Source of the DNA: Geoglobus ahangari
GTDB lineage: Archaea; Halobacteriota; Archaeoglobi; Archaeoglobales; Archaeoglobaceae
Length of the DNA stretch: 64,000 nt
Reading direction: 5' to 3'
NCBI RefSeq assembly: GCF_001006045.1
Contig: NZ_CP011267.1
Span: 1,612,001-1,676,000, forward strand
Position 1 is the first letter of the stretch; every line of letters begins with the position of its first letter. Shown piece by piece: positions 1 to 64,000 of the stretch. The notes below the pieces were generated by a model. It saw nothing but the letters and a program-made list of their open reading frames with translations. It did not search any database and was not told the DNA's origin. The translations under genes were made by a program, and so were the position numbers.

Positions 1-1
1 G

Positions 2-202
2 CTTGCCGAGAAGCTTGAGAGAGCAAGATTTAGCGAAGGGACAGTTGAGGTTGATGTCGATGCGCTCGACACCCTGCTCAGGATAGTCGGGAGGGCGATT
101 GCGGAGATGGACATGGGTAACATTTATACCGCCAGAGAGATCCTGAGCGAGATGGGGGAAATCATTTACAAGGCCATGAAATCGTTTTTAAACGAACACT
201 AA
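2..202 (+). CDS. C-terminal end of an unrecognised protein
   Basis: The window opens inside a reading frame that ends at TAA 200-202 and gives 66 residues with no start codon in view. The visible part is helical and charged, with an early run rich in Glu, Lys and Arg and an end in Asn-Glu-His. No signal, metal motif or membrane segment is visible. A TATA-like stretch follows 18 bases later, so the next gene probably has its own promoter. I do not recognise the family. Confidence 0.6.
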   Translation, partial: LAEKLERARFSEGTVEVDVDALDTLLRIVGRAIAEMDMGNIYTAREILSEMGEIIYKAMKSFLNEH

Positions 203-219
203 TTCGCTGATCGTAAAAT

Positions 220-229
220 TTTTATACAC
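220..229 (+). promoter_or_regulatory. TATA box of the mevalonate-entry operon
   Basis: The stretch TTTTTATACA is centred about 24 bases before the ATG at 248. That spacing predicts transcription starting at or next to the start codon, so the message should be leaderless or nearly so. Confidence 0.55.
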
Positions 230-247
230 TCTAAATAAAAAACCCCC

Positions 248-946
248 ATGGATTTTCTCGCCAAGAGGTTCGCAGAGCTGATAGCGGGCAACATAGTTTT
301 CTCGGATAGCTATGGAGATGCAATAAAGAAGTGGCGAACGATATTTGACGTCCCGCAGAAGGAGCTTGCCGAGAGGCTCGAGATAACACCCTCCGTGATA
401 AGCGATTACGAGTCCAACAGAAGGAAGTCCCCCGGAACGGCCTTCATAAAGAAGCTCGTGGAGACGCTCATCGAGATAGACAGGGAGAGGGGGTGGAAGA
501 CGCTCTCCAAATACAAGGATCTGCTCGGGGTGGAGTTTGATGTCATAATAGACATAATGGAGTACTCCAAGCCCCGCAGCTCAAAGGAGCTGGCCAGCAT
601 CGTGGATGGAGCACTGATGACGAACTTTGGCAGAAGCGCGATGGGGCACACGGTCGTGGACAGCCTGAAGGCGATTCTCGAGATGAGCAGCTACGACTTC
701 TACAGGCTGTACGGACTCACGAGCGAGAGGGCCCTCGTCTTCACCAAGGTCTCCACCGGCAGGTCTCCGATGGTTGCGGTCAGGGTTGCCAACCTTAAGC
801 CGTCCGTTGTCATTCTCAACCCACTAAATTCGGAGAAGGTTGACAGACTCGCCGTTAAAATTGCCGAGATTGAGGGCATCGACCTGATTTTAACCGAGAT
901 TGAAGAGGAGGAGGTTGTGGAGCGGCTGAGGGGTCTGGGGGTGTGA
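248..946 (+). CDS. HTH (XRE-type) regulator of the COG1709 type
   Basis: A 232-residue DNA-binding regulator. Residues about 25-80 form an XRE-like helix-turn-helix, with a recognition region reading [20 protein letters not shown]. The remaining ~150 residues form a second alpha/beta domain without cysteine clusters, possibly a ligand sensor. Its stop overlaps the GTG at 943 by four bases. In Methanocaldococcus the homologous pair MJ1545/MJ1546 also joins such a regulator to HMG-CoA synthase. Control of isoprenoid synthesis is therefore a reasonable inference, though the effector is unknown. Confidence 0.85.
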
Positions 947-948
947 GG

Positions 949-1986
949 ATGGTCGGGATTGTTTCGTACGGCACGTACATTCCCAAGTTCAGGATAAAGG
1001 CTGAGGAGATAGCGAGAATATGGGGAGAGAATGCCGAGGCGATCAAGAACGGCCTCGGTGTATTCGAGAAGAGCGTCCCTGACATCGATGAGGATACTGT
1101 CACAATTTCCGTTGAATGCGCGAGGGAGGCGGTGAGGAGGGCTAAGATAGACAAGAACGAGATAGGGGCGATATTCGTCGGCTCCGAGAGCCACCCCTAC
1201 GCGGTAAAGCCTACAGCGACGATAGTTGGGGAGGCTCTTGCGATAAACAGCTTCTTCCACTCCGCTGACCTCGAGTTCGCGTGCAAGGCAGGAAGTGCGG
1301 GAATACAGAACTGCATGGCGATGGTCGAGTCGGGGATGATTAGGTATGGGCTCGCGATCGGCGCTGACACGAGTCAGGGAGCCCCCGGAGACCCGCTGGA
1401 GTACTCCGCTGCAGCCGGAGGAGCTGGCTTCATAATCGGGAACGAGAACGTTATAGCCGAGATAAAGGACACGCTCAGCTTCACGACCGACACCCCCGAC
1501 TTCTGGAGGAGGGAGGGACAGCCCTACCCGAGCCACGGGGGCAGGTTCACCGGAGAGCCCGCGTACTTCAGGCACGTCTCAACCGCTGCCAAGACGATCA
1601 TGGAGAGGAACAGCCTCACTCCAGAGGACTTCACGTACGCTGTGTTCCACATGCCAAACGGAAAGTTCCCCGTGAGGGTTGCGAGGATGCTTGGTTTTTC
1701 CAGCAAGCAGATAGAGCAGGGGCTTGTTGTGAGGTACATAGGCAACACATACTCTGGCTCGTCGCTTCTCGGATTCGCTGCCGTTCTGGATGTCGCGAAG
1801 CCGGGAGACAGGATACTGCTCACGTCCTTCGGCAGCGGAGCTGGAAGTGATGCCTTCATTGTCGAGATAACCGAGAACATAGAGAGCTTCGAGAGGACTC
1901 CTAAGGTCTGGGAGAAGATAGAGAGGAAGGTGTACATAGACTACGGCATGTACGCGAAGCTCAGGAGAAAGATCAGGATGGGGTGA
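949..1986 (+). CDS. hydroxymethylglutaryl-CoA synthase
   Basis: This enzyme condenses acetyl-CoA with acetoacetyl-CoA to HMG-CoA, the committed entry to archaeal lipid isoprenoids. The 345-residue protein shows the thiolase-fold acyl-Cys region [10 protein letters not shown] (Cys near residue 112) and the catalytic His in [10 protein letters not shown] favour ATG 949 (MVGIVSYG), the usual family start. GTG 943 is the alternative, and it overlaps the upstream stop by four bases. The thiolase-like and DUF35 genes follow directly. In methanogens HMG-CoA synthase, thiolase and a DUF35 protein form one channelling complex, and the gene order here suggests the same complex. Confidence 0.95.
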
Positions 1987-1991
1987 TTTCC

Positions 1992-3146
1992 ATGAGGAGA
2001 GTGGCGATCATCGGAGTTGGAATGTCGAGGTTCGGGGAGCTCTGGGAGAGGAGCTTCAGGGACATCGTCATCTCAGCGGGAACTGAGGCCATAGAGGATG
2101 CGAACCTCGAGGGGAGAGAGATTGAGGCGATGTACGTTGGGAACATGAGCGGCGGCAGGTTCCTTGCTCAGGAGCACATCGCCGCGCTGATAGCCGACTA
2201 TTCGGGACTCGCGTCGATAAACATCCCCTCTATAAGGGTTGAAGCCGGGGATGCGAGCGGTGGTGTGGCCCTGAAAGAAGCTTACATTGCTGTAGCGAGC
2301 GGGATACATGACATAGTCATAGCTGCAGGAGCGGAAAAGGTCACGGATGTTGGTTCGGCGATGGAGATAATGAACTCGTCCATCGATCAGGAGTGGGAGG
2401 CATTCCACGGCGCAACGCTGGCCAGCCTGTACGCGATGATGGCGAGGTTCCACATGCACGAGTACGGCAGCACGGAGGAGGATCTGGCGAAGATCAGCGT
2501 GAAAAATCACAGAAATGCTGTTCACAACCCGAAGGCCCAGTTCAGGAGGGAGATAAGTGTGGAGGCGGTGCTGAGCTCACCCTACGTTGCCGAGCCCCTG
2601 AAGGTCCTCGACTCCGCTCCGATAAGCGATGGTGCGTCGGTTATCATACTCGCGAGCGAGGACGTGGCGAGGAAGTACACAGACACGCCGGTCTTCATCG
2701 ACTCCATCGTGCAGTCCAGCGACTACTTCGCCCTGCAGAACAGGGAGGACGTGCTGGAGATGAGGAGCGTTAGGGTTGCGACGAGGAAGGCCTTGAAGCT
2801 TGCCAGATGCGAGCTCAGGGACATCGGGGTTTTCGAGATGCACGACTCCTTCACGATAACCGAGATGCTGCTGTACGAAAATGTCGGGATCGCGGAGAAA
2901 GGAAAAGGGCACGAGCTCGTGAGGGAGGGTGAGGTGGAACTTGGAGGTAGGACTCCTGTAAACCCTTCAGGAGGTCTAAAGGCCTGTGGGCATGCTGTAG
3001 GAGCGACAGGGATAAGGCAGGCCGCTGAAATAGCACTTCAGCTTAGGGGAGACGCGGGCAAGAGGCAGGTTGACGCGGAGAGGGGAATGGTCGTGAATGT
3101 TGGCGGCACTGGAGCGACTGCTGTAGTTTCGGTTTTCAGGAGGTGA
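1992..3146 (+). CDS. thiolase-family protein (acetyl-CoA acetyltransferase-like) with Asp at the nucleophile position
   Basis: A 384-residue SCP2-type thiolase placed to make acetoacetyl-CoA for the preceding HMG-CoA synthase. GGGGTGAT five bases before ATG 1992 favours that start over GTG 1983. C-terminal hallmarks are present: EMHDSFTITE near 285 and KACGHAVGATG near 340. The position that normally carries the acyl-accepting Cys (EA-x-C-ASGG) reads EAGDASGG, so Asp replaces Cys near residue 87 (codon GAT 2250-2252). Either the catalytic mechanism differs, the protein is a structural partner, or I have misjudged the alignment. The order of genes still matches the known HMG-CoA synthase-thiolase-DUF35 complex. 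Confidence 0.88.
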   Translation: MRRVAIIGVGMSRFGELWERSFRDIVISAGTEAIEDANLEGREIEAMYVGNMSGGRFLAQEHIAALIADYSGLASINIPSIRVEAGDASGGVALKEAYIAVASGIHDIVIAAGAEKVTDVGSAMEIMNSSIDQEWEAFHGATLASLYAMMARFHMHEYGSTEEDLAKISVKNHRNAVHNPKAQFRREISVEAVLSSPYVAEPLKVLDSAPISDGASVIILASEDVARKYTDTPVFIDSIVQSSDYFALQNREDVLEMRSVRVATRKALKLARCELRDIGVFEMHDSFTITEMLLYENVGIAEKGKGHELVREGEVELGGRTPVNPSGGLKACGHAVGATGIRQAAEIALQLRGDAGKRQVDAERGMVVNVGGTGATAVVSVFRR

Positions 3147-3151
3147 TGCTC

Positions 3152-3544
3152 ATGCTTCCGAGGTTCTGGAGGAAGATCAAGTACAGGTACAATCTGATTG
3201 GCACCAAGTGCGAGAACTGCGGCAGAACATTCTACCCGCCGAGAAACCTCTGTCCCGAGTGCAGGAGGAAGAGCAGCATAGTTGAGGTTGAGCTCGGGGA
3301 TACAGGAGTTGTCCTCAGCTACTCCGTCGTTCACGACGCCCCGGAGAGCATGAAGCTGGAGAGGCCGTACATAGTGGGCCTGATAAGGCTCGACAGCGGC
3401 GTTGTGGTGACCTCCCAGATCGTCTGCGATCCCGAGGATGTGAGGATCGGAATGAGGGTCAGGGCAGCATTCAGGAGGTACGGGGAGGACGGGGAGGACG
3501 GGATAATCTACTACGGAACCAAGTTCGTTCCGGTCGAGGAATAG
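3152..3544 (+). CDS. DUF35 zinc-ribbon/OB-fold protein
   Basis: A 130-residue protein with a rubredoxin-like zinc ribbon (CENCGRTFYPPRNLCPEC, about residues 19-36) followed by an OB fold. DUF35 proteins bind acyl-CoA. In the archaeal thiolase/HMG-CoA synthase complex the DUF35 subunit bridges the two enzymes and passes acetoacetyl-CoA between them. GGAGGTGATG ends four bases before ATG 3152, so I prefer this start to GTG 3143 or ATG 3146. The gene follows the thiolase-like gene with essentially no gap, which supports one stoichiometric complex. Confidence 0.9.
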   Translation: MLPRFWRKIKYRYNLIGTKCENCGRTFYPPRNLCPECRRKSSIVEVELGDTGVVLSYSVVHDAPESMKLERPYIVGLIRLDSGVVVTSQIVCDPEDVRIGMRVRAAFRRYGEDGEDGIIYYGTKFVPVEE

Positions 3545-3574
3545 GTTTTTATTTTTCCCGCCAAACTTTTTTCG

Positions 3575-4411
3575 ATGCTCTTTGGAACGGCAGGGGTTCC
3601 GAACTCTTCTCCCGGACGGAGCACGGTCGACGGGGTAAAGAGAATAAGGGAGCTGAACCTTGACTGCATGGAGGTTCAGTTCGTTAGGGGAGTGAAGATG
3701 CGCGATGCGACGGCGAAGCAGGTCAGGATGGTCGCGAGCTCTCTAAACGTCACCCTGAGCGTTCACGCCCCGTACTACATCAACCTTAACGCGGACAGCG
3801 AGGTTAAGGTGAGGCAGAGCGTTCAGCGCCTCTATGAGTCGGCGAGGATCGGCAGCATAATGGGGGCGAGGAACATCGTCTTCCACCCGGGCTACTACAT
3901 GAAGAGGACGAGAGATGAAGCTTTCAGGAGGGTCAGGGACGCACTCGAGGAGCTCGTGGAGGAAATAAGGGCTTTCGGCGTCGTTCTGAGGCCTGAAACA
4001 TCGGGAAAGAGGGAACAGTTCGGAGAGCTCGAGGAGATAGTGAACCTCTGTGCCGAGCTCGATCTAACCCTGCCGTGCATAGACGTGAGCCACATTCATG
4101 CAAGGACGATGGAGTTCAACAGCTACGAGGAGTTCTTCAAGGCCCTCGAGCTTGTGGAGAACGCTCTGGGCAGCGAGGCGGTGAGGGATCTGCACGTGCA
4201 CATCAGCGGGATAGAGTACGACTCGAAGGGGGAGAAGAGGCACCTCAACCTCAGGGAGTCGGACTTCCGGTTCACCGACCTCCTCAGGGCCCTTTCAGAC
4301 TACTCCGCAGACGGGCTGGTGATCTGCGAGAGCCCTAACCTCGAGGAGGATGCGGTGATGCTCAAGAAAAAGTTTGAAGAGCTCAGGCAGGCTGCTGGGG
4401 CTCGAGGCTGA
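3575..4411 (+). CDS. endonuclease IV-like AP endonuclease (xylose-isomerase-like TIM barrel)
   Basis: A 278-residue AP-endonuclease-2 superfamily protein, expected to cut DNA at abasic sites in base-excision repair. Candidate metal ligands are spread along the barrel: SVHAPYYIN near 66, NIVFHPGYY near 105, LRPETSGK near 138, CIDVSHIHA near 168, and LHVHISGIEY near 208. A T-rich TATA-like stretch about 25 bases before ATG 3575 suggests a leaderless transcript. The 3' end overlaps the convergent regulator gene by 29 bases. A sugar isomerase of the same fold is possible, but the length and the His/Glu pattern fit endonuclease IV better. Confidence 0.8.
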   Translation: MLFGTAGVPNSSPGRSTVDGVKRIRELNLDCMEVQFVRGVKMRDATAKQVRMVASSLNVTLSVHAPYYINLNADSEVKVRQSVQRLYESARIGSIMGARNIVFHPGYYMKRTRDEAFRRVRDALEELVEEIRAFGVVLRPETSGKREQFGELEEIVNLCAELDLTLPCIDVSHIHARTMEFNSYEEFFKALELVENALGSEAVRDLHVHISGIEYDSKGEKRHLNLRESDFRFTDLLRALSDYSADGLVICESPNLEEDAVMLKKKFEELRQAAGARG

Positions 4412-4763
4412 ACTCCTCCACAACCTCGTTAAGCTTCCTGAACCAGTTCTCGAGCTCGTTCCTCAGCTTCTCCTTCAGCGTTTCTATGGGTATCGGCACG
4501 TAGAGGTACTTGTATCCTCCGTGCTTCAGTATCCTGTACTCCCTCTCAACGAGTCCCTTCTCCATCAGCGACTGCAGGCTCCTGTAAACCCCACTCCTGT
4601 CCTTCCCGACAATCTGGGCCAGCTCGTCCACTCCCACATTGGGGTGCTGGTGGAGTGCAAGGTAAACCTCAATCTCTGAGGGTGTGAGGTTGAGAACGCA
4701 CTTCAAAATGTGGTGAAAGGTTGTTTCTCCGGAGAACAACTCCTTAAGCCTTTCCTCATCCAT
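4383..4763 (-). CDS. TrmB-like winged-helix regulator
   Basis: A 126-residue protein with a winged helix at about residues 25-90 (LTPSEIEVYLALHQHPNVG, then DRSGVYRSLQSLMEKGLV) and a short helical tail that may dimerise. There is no sugar-binding domain, so it is much shorter than full TrmB proteins. ATG 4763 is preferred because GGTGA lies four bases before it. GTG 4772 would overlap valS. It is the last gene of a group with the FAH-family gene and valS. Its target is unknown. Confidence 0.78.
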   Translation of the reverse strand: MDEERLKELFSGETTFHHILKCVLNLTPSEIEVYLALHQHPNVGVDELAQIVGKDRSGVYRSLQSLMEKGLVEREYRILKHGGYKYLYVPIPIETLKEKLRNELENWFRKLNEVVEEFSLEPQQPA

Positions 4764-4764
4764 T

Positions 4765-7362
4765 TCACTCACCTTTCTCTATGATTATGAGGGCGTTTTC
4801 GGTCTCGACAACGTCAACATCCCTGCCGCTGACAACCTTCTCGAGTCTCACGTCGAACCAGTCTTTTTCGAGTTCGATCTTCTCTCCGCCCACATCCACT
4901 GTAACTCTGCCATCCTTTATAAGCTTTAACATTTCCTCCTCGCTCAACTTCTGTACGGCCTGAAGCACCATCCTGACCCTGTCCCTGAACTTCGGCCCGA
5001 GGATGCTGAACTTGGGCTTCAACTCTGCCACCCTCGTCTCAATCTCCGGCATCTCCCTTATCAGCTCAACCTGAGCGTTGAGAGCTCCAGCCACATCCCT
5101 GACGTCTATCTCCTCGCTGGTGAAGACGAGCATCTTACCGAGGGGTGCGTTGAGCGCTATGCCGTTGTCGTGCTTGTACCTCCTCACGGCCTCCACTATG
5201 CTCTTTATCAGCTCGCCTCTCCTTTCTGCCCTCTCATCTATGAGCGACTCGTCAGCCTCAGGGTAGCTCTGCAGGTGGACGCTGCCCTCGCCAGAGAATA
5301 TCTGCCACGTCTCCTCCGCAAGGAACGGCGTTATCGGGGCGAGCATCCTTATGAGGGCAGAGATTACCTTGTGAAGCGTGTACTTTGCAGGGATCTTCTC
5401 CTCCTCGGTGCCGGAATAGAGCCTGTTCTTGACCAGCTCAATGTAGTTGTCCGCGAACTCGTACCATGTGAACCCCCTTATCGCCTTGAGGGCCTGGCTG
5501 AAGTTGTACTCTCCCATCGCCCCGTCAACTTCGGCAATCAGCCTGTTGAGCTTGGAGAGTATCCACCTGTCCGCATCTCTCAGGTACTTCCTGTGGCTCT
5601 CCTCGGGCACGTAGCCCTCAAGATGTGGCATCGCAAACCTCAGAATGCTCCAGAACTTCTGCTGGAATCTTGAGGCCGCGACGACCTCCTTCCAGCTGAA
5701 TATGACGTCCGTGCCCATCACTCCTCCTATCGCCGCCCACTGCCTCATCGCGTCTGCTCCGTACTTCTCAATGACCTCCTCGGGAGAGATGACGTTGCCG
5801 AGGCTCTTGCTCATCTTCCTGCCATCCTCTCCGAGGACCATCCCGTTTATCACTATCTCATACCAAGGAATCTGGCCTGTCAGGGCGAGGCTCCTCAGAA
5901 TTGTGTAGAATGCCCACGTCCTGATTATGTCGTGACCCTGAGGCCTTAGATGGGTAGGGTACTCCTTCTGGTCGTCGGGCCAGCCTGTTATCGCCAGCGG
6001 TGTTATGCTCGAGTCCATCCATGTGTCGAGGACATCATCCTCTCCCTCAAACTCCGTACCTCTACATTTGGGGCACGGCTCCCTCGGCATGTCCTTTGTC
6101 GGGTCGACAGGCAGCCACTCCTCCTTCGCAACCACCGTCTCTCCACAATTCTTGCAGTACCAGACTGGGATTGGTGTGGCGAAGACTCTCTGCCTGCTTA
6201 TGACCCAGTCCCACTCCATGCTCTCAACCCAGCTCTCGAGCCTTGAGAACATGTGCTCCGGAACCCACTTTATCTTCCTCGCCTCCTCCAGAATCCTCTC
6301 CTTGTCGATCTTAACGAACCACTGCTTTTCCGCGACAATTTCCACGGGAGTCTTGCACCTCCAGCAAACGCCAACGTTGTGATCTACCTCTTCCTGCCTG
6401 AGCAGCCTGCCCTCCCTCTTCAGGTCCTCAAGTATCTTCTCCCTCGCCTCCGGTATTGTGAGCCCCCGATACTTGCCAGCCTTCTCGTTGAGCCTGCCGT
6501 CCCTTGTAAGAACGTCCCTCAGCTCGAGTTTGTGCTTCTTCCACCACCTGACGTCCTGCCTGTCACCAAATGTGCAGATCATCACCATTCCAGTGCCGTA
6601 CTCCGGATCGACCTCGTCGTCTGCGATGACTTTAACCTCATGTCCCGTACCCGGCACCCTCACGACCTTGCCGACCACATCCCTGTAGCGCTCATCTTCA
6701 GGATGAACAGCCACTGCAACACACGCCGGGATGAGCTCCGGCCTCGTGGTGGCGATTATGACGTCATCATCAAACTTTATGTAGTTGAGCTTGGTCTTCC
6801 CGCTCTTGTACTCGATCTCCGCGAGGGCTATGGTCGTCTCACACCTCGGGCAGTGGATGACGGGATGCTCCCCCCGATAGATCAGCCCCTTGTTGTACAT
6901 TCTGACGAAGCTCACCTGCGTCTTCCTGTAGTACTCGGGGTACATGGTGATGTACTCCTTGCTCCAGTCTATGCTGAAGCCCAGCCTCCTCATCGTCCTC
7001 CTCATCTTCTCTATGTTCTCCTCGGTGAACTTCACGCAGAGCTCCCTGAACTTCTCCCTCGGAACGTCGCTCTTCTTTATGCCGTACATCTCCTCAACCT
7101 TGACCTCGGTGGGCAGTCCGTGGCAGTCCCATCCCTGCGGGAACATGACCTCGTAGCCCTTCATCCTCTTGTAGCGGGCTATGAAGTCTATGTAGCACCA
7201 GTTCAGCGCGTTTCCAATGTGGAACGTGCCCGTTGGATAGGGGGGAGGGGTGTCAATTATGAAATGTGGCTTCTCGGAGTTCCAGTCAAAATAGTACATC
7301 TCATCTTTCCACTTCTCAACCCACTTCTCCTCGACCTTTTGAGCGTGATACTCCTTCTCCAT
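4765..7362 (-). CDS. valS: valyl-tRNA synthetase
   Basis: This class I synthetase attaches valine to tRNA-Val in the cytoplasm. The 865-residue protein has the HIGH-type motif at residues 47-50 ([11 protein letters not shown]), the CP1 editing domain near 190-330 with TTRPEL and GTG motifs, and KMSKS at 516-520. A tRNA-binding helical domain follows. Zinc-type pairs CPRC, CWRC, CKNC and CPKC are visible. The C-terminal coiled coil found in bacterial ValRS is short or absent, as is usual in archaea. GAGGTGATC precedes the ATG. The gene follows the FAH-family gene by four bases. Confidence 0.97.
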
Positions 7363-7366
7363 CCGA

Positions 7367-8095
7367 TCACCTCACGTAGTTGGTGAGTTTCCCTATGCCA
7401 TCTATCTCGACCACAACCTCATCGCCCTTATTAAGCTTGCCCACACCCGCAGGTGTGCCGGTGGTTATCACATCACCCTCCTTGAGCGTCATTATCGAGG
7501 AGATGTAGGATACAAGCTGGTAAACGTCGAAGACCAGATTTGACGTGCTCGACTCCTGAACCTTCCTTCCATTTAGGTATGTCCTTATGCCCAGACTGGA
7601 GGGGTCGAGGTCGGTGACCACGTAAGGCCCTATTGGTGAGAACGTGTCGAAGGACTTGGCCATCCCCCACTGCCAGCCGGCCTGCTGTAGGTCTCTGGCC
7701 GTGACGTCGTTGAAGCACGTGTATCCGAGGATGTACTCCTTCGCCTCCTCTGGAGATACGTCCCTGCACCTCTCCGCTATCACCACGGCAAGCTCACCCT
7801 CGTAGTCCACCCTCTCACTCTTTTCGGGCAGCACTATGTAATCGCGATCCCCGATGACTGATGAGGGTGACTTCATGAAAAGCGCCGGCTCGCTCGGGAT
7901 CTCCATCTTGAGCTCCTCAGCGTGATCCCTGTAGTTTAAACCAACGCCCACAATCTTCTCGGGAGTTACGGGAGGGAGGAACCTGACCTCTTCAACGTCG
8001 AAGCTCAAACCATCAATTCTGACTTTGCCACCTTCAATTTCAAAATAGTCCTCGAAGAACTCCCCTCTTGCGATGAATCTGCCGTATGCAATCAT
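7367..8095 (-). CDS. fumarylacetoacetate hydrolase (FAH)-family enzyme
   Basis: A 242-residue metal-dependent FAH-fold protein. Members hydrolyse or decarboxylate acylpyruvates and related 2-oxo acids, and the substrate cannot be read from sequence. Family marks are [10 protein letters not shown] near 51, FMKSPSS near 73, [10 protein letters not shown] near 97 and [10 protein letters not shown] near 213. The Glu pair and Asp that bind Mg2+ appear to be present. The TATA-like AATATATT about 26 bases upstream puts transcription start at the ATG. It is the first gene of a group with valS, a pairing that gives no clear functional hint. Confidence 0.88.
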
Positions 8096-8151
8096 GGATT
8101 AGGGGTTGAACTCTCAAAATATATTGCTTTCTATGCGAGTCCTTTCAAATT

Positions 8152-8160
8152 GTTTTTATT
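8152..8160 (+). promoter_or_regulatory. TATA box setting the cofD start
   Basis: GTTTTTATT is centred 24-26 bases before the ATG pair at 8180 and 8183. This argues against the longer frame from TTG 8150, which would begin inside the promoter. Confidence 0.6.
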
Positions 8161-8179
8161 CTCCCGTGCTGGCTTTAAC

Positions 8180-9076
8180 ATGATGCTCGCAGTACTCTCA
8201 GGAGGCACGGGCACCCCGAAGCTTCTGACGGGGATGAAGGAGGTCAACCCGGACTTTGCCGTGATAGTGAACACGGCCGAGGATGTGTGGGTTTCGGGAA
8301 ACAAGATCTGCCCGGACATAGACTCGGTCATCTACGCTCTTGCCGGGGTAATTGACGAGAGCAAGTGGTGGGGAGTGCGCGGGGACACCTTCGTCACACA
8401 CCAGCGACTCAAAGAGCTTGGATTGGATGAGGGCATGATGATCGGCGACCTCGACAGAGCGACGCACATTCTGAGGAGCGAGGTTTTGAGGAGTGGTGGG
8501 AGCCTGAAAGAGGCCACCGACGCGCTCAGGAGAGCTTACGGAGTGGAGCAGCCCGTGCTCCCAATGTGCGAGGAGGAGGTGTCGACCCACATAGTAACAA
8601 GCGAGGGTGAGATGCACTTTCAGGAGTTCTGGGTTGTCAGGAAGGGCGAGCCCAAGGTGAGGGACGTTGTTGTGAAGGGCATAGAGAACGCAAGGCCTGC
8701 CGAGGGTGTGATCGAGGCGATAGAGGAGAGTGAGGCTGTTGTAATAGGCCCGAGCAACCCCGTTACGAGCATAAACCCCATACTCATGGTAAGGGGCGTG
8801 AGGGAGGCTCTGGAAGAGAAGAGGGTCATCGCAATCTCTCCAGTAGTTGGAACGAGTCCTGTAAGCGGGCCAGCAGGGAAGTTTCTGAGAGCTCTTGGAT
8901 ATGAGGTCAGCCCGAAGGGGGTTCTCGACTTTTACGGAGGGCTCGTGGACGTGTTCGTGGTTCAGGAGGGAGATCTCTTCACCTACCCCGGCTGCGAGGT
9001 GGTGGAGACAAACACAATGATGAAAAGCAGGGATGATGCGGTCAGACTTTCAGAATTCATTCTTGGACTTCTTTGA
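8180..9076 (+). CDS. cofD: 2-phospho-L-lactate transferase (F420 biosynthesis)
   Basis: CofD transfers the lactyl-phosphate unit to Fo, making the F420 core used by archaeal redox enzymes. The 298-residue protein starts with the family motif [11 protein letters not shown] and contains [21 protein letters not shown]-like and GPSNPVTSI segments that bind Fo and the nucleotide donor. The promoter position selects ATG 8180 or 8183. The last 20 bases overlap the convergent regulator gene. Its presence implies F420-dependent metabolism, as expected in Archaeoglobales and methanogens. Confidence 0.95.
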
Positions 9077-9662
9077 AGTACTTCTCCAGTATCTTCTTCT
9101 GCCCCCTCCTGAGAATTTCGGAGAGTGTTGAGGAGGCTATTCCGAAGTGCTCCGCTATCTCCTCGAGCCTTATCTTCTTGGGGTAGTCGAAGTAGCCCTT
9201 CTCCAGCGCATACCTGAGAATCTCCTCTTCCCTGTACGTGGTTCCGGTCTTGGACGGCTTGCCCTTGTATATTATGTCGAAATCCACTCCATACTCTTCA
9301 AGCTTGGACATCAGCCTTCTGAACGAGTCGTCATCGCATATCACGTCCCACACAATCTCTCCGTCGCTGATGTCTGCCTTCCTCAGTATGCAGCCCGACT
9401 GGACGATTGGCAGGGCGACCATGCAGGTGTGCTCCTTTATCAGCACCTTCGCCTCATCTCTCGAGAGGAGAACCGTGTCGCACATCTCGGGCAGATGCTC
9501 CACCGCATGGCTCACGTTCTTTCCCTTAACCTGAAACAGACCCTTTATTGTCTCTCCAACATCCGTGAGGCCCTCAACTTTCGTTATGACGTCTTGCATT
9601 GCCGCAATGAGGCCAAGGGCACAGTTCTCTGGAAGTTTTGTTTTTATCTGGAGCTCTATCAC
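9057..9662 (-). CDS. bacterio-opsin-activator-type HTH regulator
   Basis: A 201-residue regulator. The C-terminal ~55 residues form the HTH_10 domain seen in Bat-like proteins ([20 protein letters not shown], then [10 protein letters not shown]). The N-terminal ~140 residues are an alpha/beta sensor-like part with three Cys (near 15, 60 and 81), possibly ligand-responsive. The downstream end overlaps cofD on the other strand by 20 bases. The gene stands alone, with its promoter between it and tRNA-Asp. No target is apparent. Confidence 0.82.
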
Positions 9663-9765
9663 GAGCGAGCTTTTGAAACTATGTTAATTTAAGTTTTCCA
9701 TTTGTGCCGGTGACAGACCAAAACGTTTAAAAACACATTTGGGGCTAAGGCAATTCAGCCATTGT

Positions 9766-9840
9766 GCCCGGGTGGTGTAGCCAGGCCTAACATGCGGGCC
9801 TGTCGAGCCCGCGCCTCGGGTTCAAATCCCGGCCCGGGCG
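9766..9840 (+). tRNA. tRNA-Asp (GTC)
   Basis: A full cloverleaf can be folded: acceptor GCCCGGG pairs with CCCGGGC, the anticodon stem is CGGGC/GCCCG around loop CTGTCGA, and the T arm carries GTTCAAATC. The anticodon is GTC. The discriminator base is G73 at 9840 and CCA is not encoded. A TATA-like TTTAAAAAC about 35-40 bases upstream can serve as promoter. No intron is visible. Confidence 0.95.
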
Positions 9841-9893
9841 CTTTTATCCACAATCTATGTGTAATGCTGGTTTGTTAGTGTCTGCCAAGAGAT

Positions 9894-10343
9894 TTAATGA
9901 TCATGAATCTCAAGTTCTGAAGCTTTCGAAACCACTCTAACACCTTCAGACTTGCACGGTTCCTCAAAATCTCCATCCAGCGTAACCAGAACGTCAACCT
10001 CATGCTTTATGCAGGTCGCAAGAATAATTGCATCGTTTGGTAGAAGGCTATACTCCTTCATCAAGTCATAGGACTTTTCCACCACTTCTTCATCCACCTG
10101 AAGGATGCTGAACTGGTTTATGAACTCGAGTGGATCCTTCTCATCAATGTATTCTGAAATCTCCCCCTTTCCCTTCATCGTCAGAGGAGATTTTCCCGAT
10201 TTCAGAGACAGGTAGTGAAATATGAACTCGCTAAAGACGATGTCGTTTATGAACGCGTTTACGTCAAATTTCCTGAGCTTTTTGAGAATCGCTCCAGCTT
10301 CAGGATTACCATTTACAAACTCGATGAGAACTGACGAGTCCAC
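9894..10343 (-). CDS. PIN-domain toxin (VapC-like)
   Basis: A 149-residue PIN nuclease, probably the ribonuclease toxin of a toxin-antitoxin pair. The acidic residues are in DSSVLIEF (Asp2), the mid-protein Glu-rich helix, LLPNDAIILATC and VTLDGDF. The only in-frame canonical start is GTG 10343, because a TGA lies upstream in the same frame. This leaves a first beta strand shorter than usual. The gene follows its antitoxin with an eight-base gap. The cognate RNA target is unknown. Confidence 0.85.
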   Translation of the reverse strand: MDSSVLIEFVNGNPEAGAILKKLRKFDVNAFINDIVFSEFIFHYLSLKSGKSPLTMKGKGEISEYIDEKDPLEFINQFSILQVDEEVVEKSYDLMKEYSLLPNDAIILATCIKHEVDVLVTLDGDFEEPCKSEGVRVVSKASELEIHDH

Positions 10344-10351
10344 GAAAACCC

Positions 10352-10531
10352 TTACTGGAGATACAACTCCTCTTCCCTCACTTCACCCTGATACTTTCCA
10401 AAGTATCTGTCGAGAATGTCGTCTCTGAGCTTTTTCTGCTGGAGAACACTCTTCACGGCATCCTCAACAGCTTTCCTAACCTTTTCTTCCATTCCGTCGG
10501 GGACTTTTAGCCTGATGGTTATTTCGGCCAT
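10352..10531 (-). CDS. VapB-like antitoxin
   Basis: A 59-residue protein. The N-terminus MAEITIRLKVPDG is the beta strand of a ribbon-helix-helix or related antitoxin fold, followed by charged helices that would wrap the toxin. It sits directly upstream of the PIN toxin with eight bases between them. The short length, charge and position support the call. The exact antitoxin family is not clear. Confidence 0.75.
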   Translation of the reverse strand: MAEITIRLKVPDGMEEKVRKAVEDAVKSVLQQKKLRDDILDRYFGKYQGEVREEELYLQ

Positions 10532-10612
10532 AACCGATTACAGTTCTGTCATGGAAGTATTTAAGAGTGTTGATGTTTGTTTTTTCTTTTTTGAATGAAT
10601 GTCTTCTGCCTA

Positions 10613-10622
10613 AAAGATATAT
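10613..10622 (+). promoter_or_regulatory. TATA box of the small membrane protein gene
   Basis: AAAGATATAT is centred 26-27 bases before ATG 10645. This makes that ATG the likely leaderless start rather than the longer upstream frame. Confidence 0.55.
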
Positions 10623-10644
10623 CAGCTCGGGACAAGACACTTTC

Positions 10645-11025
10645 ATGGACACACTGTCGTTACTCGGCAGCGTATTGGCACTCGGCCTTGCAGTGGTTTA
10701 TGGTCTTTATGCAGTTGCAGGCCTACTCTTCAGCTCGGCCGGAGGAGTGCTTGGTCTAACGGGGGTTGTGCTCGTGGCAAAGTCGCTTCTGTTCGGAGCA
10801 GTGTCGTTCGCGCTGTCCCTTGCACTGGCGCTGTTTGGCAGAGGCAGGCTTGCGCTCATAGTCTCGAAGGTATGTGGCGTGGTGTTCGTTGCGGTGTTCA
10901 TTGCAGTTCTTGCTACGGCTGTGATCAGCGGTGAGGAGCATTTTTATGAGTACGTGAGGGTGTATTCTCTCTCGCTCGCTGGCGGGATTCTGGTGTTACT
11001 TGCTACGAGGAGGAGGGCTGCCTGA
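10645..11025 (+). CDS. small four-helix membrane protein, unknown function
   Basis: A 126-residue hydrophobic protein with about four transmembrane segments (near residues 5-28, 32-58, 66-88 and 100-122) and a terminal RRRAA. No catalytic residues or known motif can be seen. The start is set by the TATA box. The 3' end overlaps the convergent rhodanese lipoprotein gene by 23 bases. It might be an accessory membrane protein, but nothing in the sequence shows which. Confidence 0.68.
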   Translation: MDTLSLLGSVLALGLAVVYGLYAVAGLLFSSAGGVLGLTGVVLVAKSLLFGAVSFALSLALALFGRGRLALIVSKVCGVVFVAVFIAVLATAVISGEEHFYEYVRVYSLSLAGGILVLLATRRRAA

Positions 11026-11437
11026 CAACCGGATACCCCTTTTTCATCCACGCTTCTATTCCTCCCTCCATGTTGTAAACGTGCCTGAAGCCCATTCTGA
11101 CCATAGTTTCGCACGCTATTTTGCTCTTGAACCCCGTCTTGCAGTACACGAGGTATGTTTTGTTCAGGTCGAGCTCCTCGAGCTTCTTTCTGAAGTTCCT
11201 TCCGAACACGTCGATGTTGATGGCTCCCGGTATGTGGCCCTCCTCGTACTCCTTCGGTGTTCTCACGTCTATTATGACGAAACTGCTGTTTCCTGCATGC
11301 TCTTCTATCATCCTGTACGCCTCGTCAACCGTGATGTCCTTGTATCTGTTCTCCTCGTTTTTGTTCCCCGCGTTCTGGATGCATCCTGCCACGAGGATGG
11401 AGGTGATGATGAGCAGGAGCGCGACCATCCGTTTCAT
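11003..11437 (-). CDS. rhodanese-domain lipoprotein
   Basis: A 144-residue exported protein. A signal peptide of about 18 residues ends in the lipobox LVAGC, so the mature protein is probably lipid-anchored outside the membrane. One rhodanese domain follows, with IIDVRTPKEYEEGHIPGA and the active-site loop YCKTGFKS carrying the persulfide Cys. Rhodaneses transfer sulfane sulfur, and an extracellular one could handle sulfide or thiosulfate. The start at ATG 11437 is chosen because the longer frame would put 32 residues in front of the signal peptide. Confidence 0.85.
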   Translation of the reverse strand: MKRMVALLLIITSILVAGCIQNAGNKNEENRYKDITVDEAYRMIEEHAGNSSFVIIDVRTPKEYEEGHIPGAINIDVFGRNFRKKLEELDLNKTYLVYCKTGFKSKIACETMVRMGFRHVYNMEGGIEAWMKKGYPVVRQPSSS

Positions 11438-11510
11438 TGTATGAAGTTGTCTTCGGGAGTATTTACCATTTACCGGCTGCATTGACGTGCGATCGCAATA
11501 TAAGAAAACC

Positions 11511-11520
11511 TTTAAATAGC
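11511..11520 (+). promoter_or_regulatory. TATA box of the acetyl-CoA synthetase gene
   Basis: TTTAAATAGC is followed, around the predicted start site, by TAATAGTGATA (11,537-11,547). The same 11-mer occurs at 30,778-30,788 in the promoter of the 25-residue peptide gene. Confidence 0.5.
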
Positions 11521-11551
11521 CACCACTTCGCATTATTAATAGTGATAAATA

Positions 11552-13441
11552 ATGATGGGGATCTATCCACCTAAGGAATTTATTCAGCAGGCAAACGTCA
11601 GAGACCCGGCAATCTACTCACGGGCGTCCGAGAACTGGGTGGAGTTCTGGGAGGACTTTGCCAGAGAGCTCGAGTGGTTTGAGCCATGGGAGAAGTTTCT
11701 GGACGACTCGAAGGCGCCATACTTCAGATTTTTTGTTGGCGGCAAGATAAACGCGTGCTACAACTGCGTTGACAGGCATGCAGACATGAGGAACAAGGCA
11801 GCGCTGATATGGGAGGGAGAGAACGGAGAGACGAGAACTCTGACGTACTTCCAGCTCTACAGGGAGGTGAACGCGTTCAGCGCGGCCCTCAGGGAGCTGG
11901 GAGTTGAGAAGGGGTCGAGGGTTGCGATATACATGCCCAACATACCCGAGGCTGTTGTTGCGATGCTCGCCTGCGCGAGGATAGGGGCGACCCACGTGTT
12001 CATATTCGAGGGCTTCAGCGCGAGATCGGCAGGGTTCAGACTGAAGGACAGCAGATCAGAGTTCCTGATAACGGCGGACGGATACTACAGGAGGGGAGAG
12101 GTGACAAACCTCAAGGAGAAGGCGGATCAGGCCATCGAGCAGTACGGGGGAATAAAGAGCGTCGTGGTGGTCAGGAGAGCTGGAATAGACGTGGAGATGG
12201 TTGACGGGAGGGATCACTGGTACCACGAGATAACGAAGAAGGGATACACCGAGCCCGAGATTCTCGACTCGAACCACCCGCTCTTCATAATGTACACGTC
12301 CGGCTCGACAGCTGAGCCAAAGGGAGTTGTGCACTCAACAGGCGGCTACCTCGTGCACGTCTACGCCACATCCAAGCTCGTTCTCGATCTCAAGCCAAAT
12401 GACATAATCTGGACGACCGCAAGCCTCGGGTGGATCACGGGCCACAGCTACGGGGTCTACGGGCCGCTTTCAGTCGGCGCAACAGTCCTCATGTACGAGG
12501 GTGCCCCGGACTACCCCGACAAGTGCAGGACGTTCGAGATCATCGAGAAGTACGGCGTCTCGGTTTTCTACACCGTCCCAACGCTCGCGAGGATGATCCT
12601 CACCTGCAAGACCGACAGCTATGACCTGAGCACCATCAGGCTGATAGGCACGGTCGGTGAGCCGATAGAGCCTGAAACATGGACGTGGCTTTACCGCGAG
12701 GTCGGAAGGGAGAGGGCACCTGTCGTCAACACCTGGTGGCAGACGGAAACTGGAGGACATGTTATCTCTCAGCTTCCCGCACTGACACCCATGAAGCCAG
12801 CATCGGTCGGGAAGGCACTTCCCGGCTTTGAGGTTGCCATACTCGACGATGGGGGGAAGCCGGTCAAACCCTTCGAAATCGGCAACCTCGTCATAAAGAG
12901 GCCGTTTCCGGGGCTGATGCTCGAGATAAGCGGTGATCCGAAAAGCTACGTCAAGTTCTACTGGAGCAAGTACGGGAAGAGGGTTTACTTTACTGGCGAC
13001 TCCGCGTACATGGATGAGGAGGGTCACATATGGATTGTGGGCAGGGTTGATGACGTGCTGAACATCTCCGGCCACAGGGTGTCGCTGATCGAGATAGAGC
13101 AGGTGGCCATGGGCGTTAAGGAGGTCAGGGAGGTCTCGGCCATAGGCATACCCGACAGGGTTAAGGGGAGCGTCATAGCACTCTTCGTCGTCTCAGAGGA
13201 GGCCAGCGAGGAGGTCGGCAGGAAGATAACCGAGAAGATCGAGAGGGACATTGGAAAGATAGCCAAGCCCGGACTGATAGTCTTCGTCCCGGAGCTGCCC
13301 AAGTCGAGCGGCAAAGTTGTTAAGAGGGCCATATACGATGCGGTCGTTGGAAAGAAGAAACCGGCATTCCTCTCCAACCCGGAAGTGGCGGAGATGCTCA
13401 TGAAGATAAAGCCGAGCGAGAGGGGAGTGGTAATCCTCTGA
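11552..13441 (+). CDS. acetyl-CoA synthetase (AMP-forming) or close acyl-CoA synthetase
   Basis: A 629-residue adenylating enzyme that activates a short fatty acid, most likely acetate, to its CoA ester. Motifs are YTSGSTAEPKGVVHS near 248 (ATP binding), NTWWQTETGGH near 395, FTGDSAYMDEEGHIWIVGR near 480, and the adenylation Lys in LPKSSGKVVKR near 588. The paired Trp in WWQTE is the residue that limits pockets to acetate in Salmonella Acs. The last loop is one residue shorter than PKTRSGK. It stands alone between promoters. An acetate or propionate role fits an organic-acid-oxidising archaeon, but this is inferred. Confidence 0.92.
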   Translation: MMGIYPPKEFIQQANVRDPAIYSRASENWVEFWEDFARELEWFEPWEKFLDDSKAPYFRFFVGGKINACYNCVDRHADMRNKAALIWEGENGETRTLTYFQLYREVNAFSAALRELGVEKGSRVAIYMPNIPEAVVAMLACARIGATHVFIFEGFSARSAGFRLKDSRSEFLITADGYYRRGEVTNLKEKADQAIEQYGGIKSVVVVRRAGIDVEMVDGRDHWYHEITKKGYTEPEILDSNHPLFIMYTSGSTAEPKGVVHSTGGYLVHVYATSKLVLDLKPNDIIWTTASLGWITGHSYGVYGPLSVGATVLMYEGAPDYPDKCRTFEIIEKYGVSVFYTVPTLARMILTCKTDSYDLSTIRLIGTVGEPIEPETWTWLYREVGRERAPVVNTWWQTETGGHVISQLPALTPMKPASVGKALPGFEVAILDDGGKPVKPFEIGNLVIKRPFPGLMLEISGDPKSYVKFYWSKYGKRVYFTGDSAYMDEEGHIWIVGRVDDVLNISGHRVSLIEIEQVAMGVKEVREVSAIGIPDRVKGSVIALFVVSEEASEEVGRKITEKIERDIGKIAKPGLIVFVPELPKSSGKVVKRAIYDAVVGKKKPAFLSNPEVAEMLMKIKPSERGVVIL

Positions 13442-13452
13442 GCTTAAAAAAT

Positions 13453-13462
13453 CTTTAAATAT
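13453..13462 (+). promoter_or_regulatory. TATA box of the aconitase-family gene
   Basis: CTTTAAATAT is centred about 26 bases before ATG 13484, so the transcript is probably leaderless. Confidence 0.6.
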
Positions 13463-13483
13463 TCTTTCCATCTCCTCCACCCC

Positions 13484-14743
13484 ATGGCAAAGACCATCGC
13501 AGAGAAGATATTCTCCGAGAAGAGCGGTCAGGACGCTTACGCCGGAGACATTGTCATTGCGAAGATCGACCAGATTGCCCTTCAGGATGGCACCGCTCCA
13601 CTCGCGATCAGGCAGGTTAAGGCGCTCGGCCTCGAGAAGGACAGGATAAGGGGAGCGAAGATAACGCACTTCTTTGTGGATCATGCTGCACCATCCCCGA
13701 GAAAGGAGCTCAGCAATGACCAGAAGTTCATAAGGGAGTTTGCCCTTGAGGTTGGAGCGGACTTCAACAAACCCGGAGAGGGAATAATTCACCAGATAAT
13801 GGTGGAAAGGTACGTCAATCCGGGTGATCTCGTCGTCGGTGCGGACAGCCACACCTGTACCTATGGCGCTTTGGGTGCATTCTCCACAGGCATGGGGTCA
13901 ACGGATGTGGCCATAGCCATCGCTCTTGGAAAGAACTGGTTCAGGGTTCCGGAGACGTTCAGGATAGAGGTGAACGGCAAGCTGCCAAGAGGGGTCTATG
14001 CCAAGGATCTGATGCTCACGATCATCGGAGAGCTTGGAGTTGATGGGGCAACCTACAAGGCTCTCGAGTTCCACGGCGACACCATAGATTCCATGGAGAT
14101 GGATGGGAGGCTCACGATGGCCAACATGGCCATAGAGTGCGGGGCGAAGGCAGGACTTTTCAAGAGCGATGAGGTAACGAGAAGGTTCCTCGCAGAGAGG
14201 GGGAGAGAGGAGAGGTTCAGGGAAATAAAGCCGGATGATGGGGCTGAGTACGAGAGGGAGCTGCACTTTGACGCTGGCGATCTTGAGCCCGTGGTTGCAA
14301 AGCCCCACAACGTTGACAACGTCGCTCCTGTGAGCGAGGTGGAGGGGACGCCAGTCGATCAGGTGTTTGTTGGCACGTGCACGAACGGCAGGCTGAGCGA
14401 CATAGAGATTGTGGCGAGGATCCTCAAGGGCAGGAGGGTTGCAGAGAACGTGAGGCTCATAGTCGGCCCGGCGAGCAGGGAGGTATACCTGAAAGCCGAC
14501 GAGCTCGGTTACCTGAAGACAATTGTCGAGGCCGGTGGGCTCATCATACCTCCCGGCTGCGGGCCGTGTGTCGGAATCCACATGGGAATCCTCGCCGACG
14601 GGGAGGTGTGCATCTCCACCCAGAACAGGAACTTCAAGGGAAGGATGGGTAACCCAGAGGCTGAGATCTACCTCTCCTCACCCGCAACTGCTGCAGCGAG
14701 TGCGATTGAGGGCAGGATAAGTGACCCGAGAAAGTACCTCTGA
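13484..14743 (+). CDS. leuC: 3-isopropylmalate dehydratase / homoaconitase-type large subunit
   Basis: A 419-residue aconitase-superfamily large subunit that would hold a [4Fe-4S] cluster and isomerise a 2-hydroxy acid such as isopropylmalate or homocitrate. Cluster ligands are visible in FVGTCTNGR near 290 and PPGCGPCVG near 350. Substrate-side segments are VVGADSHTCTYG near 120 and TQNRNFKGRMGN near 375. No small subunit (LeuD type) lies beside it, so the partner must be elsewhere. Archaea have several paralogs, and leucine versus other 2-oxo acid elongation pathways cannot be separated here. Confidence 0.88.
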   Translation: MAKTIAEKIFSEKSGQDAYAGDIVIAKIDQIALQDGTAPLAIRQVKALGLEKDRIRGAKITHFFVDHAAPSPRKELSNDQKFIREFALEVGADFNKPGEGIIHQIMVERYVNPGDLVVGADSHTCTYGALGAFSTGMGSTDVAIAIALGKNWFRVPETFRIEVNGKLPRGVYAKDLMLTIIGELGVDGATYKALEFHGDTIDSMEMDGRLTMANMAIECGAKAGLFKSDEVTRRFLAERGREERFREIKPDDGAEYERELHFDAGDLEPVVAKPHNVDNVAPVSEVEGTPVDQVFVGTCTNGRLSDIEIVARILKGRRVAENVRLIVGPASREVYLKADELGYLKTIVEAGGLIIPPGCGPCVGIHMGILADGEVCISTQNRNFKGRMGNPEAEIYLSSPATAAASAIEGRISDPRKYL

Positions 14744-14790
14744 ACTCCTTTTCCTAAGCTTTTTATTTAGAGAGATTTTGCTGAGTAGCG

Positions 14791-15855
14791 ATGGACATAC
14801 TTCAGGAGATCAAGAGACTCGAGGAAGAGATCAGGAAGACGCCCTACAACAAGGCCACGGAGCACCACATTGGCAGGCTGAAGGCCAAGCTCGCGAGGCT
14901 GAAGGGGGAGGCTGAGAAGCAGAGGAAGAAGACCGGAGGAGAGCAGTTCGCCATAAAGAAGGAGGGCGACGCGACAGTTGTCCTCGTCGGTTATCCGTCT
15001 GTGGGCAAGTCCACGATCCTGAACGCCCTTACCGGTGCTAAGAGCGAGGTTGGTGACTACGACTTCACCACGCTAAAACCCGTTCCGGGAATGCTCGAGT
15101 ACAAGGGAGCCAGAATTCAGATTGTTGACGTTCCCGGGCTTATGGAGGGGGCGTCGAAGGGCAGGGGAAGGGGTAGGGAGATACTTGCGGCGATAAGGAA
15201 CGCTGACCTGATAGTCATCGTCGTTGACGTCTTCACGCTCCACAATGTGGATGTGCTCAAGAGAGAGCTCTATGAAGGGGGAATAAGGCTCGATGAGAGA
15301 CCTCCAGAGGTAATCATAAAAAAGAGGGCGACTGGCGGTCTGAATGTGAAGTCCACAGTTCCGCTCTCCCTTGACGAGGAAACGATCAAGGGTATCCTGA
15401 GGGAGTACAAGATACACAACGGAGACGTGCTGATAAGGGAGGACATAACCATAGACAGGCTGATAGATGCGATTCTCGGAAACAGGGTCTACATTCCTTC
15501 AATAACTGTGGTGAACAAGATCGATCTCTACCCGGACGTCGAGATTCCGGACAAGGCGATACCCATATCTGCGGAGAAGGGGACGAACCTTGATGTTCTC
15601 GTGGAGGAGATCTACAGGAAGCTGGACTTCATAAGAGTTTTCCTGAAGCCGCCGGGAGGGAAGGTTGAGGAGGAGCCAATGATCCTCAGAAGGGGGGCAA
15701 GGGTGGAGGACGTGTGCAGGAAGCTGCACAGGGACATGGTGGAGAACTTCAAGTACGCCAAGGTGTGGGGGAAGAGTGTTAAGTTCGACGGTCAGAGGGT
15801 GGGAATCGACCACCAGCTTGAGGACGGAGACGTCCTGACAATTTACGCAAAATAA
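14791..15855 (+). CDS. DRG-family GTPase with TGS domain
   Basis: A 354-residue developmentally regulated GTP-binding (DRG/Rbg) protein, thought to act with ribosomes. An N-terminal helical hairpin is followed by G1 GYPSVGKST near 66, G3 DVPGLMEGASKG near 110 and G4 NKID near 245. A C-terminal TGS domain (about 280-354, GDVLTIYAK at the end) completes it. The inserted S5D2L-like segment is expected for the family. The gene is convergent with Hsp20, with only six bases between them. Confidence 0.93.
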   Translation: MDILQEIKRLEEEIRKTPYNKATEHHIGRLKAKLARLKGEAEKQRKKTGGEQFAIKKEGDATVVLVGYPSVGKSTILNALTGAKSEVGDYDFTTLKPVPGMLEYKGARIQIVDVPGLMEGASKGRGRGREILAAIRNADLIVIVVDVFTLHNVDVLKRELYEGGIRLDERPPEVIIKKRATGGLNVKSTVPLSLDEETIKGILREYKIHNGDVLIREDITIDRLIDAILGNRVYIPSITVVNKIDLYPDVEIPDKAIPISAEKGTNLDVLVEEIYRKLDFIRVFLKPPGGKVEEEPMILRRGARVEDVCRKLHRDMVENFKYAKVWGKSVKFDGQRVGIDHQLEDGDVLTIYAK

Positions 15856-15861
15856 AATGGA

Positions 15862-16281
15862 TTACTCAATCTTTATTACCTTCCTCTCCTTGCTCGTCTT
15901 CGGAATCTCTATCTCGAGCACGCCGTTGTTGTACCTCGCCTTTATCTTGTCCTCATCAACTTCAGCAGGCAGTGAGATTCTCCTGTAGACCTCTCCGTAC
16001 CTCCTCTCTCTCCTTATGTAGTTCCTGCTCCTGTCCTCCTTCTCTTCCTTTCTCTCAGCCCTGATTATCAGGTCGCCATCCTCGATGTAAACGTTGATGT
16101 CGCTCTTGTCGAAGCCGGGAAGATCGGCGACGATCCTTATCCTATCCTCCTCCTCAATCACATCAACGGGCATGTCAAGCTCAACTCCTGCAGTAAGGCT
16201 CATCCTGTCGAACTCGTCGAGCAGCCTCGCCATCCTTTCCTGCATCCTCCTGAGTTCCTCGAACGGGTCGAATACCCTCAT
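15862..16281 (-). CDS. small heat-shock protein Hsp20 (first copy)
   Basis: A 139-residue alpha-crystallin-type chaperone that holds unfolding proteins. The crystallin domain covers about residues 40-130 (DLPGFDKSDINVYIEDGDLI), and the tail has the I-x-I-type EIEIPK motif. The upstream region has the palindrome CTAAC-TTTTA-GTTAG at 16,310-16,324, next to TATA-like ATATTTAAG. This matches the operator of the heat-shock regulator encoded at 48,402-49,094, so the gene is probably in that regulon. GGAGGTGAT precedes the ATG. Confidence 0.94.
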   Translation of the reverse strand: MRVFDPFEELRRMQERMARLLDEFDRMSLTAGVELDMPVDVIEEEDRIRIVADLPGFDKSDINVYIEDGDLIIRAERKEEKEDRSRNYIRRERRYGEVYRRISLPAEVDEDKIKARYNNGVLEIEIPKTSKERKVIKIE

Positions 16282-16309
16282 TTCACATCACCTCCTTAAC
16301 CTGTTTTTC

Positions 16310-16324
16310 CTAACTTTTAGTTAG
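16310..16324 (-). promoter_or_regulatory. HSR1-type heat-shock operator
   Basis: CTAAC-TTTTA-GTTAG is a perfect five-base inverted repeat with a five-base spacer. It lies between the TATA box and the first Hsp20 gene. The form CTAAC-N5-GTTAG is the one described for the Archaeoglobus regulator HSR1. Confidence 0.75.
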
Positions 16325-16417
16325 TGAAATTGATATTTAAGATTTTCTCTGATGCGATCCTGAGCTGAAGAAAAGGATGAGTTCTGACGCTGTGCAGCAT
16401 CGGCTTCATATTCGATC

Positions 16418-16427
16418 AAATTATATA
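16418..16427 (+). promoter_or_regulatory. TATA box setting the phosphohexomutase start
   Basis: AAATTATATA is centred 26-28 bases before ATG 16450, which favours this ATG over ATG 16429. Confidence 0.6.
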
Positions 16428-16449
16428 CATGCTCCGCCATGATTCAGGT

Positions 16450-17790
16450 ATGGAGCGCTCCCTTTTCGGCACGAACGGTGTCAGAGGCATAGCCAATGAG
16501 GAGCTCACGGCTGAGCTTGCCCTCGACCTCGGCAGAACAATCGCCTCGCTGAGGCCGGGGCTGATAGCGGTGGGGATGGATGCGAGGATATCCTCTCCAA
16601 TGCTCAAATCGGCCGTTCTGGCAGGAATAATGTCCTCTGGAAGTGATGCAGTTGACGTTGGCATCACCCCAACTCCAGCCCTGCAGTATTACGTAAAAGT
16701 CTCCAAGGCCAACGCAGGAGTCATAGTTACCGCGAGCCACAACCCGAGGGAGTACAACGGAATCAAGTTTGTGAGCCATGATGGTGTCGAGTTCTCGAGG
16801 GAGGAGGACGCTGAAGCTGAGAGGACTCTGCTCAGCAAGAAGTTCAGAAGAGCCGGGTGGAATGAGGTTGGCAGGGTTTTTGAGGATGATGCGAACAGAG
16901 TGTATGTTGAGGGGATTCTGGAGAAGGTCAATGCTGACGCAATTTCTGAGAAGGGTTTCAGGGTGGTTGTTGACTGCGGAAATGGGGCGGCATCGTTCAC
17001 AAGCCCCGAAATTCTGAAGAGGCTGGACTGCGAGATGTACACGATAAACTGCTACCCGGACGGAAGATTTCCCGCGAGGCTCTCAGAGCCTGTTGAGGAG
17101 AATGTAAAGGAGCTGATGGATGTCGTTAGGGCCGTGAAGGCAGATATCGGGGTAGCCCACGATGGCGACGCTGACAGGGCGACATTTGTTGACGAGAAAG
17201 GAAACTTTGTGAGCGAGGACGTCATGCTGGCGCTGATGGCCAAGCACTATATGGAGAAAAATGGAGGAGGTATAGTCGTAACTCCGGTGAGCACATCCAA
17301 GTGCGTTGAGGATGCTGTCGTGGAGGCCGGTGGAGAGGTGATCTACACCGAAGTGGGATCGCCTGTGGTTGCCAAGGTCATGAAGGAGACGAAAGCCGTA
17401 TTTGGTGGAGAGGGGAACGGTGGGCTAATCTTCCCGGAACACCTCCTGGCGAGAGACGGAGGAATGAGCCTTGCGAAGGTGCTCGAGCTAATGGCCGAGG
17501 AGAACAAGCCACTTTCCGAACTTGCAAAGGACATCCCGCGCTACTTCACCCTGAAAACGAAGGTGGAGTGCAGGGACAAGAAGAAGCTGCTTGAAGGGCT
17601 TAAAGCCGAGTTTGAGGACGCGAACTTCACAGACGGTGCGAGGGTAGACTTTGAGGACGGATGGCTGCTGATAAGGCCGTCAGGCACAGAGCCGATAGCG
17701 AGGATTTTTGCTGAGGCGAGGAGCGAGAAGAGGGCAAAGGAGCTTCTCGAGCTGGGGCTGGAAAAGGTCAGGAAAATTCTTGGGAGTTAG
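16450..17790 (+). CDS. phosphohexomutase (phosphoglucosamine mutase / phosphomannomutase)
   Basis: A 446-residue alpha-D-phosphohexomutase that moves phosphate between C1 and C6 of a hexose phosphate. It shows the phosphoserine loop TASHNPREYNG near 92, the metal loop DGDADR near 233, the sugar loop GEGNGG near 320 and the phosphate loop RPSGTEP near 407. This set suits archaeal GlmM or a bifunctional PMM/PGM used for UDP-GlcNAc and glycan precursors. Which sugar is preferred cannot be told from sequence. The 3' end meets the response-regulator gene with a four-base overlap. Confidence 0.9.
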   Translation: MERSLFGTNGVRGIANEELTAELALDLGRTIASLRPGLIAVGMDARISSPMLKSAVLAGIMSSGSDAVDVGITPTPALQYYVKVSKANAGVIVTASHNPREYNGIKFVSHDGVEFSREEDAEAERTLLSKKFRRAGWNEVGRVFEDDANRVYVEGILEKVNADAISEKGFRVVVDCGNGAASFTSPEILKRLDCEMYTINCYPDGRFPARLSEPVEENVKELMDVVRAVKADIGVAHDGDADRATFVDEKGNFVSEDVMLALMAKHYMEKNGGGIVVTPVSTSKCVEDAVVEAGGEVIYTEVGSPVVAKVMKETKAVFGGEGNGGLIFPEHLLARDGGMSLAKVLELMAEENKPLSELAKDIPRYFTLKTKVECRDKKKLLEGLKAEFEDANFTDGARVDFEDGWLLIRPSGTEPIARIFAEARSEKRAKELLELGLEKVRKILGS

Positions 17791-18149
17791 CACTCCAAAT
17801 ACTTTTTTATTGCTGCAAGGAGCTTCCTCCTTGTGAATGGCTTCTCTATCATCTCCAGAGCTCCGGCCGCTATCAGATCCTTGCCCTTGGTTTTTGAGAA
17901 CGCCGTGACGCCGATGATCTTGGCGTTTGGATCGAGCCTGAGTATCTCCTTGGTAGCCTCGATCCCGTCCATCACTGGCATCTCTATGTCCATCAGGACT
18001 ATGTCCGGCTTTGCGAACCTGTAGAGATCGACCGCCTCTCGGCCGTTTCTCGCCGTCAAAACTTGGCAATTGTTGCCGTTGAGCATGAGCTTGACAACGT
18101 CCAGAACAGCCGGGTCGTCTTCCACCACCAGTATCTTGTACCTGCTCAT
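17787..18149 (-). CDS. stand-alone response-regulator receiver (CheY-like)
   Basis: A 120-residue single receiver domain. The acidic pocket is VVEDD at 7-11, the phosphoryl-acceptor Asp is in DIVLMDIEMPVMDG near 50, and TAFSKTKGKD near 80 gives the switch Thr and the conserved Lys. There is no output domain. No histidine kinase lies in the window, so the partner is elsewhere. ATG 18149 is preferred, because the upstream frame adds 11 residues before the domain. It may act in phosphorelay or two-component signalling. Confidence 0.9.
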   Translation of the reverse strand: MSRYKILVVEDDPAVLDVVKLMLNGNNCQVLTARNGREAVDLYRFAKPDIVLMDIEMPVMDGIEATKEILRLDPNAKIIGVTAFSKTKGKDLIAAGALEMIEKPFTRRKLLAAIKKYLEC

Positions 18150-18267
18150 GCGACACCCCTCAATAATCATTCTCCTCATCATTATATAAACGTTGTCCTT
18201 TCAGTGGATAACGTTAAATGCAGAAGAGACATGTTATTTTAGAGCACACTTTTCGGAGGTGGTAGCG

Positions 18268-18957
18268 GTGAAGGTAACCTGGCTCGGACACGCGTGTTTT
18301 GTGCTGGAAGGAAGCAAGACTGTAGTCATAGACCCGTTCCTCGTGGGGAACCCCCTCGCACCCGTCAAGCCCGGGGATCTCAAGGCAGATGTCGTACTGG
18401 TGACGCACGGTCACGGGGACCATCTCGGGGATGCGGTAGAAATCGCAAGGAACAATGACTGTCCGGTTGTGGCAATTCACGAGCTCTCGAGGATTCTCTC
18501 GTCCAAGGGTGTTGAGGCAGTCGGGATGAACATAGGCGGAACGGCGAAGGTATCTGGCGTTTCCGTCACAATGGTCAAGGCGTTCCACTCTGCAGATGTT
18601 GAGGAGGACGGGGGAATAATCTCCGCCGGAGACCCAGCTGGCTTTGTAGTTGAGATGGATGGGGTCAGGGTGTACCACTGCGGGGACACAGATGTATTCA
18701 TGGACATGCAGCTGATCGGAGAGCTATACTCCCCAGACGTTATGCTCGTCCCGATAGGTGGGTGGTACACCATGGGCATAAGGGAGGCCGTGAAAGCGGT
18801 TGAGCTCGTGAAGCCCAAATACGTGGTGCCCATGCACTACAACACGTTCCCTGTAATCGAGACTGACCCAGAGGAGTTCAAAAAGGCGGTTGAGGAGAGG
18901 GTTGAAGGGGTTGAAGTGAAAATCCTCAGGCCCGGAGAGTCCCTGGAGGTTCAGTAA
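18268..18957 (+). CDS. UPF0173-type metallo-beta-lactamase-fold hydrolase
   Basis: A 229-residue zinc-dependent hydrolase of the COG2220 / UPF0173 type. Motifs are VTWLGHACF at the N-terminus, VTHGHGDHLGD near 49, FHSADVEEDG near 109, VYHCGDTDV near 135 and VPMHYNTFP near 193. The His and Asp metal ligands look complete. GGAGGTG lies six bases before GTG 18268, which selects this start over TTG/ATG positions upstream. The substrate is unknown. The 3' end overlaps the convergent zinc-ribbon gene by seven bases. Confidence 0.9.
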   Translation: MKVTWLGHACFVLEGSKTVVIDPFLVGNPLAPVKPGDLKADVVLVTHGHGDHLGDAVEIARNNDCPVVAIHELSRILSSKGVEAVGMNIGGTAKVSGVSVTMVKAFHSADVEEDGGIISAGDPAGFVVEMDGVRVYHCGDTDVFMDMQLIGELYSPDVMLVPIGGWYTMGIREAVKAVELVKPKYVVPMHYNTFPVIETDPEEFKKAVEERVEGVEVKILRPGESLEVQ

Positions 18958-19220
18958 CCCCTCCTTCTTTTTCCGAGCTTGCCCGGCTGGACTATTCCCA
19001 TGTTCTTTGCGCACTTGGGGCAGTAATGCATCTTCTGCTGGAAGGTGTGTATGTTCTTCCTGCCGATCATCCTCTCGAGCTCTGGATCGAGCCTGAATCC
19101 TCTGTAGGCGACAAACGTCTTGAATCGCGGCACCTTCCTACCGCACCCGTCGCACCTTATGATGTAGTCCTTACCCCTCGAACTGCTCTGCTTGTACTCC
19201 CTCTTGTAGGGAGCCTTCAT
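18951..19220 (-). CDS. zinc-ribbon protein resembling ribosomal protein eS26
   Basis: An 89-residue basic protein. The segments RCDGCGRKVPRFKTFV, a DPEL helix and MHYCPKCAKNMGIV, followed by a Lys/Arg-rich tail, follow the eS26 pattern of crenarchaeal and eukaryotic ribosomes (C-x2-C-G-R-x-V-P, then YC-x2-CA-x3-GIV). Four Cys can bind one zinc. The N-terminus is basic and probably RNA-binding. It is the fourth gene after the coenzyme-M-type group, 38 bases from DUF3834. As far as I know eS26 is not a standard euryarchaeal ribosomal protein, so the homology needs a profile test. Confidence 0.62.
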   Translation of the reverse strand: MKAPYKREYKQSSSRGKDYIIRCDGCGRKVPRFKTFVAYRGFRLDPELERMIGRKNIHTFQQKMHYCPKCAKNMGIVQPGKLGKRRRGY

Positions 19221-19258
19221 GATTAAACATTGACTTCAGAAAAATGTAAATGTTGCGC

Positions 19259-20116
19259 TCACTTGTAGTGCTGGGGCTGGGGGTGGATCTCCCTTACAAG
19301 CTCGTAGTCGAACACGTCCCTCTCGCTAAGCCTCGAGCTTATGTATCCGAGCCTCTCCATCTCTCTGGAGAGCGAAATAGCACTTCTAACATACTCTTCT
19401 GGCAAAGAAGAGCAATACTTTGGACTGAGCTTGAGAATCCTCTCAACCACATCTTTCCCGAGCTCTCCTCTGAGGTACCTCTCGAGCAGGGATGCAGAGT
19501 GGTCTGGGGCCTCTCTCAGGATGTTGCTCGCCCACTCGTGCTTTATCAGGAAGTCCTTGATGCTCTCGAAGTTGTCCTCCAAGTATTTCCTTCTCACGAC
19601 GATGCCGTAGTTAGGGTTCCACGGCCACACGCTCTCCATGTCCACCGCAAGCCTTGCCCCGTACCTCATGGTCAGGACTGCGAGGTTCGGTGTTCCGCAC
19701 GCAAAGTCGAGCTTCCCGTCTATGAAATCATCAAATACCATCTCCGCCCATGGGTAGTTTACAACCTCAAAGTCCACGTGTTCCAGATAGCTCCTGAGAA
19801 TAACATCGTGGATGCTCCCTCTCGATGGGACACCCACCCTTTTCCCCTCAAGGCAATCTGGAAACGCTCCGCATTCCCTTCCTACTATTGCCGTCCCCTC
19901 CACGTGACCTCCGGCTATGCAGACCATGTCCAGACCCCTGTCGATTCCCAGAATCGCCGGGGTCAGTCCCACGTACGCGAGGTCAATCTCCCCGCGCTCC
20001 ATCGCGTTGATTATCGCCACACCGGTGCCGAAAATTCTCCACTCGGCTTTAACCACGTTCTCGATTCTCAGCATGTGTGATGTGTGGTAGAGGGTTGAGA
20101 GATATCCGATCCTCAT
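19259..20116 (-). CDS. DUF3834 protein (substrate-binding-protein fold, no signal peptide)
   Basis: A 285-residue protein resembling periplasmic-binding NMT1/THI5-like folds. It shows GTGVAIINAMERGEIDLAYV near 30-50 and GKRVGVPSRGSIHDV near 95. It has no signal peptide and is cytoplasmic by appearance. It overlaps the sulfopyruvate decarboxylase gene by four bases (ATGA). Proteins of this fold that stay in the cell include the enzymes MqnA, MqnD and THI5, so a catalytic or sensor role in the same pathway is possible. DUF3834 is described as related to solute-binding lipoproteins. The actual function is unknown. Confidence 0.78.
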   Translation of the reverse strand: MRIGYLSTLYHTSHMLRIENVVKAEWRIFGTGVAIINAMERGEIDLAYVGLTPAILGIDRGLDMVCIAGGHVEGTAIVGRECGAFPDCLEGKRVGVPSRGSIHDVILRSYLEHVDFEVVNYPWAEMVFDDFIDGKLDFACGTPNLAVLTMRYGARLAVDMESVWPWNPNYGIVVRRKYLEDNFESIKDFLIKHEWASNILREAPDHSASLLERYLRGELGKDVVERILKLSPKYCSSLPEEYVRSAISLSREMERLGYISSRLSERDVFDYELVREIHPQPQHYK

Positions 20117-21198
20117 CTGATTGCCTCCATGAACCTCTCCTTTATCTCAACGGGCTTCATGGGTATCACACCCACCCTCGCGTTTCCGGGCTTGGCGAGC
20201 GCGTGGATGAACACGCTCTCATCTTGTCCCATGGCGCTTATTATCTCTTCCGGAGTTGAAGCGCGGGTCACCTTCAGACCTGCAGCAAGCCCGAGCATTG
20301 TGAGGTCTGCCTTGACAGTCGCCGTCTTCTGGTTTCCGGTGCTTCCGTAAGCCGAGTTATCTATTGCTATGATCTTGAGCCCCTTCTCCGAGAGAAGGCC
20401 TGCAGTGAAGATGGTCGATGGGTTCATAAGTATCGAGCCGTCTCCGTCCAGCGACACCACCTCCCTCCCTGTCAGGTTAAGCCCGAGGGCGATTGAGGTG
20501 GCGAGGCCCATGCTTCCGAGCATGTAGAAGTTGGTCGGCTGGTCGAGAACCGAGTAGAGCTCTCTGCTCGGGTACCCTATGTTGGACACGACTATCTTCC
20601 CTTCCAAATGCTCCTTGATTCCCTCAATTATCTCGAACCTCGTGTACCTCGCCCTTCCACCGCTCACATTGACGCGAACATCCCCGAACTCTCTCGGCTC
20701 AAACTCGACATCATCTGCGGGACTCCAGATATCGGGCCTTAGCAGAACTGCAGTTATCCTCGCCTCCTCGTAGGCGGATGAGACAAGGTTCTCGAGGTCG
20801 CTGAGGTTCTTTCCAGAGAAGATCGCGTACTCTATGTCGAGGGCATCGAGCAGTTTTGGTAGTTTTTCTCCCATCGGAACCTGAGCCGGAATTTTCTCTC
20901 CAAAAACCCCCCTCCAGCTTATCAGGAGTGGCAGTGGGAGGGCGTAGGTTCTTGTGAGGCTCATCAGCGCGTTCACCATGTTTCCAAACCCTGACGACTG
21001 CACGAGGATGGCCGGCCTTCTACCGCCCATGAACAACCCTGCCGCTATGCCGACCCCTTCCTCCTCTCTCGCAAGGGGCACTGGCCTGAATGTTCTGGTG
21101 AGGACGCTTATCAGGAGTTTAACCCTCTCGCAGGGGAGGTACAGGATGTCGGTTATGCCAGCACGCCTTAGAACTCTGGCGACATCATCTTCTATCAT
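20113..21198 (-). CDS. comDE: sulfopyruvate decarboxylase, ComD-ComE fusion
   Basis: A 361-residue thiamine-diphosphate enzyme that should decarboxylate 3-sulfopyruvate to sulfoacetaldehyde, a step to coenzyme M. The first half follows Methanocaldococcus ComD closely (AREEEGVGIAAG near 44, PAILVQSSGFGNMVNALMS, FGEKIPAQVPMGE). The second half is ComE-like with the TPP loop GDGSILMNPSTI near 252. Phosphonopyruvate decarboxylases are close relatives. The adjoining cysteate-synthase-like gene favours the sulfonate substrate. It overlaps both neighbours by four bases, so the three products are probably made together. It is fused as in Methanosarcina. Confidence 0.86.
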   Translation of the reverse strand: MIEDDVARVLRRAGITDILYLPCERVKLLISVLTRTFRPVPLAREEEGVGIAAGLFMGGRRPAILVQSSGFGNMVNALMSLTRTYALPLPLLISWRGVFGEKIPAQVPMGEKLPKLLDALDIEYAIFSGKNLSDLENLVSSAYEEARITAVLLRPDIWSPADDVEFEPREFGDVRVNVSGGRARYTRFEIIEGIKEHLEGKIVVSNIGYPSRELYSVLDQPTNFYMLGSMGLATSIALGLNLTGREVVSLDGDGSILMNPSTIFTAGLLSEKGLKIIAIDNSAYGSTGNQKTATVKADLTMLGLAAGLKVTRASTPEEIISAMGQDESVFIHALAKPGNARVGVIPMKPVEIKERFMEAIR

Positions 21199-22373
21199 CC
21201 TATCAGCTCCAGATCCTCAGGACTTTCAACCCTGTAGTCTGGATCTGCCCTTCTGACTTTATAGTCTTTCTTCAGCCTGTCGAGGCCAGACCCGGTTATG
21301 TTTACGGCCACAACTCCGTCAAGCTCGATCTTCTCGAGGGCTGCAAGTGTAACTTCGGCCGCGGGAAACGGCTGAATTCCGAACGATCTCTTGAACTTCT
21401 TTCCAGCTCTTCTCGCCTCACTCTCTGAGACCCTGACCGCCTGTCCTCCACTCTCAGTCAGAACATCGTAAAGCCCACCCCTCTGGGAGTACAGGGGGCT
21501 TTTGTTCGAGAGAACCTTGGCATAGAGAACCTCGAGTGGATCAAGGCTGTATTCCGGAACGATCCGGCTTTTGCTCGCCCATGCGTCTGCAACCGGAGTG
21601 AACGGCTCGTTCTGCACCACCACGATTCTCGCACTCACATTCATCCTCTCCAGTCCATCGTGGAATGCTATCGCTCCCGTACCACTGCCAACGGACTGGA
21701 TGTAGAGGTCAGGTGGGCCAGCCTTTTCCATAAACGAGTATGCGAGGGTGGACAGAGCATCACGTCTTGCAAAACTCTTTCCTCCGCCCTCGTAAACTAC
21801 ATCGCCTTTGCGCTCTGAAAAAGCCCTCGCAAGCTCCATGGCCATATCATACCCGCCACTGACCCTGATCAGCGTGACGTTCTCGCTTCTCTCAACCTCG
21901 AACACGCACTCGAAGACTTTCTCGGGCACGAAGAGATAAACATGGACATCTGGAGTGTACTTTGCCAGCTCCATGAACGCATTGGCCGTGTTGCCAACTG
22001 AGGCGAGAGATACGTTCACTCTCCTCTCCTCAGCATATTTGAGGGACACTATGGTTTCAAGCTCCTTGAAGGTGCAGGTCTTCATCTCCACACCGAGTTC
22101 CGGGGCGTAGCCATGGAGTATGAAGTGTATTTCGGCTCCATACTCCTCGGAGTATTCCTCACTTCTGACTATTGCCGGATATTCTCTATAACCCTCTACC
22201 GCACCCGTCACCGGCAGATGACTGAGGTACCTCCACAGTCCGTCGCCTGACCACTCATTTTTCCCCTTGTACTCCGTTTTCACTATGGAATCGCATCCAT
22301 TTGGGCAGGAGAATGTGAATCCGCGGTCTTCAAACTTCTGACCGCATTCAGGACAGTAAAGCTCGTACTTCAT
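21195..22373 (-). CDS. cysteate synthase-like PLP enzyme (threonine-synthase family)
   Basis: A 392-residue PLP enzyme. The Methanosarcina homolog makes L-cysteate from phosphoserine and sulfite. It has an N-terminal zinc ribbon (CPECGQKF, CPNGC), then the PLP Lys in EMKTCTFKELE near 98, the SVGNTANAF loop near 125, the glycine-rich VGSGTGAIAF near 225 and INITGSGLDRL-like C-terminus. The segments QNEPFTPVADAW and YSQRGGLYDVL follow cysteate synthase rather than ordinary threonine synthase. It is the first gene of the operon. TATA-like CTTAAAAAC about 26 bases upstream predicts a leaderless start. Confidence 0.8.
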   Translation of the reverse strand: MKYELYCPECGQKFEDRGFTFSCPNGCDSIVKTEYKGKNEWSGDGLWRYLSHLPVTGAVEGYREYPAIVRSEEYSEEYGAEIHFILHGYAPELGVEMKTCTFKELETIVSLKYAEERRVNVSLASVGNTANAFMELAKYTPDVHVYLFVPEKVFECVFEVERSENVTLIRVSGGYDMAMELARAFSERKGDVVYEGGGKSFARRDALSTLAYSFMEKAGPPDLYIQSVGSGTGAIAFHDGLERMNVSARIVVVQNEPFTPVADAWASKSRIVPEYSLDPLEVLYAKVLSNKSPLYSQRGGLYDVLTESGGQAVRVSESEARRAGKKFKRSFGIQPFPAAEVTLAALEKIELDGVVAVNITGSGLDRLKKDYKVRRADPDYRVESPEDLELIG

Positions 22374-23109
22374 TAGCTTTCATTCGCTTCTGGTGTTTTT
22401 AAGACCTTTGCGAAAGCTCCTCTCCTTTGCAACCTCTGTTTCATCGCTCACAATTTTATTGGGTTGATTTTGTGCACCATATTTTAATATTCTTCTATTT
22501 ATACTTCTAAATCTATTAATAATTTTGTTGAAATATTTTTATATATTTAATTCTAAAGTTCGCTTTAGGATATAATAGTATTGCAAATTCTTTATTAAAA
22601 TTTTATAATACTAAAATTTCAAGTTATTTCAATTTATTAATAATAGGTTATTTTAATACTCCTATTTTAATCAGAGTGTGACACTTCTATTCCACATTTT
22701 TTGTGATAAAATTTTAGCAAAACGTGATGATTCTCGACTCTCGAGCATGAATGTGTAGTTACCCCCCCTTGAACACGCCGTGGTTACTGTATTCTTACAA
22801 TTATTGGAACAGCTGAATCCCCAAACCCACCAAAATTCGGATTGCCTAAATTTTGGCTATTACAGCTTTTTTGGAATAATTTTTTGAGACAATATTTATA
22901 AAATTAGAACGAGATAATATTGACTAATTAATGTTTAAGAGAATAATTATAAAACTAATAGTTTTTTAAATTTTAATATTACAAAATTAATAAATTTGAT
23001 TTGATATTGAGAAAATGAATTAATGTTAATTATTTTATTAAACTCAAATAATATTTGCAATTTCATCAAAATAAGCAAATGTGAGCGATTGCTAAAACCC
23101 CTAAGATAG
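22374..23109. other. 736-base AT-rich intergenic region
   Basis: This is the only gap longer than 300 bases without a gene. It is far richer in A and T than its neighbours, with long runs of A and T. The promoter of the coenzyme-M-type operon is near 22,397-22,406. An inverted repeat CCAAAATT/AATTTTGG lies at 22,830-22,856, and a run of seven C at about 22,762-22,768. I see no tRNA, CRISPR repeat or clear open frame. It could be a regulatory region, a decayed insertion or an origin-like element, but no cdc6 gene is near. Confidence 0.6.
22830..22856. repeat. inverted repeat in the AT-rich gap
   Basis: CCAAAATT and AATTTTGG are eight-base perfect arms separated by 11 bases. In RNA this would be a weak stem-loop. 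In DNA it could be a protein-binding site. Confidence 0.55.
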
Positions 23110-24147
23110 TCAATTCAACAGTTCTTTTGTGAGTGAACACCCATTGCACTTGGGGCACCCTGAGCCGAATTCTGGGACATCTATTCCCAGATCTTCCAGC
23201 GCAACTTTAAGTGAGTTTGCGAGTGAAACGTGGTAGTTCACATCCGGTCTTGGAAGGTTTGACGCCGGAGGAGGCCTGAAGGGGGCGATGAAGGGGTAAA
23301 CTGCGTGGCTGAGCATTGTTTTGACTCCTCTGATGATGCTGTCAGGGGACTCACCCAAGCCCGTGAGTAGCCAAGACGAGACGTTCCACTCACCAAAAAC
23401 ATCAACGGCAATCTTCCAGGACTTCAGGTACTCATCGAGTCCGGGCTTTCCCGGAACAACCTTCTCTCTCAACACTGGGTCGAAGGACTCCACGTGAATC
23501 CCGATCGTGTCAGCACCACTTTCGTACAGCATTTCTATGTATTTTCTCTCAGCAGGCTCGATCTGAACGTGAATCTGGATGTCGACCTCCCTTTTAATTG
23601 CTCTGACAGCCGATGCGAGGGAGAGAGCACCTTTGTCCCTTAGGTTCGTAGTCCCGGTTGTGAGTGTGAGATGCCTGCTTCTGTCTTCTTCGTAGGCCAG
23701 CTTTACCGCCTGAGCGAGCAGCTCGAGATCTTTGTCAACCACAGCGTTTTTCAAGTTGTCCTGAATGTTGCAGAACGAGCATTTCTTGCCAGTCTCCCAG
23801 TGAACACATCTCCTCGACACAGCAGACACGAGGGTGTCGTATCCGTCGAGAGCGACGAGCTTTCCAGCAGGAACTCCGCCGACTTTTTTGTGGTAGTAAT
23901 CGGCTTTCGGGAACTCGACAGCTCCTACTTTTTCATCCCCTCTGAACAGAATGTACTCTCCCTCTACATTTTCGATGTGATATGGAGAAAATGCCACATA
24001 GTGCTGGAGAGCAGGTGCCGAGACGACAGAGCCTGAAACCCTGAATCCGAGCCCTCCTGTTGGCCCGCCACCACCTTTCCTGAGCGGGCTTCTACCTGCC
24101 CTAACTCCGAGCGTCAGCAGCTCTATTTTTGTCTTCAAATCAAGCAT
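23110..24147 (-). CDS. radical SAM protein of the MSMEG_0568-like type
   Basis: A 345-residue radical SAM enzyme. The cluster Cys have unusual C-x8-C-x2-C spacing (RRCVHWETGKKCSFC near 120-135). The barrel reads HLTLTTGTTNLRDKG near 168, QIHVQIEPAE near 197 and GADTIGIHVESFDP near 215. A C-terminal C-x2-C-x2-C (CPKCNGC) may hold another metal. It overlaps the Mmp11-like gene by eight bases (ATG 24147). The reaction is unknown. Alternatives are a biotin-synthase-related or cofactor-linked SAM enzyme. Confidence 0.78.
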   Translation of the reverse strand: MLDLKTKIELLTLGVRAGRSPLRKGGGGPTGGLGFRVSGSVVSAPALQHYVAFSPYHIENVEGEYILFRGDEKVGAVEFPKADYYHKKVGGVPAGKLVALDGYDTLVSAVSRRCVHWETGKKCSFCNIQDNLKNAVVDKDLELLAQAVKLAYEEDRSRHLTLTTGTTNLRDKGALSLASAVRAIKREVDIQIHVQIEPAERKYIEMLYESGADTIGIHVESFDPVLREKVVPGKPGLDEYLKSWKIAVDVFGEWNVSSWLLTGLGESPDSIIRGVKTMLSHAVYPFIAPFRPPPASNLPRPDVNYHVSLANSLKVALEDLGIDVPEFGSGCPKCNGCSLTKELLN

Positions 24148-25081
24148 GCACTTCCACCGCTTTATCCGGGTCATCTGAATATGCTAAACTTGCAAGTGCT
24201 CCTATCAGCCCTCTCTCTCCAGTGATCTCGTAAACCTCGACTCCAGTTTTTTCAGCCACACTCTTCGCCTCCTCTATTGACACAACTCTCCTCTTCACCT
24301 GCAGAGCGTATTCTCTGAGCACTTCCGGAATCGTGATCCTCCTGTAGACCACCATGACTGTCTCATCGCTCAGAGTGTTCTCTTTCAGCCTTTTCCTGAA
24401 CTCCGAAACGAGCTCCTCTGCCCTGTCTGTTGCAAACGTCACAGATATCGAGACGCAGTTGGTGGTTTTTTCTGGGGCTTTTGTGTAGAGCTGGACTATG
24501 CTGTGGGAAAGGTAGTGCCCCAGACCCTCCTTTTCAAGCTTGTAGGCAATTTCGTTGACGAGTGACCACGTCGCACCTCCATCCTTGCTGTCCGTATCGT
24601 CAACTCCTATGACGATCTTCTCATACCTTTTAAGCCTGATCCTCGCTCTCCCGAGCTCGCTACCGCCACCGAGGCTCAGCACCTCTATTCCGTCAACACC
24701 CTCCGCGAGTCCCCTGCAGACTGTTGCCGCTATCCCGCCTCCGGCAAGCCCCGCATATGTGACTTCTATCCCGTTCTTCAGAACCCGAACCTCCTCAATT
24801 CCTGCACCCGCAATTCCAGGGATAAGCTTCAGTTCCACCCTTCCCTGCCTGAGGACGAACACGTTTCTCGCTCCCTCTCTCCTCGCTGAAACGACCAGCT
24901 CGCTGACTCTCGGGTAGTGGTACACCTCCCACGCTGCACCACCGTTGCACTTCCCCCTTGCATGGAACTCGTGGAGCTCGACCATCTCTCCGTCAGTCAT
25001 CGCCACAACCTTCTCGTATGGTGAGATCCACGGCACGTTTCCATACTTCTCGACAAGCTCGTCTTTGCTGAAGTACCTCAT
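24140..25081 (-). CDS. TiaS-like protein resembling methanogenesis marker 11
   Basis: A 313-residue protein. The C-terminal half starts with VIGVDDTDSKDGGATW near 156, the ATP-side motif shared with TiaS. NCVSISVTFAT near 207 follows. The N-terminal half has HARGKCNGGAAWEVYHYP and glycine-rich loops. I read it as close to methanogenesis marker protein 11, a family known chiefly from methanogens. The family assignment is by memory only. It is the first gene of a pair with the radical SAM protein, and its promoter has CTTAAATAAA about 26 bases upstream. Confidence 0.6.
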   Translation of the reverse strand: MRYFSKDELVEKYGNVPWISPYEKVVAMTDGEMVELHEFHARGKCNGGAAWEVYHYPRVSELVVSARREGARNVFVLRQGRVELKLIPGIAGAGIEEVRVLKNGIEVTYAGLAGGGIAATVCRGLAEGVDGIEVLSLGGGSELGRARIRLKRYEKIVIGVDDTDSKDGGATWSLVNEIAYKLEKEGLGHYLSHSIVQLYTKAPEKTTNCVSISVTFATDRAEELVSEFRKRLKENTLSDETVMVVYRRITIPEVLREYALQVKRRVVSIEEAKSVAEKTGVEVYEITGERGLIGALASLAYSDDPDKAVEVHA

Positions 25082-25154
25082 AACGACGGAAGTTTTTATT
25101 TAAGACAACAAAAGCTTTATCCCCGTTTGAAAAAACAGAGCAGAGGTGATCGTC

Positions 25155-26120
25155 TTGGAGGTAGTGCTGGACGCTGACGTGATAGAGAGGCGAGAGTCTG
25201 AGGAGAGAGAGTATGACGTCATAATAGTCGGTGCTGGCCCGGCAGGGCTGACAGCAGCAATCTACTCGGCCAGATACGGTCTCTCGACCGCCTTCTTTGA
25301 GACCGTGGATCCTGCGTCTCAGCTATCGCTGACTCCGGTAATCGAGAACTTCCCGGGGTTTGAGGGTAGCGGTTTCGAGCTCCTTGAGAAGATGAAGAAT
25401 CAGGCCCTGAAGTTCGGGGCGGAGCACAAATTCGAAAACGTGGAGAAGCTCAGGAAGGTGAACGGAAAGTTTGAGGTTGTGACCGAGAGCGGAACGTATT
25501 ATGCGAGGGCGCTGATAATAGCCACGGGGGGAAAGCACAGGGAGCTCGGAGTTCCGGGCGAGAAGGAGTTCGTCGGAAGGGGTGTAAGCTATTGTGCTAC
25601 ATGCGATGGACACTTCTTCAGGGGCAAGAAGGTGCTCGTCGTTGGTGGAGGGAACACAGCTGTGACAGATGCAATATACCTCAAGGAGATCGGGTGCGAC
25701 GTTACGCTCATCCACAGGAGGGACGAGCTGAGGGCTGAGAAAGCTCTGCAGGAGGAACTGTTCAGCAGAAACATTCCTGTGATCTGGAACAGCGTGGTTC
25801 TGAGAATAGAGGGCGAAGAGAAGGTCGAGAGAGTGGTGATCCTCAACAGGGTGACGAACGAGGAATCTGTGCTCGAGGTTGACGGTGTGTTCATTGCCGT
25901 CGGAATAAGGCCTGCAACCGACATAGTCATGGACTTGGGCGTGGAAAGGGACTCGGCAGGATACATCAGGGTTGACAAGAAGCAGAGAACAAATGTCGAG
26001 GGTGTGTTTGCTGCCGGAGACTGCTGCGATAACCCGCTGAAGCAGGTCGTCACGGCATGCGGGGATGGAGCGGTTGCTGCAAACTCGGCCTTCGAGTACG
26101 TTAAGATGATGAAGAGCTAA
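25155..26120 (+). CDS. trxB: thioredoxin reductase
   Basis: A 321-residue FAD enzyme that passes electrons from NAD(P)H to a thioredoxin-like protein. It shows the FAD fingerprint VGAGPAGLTAAIYSARYGL near 25, the redox pair CATC near 152 and the second nucleotide fold VGGGNTAVTDAI near 170. GVFAAGDCCD near 290 is the FAD tail. The start is unsettled: AGGTGATC fits TTG 25155 best, while GTG 25146 lies upstream and GTG 25164 downstream. An N-terminal extension of about 20 residues precedes the usual start. Confidence 0.93.
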   Translation: MEVVLDADVIERRESEEREYDVIIVGAGPAGLTAAIYSARYGLSTAFFETVDPASQLSLTPVIENFPGFEGSGFELLEKMKNQALKFGAEHKFENVEKLRKVNGKFEVVTESGTYYARALIIATGGKHRELGVPGEKEFVGRGVSYCATCDGHFFRGKKVLVVGGGNTAVTDAIYLKEIGCDVTLIHRRDELRAEKALQEELFSRNIPVIWNSVVLRIEGEEKVERVVILNRVTNEESVLEVDGVFIAVGIRPATDIVMDLGVERDSAGYIRVDKKQRTNVEGVFAAGDCCDNPLKQVVTACGDGAVAANSAFEYVKMMKS

Positions 26121-27019
26121 AATATCCGTGAGATCTTCAGAAAAGTCTCGTAAAGCCCGTCTGCAATGCCTATTATTTTTTCGTAGTCCTTTACACTTCT
26201 GAACCTCTCCGGTATGCCCTCAATGCCGACCTCCGTTCCCTTAAGAGCTCCTGCGATTGCCGCGATTGTGTCCGTGTCGCCTCCAGCGCTTGCAGCCTTC
26301 ACTACAGCCTGCTCAAACGTTTTGGACGAGAAGTAGCAGTAAAAAGCGAGCGGAACCGAGTCGAAGGCCATTATCGAGTTTCCTATCTCCTTTACAGCTC
26401 TTTCAAGGCTTGATGTTCGAATCTGGTAAGCGTACTCTATCTTCTCAGCCACAAGGGAGTCGTACTTCTCAGCCCTCTTCACAACCTCCTCCACGCCTCT
26501 CTCGTCTTCGTTCAGGATCGTCGCGACGCCAACCGCAACTGCAACGCTCGCAGCAATCGCCCCCGACCCCCTGTGCGTGATGGACGAGGCTATGACTGCG
26601 TAGTCCTCCACGAGGTTGTAGTTGTGGTGGTAGACCAGTCCAATCGGAGGTGAGCGCATCGCTGAGCCGTTGGTGTCGGACTCGAGACCGCTCTCCCTCC
26701 ACGAAACCCCCCTTCTGAGGTTGGCTATGGCCTTCGATGATGTGGGGCCGTACCTGTGGGAGAGCTCGATCCGCTTCAGTCTGTTTGCAAAGTCTTCGGG
26801 AGAGAAGTATGTCGTGCTGATTATCGACTCGGCCAGAATTAGCGCCTGCTCGGTGTCGTCTGTCCACTCTCCCTCCCTCAGCCCATCCTCGGAGGCCATG
26901 AACCTGTCGACGAGCCCGAATCTCCTTCTTATCTCGTCGAAGTCCATCCCCTCCACAGGCATGCCGAGAGCGTCACCGGCAGCAAGCCCGAGCATACAAC
27001 CCCTGAAGTTAGACCTCAC
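26117..27019 (-). CDS. ADP-ribosylglycohydrolase family protein
   Basis: A 300-residue ARH-type enzyme that removes ADP-ribose from proteins or small molecules. The two-Mg2+ site is visible: GDALGMPVEG near 13, WTDDTEQALILAE near 43 and GGDTDTIAAIAGAL near 240. GTG 27019 is chosen because GTAATACAAC about 26 bases upstream fits a leaderless promoter. A longer frame would run through the antisense of tRNA-Met. The gene ends four bases inside the thioredoxin reductase gene. The target may be DraG-like or nucleic-acid-linked and is unknown. Confidence 0.9.
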   Translation of the reverse strand: MRSNFRGCMLGLAAGDALGMPVEGMDFDEIRRRFGLVDRFMASEDGLREGEWTDDTEQALILAESIISTTYFSPEDFANRLKRIELSHRYGPTSSKAIANLRRGVSWRESGLESDTNGSAMRSPPIGLVYHHNYNLVEDYAVIASSITHRGSGAIAASVAVAVGVATILNEDERGVEEVVKRAEKYDSLVAEKIEYAYQIRTSSLERAVKEIGNSIMAFDSVPLAFYCYFSSKTFEQAVVKAASAGGDTDTIAAIAGALKGTEVGIEGIPERFRSVKDYEKIIGIADGLYETFLKISRIF

Positions 27020-27110
27020 GAAGCGAGAATTCTGCCGAGGTTGTATTACTACTTTGCGATCTCGCTTTAGCACAAAAATTAAATACAGCGGGCTGCCAAG
27101 AGCATATTGG

Positions 27111-27185
27111 AGCGGGGTGGGGTAGCCAGGTAATCCCGGCGGGCTCATAACCCGCAGATCCGTGGTTCAAATCCACGCCCCGCTA
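27111..27185 (+). tRNA. initiator tRNA-Met (CAT)
   Basis: Acceptor AGCGGGG pairs with CCCCGCT. A1-U72, rather than G-C, and three stacked G-C pairs in the anticodon stem (GCGGG/CCCGC around CTCATAA) are hallmarks of archaeal initiator tRNA. The anticodon is CAT and the T arm is CGTGG-TTCAAAT-CCACG. The discriminator is A, CCA is not encoded and no intron is seen. A TATA-like ATTAAATAC lies about 30 bases upstream. Confidence 0.94.
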
Positions 27186-27345
27186 TAATCCCTTCAATCA
27201 CCCCACCTCGTGAAGGCTCAGAAATCCTGGTATCAAGCGCCTGAGATTTTTGAGTCTCACCCACCACACGATTCTTTTACCTCCTTGGCCAGCTTCTGTG
27301 TCCTCATTTACCAAAACTTTAAATAGGAAATACCGTCTTCTTGTT

Positions 27346-28177
27346 ATGATGAGAATTAAAACCGGAATCATAGGCTTCGACACGATCATCGGTGGGGGTT
27401 ACAGACCAAACACCGTCAATGTGGTTGTTGGCGCCTCCGGTACGGGTAAGACCATTTTTTCACTGCAGTTTCTGCTAAAGGGAATCGAACTCGGTGAAAA
27501 AGGAATATATGTGTCCTTTGACATGGATGCCAAGGCTATAAGGATTCTTGCTGAATCTCTCGGGTGGTACGAGCTTGTGAAGGCCATAGAAAACGGAGAG
27601 CTGCTTGTAACCCGAAGTCACGCGGACTCAATCTCATACCTGAACGAGGGACGTTATAGGTTACATTGAGAACAACTCCGACGAACAGGCGAGAATAGTC
27701 ATCGACTCTTTCACACCCCTCATATCCTCCCTTGACTTCAGCGTTAGGAAGGACATAAACTGGTTCTTTGACCAGCTGAGGGCGAGCGGAACGTCAATCG
27801 TTACAGTGGAGGAGCCCTTCACGGCGACGCTCAGCAGGGCTGATGTGGCACTACCGGTCTTCCTTTCCGACTCTGCAGTGTACATGAAGAACATAGGCTA
27901 TGGTGAGGCGTTCAGCAGGACGATACAGGTCATAAAGCACAGGGCTTCATGGCATGCGGAGGGTGTGTACCCCTACAGGATATTCCCCGGTCTCGGGATT
28001 GTCGTGGAGAGCGACGTGGAGGAGAGGAAGACTGACGGAGACCTCGAACAGCTTGTGAAGAAGATGAAGGACGAGTCGCTCAGAAAGAGGCTCAGCTTCC
28101 TTATCGAGAGGAAGGTGCCGGTTTCGAGATCTCTAATCGAACGGGTGCTTGGGATCTATGAATCGGAAAATAGGTGA
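27346..28177 (+). pseudogene. KaiC-like RecA-family ATPase, frameshifted
   Basis: The reading frame begins at ATG 27346 (or 27349), just after TATA-like CTTTAAATAG. It shows Walker A GASGTGKTIFS near 31 and then stops at 27669. A second frame continues from about 27,644 (VIGYIENNS, Walker B VIDSFTPL, then RTIQVIKHR) to the TAG at 28175-28177. Removing one G from GAGGG at 27,646-27,650 would join them into about 276 residues. It may be a true inactivation, a sequencing error or a programmed shift. KaiC-like proteins are ATP-driven signalling switches. The next gene overlaps it by 20 bases. Confidence 0.7.
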
Positions 28178-28514
28178 CATAGTAAGGACTCTGGCCTCAG
28201 ACCCGTCTGTGAGGGGCGTCATACTCTACAGAGTGGATGGAACCCCAATTTACGCGAACATCCGCGATGAGCGTACTGTCCTGTCCCACCTGTACTTTCT
28301 GGAGAGTCAGATTAGAACCCTCCTCGAGTACATTTTCAACCAGAACCTTGAGGAGATTTCCATAAAGGTTGGGAACCTGAAGTTCCTTCTTTTACCGGTA
28401 ACCCGGACCCTTGTTTTGAGCATACTGTTTGTTCCCGTTTCTGAATACAGGATCGAGGTTGAATCCAAAAGAATAATAAACTCGCTGAGACCATTACTAA
28501 TAGATGGAATATAG
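28158..28514 (+). CDS. Roadblock/LC7-like protein
   Basis: A 118-residue Roadblock/longin-like domain (GVILYRVDGTPIYANI near 15, LLLPVTRTLVLSILF near 75, ending in an amphipathic helix). These proteins sit with small GTPases or KaiC-like ATPases in archaeal signalling. ATG 28158 starts inside the KaiC-like gene, whose end it overlaps by 20 bases. TTG 28149 is a less likely alternative. The following gene overlaps by 11 bases, so the three seem cotranscribed. Confidence 0.72.
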   Translation: MNRKIGDIVRTLASDPSVRGVILYRVDGTPIYANIRDERTVLSHLYFLESQIRTLLEYIFNQNLEEISIKVGNLKFLLLPVTRTLVLSILFVPVSEYRIEVESKRIINSLRPLLIDGI

Positions 28515-29841
28515 GATAATCTCCATCCCGAGCACAAACCCAAACGAAGCGATTCAAACGCTCAATGAAGAACTCTCAAATTTAAAATTCTCACCTAATA
28601 TTGGTTTTATTATTTTTACTCCACAATATTTCGGTAAACATCAATCTGTCATGCGTTTTCTGAAAAAAAGACTTAAATTTGAAACAATTGCCTTTTTTGC
28701 AGACGCTTTTGGGACAAGAGATGGGATATTCACCAACGGAATGCTCCTGCTCCTGCTCAGAGCAAACTTTAAAATTTTCAAGACCGGGAAGGGCAACCTC
28801 TACAGGCAGCTCTCACAAATAGCGGAAAACCTCAAGGAGTTTGACGCTGCACTGGCGATATATCCTGCAGTGTACTTCCCCTCGCGGCTGAAATTTTTGA
28901 CCATCTTCTTTAGAGATCGGTTTTACTGGAAAAGGTTCAGCAGCTGCAGTGATGAGGCATGTAAAAAATCGATTCTCTCGAAGTATTCCGATTGGATCAA
29001 ACGGGAAAGGATAATGATCCCGGTAAATACTGTTTTAAGGGTTCTCGGGAAAGCAGGCATCCCTATCGGCTCGATAAATCTGGTTCCGCTGGAAGCGAAG
29101 CCCGGTATGCCTGCAATTTATCACAACTTTAAGCCAATTGCACAGAACATTCTGGTGGTTGCTTTTAAGGAAGTCGACTTTGATTTCAAGGATGTGTTCC
29201 CTGAGAGGGGAAACAGCTTTGAGGAAACGAAAAAAATACTCTCCAGCTACTTCGCCCTGAAAGAAGAAGTTACGGTTTTGAAAGAGGGAAATGTTGTGGC
29301 TGAGGTCAACGGGATGCCAATACGAGAATACATTAAACTTAGGTTCAATGAGTGGATTGAAGAAAGTGAGTTTCTGGAAAAACTTGAAAGAGGGGAAATT
29401 TCGGCTATCACACCATTTGGCTTGGCTCTGATAAGTAAAAAAACCTATGGTGTTTCTGTGATTGGGCTAGCACCATTTCCTCTTAACTTTTATCCATTTT
29501 ATTTGGAGCTAAACGATTTCTATGATGAGGGGTTGGTGCTTGGCGAAATATTTTCTGAAAAGCCGGAAGATTTTATAAAATTTGAAAAGAGTCCACCAGA
29601 TGATAGCCATAGATTTTTACTATTTGTTGTTGACTCTACAACCCTTTTGGCGTATCGCGGATTAGTTTACGGTTTGTATGAATATGCAATAAACAATCTT
29701 CGTTCAGATTGGGTAATGTTTTTCACAACACTACCATCATCTTTCCATAACACGAATAAGAGATACATCTCCGAAATTGATCAGAACCTGCATTTCTTTG
29801 GCTCTGGAACTTCGCTATTTTTAGGTTTTTGCAATCTGTAG
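28504..29841 (+). CDS. unknown 445-residue protein, faintly FIST-like
   Basis: I do not recognise this protein securely. The early part (SPNIGFIIFTPQYFG near 31, then ETIAFFADAFG near 60) resembles a FIST_N sensor by pattern only. The rest is mixed alpha/beta, rich in Phe and Lys, with no membrane helix or cysteine cluster. The gene is visibly more AT-rich than those around it and may be acquired. It starts 11 bases before the end of the Roadblock gene and ends inside the convergent UbiA gene by 21 bases. The partners suggest a regulatory system, but no activity can be assigned. Confidence 0.6.
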   Translation: MEYRIISIPSTNPNEAIQTLNEELSNLKFSPNIGFIIFTPQYFGKHQSVMRFLKKRLKFETIAFFADAFGTRDGIFTNGMLLLLLRANFKIFKTGKGNLYRQLSQIAENLKEFDAALAIYPAVYFPSRLKFLTIFFRDRFYWKRFSSCSDEACKKSILSKYSDWIKRERIMIPVNTVLRVLGKAGIPIGSINLVPLEAKPGMPAIYHNFKPIAQNILVVAFKEVDFDFKDVFPERGNSFEETKKILSSYFALKEEVTVLKEGNVVAEVNGMPIREYIKLRFNEWIEESEFLEKLERGEISAITPFGLALISKKTYGVSVIGLAPFPLNFYPFYLELNDFYDEGLVLGEIFSEKPEDFIKFEKSPPDDSHRFLLFVVDSTTLLAYRGLVYGLYEYAINNLRSDWVMFFTTLPSSFHNTNKRYISEIDQNLHFFGSGTSLFLGFCNL

Positions 29842-30675
29842 TGCCGAAATTGCCAAAAAAAGTATCACTGATGATAGTGAGGAATAGAAGATAACGAGGT
29901 AGTATTTTACCGTCTTTCTTGAAATCTCCCATCTGTTGTGTACGAATCCAGCAATACCGGTTATGGCTCCAATAACAGGGATGGCTGAATAAACGTGCGA
30001 TGTTCCACGATAGAAAACGATTATTGTGAGGTAATATATCAGAATTAGTGAAGAAAACACTTTTATCAATGTTTCTGGAGTGAAGGCCACTCCTAAGGTG
30101 TATAAGCCAGCCTTTTTGTCGGCGGTAATGTCCTTTAGGTCTTTTATGAATACTGTGGAGAGCATTAACGGAAGGAAGAGTAATGCCAGAAAAACTCCGA
30201 TTTTGTCAAGAGAGGCGATGGAAGTGTACAGTAACAGAATATATGACGGAACTGCGACAACATACACCCCCACCTCTCCAAGATAATGTCTCTTGAGCCT
30301 GATTTTTGTTATCATGTTATCTGAATACAAAAACGTCGCAGTGAACACTGCGAGATAAAACAGAAAACACGTCACTCCTCCAAACAGATATGAAAGAATT
30401 GCCGAACTCAAATACAGTCCAAAAGTTATCACAAGTGCAACAGCCCTTACATCTTTTTCTGAAAATGGGTTATCCTTTCCAGCCTTGCGATCATCATCCG
30501 CGTCATTAATGTGGTTCCACAGATTTATAGCCGGATAATACACTAGTGTCAGAAGCAGTGGTTTCCAAATATCAGAAATGTTCCCCCCCGAAAATCCCAC
30601 AATCAATGGAATTAAGGGAAAGGGGAATATTATATTTGGTGGCGAAATCAAGTATTTAATATATTTCGTTCCCAT
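29821..30675 (-). CDS. UbiA-family prenyltransferase
   Basis: A 284-residue integral membrane enzyme that would join a prenyl chain to an acceptor. It has about eight to nine membrane helices and both Asp-rich sites: NHINDADDDRKAGKDNPF near 54-71 and KDLKDITADKKAG near 175. Possible acceptors in archaea include lipid quinones, glycerol lipids and aromatic rings, and none can be chosen here. The gene is AT-rich. A 25-residue reading frame with a strong ribosome site precedes it by six bases, so the two are probably expressed together. Confidence 0.88.
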   Translation of the reverse strand: MGTKYIKYLISPPNIIFPFPLIPLIVGFSGGNISDIWKPLLLTLVYYPAINLWNHINDADDDRKAGKDNPFSEKDVRAVALVITFGLYLSSAILSYLFGGVTCFLFYLAVFTATFLYSDNMITKIRLKRHYLGEVGVYVVAVPSYILLLYTSIASLDKIGVFLALLFLPLMLSTVFIKDLKDITADKKAGLYTLGVAFTPETLIKVFSSLILIYYLTIIVFYRGTSHVYSAIPVIGAITGIAGFVHNRWEISRKTVKYYLVIFYSSLSSVILFLAISALQIAKT

Positions 30676-30681
30676 TTAAGG

Positions 30682-30759
30682 TTACGCACCAAAGTACAGC
30701 TTTATTCCCTTGAACGTCTCCTCAACTTCCTTCTCCTTTCTCTCGACCTTCTTCTCCAT
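30682..30759 (-). CDS. 25-residue peptide in front of the UbiA gene
   Basis: The frame from ATG 30759 to TAA 30682 encodes MEKKVERKEKEVEETFKGIK followed by LYFGA. GGAGGTGAT (30,765-30,773) gives it a strong ribosome site. A TATA-like ATATAT near 30,800 and the palindrome AATAAT-AGTGAT-ATTATT near 30,776-30,793 lie upstream. The N-terminus is a charged helix and the C-terminus carries GIKLYFGA. It could be a leader peptide, a modified-peptide precursor or a small partner of the prenyltransferase. No family is recognised. Confidence 0.6.
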   Translation of the reverse strand: MEKKVERKEKEVEETFKGIKLYFGA

Positions 30760-30775
30760 TTTTAATCACCTCCGG

Positions 30776-30793
30776 AATAATAGTGATATTATT
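30776..30793 (-). promoter_or_regulatory. palindrome in the promoter of the 25-residue peptide gene
   Basis: AATAAT-AGTGAT-ATTATT has six-base arms around AGTGAT. It lies at the predicted start of transcription. Its TAATAGTGATA core is shared with the acetyl-CoA synthetase promoter. Confidence 0.45.
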
Positions 30794-30856
30794 GATTACA
30801 TATATCTTTTCGATGTTGTTATTCCCCTCATTATGATGCCTTTTCCGGAAAACCAA

Positions 30857-30864
30857 TTTATAAT
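30857..30864 (+). promoter_or_regulatory. TATA box of the DUF502 gene
   Basis: TTTATAAT is centred 26 bases before ATG 30886, so the message is likely leaderless. Confidence 0.5.
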
Positions 30865-30885
30865 TGGAAGCTGAAAAAGAAACAC

Positions 30886-31464
30886 ATGCTCGAGAGGTTG
30901 AGGAACACGTTCATAACCGGTCTGCTCATTTTCCTGCCTCTTGCCACTACCGTGTTCATAATATACTGGGCAGTTATGGCCGTGGAAAATCTGATGAGCC
31001 CTGCGATCAGGGCGAGCCCCTACTACTTCCCCGGCATGAGCGTTCTCCTCCTCGTTCTTGTAATCCTCGCCCTCGGAGCTTTTGGAACACATGCCATAGG
31101 TCAGAAGGCGATTCTGAAGGTGGAACAATGGCTGAAGAGAGTGCCCATAGTCAGGACAGTTTATGTTGGCGTGAAGGAGGCGCTGAAGGCTGTGGTAGAG
31201 TCGGATGTGGAGCGGCTCAAGGGTGTTGTCCTCGTGGAGTACCCGAGGAAGGGTGTGTACGCGATCGGGTTCACATCGGGGTCGAGAATAGAGGTGGCCG
31301 AGAAAAGCACAGGCAAGAGGCTTGTGAACGTGTTCATCCCCACCTCGCCCAACCCGACATCCGGCCTTGTTGTTCTCGTTCCAGAGGATGAGCTGATTTA
31401 TCTGGACATAAGCGTGGAGGAGGCGATGAAGATAGTGATATCCGGCGGGTTTAGCGGAACATGA
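30886..31464 (+). CDS. DUF502 membrane protein
   Basis: A 192-residue protein with two N-terminal membrane helices (about 8-30 and 50-72) and a cytoplasmic beta-rich part. It shows the family pattern TGLLIFLPLATTVFI, WLKRVPIVRTVYVGVKE near 82 and VFIPTSPNPTSG near 150. DUF502 proteins have no settled role and are found across archaea and bacteria. The 3' end overlaps the convergent reductase-like gene by 14 bases. Confidence 0.85.
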   Translation: MLERLRNTFITGLLIFLPLATTVFIIYWAVMAVENLMSPAIRASPYYFPGMSVLLLVLVILALGAFGTHAIGQKAILKVEQWLKRVPIVRTVYVGVKEALKAVVESDVERLKGVVLVEYPRKGVYAIGFTSGSRIEVAEKSTGKRLVNVFIPTSPNPTSGLVVLVPEDELIYLDISVEEAMKIVISGGFSGT

Positions 31465-32572
31465 AGCTCAGCCTGTATCTTATGTAGTTCAGGTATAGCC
31501 TAAGCGGAAAGTCCCACAGCTTCGGGGGGTTTTTCGCGAATACCTGAAACTTTTCGTCAAATGCCCACATGTGGTCGAGAATGGACTCCGGCTTAATTCC
31601 TGCCCTGATCTGGACTTTTGTTACCTTTATCTGCTCGTCTACTGGCAGATCCCATATTGCATACCCTCTTGCGATGTTGTCCGCTGCCCTCTTTAACGCT
31701 TCTCTCCACAGCCTCTGGTATTTTTCGAGCGATGTTTTCTCCCCCCTCAGGTAACCTGCCACATGCTCTGCAAGGATCGGAGCAAATCGATGAATGTAAT
31801 GGATTCCCATGATGTATGTGGGATGAACGAGTCCGCACGAGTCTCCGAACAGTACTACGCTCCCCCTAACAACCTGTTTTACAAAACCAAATGCGTACTC
31901 GCTTCTTTTAATTGTCGTATCTTTGTGCATCCTGAAGCCCATCGTCTCGGCAACCTGTCTCAGCTCAGGAAATTCTGCCTCACCTTTTCTGCTCCCTTGG
32001 GCGAATCCGAATTCAGACTTCGTATTGTCAACGGGGTAAATCCACCCGCCGAGATTCGCGTGACCGACAATGAGGTACAGGCTGTTGCTCCTGATGCCTG
32101 AGCCCCCGTTTTTGATCTCTGCAAATGACAGGGACACCCTGAACGGTGGTGATGGCAGGCCGAACCTTGCTCTCAGTTTCTGGCCGTAAACACCTGTGCA
32201 GTCCACGACGACCTTTGCCCTTATAACCTCTCCGTCGCTCAGCCTGACGTATCCGTCGCCATACTCCTCAACCCGGGCGCTGTGGACATCATGCGAGACC
32301 GCCCTCTCACACAGCTTCTTGTAATCTACCAGACCGAGTACCGGCTCATCGAATTCGTAGGTGTAGGACTCTCCGTCAACTGTCATTATCGTGTACTCGT
32401 CGTACTCGTTCAGCACAACCTCGTCATCGAGGATCTTCAGAAAAGACGATATGCTCGTGCTCTTTTCACCAACACCCCGTTCGTCAATAACCAGCACGTC
32501 TTTCAGCTTTTCCAGCTGCCCTGAGAGACTTGATCCAGCGTAACCGGCGCCAACAATAACAACATCGTACAC
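31451..32572 (-). CDS. FAD-dependent geranylgeranyl-reductase-like protein
   Basis: A 373-residue flavoprotein of the geranylgeranyl reductase / PHBH group. Motifs are VVIVGAGYAGSSLSGQL at the N-terminus, DCTGVYGQKLR near 125 and VVLFGDSCGLVHP near 235. In archaea such enzymes saturate isoprenoid chains or act as lipid-ring oxidoreductases. The missing FAD-ligating second motifs of classical GGR make the substrate uncertain. It is convergent with DUF502 and lies downstream of the TFS gene by 33 bases. Confidence 0.82.
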   Translation of the reverse strand: MYDVVIVGAGYAGSSLSGQLEKLKDVLVIDERGVGEKSTSISSFLKILDDEVVLNEYDEYTIMTVDGESYTYEFDEPVLGLVDYKKLCERAVSHDVHSARVEEYGDGYVRLSDGEVIRAKVVVDCTGVYGQKLRARFGLPSPPFRVSLSFAEIKNGGSGIRSNSLYLIVGHANLGGWIYPVDNTKSEFGFAQGSRKGEAEFPELRQVAETMGFRMHKDTTIKRSEYAFGFVKQVVRGSVVLFGDSCGLVHPTYIMGIHYIHRFAPILAEHVAGYLRGEKTSLEKYQRLWREALKRAADNIARGYAIWDLPVDEQIKVTKVQIRAGIKPESILDHMWAFDEKFQVFAKNPPKLWDFPLRLYLNYIRYRLSFMFR

Positions 32573-32605
32573 GCGTTTCTGTAATCCTGAGAATAATATA
32601 TTAAT

Positions 32606-32917
32606 TTAATCGTACTCTCTCCAAGTCTTCCCGCACTTGGTGCACCTGAAGAACCTCACCTCGCTCTCGTCTGCGGCCCTCAGCTGCCTGAGCCACCAGT
32701 AAGCCTCTCTGTGGCCGCATGCCGGGCATATTGCGTTCGTGGTTGGCAGGGTCTTGACATTCTCACCCTCAATCACCGGTATCTCTTCCTCGTTTCTTTT
32801 GGCGACGGTGACGAGGGTTGGCGCGTCTCCAGCATCCTTCTCGTATCCGCACTTCCTGCAGACCGCCTTGTCTCCCTGATATATCATTATGCTCTTACAC
32901 TTTGGACAGAACTCCAT
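32606..32917 (-). CDS. transcription factor S (TFS)
   Basis: A 103-residue RNA polymerase cleavage-stimulating factor. The N-terminal ribbon is CPKC...CRKCGY and the C-terminal TFIIS-like ribbon is CPAC...CTKCGKTW. The catalytic acidic tip, RAADESEVRFFRC, reaches the polymerase active site. TFS rescues backtracked polymerase. It overlaps the end of the Nudix gene by 23 bases, with the PHP gene before it, so the three probably form a transcript. Two-ribbon architecture is standard for the family. Confidence 0.95.
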   Translation of the reverse strand: MEFCPKCKSIMIYQGDKAVCRKCGYEKDAGDAPTLVTVAKRNEEEIPVIEGENVKTLPTTNAICPACGHREAYWWLRQLRAADESEVRFFRCTKCGKTWREYD

Positions 32918-33308
32918 TCAGCACCACCTCAGCGTCCCTGATCATCTTCTCATGATCGAATGCAAGTTCTGGAAGCTCTCCCAGCTTAAATACCTTTACC
33001 TCCGCTGCATCGCTATCTGCTTTGAGCTCACCACCGGTAACCTCAACGAGGAAGCACACGCTTACAAAGTGCCCCCTCGGATCTCTTTCAGGGTCTGAGT
33101 AGACTCCAACCAGCTTCCTCACCCTGCATTCGAGCCCCGTCTCTTCCCTCACCTCTCTCACGACCGCATCCTCGACCCTCTCCCCGTACTCCACTATCCC
33201 GCCTGGGAGGGCGTAGTATCCCCTGTAGGGGTCGTTTCTCCTCTTTATCAGAACTATCCCGCCCTTGTAAGGCACTATGGCGTCAACGGTGAGCGTTATA
33301 CATTTCAT
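32895..33308 (-). CDS. Nudix hydrolase (ADP-ribose pyrophosphatase type)
   Basis: A 137-residue Nudix enzyme. The Nudix box GGIVEYGERVEDAVVREVRE followed by ETGLE lies at about residues 36-60. Small archaeal Nudix proteins like this most often cleave ADP-ribose or mutagenic nucleotides, and this one could be either. The ATG at 33308 lies inside the PHP gene by 26 bases. The 3' end overlaps TFS by 23 bases. The overlaps suggest coupled translation. Confidence 0.92.
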   Translation of the reverse strand: MKCITLTVDAIVPYKGGIVLIKRRNDPYRGYYALPGGIVEYGERVEDAVVREVREETGLECRVRKLVGVYSDPERDPRGHFVSVCFLVEVTGGELKADSDAAEVKVFKLGELPELAFDHEKMIRDAEVVLNGVLSKV

Positions 33309-33936
33309 GGATTATGTTTCTACCCCTGTCGAGATAAAGCTTTGCCATCTTTTTTGAATATGATATCTCACCAACTCTGGCGAGGGTGTGGGCGTCGCTG
33401 CCGAAGGAGTACAGGATCCTCCTGCCCCTGCACAGCTCGAGCGTGCTTTCCGGAGGAGCCATGTGGTTGGAGTTGATCTCCAGCGCTTTTCCGCTCTCCT
33501 CAAGAAGGTCGAGGATCTCCATGTCCTCTTCCTCGCTCCTGCCGTCGAGGGAGAACATGCCCGCATGCAGGTGGCCGAGAACGTGGAAGTCCTGCTCCAG
33601 AATGCACCTCTTTATTCTCCTGTATAGCTCGTCTCTCCTGACGGGGGTGTGAAGGGAGGCAATTATGAGGTCAAAGTCATGCTTTGGCAGGATTATCTTT
33701 CCGTCCTCCAGTATCCCGCACTCAACACCGTCGAGGATCCTGATCCCGTACTTCTGCTCCGCCTGTTCTATCTCCACTCTCCTTCTCCTCGCCTTGCTCT
33801 CGTTCAGGCCTCTCGGGTGCTCGGCGGAGTGATCGACCACGGCGATTATCCTCATTCCCCTCTCCCTTGCCTTCCTCGCAATCTCGTCAATTGTCGCGGT
33901 TCCATCCGAGTACACGCTGTGTATGTGTAGGTCCAC
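33283..33936 (-). CDS. PHP-domain metal-dependent phosphoesterase
   Basis: A 217-residue PHP protein with metal ligands in DLHIHSVYSDG at the N-terminus, VDHSAEHP near 32, GVECGI near 70, ASLHTP near 90, LGHLHAG near 120 and SDAH near 185. PHP enzymes hydrolyse phosphate esters in nucleotides, histidinol phosphate or DNA, and this substrate is unknown. The GTG at 33936 makes the first His motif the start of the protein. GTTTAT about 27 bases upstream marks a leaderless promoter. It is first in a PHP-Nudix-TFS group. Confidence 0.87.
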   Translation of the reverse strand: MDLHIHSVYSDGTATIDEIARKARERGMRIIAVVDHSAEHPRGLNESKARRRRVEIEQAEQKYGIRILDGVECGILEDGKIILPKHDFDLIIASLHTPVRRDELYRRIKRCILEQDFHVLGHLHAGMFSLDGRSEEEDMEILDLLEESGKALEINSNHMAPPESTLELCRGRRILYSFGSDAHTLARVGEISYSKKMAKLYLDRGRNIIHEMYNAHR

Positions 33937-33975
33937 ATCCGAATATCTTAAATTCAGTTGATAAACTTTCGTGGT
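33937..33975. promoter_or_regulatory. overlapping divergent promoters
   Basis: Only 39 bases separate the GTG of the PHP gene (33936, minus) and the ATG of archaeosortase (33976, plus). The TATA for archaeosortase is near 33,947-33,954 and the TATA for PHP is near 33,961-33,966. Each would place its start at the start codon, so the two promoter footprints overlap. Confidence 0.55.
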
Positions 33976-34725
33976 ATGCTGGAATTCCTCTCGATCGCGC
34001 TCATGTTCCTGTATGCTGTCCTGAGGAAAAAACCCCTCGGCTTCTTCGCGTGGTTCATCTTCGGTGTTAGCTGGCTGCTCAAGATCCCCCACTACCTTCA
34101 GATCTCCGACTACTACAACACCGTGATAATGGTTCTCGCATTTTCCCTCTTCACCTTTATGGGTTTAACAATCCTGAGATCGGAGAATCAGGACGTTTTC
34201 GTCTCGGCAACATCCGTGGCGTTCGTCTCGTCCCTTATCTACTTCTCCTTCGCACTGACCGAGCTGAAGACCCTTCTAATAACCCACACCGCCGACATGA
34301 CCGTCATCCTTGGAAAAACGCTCGGCTTCAACTTCACGAGGTACGACTGGAACATCATAGAGTACGGGGGAAGGTATGTGGAGATCATACTCGCGTGCAC
34401 GGGCATAGAGAGCATGGCCCTGTTTGCCGGGATAGCCGTCTCTACGAAAGCAGACCTGAAGAGGAGAGTTTATGCGTTCCTCGTTTCCGTGCCGGTCATC
34501 TACGTCCTCAACCTTCTCAGAAACGTCTTCATAACCGCCGCTTTCGGCGAGCAGTGGTTTGGCCCGGACAGCTTCTACATAGCCCACCACGTGATCTCCA
34601 AGATCCTCGCCACGCTCGCGCTCATAGCAATATCTGTTGCAGTCTTCAGGTTCCTTCCCGAGTTTGCAGACCTCATATTCAACCTCAAGGATGAGATGGT
34701 GAGAACATGGAAGCGGCAGGAGTGA
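33976..34725 (+). CDS. artA: archaeosortase A
   Basis: A 249-residue multi-pass membrane enzyme that processes C-terminal sorting signals (PGF-CTERM) and passes the protein to a lipid anchor. Seven or eight membrane helices are visible. The catalytic region has ACTGIESMALFAG (the active Cys, near 140), LRNVFI (the Arg, near 180) and FYIAHHVISK (the His, near 205). ATG 33976 is preferred to TTG 33958 because a TATA box lies 26 bases before it. It overlaps the Psd gene by 19 bases, with PssA next, a conserved archaeosortase neighbourhood. Confidence 0.88.
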   Translation: MLEFLSIALMFLYAVLRKKPLGFFAWFIFGVSWLLKIPHYLQISDYYNTVIMVLAFSLFTFMGLTILRSENQDVFVSATSVAFVSSLIYFSFALTELKTLLITHTADMTVILGKTLGFNFTRYDWNIIEYGGRYVEIILACTGIESMALFAGIAVSTKADLKRRVYAFLVSVPVIYVLNLLRNVFITAAFGEQWFGPDSFYIAHHVISKILATLALIAISVAVFRFLPEFADLIFNLKDEMVRTWKRQE

Positions 34726-35273
34726 GGATAATCCTCCTCTCCCTCATCATCTCCGCCCTGCTCGCACCTCACCTGCCTGCACTCTCCATCATGCTCGTCT
34801 TATTCGCAGCCTTCACTGCCTTCTTCTTCAGGGATCCTGACAGGGAGATTGGGGATGGCGTTGTCTCCCCGGCTGACGGCAGGGTTGATGTTGTTGAAGG
34901 TAGAAGGCTGGAGATATTCATGGGCCTGCTGGACTGCCACGTTAACCGCTCCCCATGCGACGGAGTTGTTGTGAGCGTTGAGCACATCCCGGGGAAGTTC
35001 AGCCCCGCTTTCCTTAAGGGGATCAGGAACGAGACCAACAGGATAACCATAGAGGGTGAGGATGGAACATACGTGGTGGAGCAGATCGCGGGCTTCTTTG
35101 CGAGAAGGATAATCTGCTACGTGAAAGAGGGCGAGAGGGTTAAAAAGGGGCAGAGGATAGGGATGATAGTGTTCGGCTCGAGGGTTACGCTGGAGGTGCC
35201 TGAGGGGTACAGGTTCGTGATCAGGGAAGGAGAGAGGGTAAAGGCCGGGCAGACCGTGGCGGTGAGAGGATGA
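34707..35273 (+). CDS. asd: archaetidylserine decarboxylase proenzyme
   Basis: A 188-residue short Psd-type protein that turns archaetidylserine into archaetidylethanolamine. The N-terminus has a hydrophobic segment. RDPDREIGDGVVSPADGRVD near 42 is the family start, and VIVFGSR-like FGSR near 153 marks the self-cleavage to a pyruvoyl group at Ser. It lacks the longer bacterial N-terminus, as usual in archaea. It overlaps archaeosortase by 19 bases and PssA by four. In haloarchaea these lipids are linked to archaeosortase anchoring. Confidence 0.88.
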   Translation: MEAAGVRIILLSLIISALLAPHLPALSIMLVLFAAFTAFFFRDPDREIGDGVVSPADGRVDVVEGRRLEIFMGLLDCHVNRSPCDGVVVSVEHIPGKFSPAFLKGIRNETNRITIEGEDGTYVVEQIAGFFARRIICYVKEGERVKKGQRIGMIVFGSRVTLEVPEGYRFVIREGERVKAGQTVAVRG

Positions 35274-35845
35274 AGAAGCACATTGACGTTGCCGACTACT
35301 TCTCGTTCTTCAACGTGCTCTTCGGCTTCATGGCCATCGTGATGAGAGACCCGCGCTATCTGTTCCTCGCCGCATTGATGGATGGCTTCGACGGGTATCT
35401 TGCGAGGAAGGGGTATTCCGGGAAGTACGGGAAGTATGTTGACTCTCTCGCAGACTTCGCATCATTCGGAGTGGCAACCGCCTTCTTCTTCCCCACGTTC
35501 TCCCTCGCATACCTGCTCGCGGGCATGTACAGGCTCGCCAGATTTACGGCCGAGCACCACGAGAACTTCGTTGGGTTCCCGATAACCTCGGCCTCCCTCC
35601 TCGTCATCTCTACAAGAATACTCGCAGGAGACTTGATAGCAGGTATCGTGAGCGTGGCCATTGCATTTTTCATGATCAGCGACATAGAGTACAGAAAGCT
35701 CAGGAATCCCGTGCTTCTCCTCATTTTCGCCGCCTGTCTGGTGGGCGGGCTGTTCCGCATTGAGTTCGTCTATGCGATTCTGCTCCTGAGCACCCTCTAC
35801 CTCCTCTCGCCACCCTTCTCCAGAAAATTGGGTAAATATTTTTAA
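35270..35845 (+). CDS. pssA: CDP-archaeol-serine transferase (archaetidylserine synthase)
   Basis: A 191-residue membrane enzyme that joins serine to CDP-archaeol. The CDP-alcohol signature DGFDGYLARKGYSGKYG followed by KYVDSLADF gives the conserved Asp, Gly and Ala-Arg set. About six membrane helices follow. It overlaps Psd by four bases (ATGA), which gives the order synthase after decarboxylase. The group makes the polar head groups presumably used with the archaeosortase. Confidence 0.9.
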   Translation: MKKHIDVADYFSFFNVLFGFMAIVMRDPRYLFLAALMDGFDGYLARKGYSGKYGKYVDSLADFASFGVATAFFFPTFSLAYLLAGMYRLARFTAEHHENFVGFPITSASLLVISTRILAGDLIAGIVSVAIAFFMISDIEYRKLRNPVLLLIFAACLVGGLFRIEFVYAILLLSTLYLLSPPFSRKLGKYF

Positions 35846-35866
35846 TCTGCAATTGAATTCCACTCC

Positions 35867-38665
35867 ATGAACTTCAGGGAGATCGAGGAGAAGTGGCAGA
35901 GGGAGTGGGAGGCAAATGCAATTTTCCAGCCGGAAGTTTCTGATAAGGAGAAGTTCTTCATCACGATTCCCTATCCTTACCTGAACGGCAACCTGCATGC
36001 CGGTCACACGAGGACTTTCACGATTGGGGATGCGGTTGCGAGATACAAGAGGATGCTGGGCTATAACGTGCTCTTCCCGATGGGCTTTCACGTCACGGGC
36101 ACGCCGATCATCGGTCTGGCTGAGCTGATAGCCAAGAGGGATGAAAGGACGATAGAGGTCTACACCAAGTACCATGACGTGCCCTACGACGAGCTGATAA
36201 AGCTGACGACCCCGGAGAGGATAGTGGAGTACTTCTCGAGGGAGGCTGAGAACGCCCTGAAGATGATAGGGTTCTCCATAGACTGGAGGAGAAAGTTCAC
36301 GACGATGGACGAGACCTACCAGAAGTTCATCGAGTGGCAGTACTGGAAGCTGAAGGAGAAGGGTCTGATAGTCAAGGGGAGCCATCCAGTGAGGTACTGC
36401 CCCAACGATGACAACCCAGTTGAGGATCACGACCTGCTTGCCGGAGAGGAGGCGACGATTGTCGAGTTCACGGTCATAAAGTTCAGGCTCGAGGATGATG
36501 ACCTGATTCTCCCCTGCGCAACCCTCAGGCCCGAGACGGTTTTTGGGGTCACGAACATCTGGCTGAAGCCTGCCAAGTACGTGATAGCGGAGGTCGATGG
36601 TGAGAGGTGGCTGGTTAGCAGGGAGGCTTACGAGAAGCTCACCTACACGGACAAGAATGTCAGGCTTGTTGAGGAAGTGGACACCTCAAAATTCTTTGGA
36701 AAGTTCGCGATAAATCCCGTAACGGGTGACAGAGTTCCTGTCCTCCCTGCGGACTTCGTCGACACCGACAACGCGACCGGTGTCGTGATGTCTGTCCCGG
36801 CCCACGCCCCGTTCGACTACGTGGCTCTGAAAGATCTCGAGAAGAGCGATGTGCTCGAGAAGTACGGAATCCCGAGAGACCTGCTCTCCAGAATAAAGCC
36901 CATCGTGCTGATAAGAATTGAGGGGGAGGAGTACGAGATCCCGGCCAAGGACATCGTTGAAGAGCTCGGGGTGAAGAGTCAGAGCGACGCTGACCTTCTG
37001 GAGAAGGCGACGAAGACCGTTTACAAGAAGGAGTTCCACAAGGGAGTGATGCTCGAGAACACTGGAAAGTACGCGGGGATGAAGGTCAGCGTTGCAAAGG
37101 ACAGGGTTCACGAGGATCTGATCAGGGAGGGGAAGGGAGACGTCTTCTACGAGTTCAGCGAGAAGCCCGTGATATGCAGGTGCGGAACAAAGTGCGTGGT
37201 GAAGGTCGTCAAGGATCAGTGGTTCCTGAACTACTCGAATCCCGAGTGGAAGGAGAAGGTTCTGGAGTGGCTCGAGGAGATGACGATAATCCCGGAGTAC
37301 TACAAGGAGGAGTTCAGGAACAAGATAGAGTGGCTCAAGGACAAGGCGTGTGCGAGGAGAAAGGGTCTGGGGACGAGGATACCTTGGGACAGGGAGTGGC
37401 TGATAGAGAGCCTCTCGGACTCGACGATATACATGGCCTACTACATAATAGCGAGGTACGTGAATGAGGGGGTGCTGAAGGCAGAGAACCTCGTTCCCGA
37501 GTTCTTCGACTTCGTTTTCCTCGGGAAGGGTGATGTGGCGGAGGTCTCTGAGAGGTCTGGGGTTGATGTCGACCTTCTGGAAAGGATAAGGAGGGACTTC
37601 GAGTACTGGTACCCAGTGGATCTCAGGAGCAGCGGGAAGGATCTCGTGGCCAACCACCTGCTGTTCTTCCTCTTCCACCATATCGCGCTCTTCCCGAAGA
37701 AGTACTGGCCGAGGGCAATAGCCGTGAACGGTTTTGTGAGCCTTGAAGGAAAGAAGATGAGCAAGAGCAAGGGCCCGCTTCTGACCCTCAAGAGGGCCGT
37801 TTCGGAGTTTGGGGCAGACGTGACGAGGATGTACATACTCCATGCATCAGAGTACGACAGCGACGCTGACTGGAAGAGGAGGGACGTGGAGAACCTCTCG
37901 GCTCATCTATCAAGGCTCTACAGCCTCGCCGAGAAGTACTACCTGAAGGAGGTCGAAGAGCTGACAGATCTCGACAGGTGGCTGGTGAGCAGGTTCCAGA
38001 AGGCAATAAAGAATACGAGAGACGCTATGGACAGGCTGCAGACGAGGAGGGCGATAAACACGGCCTTCTTCGAGGTGATGAGCGACATCAGGTGGTACCT
38101 GAGGAGGGGCGGGGAGAACCTCGCGGTCATATTCGACGACTGGCTCAGGCTGCTTGCCCCATTCACACCACATATCTGCGAGGAGATCTGGCACTGGAAG
38201 CACGACACCTTCATCAGCCTCGAGAGGTACCCCGAATACGACGAGAGCAAGGTGGACGAGGAGCTTGAGATGGCGGAGGAGTACCTGAAGGTGCTGATAG
38301 ACGACATAAACGAGGTCAGGAAGTTCGTCAGGGATGCGAGGAGAGTCTACATAGTTTTTGCAGAGGATTGGAAGAGGGACGTTGTGAGGGTTGCGAGCAG
38401 CAAGGGCAACATGAAGGTGGCTATGAAGGAGCTCATGAAGGACGAGAGGCTGAGGGGGATGGCCAAGGAGGTGCAGAGCTTCCTCAAGAGGATATTCAGA
38501 GAGGGTGCAGAGTTCGCATCTCTCGACGAGGAGAGGATCGTCAGAGGTGCAAAGGACTTCATAGAGAGGGAGACCGGGCTTGAGGTGTCCTTCGACGCTG
38601 ACAGGGTTCCTGAGGAGAAGAGGAGGGTCGCAATGCCGGGTAAGCCGGCGATCTACATTGAGTAA
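35867..38665 (+). CDS. leuS: leucyl-tRNA synthetase (archaeal type)
   Basis: This class I enzyme charges tRNA-Leu and edits mischarged amino acids. The 932-residue protein has the HIGH motif at 44-47 (NGNLHAGHTRTF), the CP1 editing domain with CATLRPETVFG near 215 and GVVMSVPAHAPFD near 305, and KMSKS near 630. A C-terminal archaeal extension follows. Archaeal LeuRS keeps CP1 after the zinc region. AT-rich sequence at 35,835-35,850 probably supplies the promoter, so this gene need not depend on the lipid operon. Confidence 0.97.
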   Translation: MNFREIEEKWQREWEANAIFQPEVSDKEKFFITIPYPYLNGNLHAGHTRTFTIGDAVARYKRMLGYNVLFPMGFHVTGTPIIGLAELIAKRDERTIEVYTKYHDVPYDELIKLTTPERIVEYFSREAENALKMIGFSIDWRRKFTTMDETYQKFIEWQYWKLKEKGLIVKGSHPVRYCPNDDNPVEDHDLLAGEEATIVEFTVIKFRLEDDDLILPCATLRPETVFGVTNIWLKPAKYVIAEVDGERWLVSREAYEKLTYTDKNVRLVEEVDTSKFFGKFAINPVTGDRVPVLPADFVDTDNATGVVMSVPAHAPFDYVALKDLEKSDVLEKYGIPRDLLSRIKPIVLIRIEGEEYEIPAKDIVEELGVKSQSDADLLEKATKTVYKKEFHKGVMLENTGKYAGMKVSVAKDRVHEDLIREGKGDVFYEFSEKPVICRCGTKCVVKVVKDQWFLNYSNPEWKEKVLEWLEEMTIIPEYYKEEFRNKIEWLKDKACARRKGLGTRIPWDREWLIESLSDSTIYMAYYIIARYVNEGVLKAENLVPEFFDFVFLGKGDVAEVSERSGVDVDLLERIRRDFEYWYPVDLRSSGKDLVANHLLFFLFHHIALFPKKYWPRAIAVNGFVSLEGKKMSKSKGPLLTLKRAVSEFGADVTRMYILHASEYDSDADWKRRDVENLSAHLSRLYSLAEKYYLKEVEELTDLDRWLVSRFQKAIKNTRDAMDRLQTRRAINTAFFEVMSDIRWYLRRGGENLAVIFDDWLRLLAPFTPHICEEIWHWKHDTFISLERYPEYDESKVDEELEMAEEYLKVLIDDINEVRKFVRDARRVYIVFAEDWKRDVVRVASSKGNMKVAMKELMKDERLRGMAKEVQSFLKRIFREGAEFASLDEERIVRGAKDFIERETGLEVSFDADRVPEEKRRVAMPGKPAIYIE

Positions 38666-38695
38666 CCTTTTTATCCATCCTCGCAAACTTTTTTC

Positions 38696-40000
38696 ATGGA
38701 AAAACTCCTTGCTCCGATTTTAGCCATCCTCTGCATCCTCGCTTTCACGCCCTTAGCCTCAGGAGCAATTGTCGAGGTGAAAATCGAGGGAACCATAAAC
38801 GAGGGCACATACGTCACGCTCGAAAACGCGATGGAGCTTGCGAAGGAGAGGAACGCGGACGCGCTGCTGATAGTGGTCAACACTCCGGGAGGGCTTGTAT
38901 CCTCCACGGAGAAGATAATCTCCCTTATACTGAACAGCGAGATTCCCGTGCTGACCTACGTGCCTCCAGGCTCCTTTTCTGCCTCGGCAGGGTCTTTGAT
39001 AGTCGTCTCCGCCAACGTTGCCGGAATGGCAAACGGCACGTCCATAGGCGCCGCCACCCCAATTTCCGTGGGTGTTGGAGAGCCAAGGGTAGGGGAGAAG
39101 GCCGTGAAGTATCTGGCGAGCTACGCAAAGGCCATAGCGGAGAAGAGGGGGAGAAACGAGACTGCAATCGAGAGGTTTGTGACAGAAGCCTACAGCGCCT
39201 CTGCAAAGGAGGCTTACAGGTACGGGATAATAGACGTCCTCGCGGACAGCAAGCTCGAGTTCCTGAGGAAGGTCGACGGGATGGTCGTTGAGACGTCAAC
39301 GGGCGAGAGGGTGCTGAACACAAAGGATGCCGAGATAGTGGTCGCCGAGAAGCCGCTGAAGGCGAAGGTGCTTGAGCTTCTGACGTCTCCGGAGCTTGCG
39401 TCCATACTGCTCATCATCGGAATTTACGGGCTGATATTCGGCCTCACGTCGCCGGGAATGGGGGCCGAGGTGCTCGGAGCAATATGCCTGCTGCTCGCAC
39501 TTTTCGGGCTCGGGATAATCGGAGTGAACTACATGGGGATCCTCCTGATACTTCTGGGGATAGCATTCCTGATAGCCGAGCTCCTCACCCCCACGTATGG
39601 AGTTCTCGGTGTCGCCTCGATAGTCTGCATTGTCCTCGGCACGCTGATGCTCTACGACGAGCCCCTGATGCCCAGAGACTTCTACACGAGCTTTCCCATG
39701 CTCGTTGGCGGCATTGCGAGCGGGCTGGGGATAATCATGACCTACGCGATAGTCAAGGTGGTGCAGCTGAGGAAGATGAGGAAGAAGGTCGGGGCAGAGG
39801 CGCTCATAGGCGAGAGGGGAGAGGTCGTAATCTTCTCCGGTGGAAAGGGAATGGCGAAGGTGCACGGGGAGCTGTGGAGGATCGAGAGCGAGGAGGAGCT
39901 TTCGAGAGGAGATGAGATCGTTGTCGTTGGGAGGGACGGACTCACCCTGAAGGTGAAGAAGTATGAGCCTCGAGAGCGAGCTGAGGAGCGAGACGGTTAA
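38696..40000 (+). CDS. NfeD / ClpP-class membrane protease (STOMATIN-linked type)
   Basis: A 434-residue membrane serine protease. A signal peptide or anchor covers residues 1-22. The ClpP-like domain has NTPGGLVSS near 61 and the nucleophile Ser in [10 protein letters not shown] near 97. Lys in the following helix would complete a Ser-Lys dyad. About five membrane helices follow (near 225-355), with an NfeD OB domain at the end ([12 protein letters not shown]). In Pyrococcus this protein cleaves a stomatin partner, which is not encoded beside it here. Confidence 0.9.
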
Positions 40001-40193
40001 GTGGCTCGAGAGGATCGAGAGACTCAGCTTTGAGGGTGACAGGAGGTTCGTGGAGAACATAAAGGCTTATATCAGTGATTCGCACTACTTTCTTGAGAAA
40101 GGAGATCTCGTCAGGGCGTTTGAGTGTGTTGTGTGGGCGTGGGCCTGGCTGGAAATTGGCCGGGATTTTGGTTTTCTGGAGGTGAGAGAGTGA
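39963..40193 (+). CDS. DUF357 protein
   Basis: A 76-residue helical protein of the DUF357 type, common in archaea. Most of it is a helical bundle with [20 protein letters not shown] near 30 and a Trp-rich [14 protein letters not shown]. Its start overlaps the protease gene by 38 bases, and its end overlaps glutamate dehydrogenase by four bases (GTGA). The function is unknown. The Trp cluster suggests a protein or RNA interface. Confidence 0.8.
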
Positions 40194-41428
40194 ATCCGTA
40201 TGAGATGGCCTGTTATCAGCTTGAAAGGGCCGCGGAGATAGCGGGAGTGGATGAGGGCATAGTCGAGTACCTCAAGGTTCCCGACAGGGCTGTTGAGGTG
40301 AAGGTTCCGGTGAAGATGGACGATGGCAGCCTCAGGATCTTCACCGGCTACAGGGTTCAGCACTGCGGCATCAGGGGGCCCTACAAGGGGGGGATAAGGT
40401 ACCACCCCAACGTCACGATGGATGAGGTGAAGGCCCTTGCGATGTGGATGACCTGGAAGTGCGCCCTCGTGAACATCCCGTTTGGAGGGGGAAAGGGCGG
40501 AGTCAGGGTTAACGCGAAGGAGCTGAGCAGAGGAGAGCTTGAGAGGCTCACGAGAAGATTCACGACGATGCTCATACCCTTCATAGGGCCAGAGAGGGAC
40601 ATCCCAGCTCCGGACATGTACACGGACGAGCAGACGATGGCGTGGATGATGGACACCTACAGCGTCTACAAGGGATACGCTGTCCCGGGGATAGTCACCG
40701 GAAAGCCCGTCTCACTGGGCGGGTCTCTCGGAAGAAACTCTGCAACCGGCAGGGGTGTGGCGATAATCGCGAGGGAGTCTGCGAAGGCCATAGGTATGGA
40801 CATAAGCGAGATGACGGTCGCAGTTCAGGGTTATGGGAACGTGGGCTACTGGGCGGCCAAGACGCTGCACGAGATGGGTGCAACGATAGTCGCAGTCTCG
40901 GACTCAAGAGGAGGAGTGTTCAACCCCGAGGGTCTCGATCCAGATGAGGTTCTCGAGTTCAAGAGGAAGACGGGTACGGTGGTTGGGTATGAGGGGGAGC
41001 AGATAACCAATGAGGAGCTCCTCGAGCTCGACGTGGACGTGCTCGTTCCCGCAGCGATAGAGAACGTCATAAACGAGAGCAACATGAGGAACATAAAGGC
41101 GAGGCTTGTTGTGGAGGGTGCGAACGGCCCGATAACTCCTGAAGCTGAGGAATATCTGGACAAGAAGTGCGAGCTCGTCGTTCCTGACATCCTCGCCAAC
41201 TCTGGAGGTGTCATAGTCAGCTACTTCGAGTGGGTTCAGGATCTGGAGAGGTACTTCTGGGATCTCGAGAAGGTCAATGCAGAGCTTGAGAAGATCCTCG
41301 TGAGGGCCTTCAACGACCTGCTGAGGACGAAGCAGGAGTACGGGGACATCCTCTGGAGAGATGCTGCCATGGTCGTGGCTCTCGACAGGGTTGTGGAGGC
41401 TCTGAGGAAGAGGGGAATTTTCCCCTGA
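40190..41428 (+). CDS. gdhA: glutamate dehydrogenase
   Basis: A 412-residue NAD(P)-dependent enzyme that interconverts glutamate and 2-oxoglutarate plus ammonia. GTG 40190 is chosen because GGAGGTGA lies five bases before it, while the longer frame begins inside DUF357. The catalytic region is [12 protein letters not shown] near 62 and [15 protein letters not shown] near 90. [17 protein letters not shown] near 135 and the Rossmann [13 protein letters not shown] near 208 follow. The coenzyme (NAD versus NADP) cannot be settled from motifs. Confidence 0.95.
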
Positions 41429-41468
41429 TGCGGAAACGTTATAACCCTCTCCGCAACTCAATTTTTTA

Positions 41469-42521
41469 ATGTCCGCTATAAGGCTGTTCAGCGTTTCTGG
41501 AATAAGCGTGAGGGTTCACTACTCCCTCTTCATAATCCTCGTCTTCCTCACATGGGTCTTCAGCGTTCAGGAGTATCCGTACGGTTTCAAAGGGCAGGAA
41601 AACGCCATCCTCCTCTCAGCTCTTGCGTCGCTCTCCCTCTTCGTTGCAGTATTCCTCCACGAGTTCGGCCACTCGGTAGTCAGCAGGAGGCTCGGGTACA
41701 GCGTGAGGGAGATTGTTCTCTTCGTGTTCGGTGGAATTGCCGTCCTCGAGAGGCAACCCAGAGGGTTCAAGGAGGTCCTCGTCTCGCTCTCAGGGCCTGC
41801 GGTCAGCGTGGCAATAGCTCTGGTTTCCTACGCGCTATCAAAAACAGGAATCCCGGTGGTCTGGGAGTTCTTCGGCGTGTTCTACAGGATAAACCTGCTG
41901 ATAGCCGTCTTCAACCTCATCCCCGCATTCCCGCTCGATGGCGGCAGGGTTCTCAGAGGATTGCTCTCTGAGCGATTCGGCTTTGAGAGAGCAACATTCC
42001 TCGCAGCGGAGATAGGGAAGGGGATCGCAGTCTTCATGGCGGTCTTCGGGATAGTCTATAACCTCTGGCTCACGCTGATTGCAATCTTCATCTACCTTGG
42101 GGCGAGTGAGGAGGAGAAGATGTCGAGGATAGAGGCGATTCTTGGGAGGCTGAGAGTCAGAGACATAATGACGCCGGACGTGAAGGTGGTCACGCCGGAC
42201 ATGACGGTTGAGGAGTTCGTGCAGTTCGTCTTCAAGAACAAGCACCTCGGCTATCCGGTGGTGGATGACGGTAGGCTCGTGGGAATAATCACGCTGCACG
42301 ACGTGACGGGGAGGAGGGGTGATGAGAGGATAGGCGATTTGATGAGCAGGGACGTCATCGTCCTCTCTCCAGACGACCCTGCAACGGAGGCGTTCAGGAT
42401 AATGAACGAGACGGGAGTTGGCAGGATCCCGGTTGTTGAGGATGGAACGGTTGTGGGCATAGTCTCGAAGACCGACCTCGTGAGACTGATGCAGATTCAG
42501 GAGGTGCTCAGGGTTGGATGA
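41469..42521 (+). CDS. site-2 protease (M50) with two CBS domains
   Basis: A 350-residue intramembrane zinc protease. HEFGHSVVSRR near 62 gives two His and Glu, and NLIPAFPLDGGRVLR near 150 gives the Asp. About six membrane helices surround it. Residues about 228-345 form a CBS pair (MTPDVKVVTP and VLSPDDPATEAF) that probably senses adenosine nucleotides. Such proteases release membrane-tethered regulators. The next gene overlaps by eight bases. Confidence 0.92.
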   Translation: MSAIRLFSVSGISVRVHYSLFIILVFLTWVFSVQEYPYGFKGQENAILLSALASLSLFVAVFLHEFGHSVVSRRLGYSVREIVLFVFGGIAVLERQPRGFKEVLVSLSGPAVSVAIALVSYALSKTGIPVVWEFFGVFYRINLLIAVFNLIPAFPLDGGRVLRGLLSERFGFERATFLAAEIGKGIAVFMAVFGIVYNLWLTLIAIFIYLGASEEEKMSRIEAILGRLRVRDIMTPDVKVVTPDMTVEEFVQFVFKNKHLGYPVVDDGRLVGIITLHDVTGRRGDERIGDLMSRDVIVLSPDDPATEAFRIMNETGVGRIPVVEDGTVVGIVSKTDLVRLMQIQEVLRVG

Positions 42522-43704
42522 GGGCGAGCAGAAGAGGCTCGTGATAGTCGGGACTGCCCACGTTTCGAGGAAGAGCATTGAGGAGGTCGAGAGGGTAATC
42601 GAGGAGGAGAGGCCGGACGCGGTTGCTGTTGAGCTCGACGTCAGGAGGTACAGGGCGCTCATCGGGGAGAGGGAGAACGTGAACCTCGCCGAGGTTATTA
42701 GAAAGGGCAACGTCTTCCTCTTCCTCTTTCAGCTGATCCTCTCGAACTTCCAGAGGAGGATTGGCAGGGAAACTGGAGTGACCCCGGGGGAGGAGATGCT
42801 CAGAGCGATAGAGAAGGCCAAGGAGGTCGGGGCAGACGTTCTGCTCATAGACAGGGATCTGGCCATAACCATGCGCAGGCTGTGGAGCGAGCTCGGCATC
42901 GTTGAGAAGCTCAAGCTTTTCTACCACATGCTGAGGGGGCTTTTTGAGTCTGACGACGTTGAGGTGGATGAAATACTCGAAAAGGACGTTCTCGAGATGC
43001 TCGTCGAGGAGTTCAGGAGAATATCTCCGAAGACGGCGAAGATACTCGTGGATGAGAGGGACGCGTTCATGGCTATAAACCTGCTTCACGCCCTGAAGAG
43101 GTACGACAGGATCGTGGCGGTTGTGGGGGCAGGTCACAGAGAGGGGATAGAAAAGCTGCTCGCGAATCCGGAGAGCCTCCCAGACATCTCGGAGCTCATG
43201 CATGTGAAAGAAAGGAGGTTTAGCGTCGCAAAGGCTGCCGGATTTGCTGTAACGGCGATTGTGGCTCTGCTGCTCGTCTCAGTGTTGCTGAAGCTCGGCA
43301 CGTCCGAGTTTCTATCTGCATTCATGGTCTGGTTTCTGGCAAACGGGATTCCCGCGGCAGTTCTCGCGGCACTTGCCGGGGCTCACCCTCTTTCGATCCT
43401 CACCGCCTTTTTCGTCGCATGGCTCACCTCACTCTCCCCGTTGCTTGCTGCAGGGTGGTTCTCTGGCCTTGTGGAGTTCTTCGTGAGGAAACCAACCCAG
43501 CATGATCTTGAGGATATGCTGAGCTCGGACTCCCTCAGAGACCTCTACAGGAATAGGGCGTTCAGGGTTATAATGGTGGCAGCCCTGACAAACGTGGGGA
43601 GCATGATCGGAACGTTCTACGGGCTGTGGTACCTTTCAACCCACTACGGGATAAATATAAAAGAGGTGATTTGGGATATAGTGAGGGGGCTCCTCAGGTT
43701 TTGA
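42514..43704 (+). CDS. TraB-family membrane protein
   Basis: A 396-residue protein of the TraB/PrgY type. The N-terminal metal-protease-like domain shows [15 protein letters not shown] near 10, AVAVELD near 36, KNVFLFLF-like [12 protein letters not shown] near 68 and [10 protein letters not shown] near 207. Three or four membrane helices follow in the C-terminal half. TTG 42514 is the likely start because GGAGGTG lies seven bases before it. GTG 42541 is an alternative. The role in archaea is not defined. Confidence 0.88.
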
Positions 43705-44002
43705 TCCTGTCTGGATTGAACCCCTTCTTTACGAGTAGCTCTTTTACGCGAGCCACATGATTTCCTTGGAGCTCTATGGCTCCGTTCTTTACCGTCCCAC
43801 CGCACGCAAGCTTAGACTTCAGGTACTTCGCCAGCTCCTCAAGGTTGATCTCTCCCTTGTCGATGCCCTCTATCACGGTGACCTCCTTGCCGTACCTCCT
43901 CTTGGTCACCTTTATCGTTATCTGCTGCTGCTCCTTTGCCACCTCTTCGCAAACGCAGAGGTCTTTCGGCAGACCGCAAACATTACATATGTCCAAGCCC
44001 AT
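43694..44002 (-). CDS. translation initiation factor aIF1 (SUI1)
   Basis: A 102-residue start-codon selection factor. It has a zinc-type N-terminus ([13 protein letters not shown]), the SUI1 strand [33 protein letters not shown] near 63 and [10 protein letters not shown] at the end. These match archaeal aIF1. It acts on the small ribosomal subunit to discriminate against wrong start codons. The end overlaps TraB by 11 bases on the opposite strand. Confidence 0.95.
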
Positions 44003-44113
44003 TTTTCTCTATAACCTCCTTCCGGTTTTTGAGATTAGTAAAATAATCCGAATTTTAACTTTTCGGTCGCAGAATGCAGTAGATTTAAATAGCCCTTTTT
44101 AAACGATGTCTCA

Positions 44114-44896
44114 ATGGACGTTTACGGCTTCATAAAGGAGTACTTCATAGACTCGATCGTCTACAAGGAGGGGTACAACCCTGTCAACACGATGACATTC
44201 GCGGCGATACTTATCGTCGCCATATATCTCCTCTACAGGTACCTCAGCCCGAGGGTCAGGTTCGACCTCAGGTTCGCCCTCTACACTTTTCCGTACATCC
44301 TTCTCGGTTCATCCACAAGGATTGTTGAGGACGCGGGCTTCGTCCAGCCCCCCTACTCATACCTCCTCATGACACCCTTCATATACATCCTGACTTTCAT
44401 CATCACGTTCGCGGCCCTAATAATCTCCCTCAGAACGGACTACAGGCGCTACCCTTACCCGGGAATCGTCCTCTCCCTCATCGTCCTCGCATTCCTCTTC
44501 ACCCACCTCGAGGTGGAGAACTGGTGGGTGATTCCAACTGCCCTCACAATAGCCGCAACCATCACGGCAGCCTACCACCTGATTTCCACCAAGATTGAAG
44601 CAGATAGCTTCAGCAAGGCCGTAGTGTTTGCCCAGCTCATGGACGGATCGACGAGCTTCCTTGGAATCCAGTTCCTCGGGTACTGGGAGCTCCACGTCGT
44701 TCCGAGGTACTTCATATCCCTCTTCGGCCCGTGGATAATGGTGCCCCTGAAGCTTGCTGTCATCATCCCGATCCTCTACATTCTGGACAGGGAAGAGGAG
44801 GAAGAGAGCCTCGCGGGCTTCATAAAGTTCGTCCTTTTCACCCTCGGATTCGCTCCGGGAATTAGGAACGGTCTCAGGATGACCTTCGGGGTGTGA
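44114..44896 (+). CDS. DUF63 membrane protein
   Basis: A 260-residue protein with about seven membrane helices. Family marks are GYNPVNTMTFAAIL near 20, GSSTRIVEDAGF near 66 and VVFAQLMDGSTSFLGIQ near 178. DUF63 proteins are found in many euryarchaea and their function is not known. The SpoIIM-like gene follows it closely, so the two may share a role in the membrane. Confidence 0.85.
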   Translation: MDVYGFIKEYFIDSIVYKEGYNPVNTMTFAAILIVAIYLLYRYLSPRVRFDLRFALYTFPYILLGSSTRIVEDAGFVQPPYSYLLMTPFIYILTFIITFAALIISLRTDYRRYPYPGIVLSLIVLAFLFTHLEVENWWVIPTALTIAATITAAYHLISTKIEADSFSKAVVFAQLMDGSTSFLGIQFLGYWELHVVPRYFISLFGPWIMVPLKLAVIIPILYILDREEEEESLAGFIKFVLFTLGFAPGIRNGLRMTFGV

Positions 44897-44898
44897 GC

Positions 44899-45441
44899 AT
44901 GAGGAGTCTGGCCATCGTAACCCTCCTCTTTGTCATTTCCCTGCTTGCTGGATACGCGTATACCATGCTTGACGCAAAGGGTTCAGAGGAGGTCGTGAAC
45001 AGCACATTCTCGAGCTTCGACTTCGTCAGGAACCTCGAGCACTACGAGATCTTCCTGTTTATCTTCATGAACAACTCCCTGAAGTCGTTCATGGCAATGG
45101 TGCTCGGCATAGCTTTCGGAATCGTTCCGGTGCTCTTCGTCATCCTCAACGGAGTGATCATAGGTCTGGTCGTCGGCGTGATTGGTGTGGAGTTTGGAGT
45201 GCTCAAAACGGCGATGATGCTCGTACCCCACGGCATCCTCGAGATCCCGGCAGTCCTTCTGAGCTGCGCCTACGGGCTTGAAATCGGGTATCAGGCCTTG
45301 AGAAGGTTCAGGGGAGAGGATGTTGACCTCAACAGCGTTCTCATGGCGTACATAAAGAGGTTCGTGATGCTTCCCCTTCCAATGCTGCTGATTGCCGCGC
45401 TGGTGGAGACCTACATAACCCCCCTTGTTGCGGGGCTGTGA
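44899..45441 (+). CDS. SpoIIM-like membrane protein
   Basis: A 180-residue protein with about five membrane helices. The SpoIIM pattern is FIFMNNSLKSFMAMVLGIA near 55, followed by PHGILEIPAVLLSC near 110. GGTGTGAGC precedes ATG 44899, which I prefer to GTG 44893. Bacterial SpoIIM helps remodel membranes in sporulation. In archaea it is common but unassigned. It is probably cotranscribed with DUF63. Confidence 0.85.
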   Translation: MRSLAIVTLLFVISLLAGYAYTMLDAKGSEEVVNSTFSSFDFVRNLEHYEIFLFIFMNNSLKSFMAMVLGIAFGIVPVLFVILNGVIIGLVVGVIGVEFGVLKTAMMLVPHGILEIPAVLLSCAYGLEIGYQALRRFRGEDVDLNSVLMAYIKRFVMLPLPMLLIAALVETYITPLVAGL

Positions 45442-45467
45442 AAAAAGAGTTTAAAAATAAAAAAGGG

Positions 45468-45998
45468 TTACTCGATGTTTATCCTCTTCTTGCTCTCCTT
45501 CTTCGGGTGCTTCTTCTTCAGCACGACCTCGAGCACGCCATTGTTGTATCTGGCCTTCGCTGAGTCCGGATCGACCTCGTCGGGCAGGTCAACGACCTCG
45601 TAGTACTTCCTGTTCTCTCCCTCGGCCTTTATCTCCAGCTTGGTCTCGCTCGCGCTTAGCTCAATGTCCTCTTTGTTGACACCTGGCATCTCCGCTATGA
45701 CCTGAATCTCCTCGTCGGTCTCGATGACGTCAACGAGCGGCTTCCTCTGGTCGATGTCCTCCTTTATGGTCGGCTTCGTACCGAACTCCCTGATCTCCGG
45801 CTTGCCGTCAGGGCCGATCCTTATGCTGAAGCCCCTGACTATCGGCCTACCCTCTGAGAGCTCGGCAGTCCTTATGAGCTCGTCGAACTCCCTCATCATT
45901 CTCCTGAACAGCTCGTCAAACTCCTCGAACGGGAACCTGAAGAACTCGTCAAACCAGTCCTCTTCATCCCAGTCTCTCTTCTTCCTCCTCCATGGCAT
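45468..45998 (-). CDS. small heat-shock protein Hsp20 (second copy, in the heat-shock operon)
   Basis: A 176-residue chaperone with a long acidic/basic N-terminus (WRRKKRDWDEEDWFDEFFRF). The crystallin domain is at about 85-165 (EMPGVNKEDIELSASETKLE) and the tail is Lys-rich. It is larger and more charged than the copy at 15,862. GGAGGTGATG precedes ATG. It is the third gene of the HSR1-cdc48-hsp20 operon, the same order as Archaeoglobus AF1298-AF1297-AF1296. Confidence 0.94.
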   Translation of the reverse strand: MPWRRKKRDWDEEDWFDEFFRFPFEEFDELFRRMMREFDELIRTAELSEGRPIVRGFSIRIGPDGKPEIREFGTKPTIKEDIDQRKPLVDVIETDEEIQVIAEMPGVNKEDIELSASETKLEIKAEGENRKYYEVVDLPDEVDPDSAKARYNNGVLEVVLKKKHPKKESKKRINIE

Positions 45999-46036
45999 GA
46001 CACATCACCTCCCAAACTTTTTTCGAGATTAAAAAA

Positions 46037-49084
<3,048 letters not shown>

Positions 49085-49094
<10 letters not shown>

Positions 49095-49105
49095 CTGGTT
49101 AGTAA
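49085..49105 (-). promoter_or_regulatory. HSR1 operator over the start codon of its own gene
   Basis: TTACTAAC-ATCTG-GTTAGTAA is a perfect eight-base inverted repeat with a five-base spacer, centred on 49,095. The core CTAAC-N5-GTTAG is the published HSR1 site, and it covers the ATG at 49,092-49,094. The TATA-like AAATTTAAATAC lies around 49,118-49,130. Confidence 0.85.
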
Positions 49106-49199
49106 TTTTTAGCTAATAGTATTTAAATTTTTCGGTCAGGCTGAAGGTGCGGGAGAGTGTAGATTAAACTATTTATACGATTCCAACTAATCCAACATT

Positions 49200-49460
49200 A
49201 TGGAAAAGTTGGAAAGCATCGTGAAAGTTTCCGGAAAAGGACAGGTAGTAATACCCAAGGATGTGAGAGACGCGCTGGGCATAAAATCCGGTGAAAAGCT
49301 GGCAGTTATTGTGAGAAATGACGAAATAGTTCTGAGAAAGGTGGAACGACTAAATTTTTTGGAAATGAGTTCCAGAATCTCATCAGTGGCTGAAAAAGAG
49401 AATATTGACGTAGATAGACTTGTAACGGAGGCCGTTGAGTGGGCAAGAAAACAAAGGTAG
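49200..49460 (+). CDS. AbrB/MazE-type antitoxin
   Basis: An 86-residue swapped-hairpin DNA-binding protein, the antitoxin of the next gene. The SpoVT/AbrB fold shows SGKGQVVIPKDVRDALGI near 10 and AVIVRNDEIVLRK near 35. The C-terminal helix would bind the toxin. TATA-like CTATTTATACG about 26 bases before ATG predicts a leaderless start. It overlaps the PIN gene by 22 bases. Confidence 0.9.
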   Translation: MEKLESIVKVSGKGQVVIPKDVRDALGIKSGEKLAVIVRNDEIVLRKVERLNFLEMSSRISSVAEKENIDVDRLVTEAVEWARKQR

Positions 49461-49864
49461 TTCTGGACACAAACATCTGGGTCTCGATATTCTTCAACAA
49501 AACCTTGGGCAAGGAATTTGACGATCTGTTCAATAGTGGGGAAATAGAGGTTTTTGTTTCAGAAGAGATTTTAAGAGAAATAGCTCGAGTTCTCGAGTAC
49601 CCAAAAATAAAGACCGTACTGGAAAAAGCAGGAATAAGCTCAAAAGAAGTTCTAAGAGAAATCTCAGGATTGTCCAAGGTCGTGAATCCAAAGAGAAAAC
49701 TGAAAATCATACGGGAAGATCCCGAAGATAACAAGTTCTTGGAGTGTGCACTCGAATGCGGGGCAGAGTACATAGTGAGTGGGGACAAACACCTGCTGAG
49801 AGCCGGAGAATTTGAAGGAATTAAAATAATCCCCGCGAGAGAGTTCATAGAAAGAATGAGGTAA
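49439..49864 (+). CDS. PIN-domain toxin (COG1569-type)
   Basis: A 141-residue PIN ribonuclease toxin. Acidic residues are in VVLDTNIWVS near 8, EEILREIARVLE near 42, EDPEDNKFLECALE near 92 and VSGDKHLL near 112. The GTG at 49439 starts inside the antitoxin gene, giving coupled translation. A second independent toxin-antitoxin pair follows. Confidence 0.88.
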   Translation: MGKKTKVVLDTNIWVSIFFNKTLGKEFDDLFNSGEIEVFVSEEILREIARVLEYPKIKTVLEKAGISSKEVLREISGLSKVVNPKRKLKIIREDPEDNKFLECALECGAEYIVSGDKHLLRAGEFEGIKIIPAREFIERMR

Positions 49865-50061
49865 GCGATACTTTCAAACAACAGATAACAGAGATTTTTC
49901 AGGCATTTCACATAATCGATATTATTTCTGCTGGAGTTTGTGTTAATGTGAACAGGTCTAAGCTTACCACATAAGTTTTGCCAGCGGGACTACATAAAAC
50001 CTCACAGTTGAGAGATAAAACCTTTAATAGTTCTCAGTATGATTGTAAATTGGGGAGTAAT

Positions 50062-50319
50062 ATGGGTGAAAAAGTGAGGGTCGAGTTTCCTTTTGATGTG
50101 GTAAAAACCATTGGAATCAAGAACTTTGACAGTGAGGTGAAGCTTCTTACAGCCATAGAACTTTACCGAGAAGAGAAAGTAAGCCTTGGAAAGGCTGCAG
50201 AGATAGCTGAGCTGAGCATTAGAGAATTTCTGTACGAATTGAGAAAAAGAGGTGTAGAGATAAATTATGATTTAAAGGAGTTCAGAAGGGACTTGAAGAC
50301 TATCGAGGGGTTGCAGTGA
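50062..50319 (+). CDS. UPF0175 antitoxin
   Basis: An 85-residue UPF0175 protein, usually the antitoxin of DUF3368 PIN toxins. It has VSLGKAAEIAELSIREFLYE near 42, a helix-turn-helix-like stretch that may bind DNA. ATG 50062 is used because GGGGAG precedes it and the upstream frame is mostly non-coding. CCTTTAATAG about 30-40 bases upstream is the likely TATA. It overlaps the toxin gene by four bases (GTGA). Confidence 0.87.
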   Translation: MGEKVRVEFPFDVVKTIGIKNFDSEVKLLTAIELYREEKVSLGKAAEIAELSIREFLYELRKRGVEINYDLKEFRRDLKTIEGLQ

Positions 50320-50768
50320 TAGTAGTCTCGAACACAAGCCCTCTGGTAGTTCTATCAAATATTGGGGAGTTAGACCTCCTGAAATTTCTGTTTGAAAGAA
50401 TTATAATACCAAGAGGTGTTGCTGAAGAATTCGGAGAAGTCACTCCAGAATGGATCGAGGTCAGGGATGTGCAGAACAGGATTGTTGTAGACTTGCTCAA
50501 AGAAAAGCTTCATACAGGCGAGGCTGAAGCTATAGCTCTGGCAGTCGAGCTTAAAGCAGACCTGATGATTATAGATGACAAATCCGCAAGAAATACAGCT
50601 TCTTCTCTCGGATTGAGGGTTATCGGAACTGTTGGGCTAATTCTTCTGGGAAAGAAAAGAGGATATTATGCTGAAATCAAACCCGTTGTCAACAATCTTC
50701 TGAAAAAGGGTTTCAGGCTGAGCAAGGAAGTCGTTGAGCAGATTTTGAAAGATGCGGGAGAGCTTTAA
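50316..50768 (+). CDS. DUF3368 PIN-domain toxin
   Basis: A 150-residue PIN nuclease. The start SNTSPLVVLSNIGELDLL carries the first Asn/Thr/Ser variant typical of DUF3368. GEAEAIALAVELKADLMIID near 68-90 holds the later acidic residues. GTG 50316 overlaps the antitoxin by four bases. The pairing with UPF0175 is the common one in archaea. The target RNA is unknown. Confidence 0.87.
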   Translation: MIVVSNTSPLVVLSNIGELDLLKFLFERIIIPRGVAEEFGEVTPEWIEVRDVQNRIVVDLLKEKLHTGEAEAIALAVELKADLMIIDDKSARNTASSLGLRVIGTVGLILLGKKRGYYAEIKPVVNNLLKKGFRLSKEVVEQILKDAGEL

Positions 50769-50854
50769 CCAGATTTGGGCAGGATATTAACGGTCTGTGT
50801 ATTTTTTCTTAAATTTTGTTACGTAATATTGACCACACCCAAGTCAGGAGAAAA

Positions 50855-50864
50855 GCTTAAAATA
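50855..50864 (+). promoter_or_regulatory. TATA box in front of the 21-residue peptide
   Basis: GCTTAAAATA is centred 26-27 bases before ATG 50887, which puts transcription start at that ATG. Confidence 0.55.
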
Positions 50865-50886
50865 AACCTGCGAGCTATGAGCGACC

Positions 50887-50952
50887 ATGACAAACATACC
50901 CGAGAAGTGCAAGGACTGCATGATATGCTACAGGAAGAAGAGGGATAAGTGA
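50887..50952 (+). CDS. 21-residue Cys-rich microprotein
   Basis: ATG 50887 to TGA 50952 encodes MTNIPEKCKDCMICYRKKRD followed by K. The three Cys form C-x2-C-x2-C, which could bind zinc or part of an iron-sulfur cluster, and the tail is basic. The promoter TATA box sits exactly where a leaderless start at this ATG needs it. TGAATG joins it to the following MBL-fold gene with no gap. It may be a leader peptide that tunes the next gene or a working miniprotein. No family is recognised. Confidence 0.6.
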   Translation: MTNIPEKCKDCMICYRKKRDK

Positions 50953-51840
50953 ATGAGCATTCTCGACATCGCCGAGAGCTTCGGGACGCTCATATTCAGG
51001 AGGAAGTACGGAAGGGGATTCCGTCCCCACTTCTCGATCAGAGTTAACGGTGTTGACTTTCACATCGACTCTTCTCCTGGGAAAGGCTACAACATAATCA
51101 CCCACGCCCACTCGGATCACTTCGGCCAGAGGAACATGAAAAACCACAAAGCCATAGCATCGACCGAGACTGCCAAGATTCTGGAGGCCGTGAGCGGGGA
51201 GAGGTTCAGGGGCAGCGTGCACGAGGTGGGGGAGAGGCTGAAGCTGGGAGGGGTGTCTGTAGCAACGTATCCAACCCACCACATGCACGGCTCCACCGCC
51301 TACCACTTCAGGGACAGCGGCATCCTGATCACGGGGGATGTTAAGGACTTCTCTGACCTTCCGGAGTGTGAGTTCCTAATCGCAGAGGCGACCTACGGGC
51401 ACCCGAACTACGTCTTCGATGACGAGATAGACAGGGTCATAGAGGTTGCGGAGAACGGATACGAGCTCGGGGTGTATCCAATAGGGAAGGCCCAGAGGAT
51501 AGCCACTCTTCTCTCCCAGCACGAGATAGGCTTCAGAACTGTGGATAAGATTGAGAGAATCTGCAGGGCGCTCGGGATTGATTATCAGGATGGTGACGCC
51601 ATGCTTTTGCCTCCGAAGAGCGTCACCAACGGCTACGTGCTCTCAGCCCAGAACTTCTACAGGAACAGGATCACGGTAAGCGACCACGTGGACTACAGGG
51701 GGATAATCGGTCTGGTGGAGCACTGCAATCCCGACTACGTCCTCTTCTACCACGGCAACCCGACAAAGAGGCTTGTGAGCGAGATAGAGAGGAGTGGAAG
51801 AAAGGTTTTAACCCTCTCCGACATTGACGTTTGGCTTTAA
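50953..51840 (+). CDS. metallo-beta-lactamase-fold nuclease-like protein
   Basis: A 295-residue MBL-fold protein. The metal motif ITHAHSDHFGQR near 51, TYPTHHMHGSTAY near 108 and LITGDVKDFSD near 125 are intact, and LFYHGNP near 265 supplies another His. It resembles exonuclease or RNA-processing members of COG1236, which lack or carry a beta-CASP cap. RNA or DNA ends are the likely substrate. It starts one base after the 21-residue peptide. The end overlaps the convergent transporter by 33 bases. Confidence 0.85.
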   Translation: MSILDIAESFGTLIFRRKYGRGFRPHFSIRVNGVDFHIDSSPGKGYNIITHAHSDHFGQRNMKNHKAIASTETAKILEAVSGERFRGSVHEVGERLKLGGVSVATYPTHHMHGSTAYHFRDSGILITGDVKDFSDLPECEFLIAEATYGHPNYVFDDEIDRVIEVAENGYELGVYPIGKAQRIATLLSQHEIGFRTVDKIERICRALGIDYQDGDAMLLPPKSVTNGYVLSAQNFYRNRITVSDHVDYRGIIGLVEHCNPDYVLFYHGNPTKRLVSEIERSGRKVLTLSDIDVWL

Positions 51841-52512
51841 CGCCCTGTAAACCATCACTCCTGCGTAGAGGAATGGTGTGTCGAGCAGGGCTATGAGCAG
51901 CTTCAGCAGGTACTGCCCGACTATTAGCTCCCAGACAGGTGCAATCCCGTAGAACGCCACGGTTATGAACACCGCCGTGTCTATCAGCTGTGACATCGCA
52001 GTGGAGGCGTTGTTCCTGATCCACAGGTGCTTTCCGGACGTCCTCTCCCTTATCAGGTGGAAGACGTAGACGTCGTTGGTCTGGCTGATGGCGAAGGCAA
52101 GTAAGGAGGCGAAGACGATTCTTGGTGTTAGCCCGAAGATCTGGTTGAAGGCTCTCTCGAACTCCTCTCCCACGAACGGTGCCGGAGTCCACTGTAGGAC
52201 TGCGTATATCGAGAGGAGGTAGACGATGTTGGCCGTAAGCCCTGTGATCACCGCCTTCTTGGCCGCCTCCTTTCCATAGACCTCGCTTATGAAGTCGGTG
52301 ATCAGGAAGGTTATCGCGTAGACTATCACTCCCGCCGGAGCAACAACCGATGCGACGGAGATGAGCTTCACTGCCACTATGTTCGCCACGACCGTAAGCA
52401 CCGCGTAGACTCCAATAATCACCTCAACTCCGAACCTTCTGGCCACTGCTATGGTGAGGGTCACTGCCGCGAGTGTCACCAGTGTCCACGCAACGAACTC
52501 CTGCAGAAGCAT
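51808..52512 (-). CDS. VUT family (YhhQ-like) queuosine precursor transporter
   Basis: A 234-residue protein with six or seven membrane helices. Marks of the VUT/YhhQ family are IVAVKLISVASVV near 47, FLITDFISEVYGKEAAKKAV near 70 and FAISQTNDVYVFHLIRERT near 135. Bacterial YhhQ imports queuosine precursors. An archaeal member might serve archaeosine synthesis through preQ0 uptake. This is inference from the family. It overlaps the MBL-fold gene by 33 bases. Confidence 0.87.
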   Translation of the reverse strand: MLLQEFVAWTLVTLAAVTLTIAVARRFGVEVIIGVYAVLTVVANIVAVKLISVASVVAPAGVIVYAITFLITDFISEVYGKEAAKKAVITGLTANIVYLLSIYAVLQWTPAPFVGEEFERAFNQIFGLTPRIVFASLLAFAISQTNDVYVFHLIRERTSGKHLWIRNNASTAMSQLIDTAVFITVAFYGIAPVWELIVGQYLLKLLIALLDTPFLYAGVMVYRALKPNVNVGEG

Positions 52513-52548
52513 AGGTTGTCGATGGTTTCGGGCTGTTTAAAAAGCTGT

Positions 52549-53607
52549 CTAAGGAATGATCTCGGTTGTATTCAGGAATCGGGGATACCTGAGCTGGTCA
52601 AGGTCTATCACACCCGTCTCAGCAAGGGAAATTGCCCTTTCCTTGACCCTCTCCATCTCCCATATCAGGTGCCTCGTCGCGTCGCACAGCATTCTGAACC
52701 CTCTCTCCCCCCACAGCCGCTCCCTGTTTGAGAACAGACACCTACCACCGCAGATGTGAAAGTGCTCGCAGCTCGGGCAGGGTTCAACCACTTCAACCCT
52801 CCTGACGATCCCGTCCTCCAAGTTACCGGCAGTATTCCAAGGAAGATCCGCGACTACAGGGCATGCGACGATTCTCCCATCGGTGGTTATCGCGAAGCTC
52901 TCGCTCCCGCTGCCGCAAGGGGGTGACGGGTTTTTGTCAAAAATCATCGCGCTCAGCACTCCGAGGAATGGGACTATCCCGAGCACTCTGCCGTGAGCCA
53001 TCTCCTCCTCGAACAGCCTTGCGAGCTTCGTGATTCCTGTCTTGTAGTCCTCAATCCACCCTTCAAAGTCCCGCCATATTCCCTCCGCACTCCACACGGC
53101 GTCAATCTGCCAGTGGACATGGGTGAAGAGATCCAGCTCGAGCAGGTGCAGAACGTCTGCAAAGATTTCGGTCCTCTGCGATGCCGTCATCCTCGCGATC
53201 AGCTCTCCGTCGAAGAACTCCCTCACCCACCTGACGTTCTCGAGCACCCTCTCGTAGATCCTCCCTCTGTAGTGCTCCGTGACCTCTTTCCTCCCATCTA
53301 TGGACACAAGCACCGTGGAAAATCTTTTAACGTACTCCTCACCGAGCCTCCGGAGCAGGAGACCGTTCGTCTGGATTATGAAGTGCTTTGCATTAACCTC
53401 GTCCATGATCCTCCTTACCAGCTCAGCCTTGAGAAGCGGTTCTCCACCGTAGAATGCGACGCTCACATCTTTCCACGAATTGAGAAAGTCGATGAGCTGG
53501 GAGATGTCGTAGGTTATCTCGGCAGGCATAACGCTCTCGTCTATGCTCCCACCGCAGTACCTGCAGCTCAGGTTGCACCTCCCGGTGAGCATCAGGATGA
53601 AGAGCAT
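52549..53607 (-). CDS. SPASM-type radical SAM protein, possible peptide modifier
   Basis: A 352-residue radical SAM protein. The cluster motif is CNLSCRYCGG near residue 11, and YGGEPLL near 54 and QTNGLLL near 79 follow. The C-terminal SPASM-like region (CGSGSESFAI near 232, CPSCEHFHICGGRC near 280) binds auxiliary [4Fe-4S] clusters. I read it as close to the AF1577 type, annotated as peptide-modifying. It is preceded by the phosphoesterase gene (five bases) and the 28-residue peptide gene, which makes a modified-peptide locus possible. Confidence 0.84.
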   Translation of the reverse strand: MLFILMLTGRCNLSCRYCGGSIDESVMPAEITYDISQLIDFLNSWKDVSVAFYGGEPLLKAELVRRIMDEVNAKHFIIQTNGLLLRRLGEEYVKRFSTVLVSIDGRKEVTEHYRGRIYERVLENVRWVREFFDGELIARMTASQRTEIFADVLHLLELDLFTHVHWQIDAVWSAEGIWRDFEGWIEDYKTGITKLARLFEEEMAHGRVLGIVPFLGVLSAMIFDKNPSPPCGSGSESFAITTDGRIVACPVVADLPWNTAGNLEDGIVRRVEVVEPCPSCEHFHICGGRCLFSNRERLWGERGFRMLCDATRHLIWEMERVKERAISLAETGVIDLDQLRYPRFLNTTEIIP

Positions 53608-53611
53608 CCGG

Positions 53612-54307
53612 CTAAAGCAGGTCGCTCAGGACTTTTAAGTTTCCCATGTAGTAGACGTCATCCTCAATTGCGTACACATCAATCTCCTCGCTCCTGAACC
53701 CCCTCAGAATGGGGGACAGAAACTCGCCCTCCAGAACGTTGCTTCCGGGGAAGAAGGTGGAGAACGCGGGGAGGACCCACACCTCCCTATCATTGTTTCT
53801 GGCGTGAAGAAAGCACCTGAAGGAATACACCGCTCCGCTGTGTCTGACCTTGATCGACGGGTGCTCGTGACCCATGATTATCCTGTCGCCCTTCCAGTCC
53901 CTGTGGCCGTGGACGACAGCGTAGCCCTCAACCTCCACAGCATCCGCGAATTCAACGCTGTAGTCGGCAAGTATCGCGGCGAGGTAGTTGTCGTGGTTTC
54001 CCCTAACCACCCTGAGCTTAACCACGTCTTTCAGCGATTCGACGTACCTTCTGACATCCCTCCACTCTCCCGGGACGTTCCTGCTGAACTCGTGCTTCAG
54101 GTCTCCGGCAATCACGAGCTCCTGGAGGCTGAACTCTTCAACTAACGCCACACTCCTCTCCACAAGCTCGTCCAGCTGCATTGACGGTATTGCCACGCCC
54201 CTCTCCTCGAGCGTGCCCTCTATTCCGAGATGGAGATCGGCGATGACTCCTGTGGAGCCTATAATCAACGCTCCCTCTCTGGTCAATCTGATCTTCTTCT
54301 TACCCAC
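53612..54307 (-). CDS. metallophosphoesterase (COG1407 type)
   Basis: A 231-residue calcineurin-like phosphoesterase with two-metal ligands in GVIADLHLGIE near 22, IAGDLKHEFS near 66, RGNHDNYLA near 98, VHGHRDW near 130 and MGHEHPS near 140. COG1407 proteins often sit beside Lhr-type helicases, which this gene does not. GTG 54307 is predicted leaderless from a T-rich TATA-like element at about 54,331-54,341, which may also end the preceding small gene. The substrate is unknown. Confidence 0.87.
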   Translation of the reverse strand: MGKKKIRLTREGALIIGSTGVIADLHLGIEGTLEERGVAIPSMQLDELVERSVALVEEFSLQELVIAGDLKHEFSRNVPGEWRDVRRYVESLKDVVKLRVVRGNHDNYLAAILADYSVEFADAVEVEGYAVVHGHRDWKGDRIIMGHEHPSIKVRHSGAVYSFRCFLHARNNDREVWVLPAFSTFFPGSNVLEGEFLSPILRGFRSEEIDVYAIEDDVYYMGNLKVLSDLL

Positions 54308-54348
54308 CGGAGAGAGTATGCCTGCAGGGATTAAAAAAATGAGTGGGT

Positions 54349-54435
54349 TCAGAAGTCCCCATAAAGCAGGGCCCTGTAGAGCTCCTCGTCCTCAAAGCTC
54401 TTCGCCCTCTCGACCACACCTGCTATGTAGTTCAT
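54349..54435 (-). CDS. 28-residue peptide upstream of the phosphoesterase and radical SAM genes
   Basis: ATG 54435 to TGA 54349 encodes MNYIAGVVERAKSFEDEELY followed by RALLYGDF. TATA-like CATATATACC (54,456-54,465) is 26 bases before the ATG, which fits a leaderless start. GTG 54450 would lengthen it by five residues. The peptide is acidic with Tyr near each end. A T run follows the stop. It precedes a peptide-modifying-type radical SAM protein by two genes, so a precursor peptide is conceivable. No family is known. Confidence 0.55.
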   Translation of the reverse strand: MNYIAGVVERAKSFEDEELYRALLYGDF

Positions 54436-54455
54436 GCTCTCATCTCGCACCAGCC

Positions 54456-54465
54456 CATATATACC
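54456..54465 (-). promoter_or_regulatory. TATA box in front of the 28-residue peptide
   Basis: On the minus strand GGTATATATG lies 26 bases before ATG 54435. It is the clearest reason to think the small gene is real. Confidence 0.5.
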
Positions 54466-54633
54466 GTTTGGCCGTGCCCTGAATGTAATACGATTTAGCT
54501 ACATGAAAAGTTAAATTATCTGTCTGAATATCTGAGAGTCAAAAACTCTGTTGAGCGAAGCTGCGTTAATTTCCGGAGAAAAGGAAAAAGGTTATATTCG
54601 GTTACCTTGTCCACTGCGTTGAGGTGATGAAAA

Positions 54634-54804
54634 ATGCCAGCTGTGGTTGATGCTGAACTCTGCACCGCCTGTGGGACGTGCGTTGATGAGTGCCCTGTGG
54701 GGGCAATTGAGCTGAACGATGTAGCGGAGGTAAACGCTGACCTCTGCACCGAGTGCGGAAGCTGTGTTGATGCATGCCCCAACGGGGCAATAAGCCTCCA
54801 GTAA
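54634..54804 (+). CDS. 2[4Fe-4S] ferredoxin
   Basis: A 56-residue electron carrier. Two cluster motifs, CTACGTCVDECP and CTECGSCVDACP, each carry C-x2-C-x2-C-x3-CP. GAGGTGATG lies a few bases before the ATG, and TATA-like GTTATATTC lies near 54,590. Its redox partners are unknown. Confidence 0.93.
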   Translation: MPAVVDAELCTACGTCVDECPVGAIELNDVAEVNADLCTECGSCVDACPNGAISLQ

Positions 54805-54880
54805 TTCGTTCCACCAGTTTTTATTATTTTTTGGCATAAAGCTTTTAATTTATTCGTTCGTTTAAAAAAACGTGATTGAT

Positions 54881-55516
54881 ATGGGGCTGATAACCAGTTT
54901 GAAGACGAGGTTCAGGAGCATATTCAGGTGGTTCTTCAAAAAAGACAAGATGAGGATAGGGATTTACGGCCCGCCGAATGCGGGGAAGACGACCCTTGCC
55001 AACAGGATCCTCAGGGACTGGACTGGAGACGTGATGGGCTCCGAGAGCGAGGTGCCCCACGAGACGAGGAGGGCCAAGCTCAGGGAGGGTGTGAAGATAG
55101 AGGTTGACGGAAAAACCCTCACCATAGACATCGTGGACACCCCGGGAATAGCAACGAAGATAGACTTCCACGACTTTCTGAAGTTCGGTATGAGCGAGGA
55201 GGAGGCGAAGAGGAGGGCCAAGGAGGCAACTGAAGGCGTTATAGAGGCGATAAAGTGGCTCGACGACCTTGACGGTGTGCTTCTCGTGATGGACTCGACA
55301 GAGGACCCCTACACCCAAGTTAACGTCACGATCGTGGGCAACATAGAGGCGAGAGGACTGCCTTTGCTGATAGTGGCCAACAAGATTGACCTGCCAACCG
55401 CATCTCCCGCAAGGATCAAGGCCGCGTTCCCCCAGCACACGGTCGTGCCCATATCCGCTCTCAAGGGTCTGAACATAGACACGCTGTACAGGACGATGGC
55501 CGAGAAGTTCGGGTGA
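54881..55516 (+). CDS. Era-like small GTPase
   Basis: A 211-residue GTPase. It has a basic N-terminal tail (about 1-30) that could bind RNA or membrane, then G1 [13 protein letters not shown] near 34, G2 in the [10 protein letters not shown] region, G3 DTPGI near 86 and G4 NKID near 168. Such archaeal Era-like proteins are usually found with DUF2073 and a Zn-ribbon gene, as here. ATG 54881 is preferred to GTG 54872. The function may be ribosome assembly but is not shown. Confidence 0.88.
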
Positions 55517-55875
55517 TGGTTATGGAGGGTGTCCAGCTCAACCTGATATCGAAGGAGAAGCTCGACAGAATGAGCTCGATGGAGAAGCTCAGAATGATCC
55601 TCGACAGCGTGAAGGAGGGCAAGATAGTTGTTCTGGAGAGCGGCCTCTCTCCGGAGGAGGAGGCGAAGCTCATAGAGCTGACGATGCTCGAAATCGACCA
55701 CGAGAACTTCGTGGGCATAGAGGTGGAGAGCTATCCGCCAAAGGAGAGCTTCTTCTCCAAGCTCTTCGGCAAGAAGTCCGGAAGGCTCACCCTGATAGGG
55801 CCTGCTAACAGGGTAAAGACGCTGTCCAAGCAGGAGGATCTCATAACCGCCATGGTTCAGCTTGGTGATAGGTGA
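55516..55875 (+). CDS. DUF2073 protein
   Basis: A 119-residue DUF2073 protein, found only in archaea. It reads VQLNLISKEKLDRM near 6, VVLESGLSPEEEAKLIE near 40 and GRLTLIGPANRVKTL near 90. ATG 55516 overlaps the GTPase stop by one base (TGATG). The tight link to the Era-like GTPase and Zn-ribbon gene suggests one complex or pathway. No catalytic residues can be named. Confidence 0.85.
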   Translation: MVMEGVQLNLISKEKLDRMSSMEKLRMILDSVKEGKIVVLESGLSPEEEAKLIELTMLEIDHENFVGIEVESYPPKESFFSKLFGKKSGRLTLIGPANRVKTLSKQEDLITAMVQLGDR

Positions 55876-56174
55876 TGCCCCACAGATGCACCAACTGCGG
55901 GAAGGAGTATGCTGACGGGGACATGGCGATACTTCAGGGGTGCGAGTGCGGCAACAACAAGTTCCTCTACATTCCCAAGAAGAAGGGCAAGGAGGTAGAG
56001 GAGATAAAGGAGCAGTTCGAGAGGATAGAGAGCGTCAGAATACTCGCCCCGGGCATGTACGAGCTCAACATAGAGAAGCTGCTTGAGGGTGGAGAGGTAG
56101 TGATAGCCCTTCAGGAGGATGGCAAGTACGCCGTCCACCTCCCATCTCTTTTGAAGAGAAAGAAGAAGTCATGA
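55875..56174 (+). CDS. Zn-ribbon protein (DUF2072 type)
   Basis: A 99-residue protein. The Zn-ribbon is CTNCGKEY then CECGNNKFLY (about residues 5-32). A helical and basic tail follows (LPSLLKRKKKS). It overlaps the DUF2073 gene by one base and the next transporter gene by four. It is part of the GTPase group. RNA binding is possible but unproved. Confidence 0.82.
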   Translation: MPHRCTNCGKEYADGDMAILQGCECGNNKFLYIPKKKGKEVEEIKEQFERIESVRILAPGMYELNIEKLLEGGEVVIALQEDGKYAVHLPSLLKRKKKS

Positions 56175-57040
56175 TATACGCTTATCTCGCCTATGCGATC
56201 TCCCTCACCATAAGGTTCATCGGTTATTTCATGTACGGCTACCTCGTGCTCATAGCCGAGGCACTCCACTCCCTCACCGACATTCTCGTTCTCGCGATCC
56301 TGAAGATCTCCTCGAAGGTGTCAGAGAAGCCTGCAGACATGCATCATCCTCTTGGCCATGGCCTTGCCGGAAACGTCGGAGCACTTATTGCCGGTGTGGC
56401 GTTCATCTCCATTCTCTCCTACGAGCTCTTCAAGGAGGGAGTTTCGAGGCTCTACCACCACGAGGTTTACCACGACCCGACCAACGCAATTCTGCTCATG
56501 CTGCTCAGCCTCGTGCCGCTTTTCGTCGTCGTGGTTTACACTGGGAGGAAGAAGCTCAGGCCCGAGGAGGTAGCTCTCAGGTACGAGCTCAGGAACGACA
56601 TGCTCTCCGGCCTGGCAGCGGTGGCGGCGCTCTCGTTTTCGGGAGTTCTCCCGCAGATAGACGCGTTAGCAGCGATAGTCGTGGCTGTGATAATTGCCTA
56701 CAGCGGCCTAAGGCTGATAAACGAGAACGCGAAGGTTCTGCTCGGATACAGCCCGGATGAGGAGTTCTACAGGAGGGTGGCGAGCGTCGCGTCTGAGTTC
56801 GAGGAGGTTAAAGACGTGCACGACATCATAGCGACCTACATGGCCCCAGACAAGGTTCACCTCGACATGCACGTGACCGTGGATGGGAGTATGAGCGTCA
56901 GAGAGGCGGACGACCTTACGGAGAGGATATTCGACAGGCTCTCATCCGAGGTGCCGGAGGTTGAGTACGCGACGATACACGTATGCGCTGAGGGAAAGAA
57001 GAGGCTCAGGACGACCTACGATAAAATAGTTGGGAAATGA
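56171..57040 (+). CDS. cation diffusion facilitator-type transporter
   Basis: A 289-residue membrane protein with about five or six helices and a cytoplasmic C-terminal domain. The TM2 metal site is HSLTD near 34, and HHPLGHG near 57 is a histidine loop typical of the family. In TM5 the equivalent of HxxxD appears as ExxxD (ELRND), so metal selectivity may differ. It would export zinc, manganese or iron. ATGA overlap ties it to the Zn-ribbon gene. The stop codons of this gene and the DHH gene abut. Confidence 0.86.
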   Translation: MIYAYLAYAISLTIRFIGYFMYGYLVLIAEALHSLTDILVLAILKISSKVSEKPADMHHPLGHGLAGNVGALIAGVAFISILSYELFKEGVSRLYHHEVYHDPTNAILLMLLSLVPLFVVVVYTGRKKLRPEEVALRYELRNDMLSGLAAVAALSFSGVLPQIDALAAIVVAVIIAYSGLRLINENAKVLLGYSPDEEFYRRVASVASEFEEVKDVHDIIATYMAPDKVHLDMHVTVDGSMSVREADDLTERIFDRLSSEVPEVEYATIHVCAEGKKRLRTTYDKIVGK

Positions 57041-58471
57041 TCAGTCCTCGATCTCGATTCCGAGCGCGCTCAGGAACCTCTTCTTGACCGCCTGCGTCAC
57101 GAGCTTCGCAAGCGTCTCTTTGTCGCTCACGTCTCCGAATATGCCGAGGGGTATCTTTCCGCCAGCCGCGTGTGCGTGACCGCCAGCGCTTCCAACATCC
57201 TTGAACGCCTTCTTTAGCACGTCTCCGATGTTGATCCTCACATCTGTGTTCCTCGCCGAGAGGTATACGTTGTCCTTGATTATCCCGAACACGAGGACGG
57301 TCGAGATTCCCTCAAGCTTCAGCAGGAAGTCTGCTGCCTGCGGGAGGGTGTCCTTGTCGGTTATGAAGCCCGCGAACGAGATGAGGAAGGACGAAAAGAT
57401 TTCCCTGTTCTTGATCGCCGTTCCAAGCACGTCGAGGGTTTCCGTTGACAGCGCCGGCCCCTCCATCTTCTCGAGCAGCTCGTTGTCGACGAACGGGTAA
57501 AGGTAGGCTGAAGCAAGAAAGTCGTTTGTCCTCGCGTTTCTCCTGAACTCCTCCGTCTCAGTCTGAATTCCAAAGAAGAGCGCCGTGGCAAGGGTTTTGG
57601 TCGGGACTATCTTCAGATCCTGAAGGTAGAGGGTCAGGATTGTCGCTGTGGCTCCCACATCTCCCCTGACGTCGGCAAACTCCGCCTCAACGTTTTCGGC
57701 AGGATGGTGGTCGATTATTATGCTGATCTTCACATCGTTCGGAATGGAGTTGTTGACTCCCGGTCCGGCAGAGTCCACGAGGGCGAACTTGGAGTACTCG
57801 CTCAGGTTGACCTCATTCGCCTTGAGCATCGGTATGTTGAGCAGGTTGACCATGGCCTTGTTCTGCTGGTGCTGGATCTCACCGTAGTAGAGGATGTCCG
57901 CCTCAACTCCGAAGTGCTTCGCAATCTCTCTGAGCGCGAGTGCGGAGGCGATTGAGTCAGGATCTGGGTTGTCGTGGGTGAATATGCCGAGCTTCCCGTT
58001 GGTATTCTGTATCACGTTTCTCAGGAGCTTGAGCTTTCTCAGCGACTCAACCTTCTTTATGCTCGAGAGAAGCTGCTGCTTCATGCTCTCGATTGGTGTT
58101 ATGACCACGTCAACTCCAATCTCTTCCATCTCGTCCCTCGCCTTCGGTGAACTCGCCCTCGTTACTATCAGCACGTCACTGCTCCTCTTCCTGATCTTCA
58201 GCGCCACCTCCCTGTTCACCTGATCGTCGGATGTGAGAATGAGAACGCCCGTTATCTTGTCGAAGTCAATCTTGTCCAGAGTCTCGTCGTCCCTTATATC
58301 ACCAACAATAGCGTCGATCTCCTGATCCTTGAGAACCTCCACCTTCTCCGGGTTTATGTCCACTGCCAAAACCTTCTTTCCTGCGGATATCAGATCCTTA
58401 ACGACTGACGAGCCGAGACCGCCGCAACCGAGTATCACATACTCGTAGTTTCCATTCACATCTTCGGCCAT
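57041..58471 (-). CDS. DHH-family phosphoesterase with N-terminal RCK domain
   Basis: A 476-residue protein. Residues about 1-130 are a TrkA-N/RCK fold (VILGCGGLGSSVVKDL near 12) that binds NAD or a nucleotide. A DHH domain follows with THDNPDPDSIASAL near 163, LVDSAG near 225 and IIDHHPAENV near 245. DHHA1 is near the end (SAGGHAHAAGGKIP near 435). Comparable proteins cleave short nucleotides such as c-di-AMP or nanoRNA. The substrate is not known. A dyad flanks its TATA box. Confidence 0.9.
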   Translation of the reverse strand: MAEDVNGNYEYVILGCGGLGSSVVKDLISAGKKVLAVDINPEKVEVLKDQEIDAIVGDIRDDETLDKIDFDKITGVLILTSDDQVNREVALKIRKRSSDVLIVTRASSPKARDEMEEIGVDVVITPIESMKQQLLSSIKKVESLRKLKLLRNVIQNTNGKLGIFTHDNPDPDSIASALALREIAKHFGVEADILYYGEIQHQQNKAMVNLLNIPMLKANEVNLSEYSKFALVDSAGPGVNNSIPNDVKISIIIDHHPAENVEAEFADVRGDVGATATILTLYLQDLKIVPTKTLATALFFGIQTETEEFRRNARTNDFLASAYLYPFVDNELLEKMEGPALSTETLDVLGTAIKNREIFSSFLISFAGFITDKDTLPQAADFLLKLEGISTVLVFGIIKDNVYLSARNTDVRINIGDVLKKAFKDVGSAGGHAHAAGGKIPLGIFGDVSDKETLAKLVTQAVKKRFLSALGIEIED

Positions 58472-58484
58472 TGCAGTTAAACAT

Positions 58485-58514
58485 CTCAGGAACCATTATT
58501 TAAGATTTCCTGAG
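58485..58514 (-). promoter_or_regulatory. dyad around the TATA box of the RCK-DHH gene
   Basis: CTCAGGAA and TTCCTGAG are eight-base arms with a 14-base spacer that contains the TATA-like CTTAAATAA of this gene. It looks like an operator for a dimeric regulator. Confidence 0.5.
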
Positions 58515-58602
58515 TTTTCCACGACTTCTGGCAAAACTTCATCAATTTTTCAAAAAGCTTAAATACTACACATTGGCATAATTATCATGAGGTGAGTGTG
58601 TA

Positions 58603-58794
58603 ATGGTGAAGATAATTCACGCCCAGACCGTGCTTCCCGAGGAGGTCCTTGAGGAGTTGAAGAGGAAGACGGGTGAGCTTGCGACCAAGGATGCTCTGGC
58701 GAAGGCAGTTGAGCATTACCTGGTGTGCCCGTACACCCATGAGGAGCCGATCGGCAAGAGGCTTGAGGAGGTAATCAGAAAGAAGAGGAAATAA
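58603..58794 (+). CDS. small protein, DUF5371-like
   Basis: A 63-residue protein. VKIIHAQTVLPEEVLEELKR then TKDALAKAVEHYLVC shows a ribbon-helix-like or helical fold, and the tail is basic (EVIRKKRK). GAGGTGAGTG precedes the ATG, and TATA-like GCTTAAATAC lies near 58,557. I associate it with a short archaeal DUF5371 group, but the match is by memory. It may bind nucleic acid. Confidence 0.6.
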   Translation: MVKIIHAQTVLPEEVLEELKRKTGELATKDALAKAVEHYLVCPYTHEEPIGKRLEEVIRKKRK

Positions 58795-58808
58795 AAAGAA
58801 TAAAATTT

Positions 58809-59900
58809 TTACGCTATCGTTGGTCTCGAGGGGCTGAATGGTTTCAGGTTCGGATTTTCCCCTTTTATTATCAGCTTCGCCAGCTCCCTGCCCATCGCCG
58901 GAGCAACGATCATTCCGGTGTGCCTTCCAAGACCGTTGGCCTGAACGAACCCCTCCACCTCGGTGAAGCCCACTACCGGCAGCCCATCTCTGCCCTCGTC
59001 GTAAACACCTGCCCACTGCCTGAGCATCGCAAGTCCCTTGAGCATGGGTATGAGCTGCGTGGCCCTCTTAGCATACCTCACCGCGAACTCCAGTGAGCTT
59101 CTGGTATCTATCTCCTCGACCTCCGAGCCCACTATTCCACCTACAATCTCTCCTCTCGCTGACTGGCTGAGGTAAACACCGTAAGTGACGTCGAATATGT
59201 ACGGGTCGAGGTACGGCTTGATGCTCTCAGTGACGCAGATCTCCTCCTTGACCACCCTGTTGTTCAGCTTGGCCCCTGCCATCTTACTGATCTCGTTGCT
59301 CCACGCTCCTGCTGCGTTCACAACAACATCTGCCTTGTGAAGCTCTCCATTGGTCTTCACACCCTTGACTCCACCCTCAACGACAACCTCCTCAACCCTC
59401 GTCTGGTCGAGGATCTTCACTCCAAGCTCCCTGCAGCCCTTTGCAAGCCCCCAGACGACCGGCCAGGGGAATATAACGCCTGAATCCTCGCAGTAAGAGG
59501 CGAGGGTTATCGCGGACGTGTTGAAGTCGGGAACGAACTCCCTGACCTCATCCGGCTCGATGATCTTAGACCTCACACCGAGCTCATTCTGCATCCTCAC
59601 GTCCTTCTTGAGCTTCTCGGCATCCTCCTCGCTTGCGGCCACCTTTATGTAGCCGTCCTTCCTGAACAGGAAGTTGAAGTCAACCTCAGCAGGAAGGGTG
59701 TCGTAGAGCTCGAGGCTCTTGACGGCAAACGGAATTAGCTCCTTCTTGTCAATCATTGGGGTTATGCCTCCTGAATTCCTGCCGCTCGCACCGTAGAGCA
59801 GGTACTTCTGCTCGAAAACCGTCACGTCCGCACCCATCTTAGCGAGGTAGTATGCGGTTGAAAGGCCCATCACTCCTCCACCGATGATCGCGACCCTCAT
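58809..59900 (-). CDS. DAO-family FAD dehydrogenase subunit (beta)
   Basis: A 363-residue FAD protein that oxidises an amine, imino acid or hydroxyacid. The FAD motif VAIIGGGVMGLSTAYYLAKMG is at the N-terminus, and GRNSGGITP near 40 and VVNAAGAWSNEI near 185 are family marks. RQWAGVYDEGRDGLPVVG near 315 ends the substrate domain. It is the last gene of a group with a BFD-type protein, a ferredoxin-like subunit and a large flavoprotein. Comparable sets are dye-linked L-proline dehydrogenase, opine oxidase and HcnABC. The substrate is open. Confidence 0.86.
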   Translation of the reverse strand: MRVAIIGGGVMGLSTAYYLAKMGADVTVFEQKYLLYGASGRNSGGITPMIDKKELIPFAVKSLELYDTLPAEVDFNFLFRKDGYIKVAASEEDAEKLKKDVRMQNELGVRSKIIEPDEVREFVPDFNTSAITLASYCEDSGVIFPWPVVWGLAKGCRELGVKILDQTRVEEVVVEGGVKGVKTNGELHKADVVVNAAGAWSNEISKMAGAKLNNRVVKEEICVTESIKPYLDPYIFDVTYGVYLSQSARGEIVGGIVGSEVEEIDTRSSLEFAVRYAKRATQLIPMLKGLAMLRQWAGVYDEGRDGLPVVGFTEVEGFVQANGLGRHTGMIVAPAMGRELAKLIIKGENPNLKPFSPSRPTIA

Positions 59901-60172
59901 TCCGCATCACCCTCTGAGAGGACGTAAAGCGGCACGGGGTTGACCGGAGGTCTCTGGGTCGTGACGCCAATCTCTTCCGGACTCTTGCCGGTCTTCTGGG
60001 AGAGAATCCTGATTATGTGCATCAGGCAGCCCTTGCCCTGACACGCACCAGTGGTGGCGCCGGTGTACCTCTTCAGGCTCTCAAGGTTGTCGTAGCCCTC
60101 CTCGATGGCGTGGATGATCTCCTCTTCGGTGAGGTCCTCACACCTGCAGACTATCTTCCTCTCCTTAACCAT
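59897..60172 (-). CDS. BFD-type [2Fe-2S] subunit
   Basis: A 91-residue protein with Cys in VCRCEDLTEEEI near 10 and TGACQGKGCL near 45, the C-x-C and C-x4-C arrangement of BFD [2Fe-2S] domains. It probably carries electrons between the two flavoproteins. GGTGATATT before ATG 60172 marks the start. It overlaps the next gene by four bases. Confidence 0.86.
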   Translation of the reverse strand: MVKERKIVCRCEDLTEEEIIHAIEEGYDNLESLKRYTGATTGACQGKGCLMHIIRILSQKTGKSPEEIGVTTQRPPVNPVPLYVLSEGDAE

Positions 60173-60176
60173 AATA

Positions 60177-60656
60177 TCACCTCTTCCTGACTGCCCTAAC
60201 CTCAAAAATAAGGTCCTTGTCCATCTCGATCGTGACGAGCTGGGTTCTGTCGTTCCTCTCTGGCTTCAGTGCCCACGTTACGACTCCCTCTCCGACCTCC
60301 TCGCCCCTTCTGTTGTACAGCCTGACCCTGTCACCCTTCTCAAGCCATGGCAGGAACTCGTACTGGAGCGTCACGTAACCCCTGCCCTCCTTGACCTGAA
60401 GCATGAATATGGCCAGACCGGGGCAGACCCTGATGCATGCCATGCATCCGGTGCACTTCTCGTAGTCAACCTTCGGCGGGTCATTTATGTTCTCCATCTC
60501 TATCGCGTTGAACCTGCAGGACTCGTAACAGGGTGAGCAAGGGATTGATTGGGGACATTCTATGTACGCAACAGGCTTTTTGGAGTTGATCCTCTCCTCA
60601 GGCGGGAACGGTGGAAGCTCGTCAGCTTCAAGGTATCCCCTTTCGAGGTACTTCAT
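60177..60656 (-). CDS. ferredoxin-like [4Fe-4S] subunit
   Basis: A 159-residue subunit. Cys-rich CPQSIPCSPCYESCRF near 33 and CTGCMACIRVCP near 65 give two cluster sites. A beta-rich tail (about 85-159) follows, perhaps a docking domain. GAGGTGATG precedes ATG 60656, which overlaps the end of the large flavoprotein gene by four bases. It completes the electron path of the dehydrogenase. Confidence 0.85.
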   Translation of the reverse strand: MKYLERGYLEADELPPFPPEERINSKKPVAYIECPQSIPCSPCYESCRFNAIEMENINDPPKVDYEKCTGCMACIRVCPGLAIFMLQVKEGRGYVTLQYEFLPWLEKGDRVRLYNRRGEEVGEGVVTWALKPERNDRTQLVTIEMDKDLIFEVRAVRKR

Positions 60657-62227
60657 ATCATCACCTCTTTCTCCAGAACGCACTTTTCAAGACCGCAAAC
60701 TATCCTCTCACCGAACGGACCGGCTCTGAAGTCCTCCAGATCCTTCACCGCCTCCTCAAGCTCCTTCTTTGCCTCATCTCCGCCATACCCGAGCGTGATT
60801 GCCGCGTGAATTCCTGCTATTCTGCCCTCCATTATCGCAGCGGTAGCCTCCTCAATTCCCGCGACGTCTCCGGCCACATATACACCATCAACGCTGGTCT
60901 CGTTGTACCTCGTTCTCAGCGGAACAAGCCCTCCAAGCTCGGGAACGAACTTCATCTGAGCGTTGACGTGGTAAAGGAGCTCGTGGGCAGGTGATAGGCC
61001 AACCGCGACGCATATGAAGTCGCACTCAATCTCCTTCTCGCTCCCTGGTATGACCTGCCACCTGTCGTCCAGCTGGGCTATAACTGCTCCCTCAACCTTC
61101 TTCTCTCCAAACGCCTTCACGATCGTGTGTCTGGTGTAGATCGGCACTCCGAGCCTCCTGACCTTCGCGGCGTGGACAAAATAGCCTCCAATCCTCGGCA
61201 TCGCCTCAACTATCGCGGCAACATCAACTCCGGCCTGCATGAGCTGGTAGGTGAGAATGAGACCGACATTGCCGGAGCCAACTATGAGCCCCTTGTTTCC
61301 GGGCTTTATGCCGTAAACGTTCATCAGCGTCTGCACACCTCCCGCCCCGTAAACGCCGGGCAGGTCGTTGTTCTCGAATATGAGCGTCCTTTCGTATGCG
61401 CCCGTTGCGATTACGATCTTCTTGGCCTTCACCCTCAGCAGCTTGGAGTCCTTCTGCACAGCAGCAACGTCCTTTCCGTAGATTCCGAACACCTTCGTCT
61501 CCTTCCTTATGTCCACGTTCTCGTACTGCCTCAGCTCCTCCTCGAGTATCTGCGCGATCCTTATTCCCCTCGTTCCAGCCCTGTGCCTCGCGCTTCCGAA
61601 GAACCTGTGGGTCTGCTTGATCAGCTGACCTCCGAGGTAGTTGTTCTCGTCCATCAGCACCACTTTGGCCCCGTACTTTGCTGCGTGAATTGCCGCTGAA
61701 AGACCAGCAGGACCACCACCAATGATCGCGACGTCAGTCTCTATCTCTTCATAGGACGTTTCGATGTCCGGTATGCTTTTCGGCGGGTTTCCGAATCCGG
61801 CGAGCTTCCTCATCTGCTTTGTCGCGAACTCCCTGACCTTCCTCGACTTGTTGAACTTCTTGTAGTGGGAGCCGTGCGGGAATACCGTGTCGATTATCTT
61901 GTCGAAGATTGCAAGCGCGTCATTCTCCGCATCTGGCTTTGAGTTCTGGGTTCTTATCTGCATCCCGTCCCTGACGTAGACCTTGCACGTCCTGATGTTC
62001 GGAACCCCGTCAACCTCCATCATGCACTGTGAGCACTTGCCTATCGCACAGAAGAAGCCCCTCGGCCTGTGGAATCTGAACGACCTGCTGAAAACTCTGA
62101 CCCCAGCAGCATACAGGGCGGCTGCTACGGTCTCGCCCTCATAAGCCTTGATCGGTTTGCCGTTGAAGTAGATGGTTACCTCTTTTCCCCTCTCAAAATC
62201 AACGATCGGATGTGACTCGAGCCTCAT
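60653..62227 (-). CDS. large FAD/[2Fe-2S] dehydrogenase subunit (alpha)
   Basis: A 524-residue flavoprotein of the sarcosine oxidase alpha / opine oxidase A / proline dehydrogenase alpha type. An N-terminal Fer2_4 [2Fe-2S] region (GETVAAALYAAG near 33, CAIGKCSQCMMEVDG near 58) is followed by the FAD fold (VAIIGGGPAGLSAAIHAAKYG near 166) and a second nucleotide fold (GLIVGSGNVGLILTY near 305). GAGGTGAAACT before ATG 62227 supports the start. It is first of the four-gene group, with the promoter TATA near 62,263-62,278. Confidence 0.88.
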   Translation of the reverse strand: MRLESHPIVDFERGKEVTIYFNGKPIKAYEGETVAAALYAAGVRVFSRSFRFHRPRGFFCAIGKCSQCMMEVDGVPNIRTCKVYVRDGMQIRTQNSKPDAENDALAIFDKIIDTVFPHGSHYKKFNKSRKVREFATKQMRKLAGFGNPPKSIPDIETSYEEIETDVAIIGGGPAGLSAAIHAAKYGAKVVLMDENNYLGGQLIKQTHRFFGSARHRAGTRGIRIAQILEEELRQYENVDIRKETKVFGIYGKDVAAVQKDSKLLRVKAKKIVIATGAYERTLIFENNDLPGVYGAGGVQTLMNVYGIKPGNKGLIVGSGNVGLILTYQLMQAGVDVAAIVEAMPRIGGYFVHAAKVRRLGVPIYTRHTIVKAFGEKKVEGAVIAQLDDRWQVIPGSEKEIECDFICVAVGLSPAHELLYHVNAQMKFVPELGGLVPLRTRYNETSVDGVYVAGDVAGIEEATAAIMEGRIAGIHAAITLGYGGDEAKKELEEAVKDLEDFRAGPFGERIVCGLEKCVLEKEVMI

Positions 62228-62459
62228 AGTTTCACCTCTCGTTAAAATCACTATTTTCCAAAATCAACCATTATATAACCTTTCCGAAAAAACGCTTTTA
62301 TGGCGTGACCCAAACTAAACAAAAAATCATTACAATACTTTCTGCAGAGCTCTAAGCGCCCTGCAGGGCTTCCCACACATGACCCAAAATTAACGTTGGT
62401 AATATTAACACCGTGTATAATTCGATACGTTTATATACTGAACAGGCAGCCCTGAGAGC
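62228..62459. promoter_or_regulatory. divergent regulatory region with palindrome and direct repeats
   Basis: The gap has TATA boxes for both sides. It carries the perfect palindrome GCCCTGCAGGGC (62,358-62,369) and two copies of TGACCCAAA (62,306-62,314 and 62,380-62,388). These could be regulator sites for the sulfur-transfer gene or the dehydrogenase group. Confidence 0.5.
62429..62438 (+). promoter_or_regulatory. TATA box of the COG1900 gene
   Basis: GTTTATATAC is centred 26 bases before GTG 62460, which supports that GTG as a leaderless start. Confidence 0.6.
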
Positions 62460-63941
62460 GTGAAGACTGTTGAGGAGATCAATAAAAAAATTGCCGAGGG
62501 TTCAGCAAACATCGTCACAGCCCTCGAGATGAAGGAGATCGTCAGAGAGCTTGGACCTGAAAAGGCCGCTGAAGAGGTGGATGTGGTAACCACAGGGACT
62601 TTTGGTGCCATGTGCTCCTCTGGAGTGTTCTTCAACTTCGGCCACTCCGACCCGCCGATAAAGATGCAGAGGGTCTGGCTGAACGATGTTGAGGCGTATA
62701 CGGGCGTGGCTGCTGTGGATGCTTATCTCGGAGTCACGCAGCTCTCCGAGACGCTCGGGATGGAGTACGGCGGAGGACACGTGATAGAGGACCTGCTGAG
62801 GGGCAAGGAGGTCGAGCTGAGGGCAACAGCTTACGGAACTGACTGCTACCCGAGGAAGGAGATCGTGACGGAGATAAGTCTGGACGACGTGAATCAGGCA
62901 ATAATGGTCAATCCGAGGAACGCTTACCAGAGGTACAGGGCAGCGACCAACTCATCCGACAGGATTCTCAAGACATACATGGGTACGCTTCTTCCAAACT
63001 TCGGAAACGTCACCTATGCGGGAGTTGGAGAGCTATCACCGCTCAACAACGACCCCGAGTACAGGACGATAGGAATAGGGACGCGCATATTCCTTGGTGG
63101 AGCGAAGGGGTACGTCATTGGCGAGGGCACGCAGCACGCACCGCCATTCGGGACGCTCATGGTTCAGGGCAACCTGAAGGAGATGGACGCCGAGTACATG
63201 AGAGCCGCGACGTTTCCGGGATACGGAACAACGCTTTTCGTGGGAATGGGAATCCCGATACCAATCCTTGACGCTGAGATGGCGAAAGCCACAGCCGTTA
63301 CGGACGATCAGATCGACACGGTCATAATTGACTTCGGGGTTCCGAGGAGGGACAGGCCCGTAATCAGGAAGGTCACGTACGCGGAGCTCAAGAGCGGAAA
63401 GGTGGAGATAAACGGAGAGGAGGTCAGGGTGTCTCCGCTCTCCAGCTACTACATGGCCAGAAAGATCGCCGAGGAGCTCAAGAGGCAGATCGAGAGGGGC
63501 GAGTTCTTCCTCTCGATGCCAGCCGAGAGCATCCCCACAAAGCAGGTGTTCAAGCCGATGAGGCAGAAGGAAATAAAGGTCGTCAAGAGCGTTATGAGCT
63601 CCCCCGCAATAACCGTGAAGCCTAATGAGACGATAGAGAGCGCCTCGAGGATACTCATAGAGAACGGGATAAACCACCTGCCCGTGGTTGATGAGCAGGG
63701 CAGGCTCGTTGGAATAGTGACGAGCTGGGACATAGCCAAGGCAGTCGCTGTAGGAAAGGCCAGAACGGTGGAGGAGATAATGACGAGGAAGGTCATCACC
63801 GCCTCACCCGACGACCCGATAGAGATTGCCGCGAGGAAGATGGATGCCAACAAGATCTCAGCGCTGCCCGTTGTCGATGCCAAGGGGAAGGTTCTGGGAG
63901 TTGTTAGCAGCGAGGATCTGAGCAAGCTGCTTGCGAGGTGA
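62460..63941 (+). CDS. COG1900/DUF39 sulfur-transfer protein with CBS pair
   Basis: A 493-residue protein. The first ~365 residues are DUF39/COG1900 (TTGTFGAMCSSGVFFNFGHS near 45, ATAYGTDCYPRKEI near 122), with candidate active Cys. CBS domains follow at about 370-490 (MSSPAITVKPNETIES, then ITASPDDPIEIAARKMD). The Methanosarcina relative MA1821 works with a NIL-ferredoxin protein to make homocysteine from aspartate semialdehyde and sulfide. A related role in coenzyme M synthesis has been suggested. The NIL-domain gene follows directly, giving the known pair. The start is GTG 62460, set by the TATA box. Confidence 0.9.
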   Translation: MKTVEEINKKIAEGSANIVTALEMKEIVRELGPEKAAEEVDVVTTGTFGAMCSSGVFFNFGHSDPPIKMQRVWLNDVEAYTGVAAVDAYLGVTQLSETLGMEYGGGHVIEDLLRGKEVELRATAYGTDCYPRKEIVTEISLDDVNQAIMVNPRNAYQRYRAATNSSDRILKTYMGTLLPNFGNVTYAGVGELSPLNNDPEYRTIGIGTRIFLGGAKGYVIGEGTQHAPPFGTLMVQGNLKEMDAEYMRAATFPGYGTTLFVGMGIPIPILDAEMAKATAVTDDQIDTVIIDFGVPRRDRPVIRKVTYAELKSGKVEINGEEVRVSPLSSYYMARKIAEELKRQIERGEFFLSMPAESIPTKQVFKPMRQKEIKVVKSVMSSPAITVKPNETIESASRILIENGINHLPVVDEQGRLVGIVTSWDIAKAVAVGKARTVEEIMTRKVITASPDDPIEIAARKMDANKISALPVVDAKGKVLGVVSSEDLSKLLAR

Positions 63942-63946
63942 TGAAG

Positions 63947-64000
63947 ATGATGGTTGAGCTTGTTTACGACTCCAAGGTCGTCAGAGAGCCAATACTCACG
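63947..64000 (+). CDS. NIL-domain ferredoxin-like protein, N-terminal part
   Basis: The window ends 54 bases into this gene. The visible MMVELVYDSKVVREPILT matches the start of NIL domains. MA1822-type proteins join a NIL domain to [4Fe-4S] clusters and give electrons to the COG1900 partner. GAGGTG six bases upstream favours ATG 63947 over ATG 63941, which overlaps the preceding stop by one base. Confidence 0.8.
   Translation, partial: MMVELVYDSKVVREPILT

Follow-up and report, generated by a model that had tools for sequence, protein, structure and literature searches.

A three-gene operon of Geoglobus ahangari appears to represent the Methanosarcina-type (type 2) branch of coenzyme M (CoM) synthesis. 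It encodes a cysteate synthase-like enzyme (CS), a fused sulfopyruvate decarboxylase (ComDE) and a cytosolic protein with the SsuA/TauA fold (X). We regard this reading as reasonably probable, together with its further elements that X acts on the sulfonate, that CoM is the end product and that CoM serves as a methyl carrier in relatives. Judged from gene content, the set should make most or all of CoM. In archaea, CoM usually goes together with enzymes of methane and alkane metabolism, and it is the methyl carrier of methane-making organisms.

The operon occupies positions 22373-19259 (minus strand) of the window, the whole 64,000-nucleotide stretch that was analyzed (Table 1). The open reading frame coordinates agree with the four-base overlaps given in the preliminary description at both junctions. 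G. ahangari 234T is an obligate Fe(III) reducer (PMC4600277), and its genome consists of one contig of 1,770,093 bp. No match to McrA (PF02249) was obtained in this complete genome, while the positive controls M. jannaschii and M. acetivorans were matched. The earlier placement of the operon outside an Mcr context, in an Archaeoglobales host, was thereby extended from the window to the genome.

Table 1. Coordinates (window positions) of the operon, its upstream neighbors and the unlinked COG1900 gene.
Feature	Position	Strand	Detail
CS, cysteate synthase-like PLP enzyme	21195..22373	-	392 aa
ComDE, fused sulfopyruvate decarboxylase	20113..21198	-	361 aa
X, cytosolic SsuA/TauA-fold protein	19259..20116	-	285 aa
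AT-rich intergenic region (736 bp); putative leader/promoter	22374..23109	.	alignment of four Geoglobus
Radical SAM protein, MSMEG_0568-like	23110..24174	-	234 bits, below cut-off 303.7
Methanogenesis marker protein 11 (MMP11)	24140..25081	-	TIGR03280 343.9 bits, above cut-off 255.8
L-aspartate semialdehyde sulfurtransferase (L-ASST; COG1900a with CBS)	62460..63941	+	PF01837 490 bits

The order CS-ComDE-X was also observed in four further Geoglobus genomes (G025, G026, G027 and G028), in JdFR-37, JdFR-21 and a Polytropus-like genome, and in bacteria of the Nitrospirota and Nitrospinota. Because it recurs in both relatives and these bacteria, the arrangement lies far beyond chance. A fifth Geoglobus genome (G029) carries ComDE-X on a 3.6-kb contig beginning just before ComDE, and X of Ferroglobus is encoded away from CS-ComDE. 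None of the three frames is interrupted, and overlaps and active-site motifs are retained at 57-70% identity across Geoglobus.

For CS, the best NCBIfam model was TIGR03844 (1.2e-74; 251.5 bits, below the cut-off of 324.9), and the sole PDB match by phmmer was cysteate synthase 9k3c (4.7e-51). A maximum-likelihood tree was calculated from 46 sequences, including 9k3c and 16 ThrC. A branch with 100/100 support separated all 16 ThrC from the cysteate synthases, and CS, nine other Archaeoglobi sequences and 9k3c were located on the cysteate-synthase side. The two ThrC paralogues of G. ahangari are separate genes, and both fell among the 16 ThrC. CS contains TCTFKE at the PLP lysine, a form of TC(T/S)FKE, and EGGG..ARRD; TC(T/S)FKE and EGG...ARRD are common to CS, 9k3c, and the ANME-2 and bacterial proteins, whereas ThrC has NP-SGSFKDR. 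Threonine synthase was ruled out for CS by this split and these motifs.

Scores with TIGR03844 decreased from ANME-2 (604 bits) through archaeon L192 (515), Nitrospirota (449) and the Polytropus-like genome (364.9) to Ferroglobus (287.8). On sequence grounds, the Archaeoglobaceae CS is the divergent end of a cysteate-synthase continuum, belonging to it by tree placement and motifs while scoring under the curated threshold. As the score lies below the TIGR03844 cut-off, its substrate specificity may have drifted.

ComDE scored 174.5 bits with the alpha model TIGR03845, above the cut-off of 147.95, and 202.6 bits with the beta model TIGR03846, just under the cut-off of 221.5. With the phosphonopyruvate decarboxylase model TIGR03297 it yielded 201 bits, far under the cut-off of 312.5. 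The scores were reversed for a control phosphonopyruvate decarboxylase from Nitrospinaceae, encoded beside a PEP mutase-like gene (TIGR03297, 394 bits), which was placed apart from ComDE on a very long branch of the tree. The tree and the control together rule out a phosphonopyruvate decarboxylase. Phylogeny thus sustained the preliminary assignment of both enzymes, one as cysteate synthase-like and the other as a fused sulfopyruvate decarboxylase. Their placement also supports the Methanosarcina-like route from phosphoserine and sulfite to sulfoacetaldehyde that had been predicted on that basis.

From these families we infer the following sequence of reactions. Sulfate would be converted to sulfite via Sat and AprAB, CS would form cysteate from O-phosphoserine and sulfite, an unspecific aminotransferase would convert cysteate to sulfopyruvate, and ComDE would release sulfoacetaldehyde. 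X, as a sulfonate-binding fold turned enzyme (as in Thi5 and MqnD) or as a sulfonate handler, would act on the sulfonate product, and CoM would be the end product. The supply of sulfite by Sat and AprAB is plausible because both are present in G. ahangari and DsrAB is missing (PMC4600277).

The third gene had been described as DUF3834. This identification was not upheld, as the only Pfam hits at E<=0.001 were NMT1_2 and OpuAC, and the NCBIfam profile matched was SsuA_fam. In the AlphaFold model of X (mean pLDDT 92.1) the first strand occupies residues 2-5, and neither the N-terminal sequence nor the model contains a signal peptide or lipobox. The nearest structures found by Foldseek were a Staphylococcus ABC import ligand-binding protein, SsuA with MOPS or MES, and TauA, followed by Thi5 and MqnD. 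Six histidines (11, 71, 103, 193, 278 and 283) and two cysteines (66 and 235) are invariant among 29 archaeal and bacterial sequences.

X therefore shares with SsuA and TauA the fold (TM 0.74-0.81) and the SsuA_fam profile, but it differs from them in its biosynthetic operon, its invariant residues and the missing N-terminal signal expected of an ABC sulfonate-binding protein. A role as a transporter subunit was not supported, given the missing signal peptide and the position of the first strand. A separate set of binding protein, permease and ATPase genes follows X only in JdFR-21. Thi5 and MqnD, both cytosolic enzymes, provide a precedent for catalysis on this fold, although their identity to X is about 15-18% and their pathways are different, so that catalysis by X is hypothetical. 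The operon links a previously unlinked sulfonate-binding-type protein to CoM-type genes.

Among 59 Archaeoglobi genomes, CS was found at full length in 10, plus a contig-end fragment in G033, ComDE in 11, and X (at least 54%, full length) in 15. The 15 genomes with X comprise all 11 with ComDE, G033, and three Mcr-bearing Methanomixophus-type genomes, and MMP11 was above its cut-off in every one of them. Fisher tests over the 59 genomes gave 4.9e-9 for X with ComDE and 4.3e-9 for X with MMP11, values that ignore shared ancestry, which the co-occurrence counts partly reflect; gaps in metagenome-assembled genomes are also present in the set. McrA was detected in 7 of the 59, only one of which encodes ComDE, and no association between Mcr and ComDE was seen. 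In Mcr-bearing Methanomixophus-type genomes lacking ComDE and MMP16, X is paired with a radical SAM gene. In genome G052, X is reduced to a fragment adjoining such a gene.

The radical SAM gene upstream of the operon, on the same strand, is probably linked to it. This synteny is retained in Geoglobus G025, G026 and G027, and a radical SAM protein of about 26% identity is encoded immediately before X in three Methanomixophus genomes. The MMP11 gene, in turn, overlaps the radical SAM gene and is adjacent to the operon in G. ahangari. MMP11 scores above the curated cut-off were also recorded in Mcr-free Geoglobus, Ferroglobus and relatives. Within the intergenic region, a core of about 180 nt (about 22675-22885) with several TTCCA repeats is conserved in the four Geoglobus. 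A structured RNA was rejected there, as no Rfam match and no stable fold were found (folding z-score 0.31).

In a scan of named genomes, relatives of X were found in Methanothrix, ANME-2, Asgard, Nitrospirota and Nitrospinota. ComDE is encoded in 40 of the 42 X-carrying genomes outside Archaeoglobi, fused in the bacteria and split in Methanothrix and Asgard, and X adjoins CS and ComDE in the bacteria and in one archaeon. Within this set, COG1900 proteins are confined to Methanothrix, ANME and Asgard. Methanothrix and Asgard genomes have two COG1900 genes in addition to X; one of the two adjoins comE, where MMP16 is expected, and the MMP16 assignment in Methanothrix is by position and length. 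In Methanothrix, sulfite-reductase-like and ThiF-type genes are found near X, and at other Methanothrix and Asgard loci X has CysK, CysE or NifS nearby. These neighbors suggest a link of X to sulfur assimilation.

The established terminal CoM synthase is MMP16 (PMC12068725). With its model (ComF, TIGR03287, cut-off 363.95 bits), none of the 59 Archaeoglobi genomes scored above the cut-off, COG1900 matches there being L-ASST-like with CBS domains, and neither MMP16 nor any other COG1900 protein was found in the X-carrying bacteria. As MMP16 is absent, the last step would fall to L-ASST, to X or to something else.

L-ASST is a candidate for an alternative terminal enzyme. It is possible, if somewhat unlikely, that the operon leads to sulfoacetaldehyde, that L-ASST finishes CoM and that the part of X is limited to that of a cytosolic sulfonate-binding helper, sensor or carrier. 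Consistent with this, L-ASST is the sole COG1900 gene of G. ahangari, the nearest folds of X include binding proteins, and L-ASST is thought to compensate for the loss of MMP16 in M. acetivorans (PMC12068725). In JdFR-37 an L-ASST cluster is located about 2 kb from CS-ComDE-X; however, this is the one instance of such proximity, and a sirtuin gene lies in between. The G. ahangari gene is unlinked, 40 kb from the operon, and reaches just 174 bits with TIGR03287 against a cut-off of 364. Bacteria with CS-ComDE-X have no COG1900 proteins at all, so L-ASST is no general answer.

Conserved catalytic-type residues, a sulfonate-binding fold, the last position in the operon and universal presence where MMP16 is missing point toward X as a candidate for the last-step enzyme. 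X could hypothetically act as an alternative CoM synthase. It is not MMP16 itself, the folds being unrelated. A simple, mutually exclusive exchange of the two was weakened by Methanothrix and Asgard, which have X and an MMP16-type gene, and the presence of X in ComDE-free, Mcr-bearing Methanomixophus is not explained by replacement of MMP16.

Relatives encode possible users of CoM. Clusters of MtaA-family proteins, a corrinoid protein and a RamA/AcsV-like activase occur without Mcr in Ferroglobus, three other Geoglobus and JdFR-37; in Ferroglobus the MtaA-family score was 353 bits, where the cut-off for CoM methyltransferases is 244. Where such an archaeal cluster was read at length, it also contained MtrH and an SsuABC-like transporter. 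Nitrospirota encode the same module immediately upstream of CS-ComDE, accompanied by DUF6951 and HdrD/cytochrome b-like genes. Its MtaA-family proteins likewise exceed the curated cut-offs for CoM methyltransferases, and its proteins are 53-57% (MtaA) and mostly 62-74% (corrinoid protein) identical to those of Ferroglobus. Because the MtaA-type module occurs without Mcr, and in Nitrospirota beside CS-ComDE, CoM is probably an Mcr-independent methyl carrier in Ferroglobus, other Geoglobus and Nitrospirota. In relatives it would be the methyl acceptor or donor of MtaA-type corrinoid methyltransferases, leading to MtrH and the methyl branch of the Wood-Ljungdahl pathway.

Seven Nitrospirota loci combine MtaA, an MtbC-like corrinoid protein, the activase, DUF6951, HdrD/cytochrome b-like genes and CS-ComDE, some module genes lying beyond the stretch visible in a given locus. 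By their gene content, these operons look like an undescribed bacterial CoM module. At a Ferroglobus locus (L310, 5695-12761) and in Geoglobus G027 (L312), MtaA, corrinoid protein, RamA and MtrH genes are followed by the SsuABC-like sulfonate transporter. Its binding protein appears to be a circular permutant, with the C-terminal part of the profile first.

A broader reading would join these observations into one Mcr-independent CoM system spanning both domains. CS, ComDE and X, the latter a new periplasmic-binding-fold CoM synthase replacing MMP16, would provide CoM for MtaA-corrinoid-RamA (and HdrDE-like) modules in Archaeoglobi and Nitrospirota. We consider it speculative and, taken as a whole, rather unlikely.

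The genomes of G. ahangari, G025 and G026 contain no URO-D/MtaA or corrinoid methyltransferase proteins, and no CoM consumer was found in G. ahangari among McrA, MtaA/URO-D and corrinoid protein. As the methyltransferases are absent, CoM in G. ahangari would either act as a thiol in some other capacity or be a vestige. The preliminary description had left a choice between CoM for an unrecognised purpose and a sulfonate used elsewhere. It had missed that the gene context is common to relatives and bacteria with CoM methyltransferases.

A product other than CoM is distinctly unlikely. Sulfoacetaldehyde or cysteate would then be directed to isethionate, taurine, sulfoacetate or a sulfonolipid, for example as a solute or lipid headgroup. 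This would accord with the missing consumer and missing MMP16 in G. ahangari, and cysteate synthase also serves bacterial sulfonolipids (PMC11211663). However, ComDE would be superfluous for sulfonolipids. In relatives, MMP11 and CoM methyltransferases of the MtaA type follow the distribution of the operon, and in Nitrospirota it lies in linkage with genes for MtaA, a corrinoid protein and an HdrD-like protein. Very unlikely is a decaying remnant of ancestral methanogenesis without current function in G. ahangari: such remnants are known in Mcr-free Archaeoglobi (PMC9635834), and the methyltransferases present in sister genomes are missing from G. ahangari, G025 and G026, but the operon is intact and conserved across Geoglobus and also persists in bacteria, for which a past as methanogens is no option.

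The presence of type-2 CoM genes in many Nitrospirota and in iron reducers that lack Mcr and can be cultured would mean that CoM is a methyl or redox thiol of more general use. X offers a concrete candidate for the step that forms CoM or handles the sulfonate in the absence of MMP16. Because Geoglobus and Ferroglobus are available in pure culture, the CoM hypothesis is directly testable. In the open-licence literature, no publication was found that treats genes for CoM synthesis in Geoglobus, Ferroglobus or Nitrospirota.

The Xanthobacter CoM pathway reportedly starts from phosphoenolpyruvate and employs other enzymes, whereas the Nitrospirota operons use CS-ComDE. Like that pathway (PNAS 2022, cited in PMC12068725), the operons would place CoM in bacteria without Mcr. 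Among archaea, Mnemosynellales (JdFR-21), Mcr-free Archaeoglobi with methanogenesis remnants, have been proposed to use CoM/CoB thiols (PMC9635834). JdFR-21 carries CS-ComDE-X, and the main text of that paper makes no mention of comDE or CoM biosynthesis. Among the closest known systems is the type-2 pathway of Methanosarcina acetivorans (MA3297 CS, MA3298 ComDE, MA3299 MMP16). G. ahangari differs from it in having X rather than MMP16 as the third gene, in lacking Mcr and in a CS that forms a divergent sister branch under the TIGR03844 cut-off. Both organisms share CS followed by fused ComDE in one operon, and the same chemistry would be expected.
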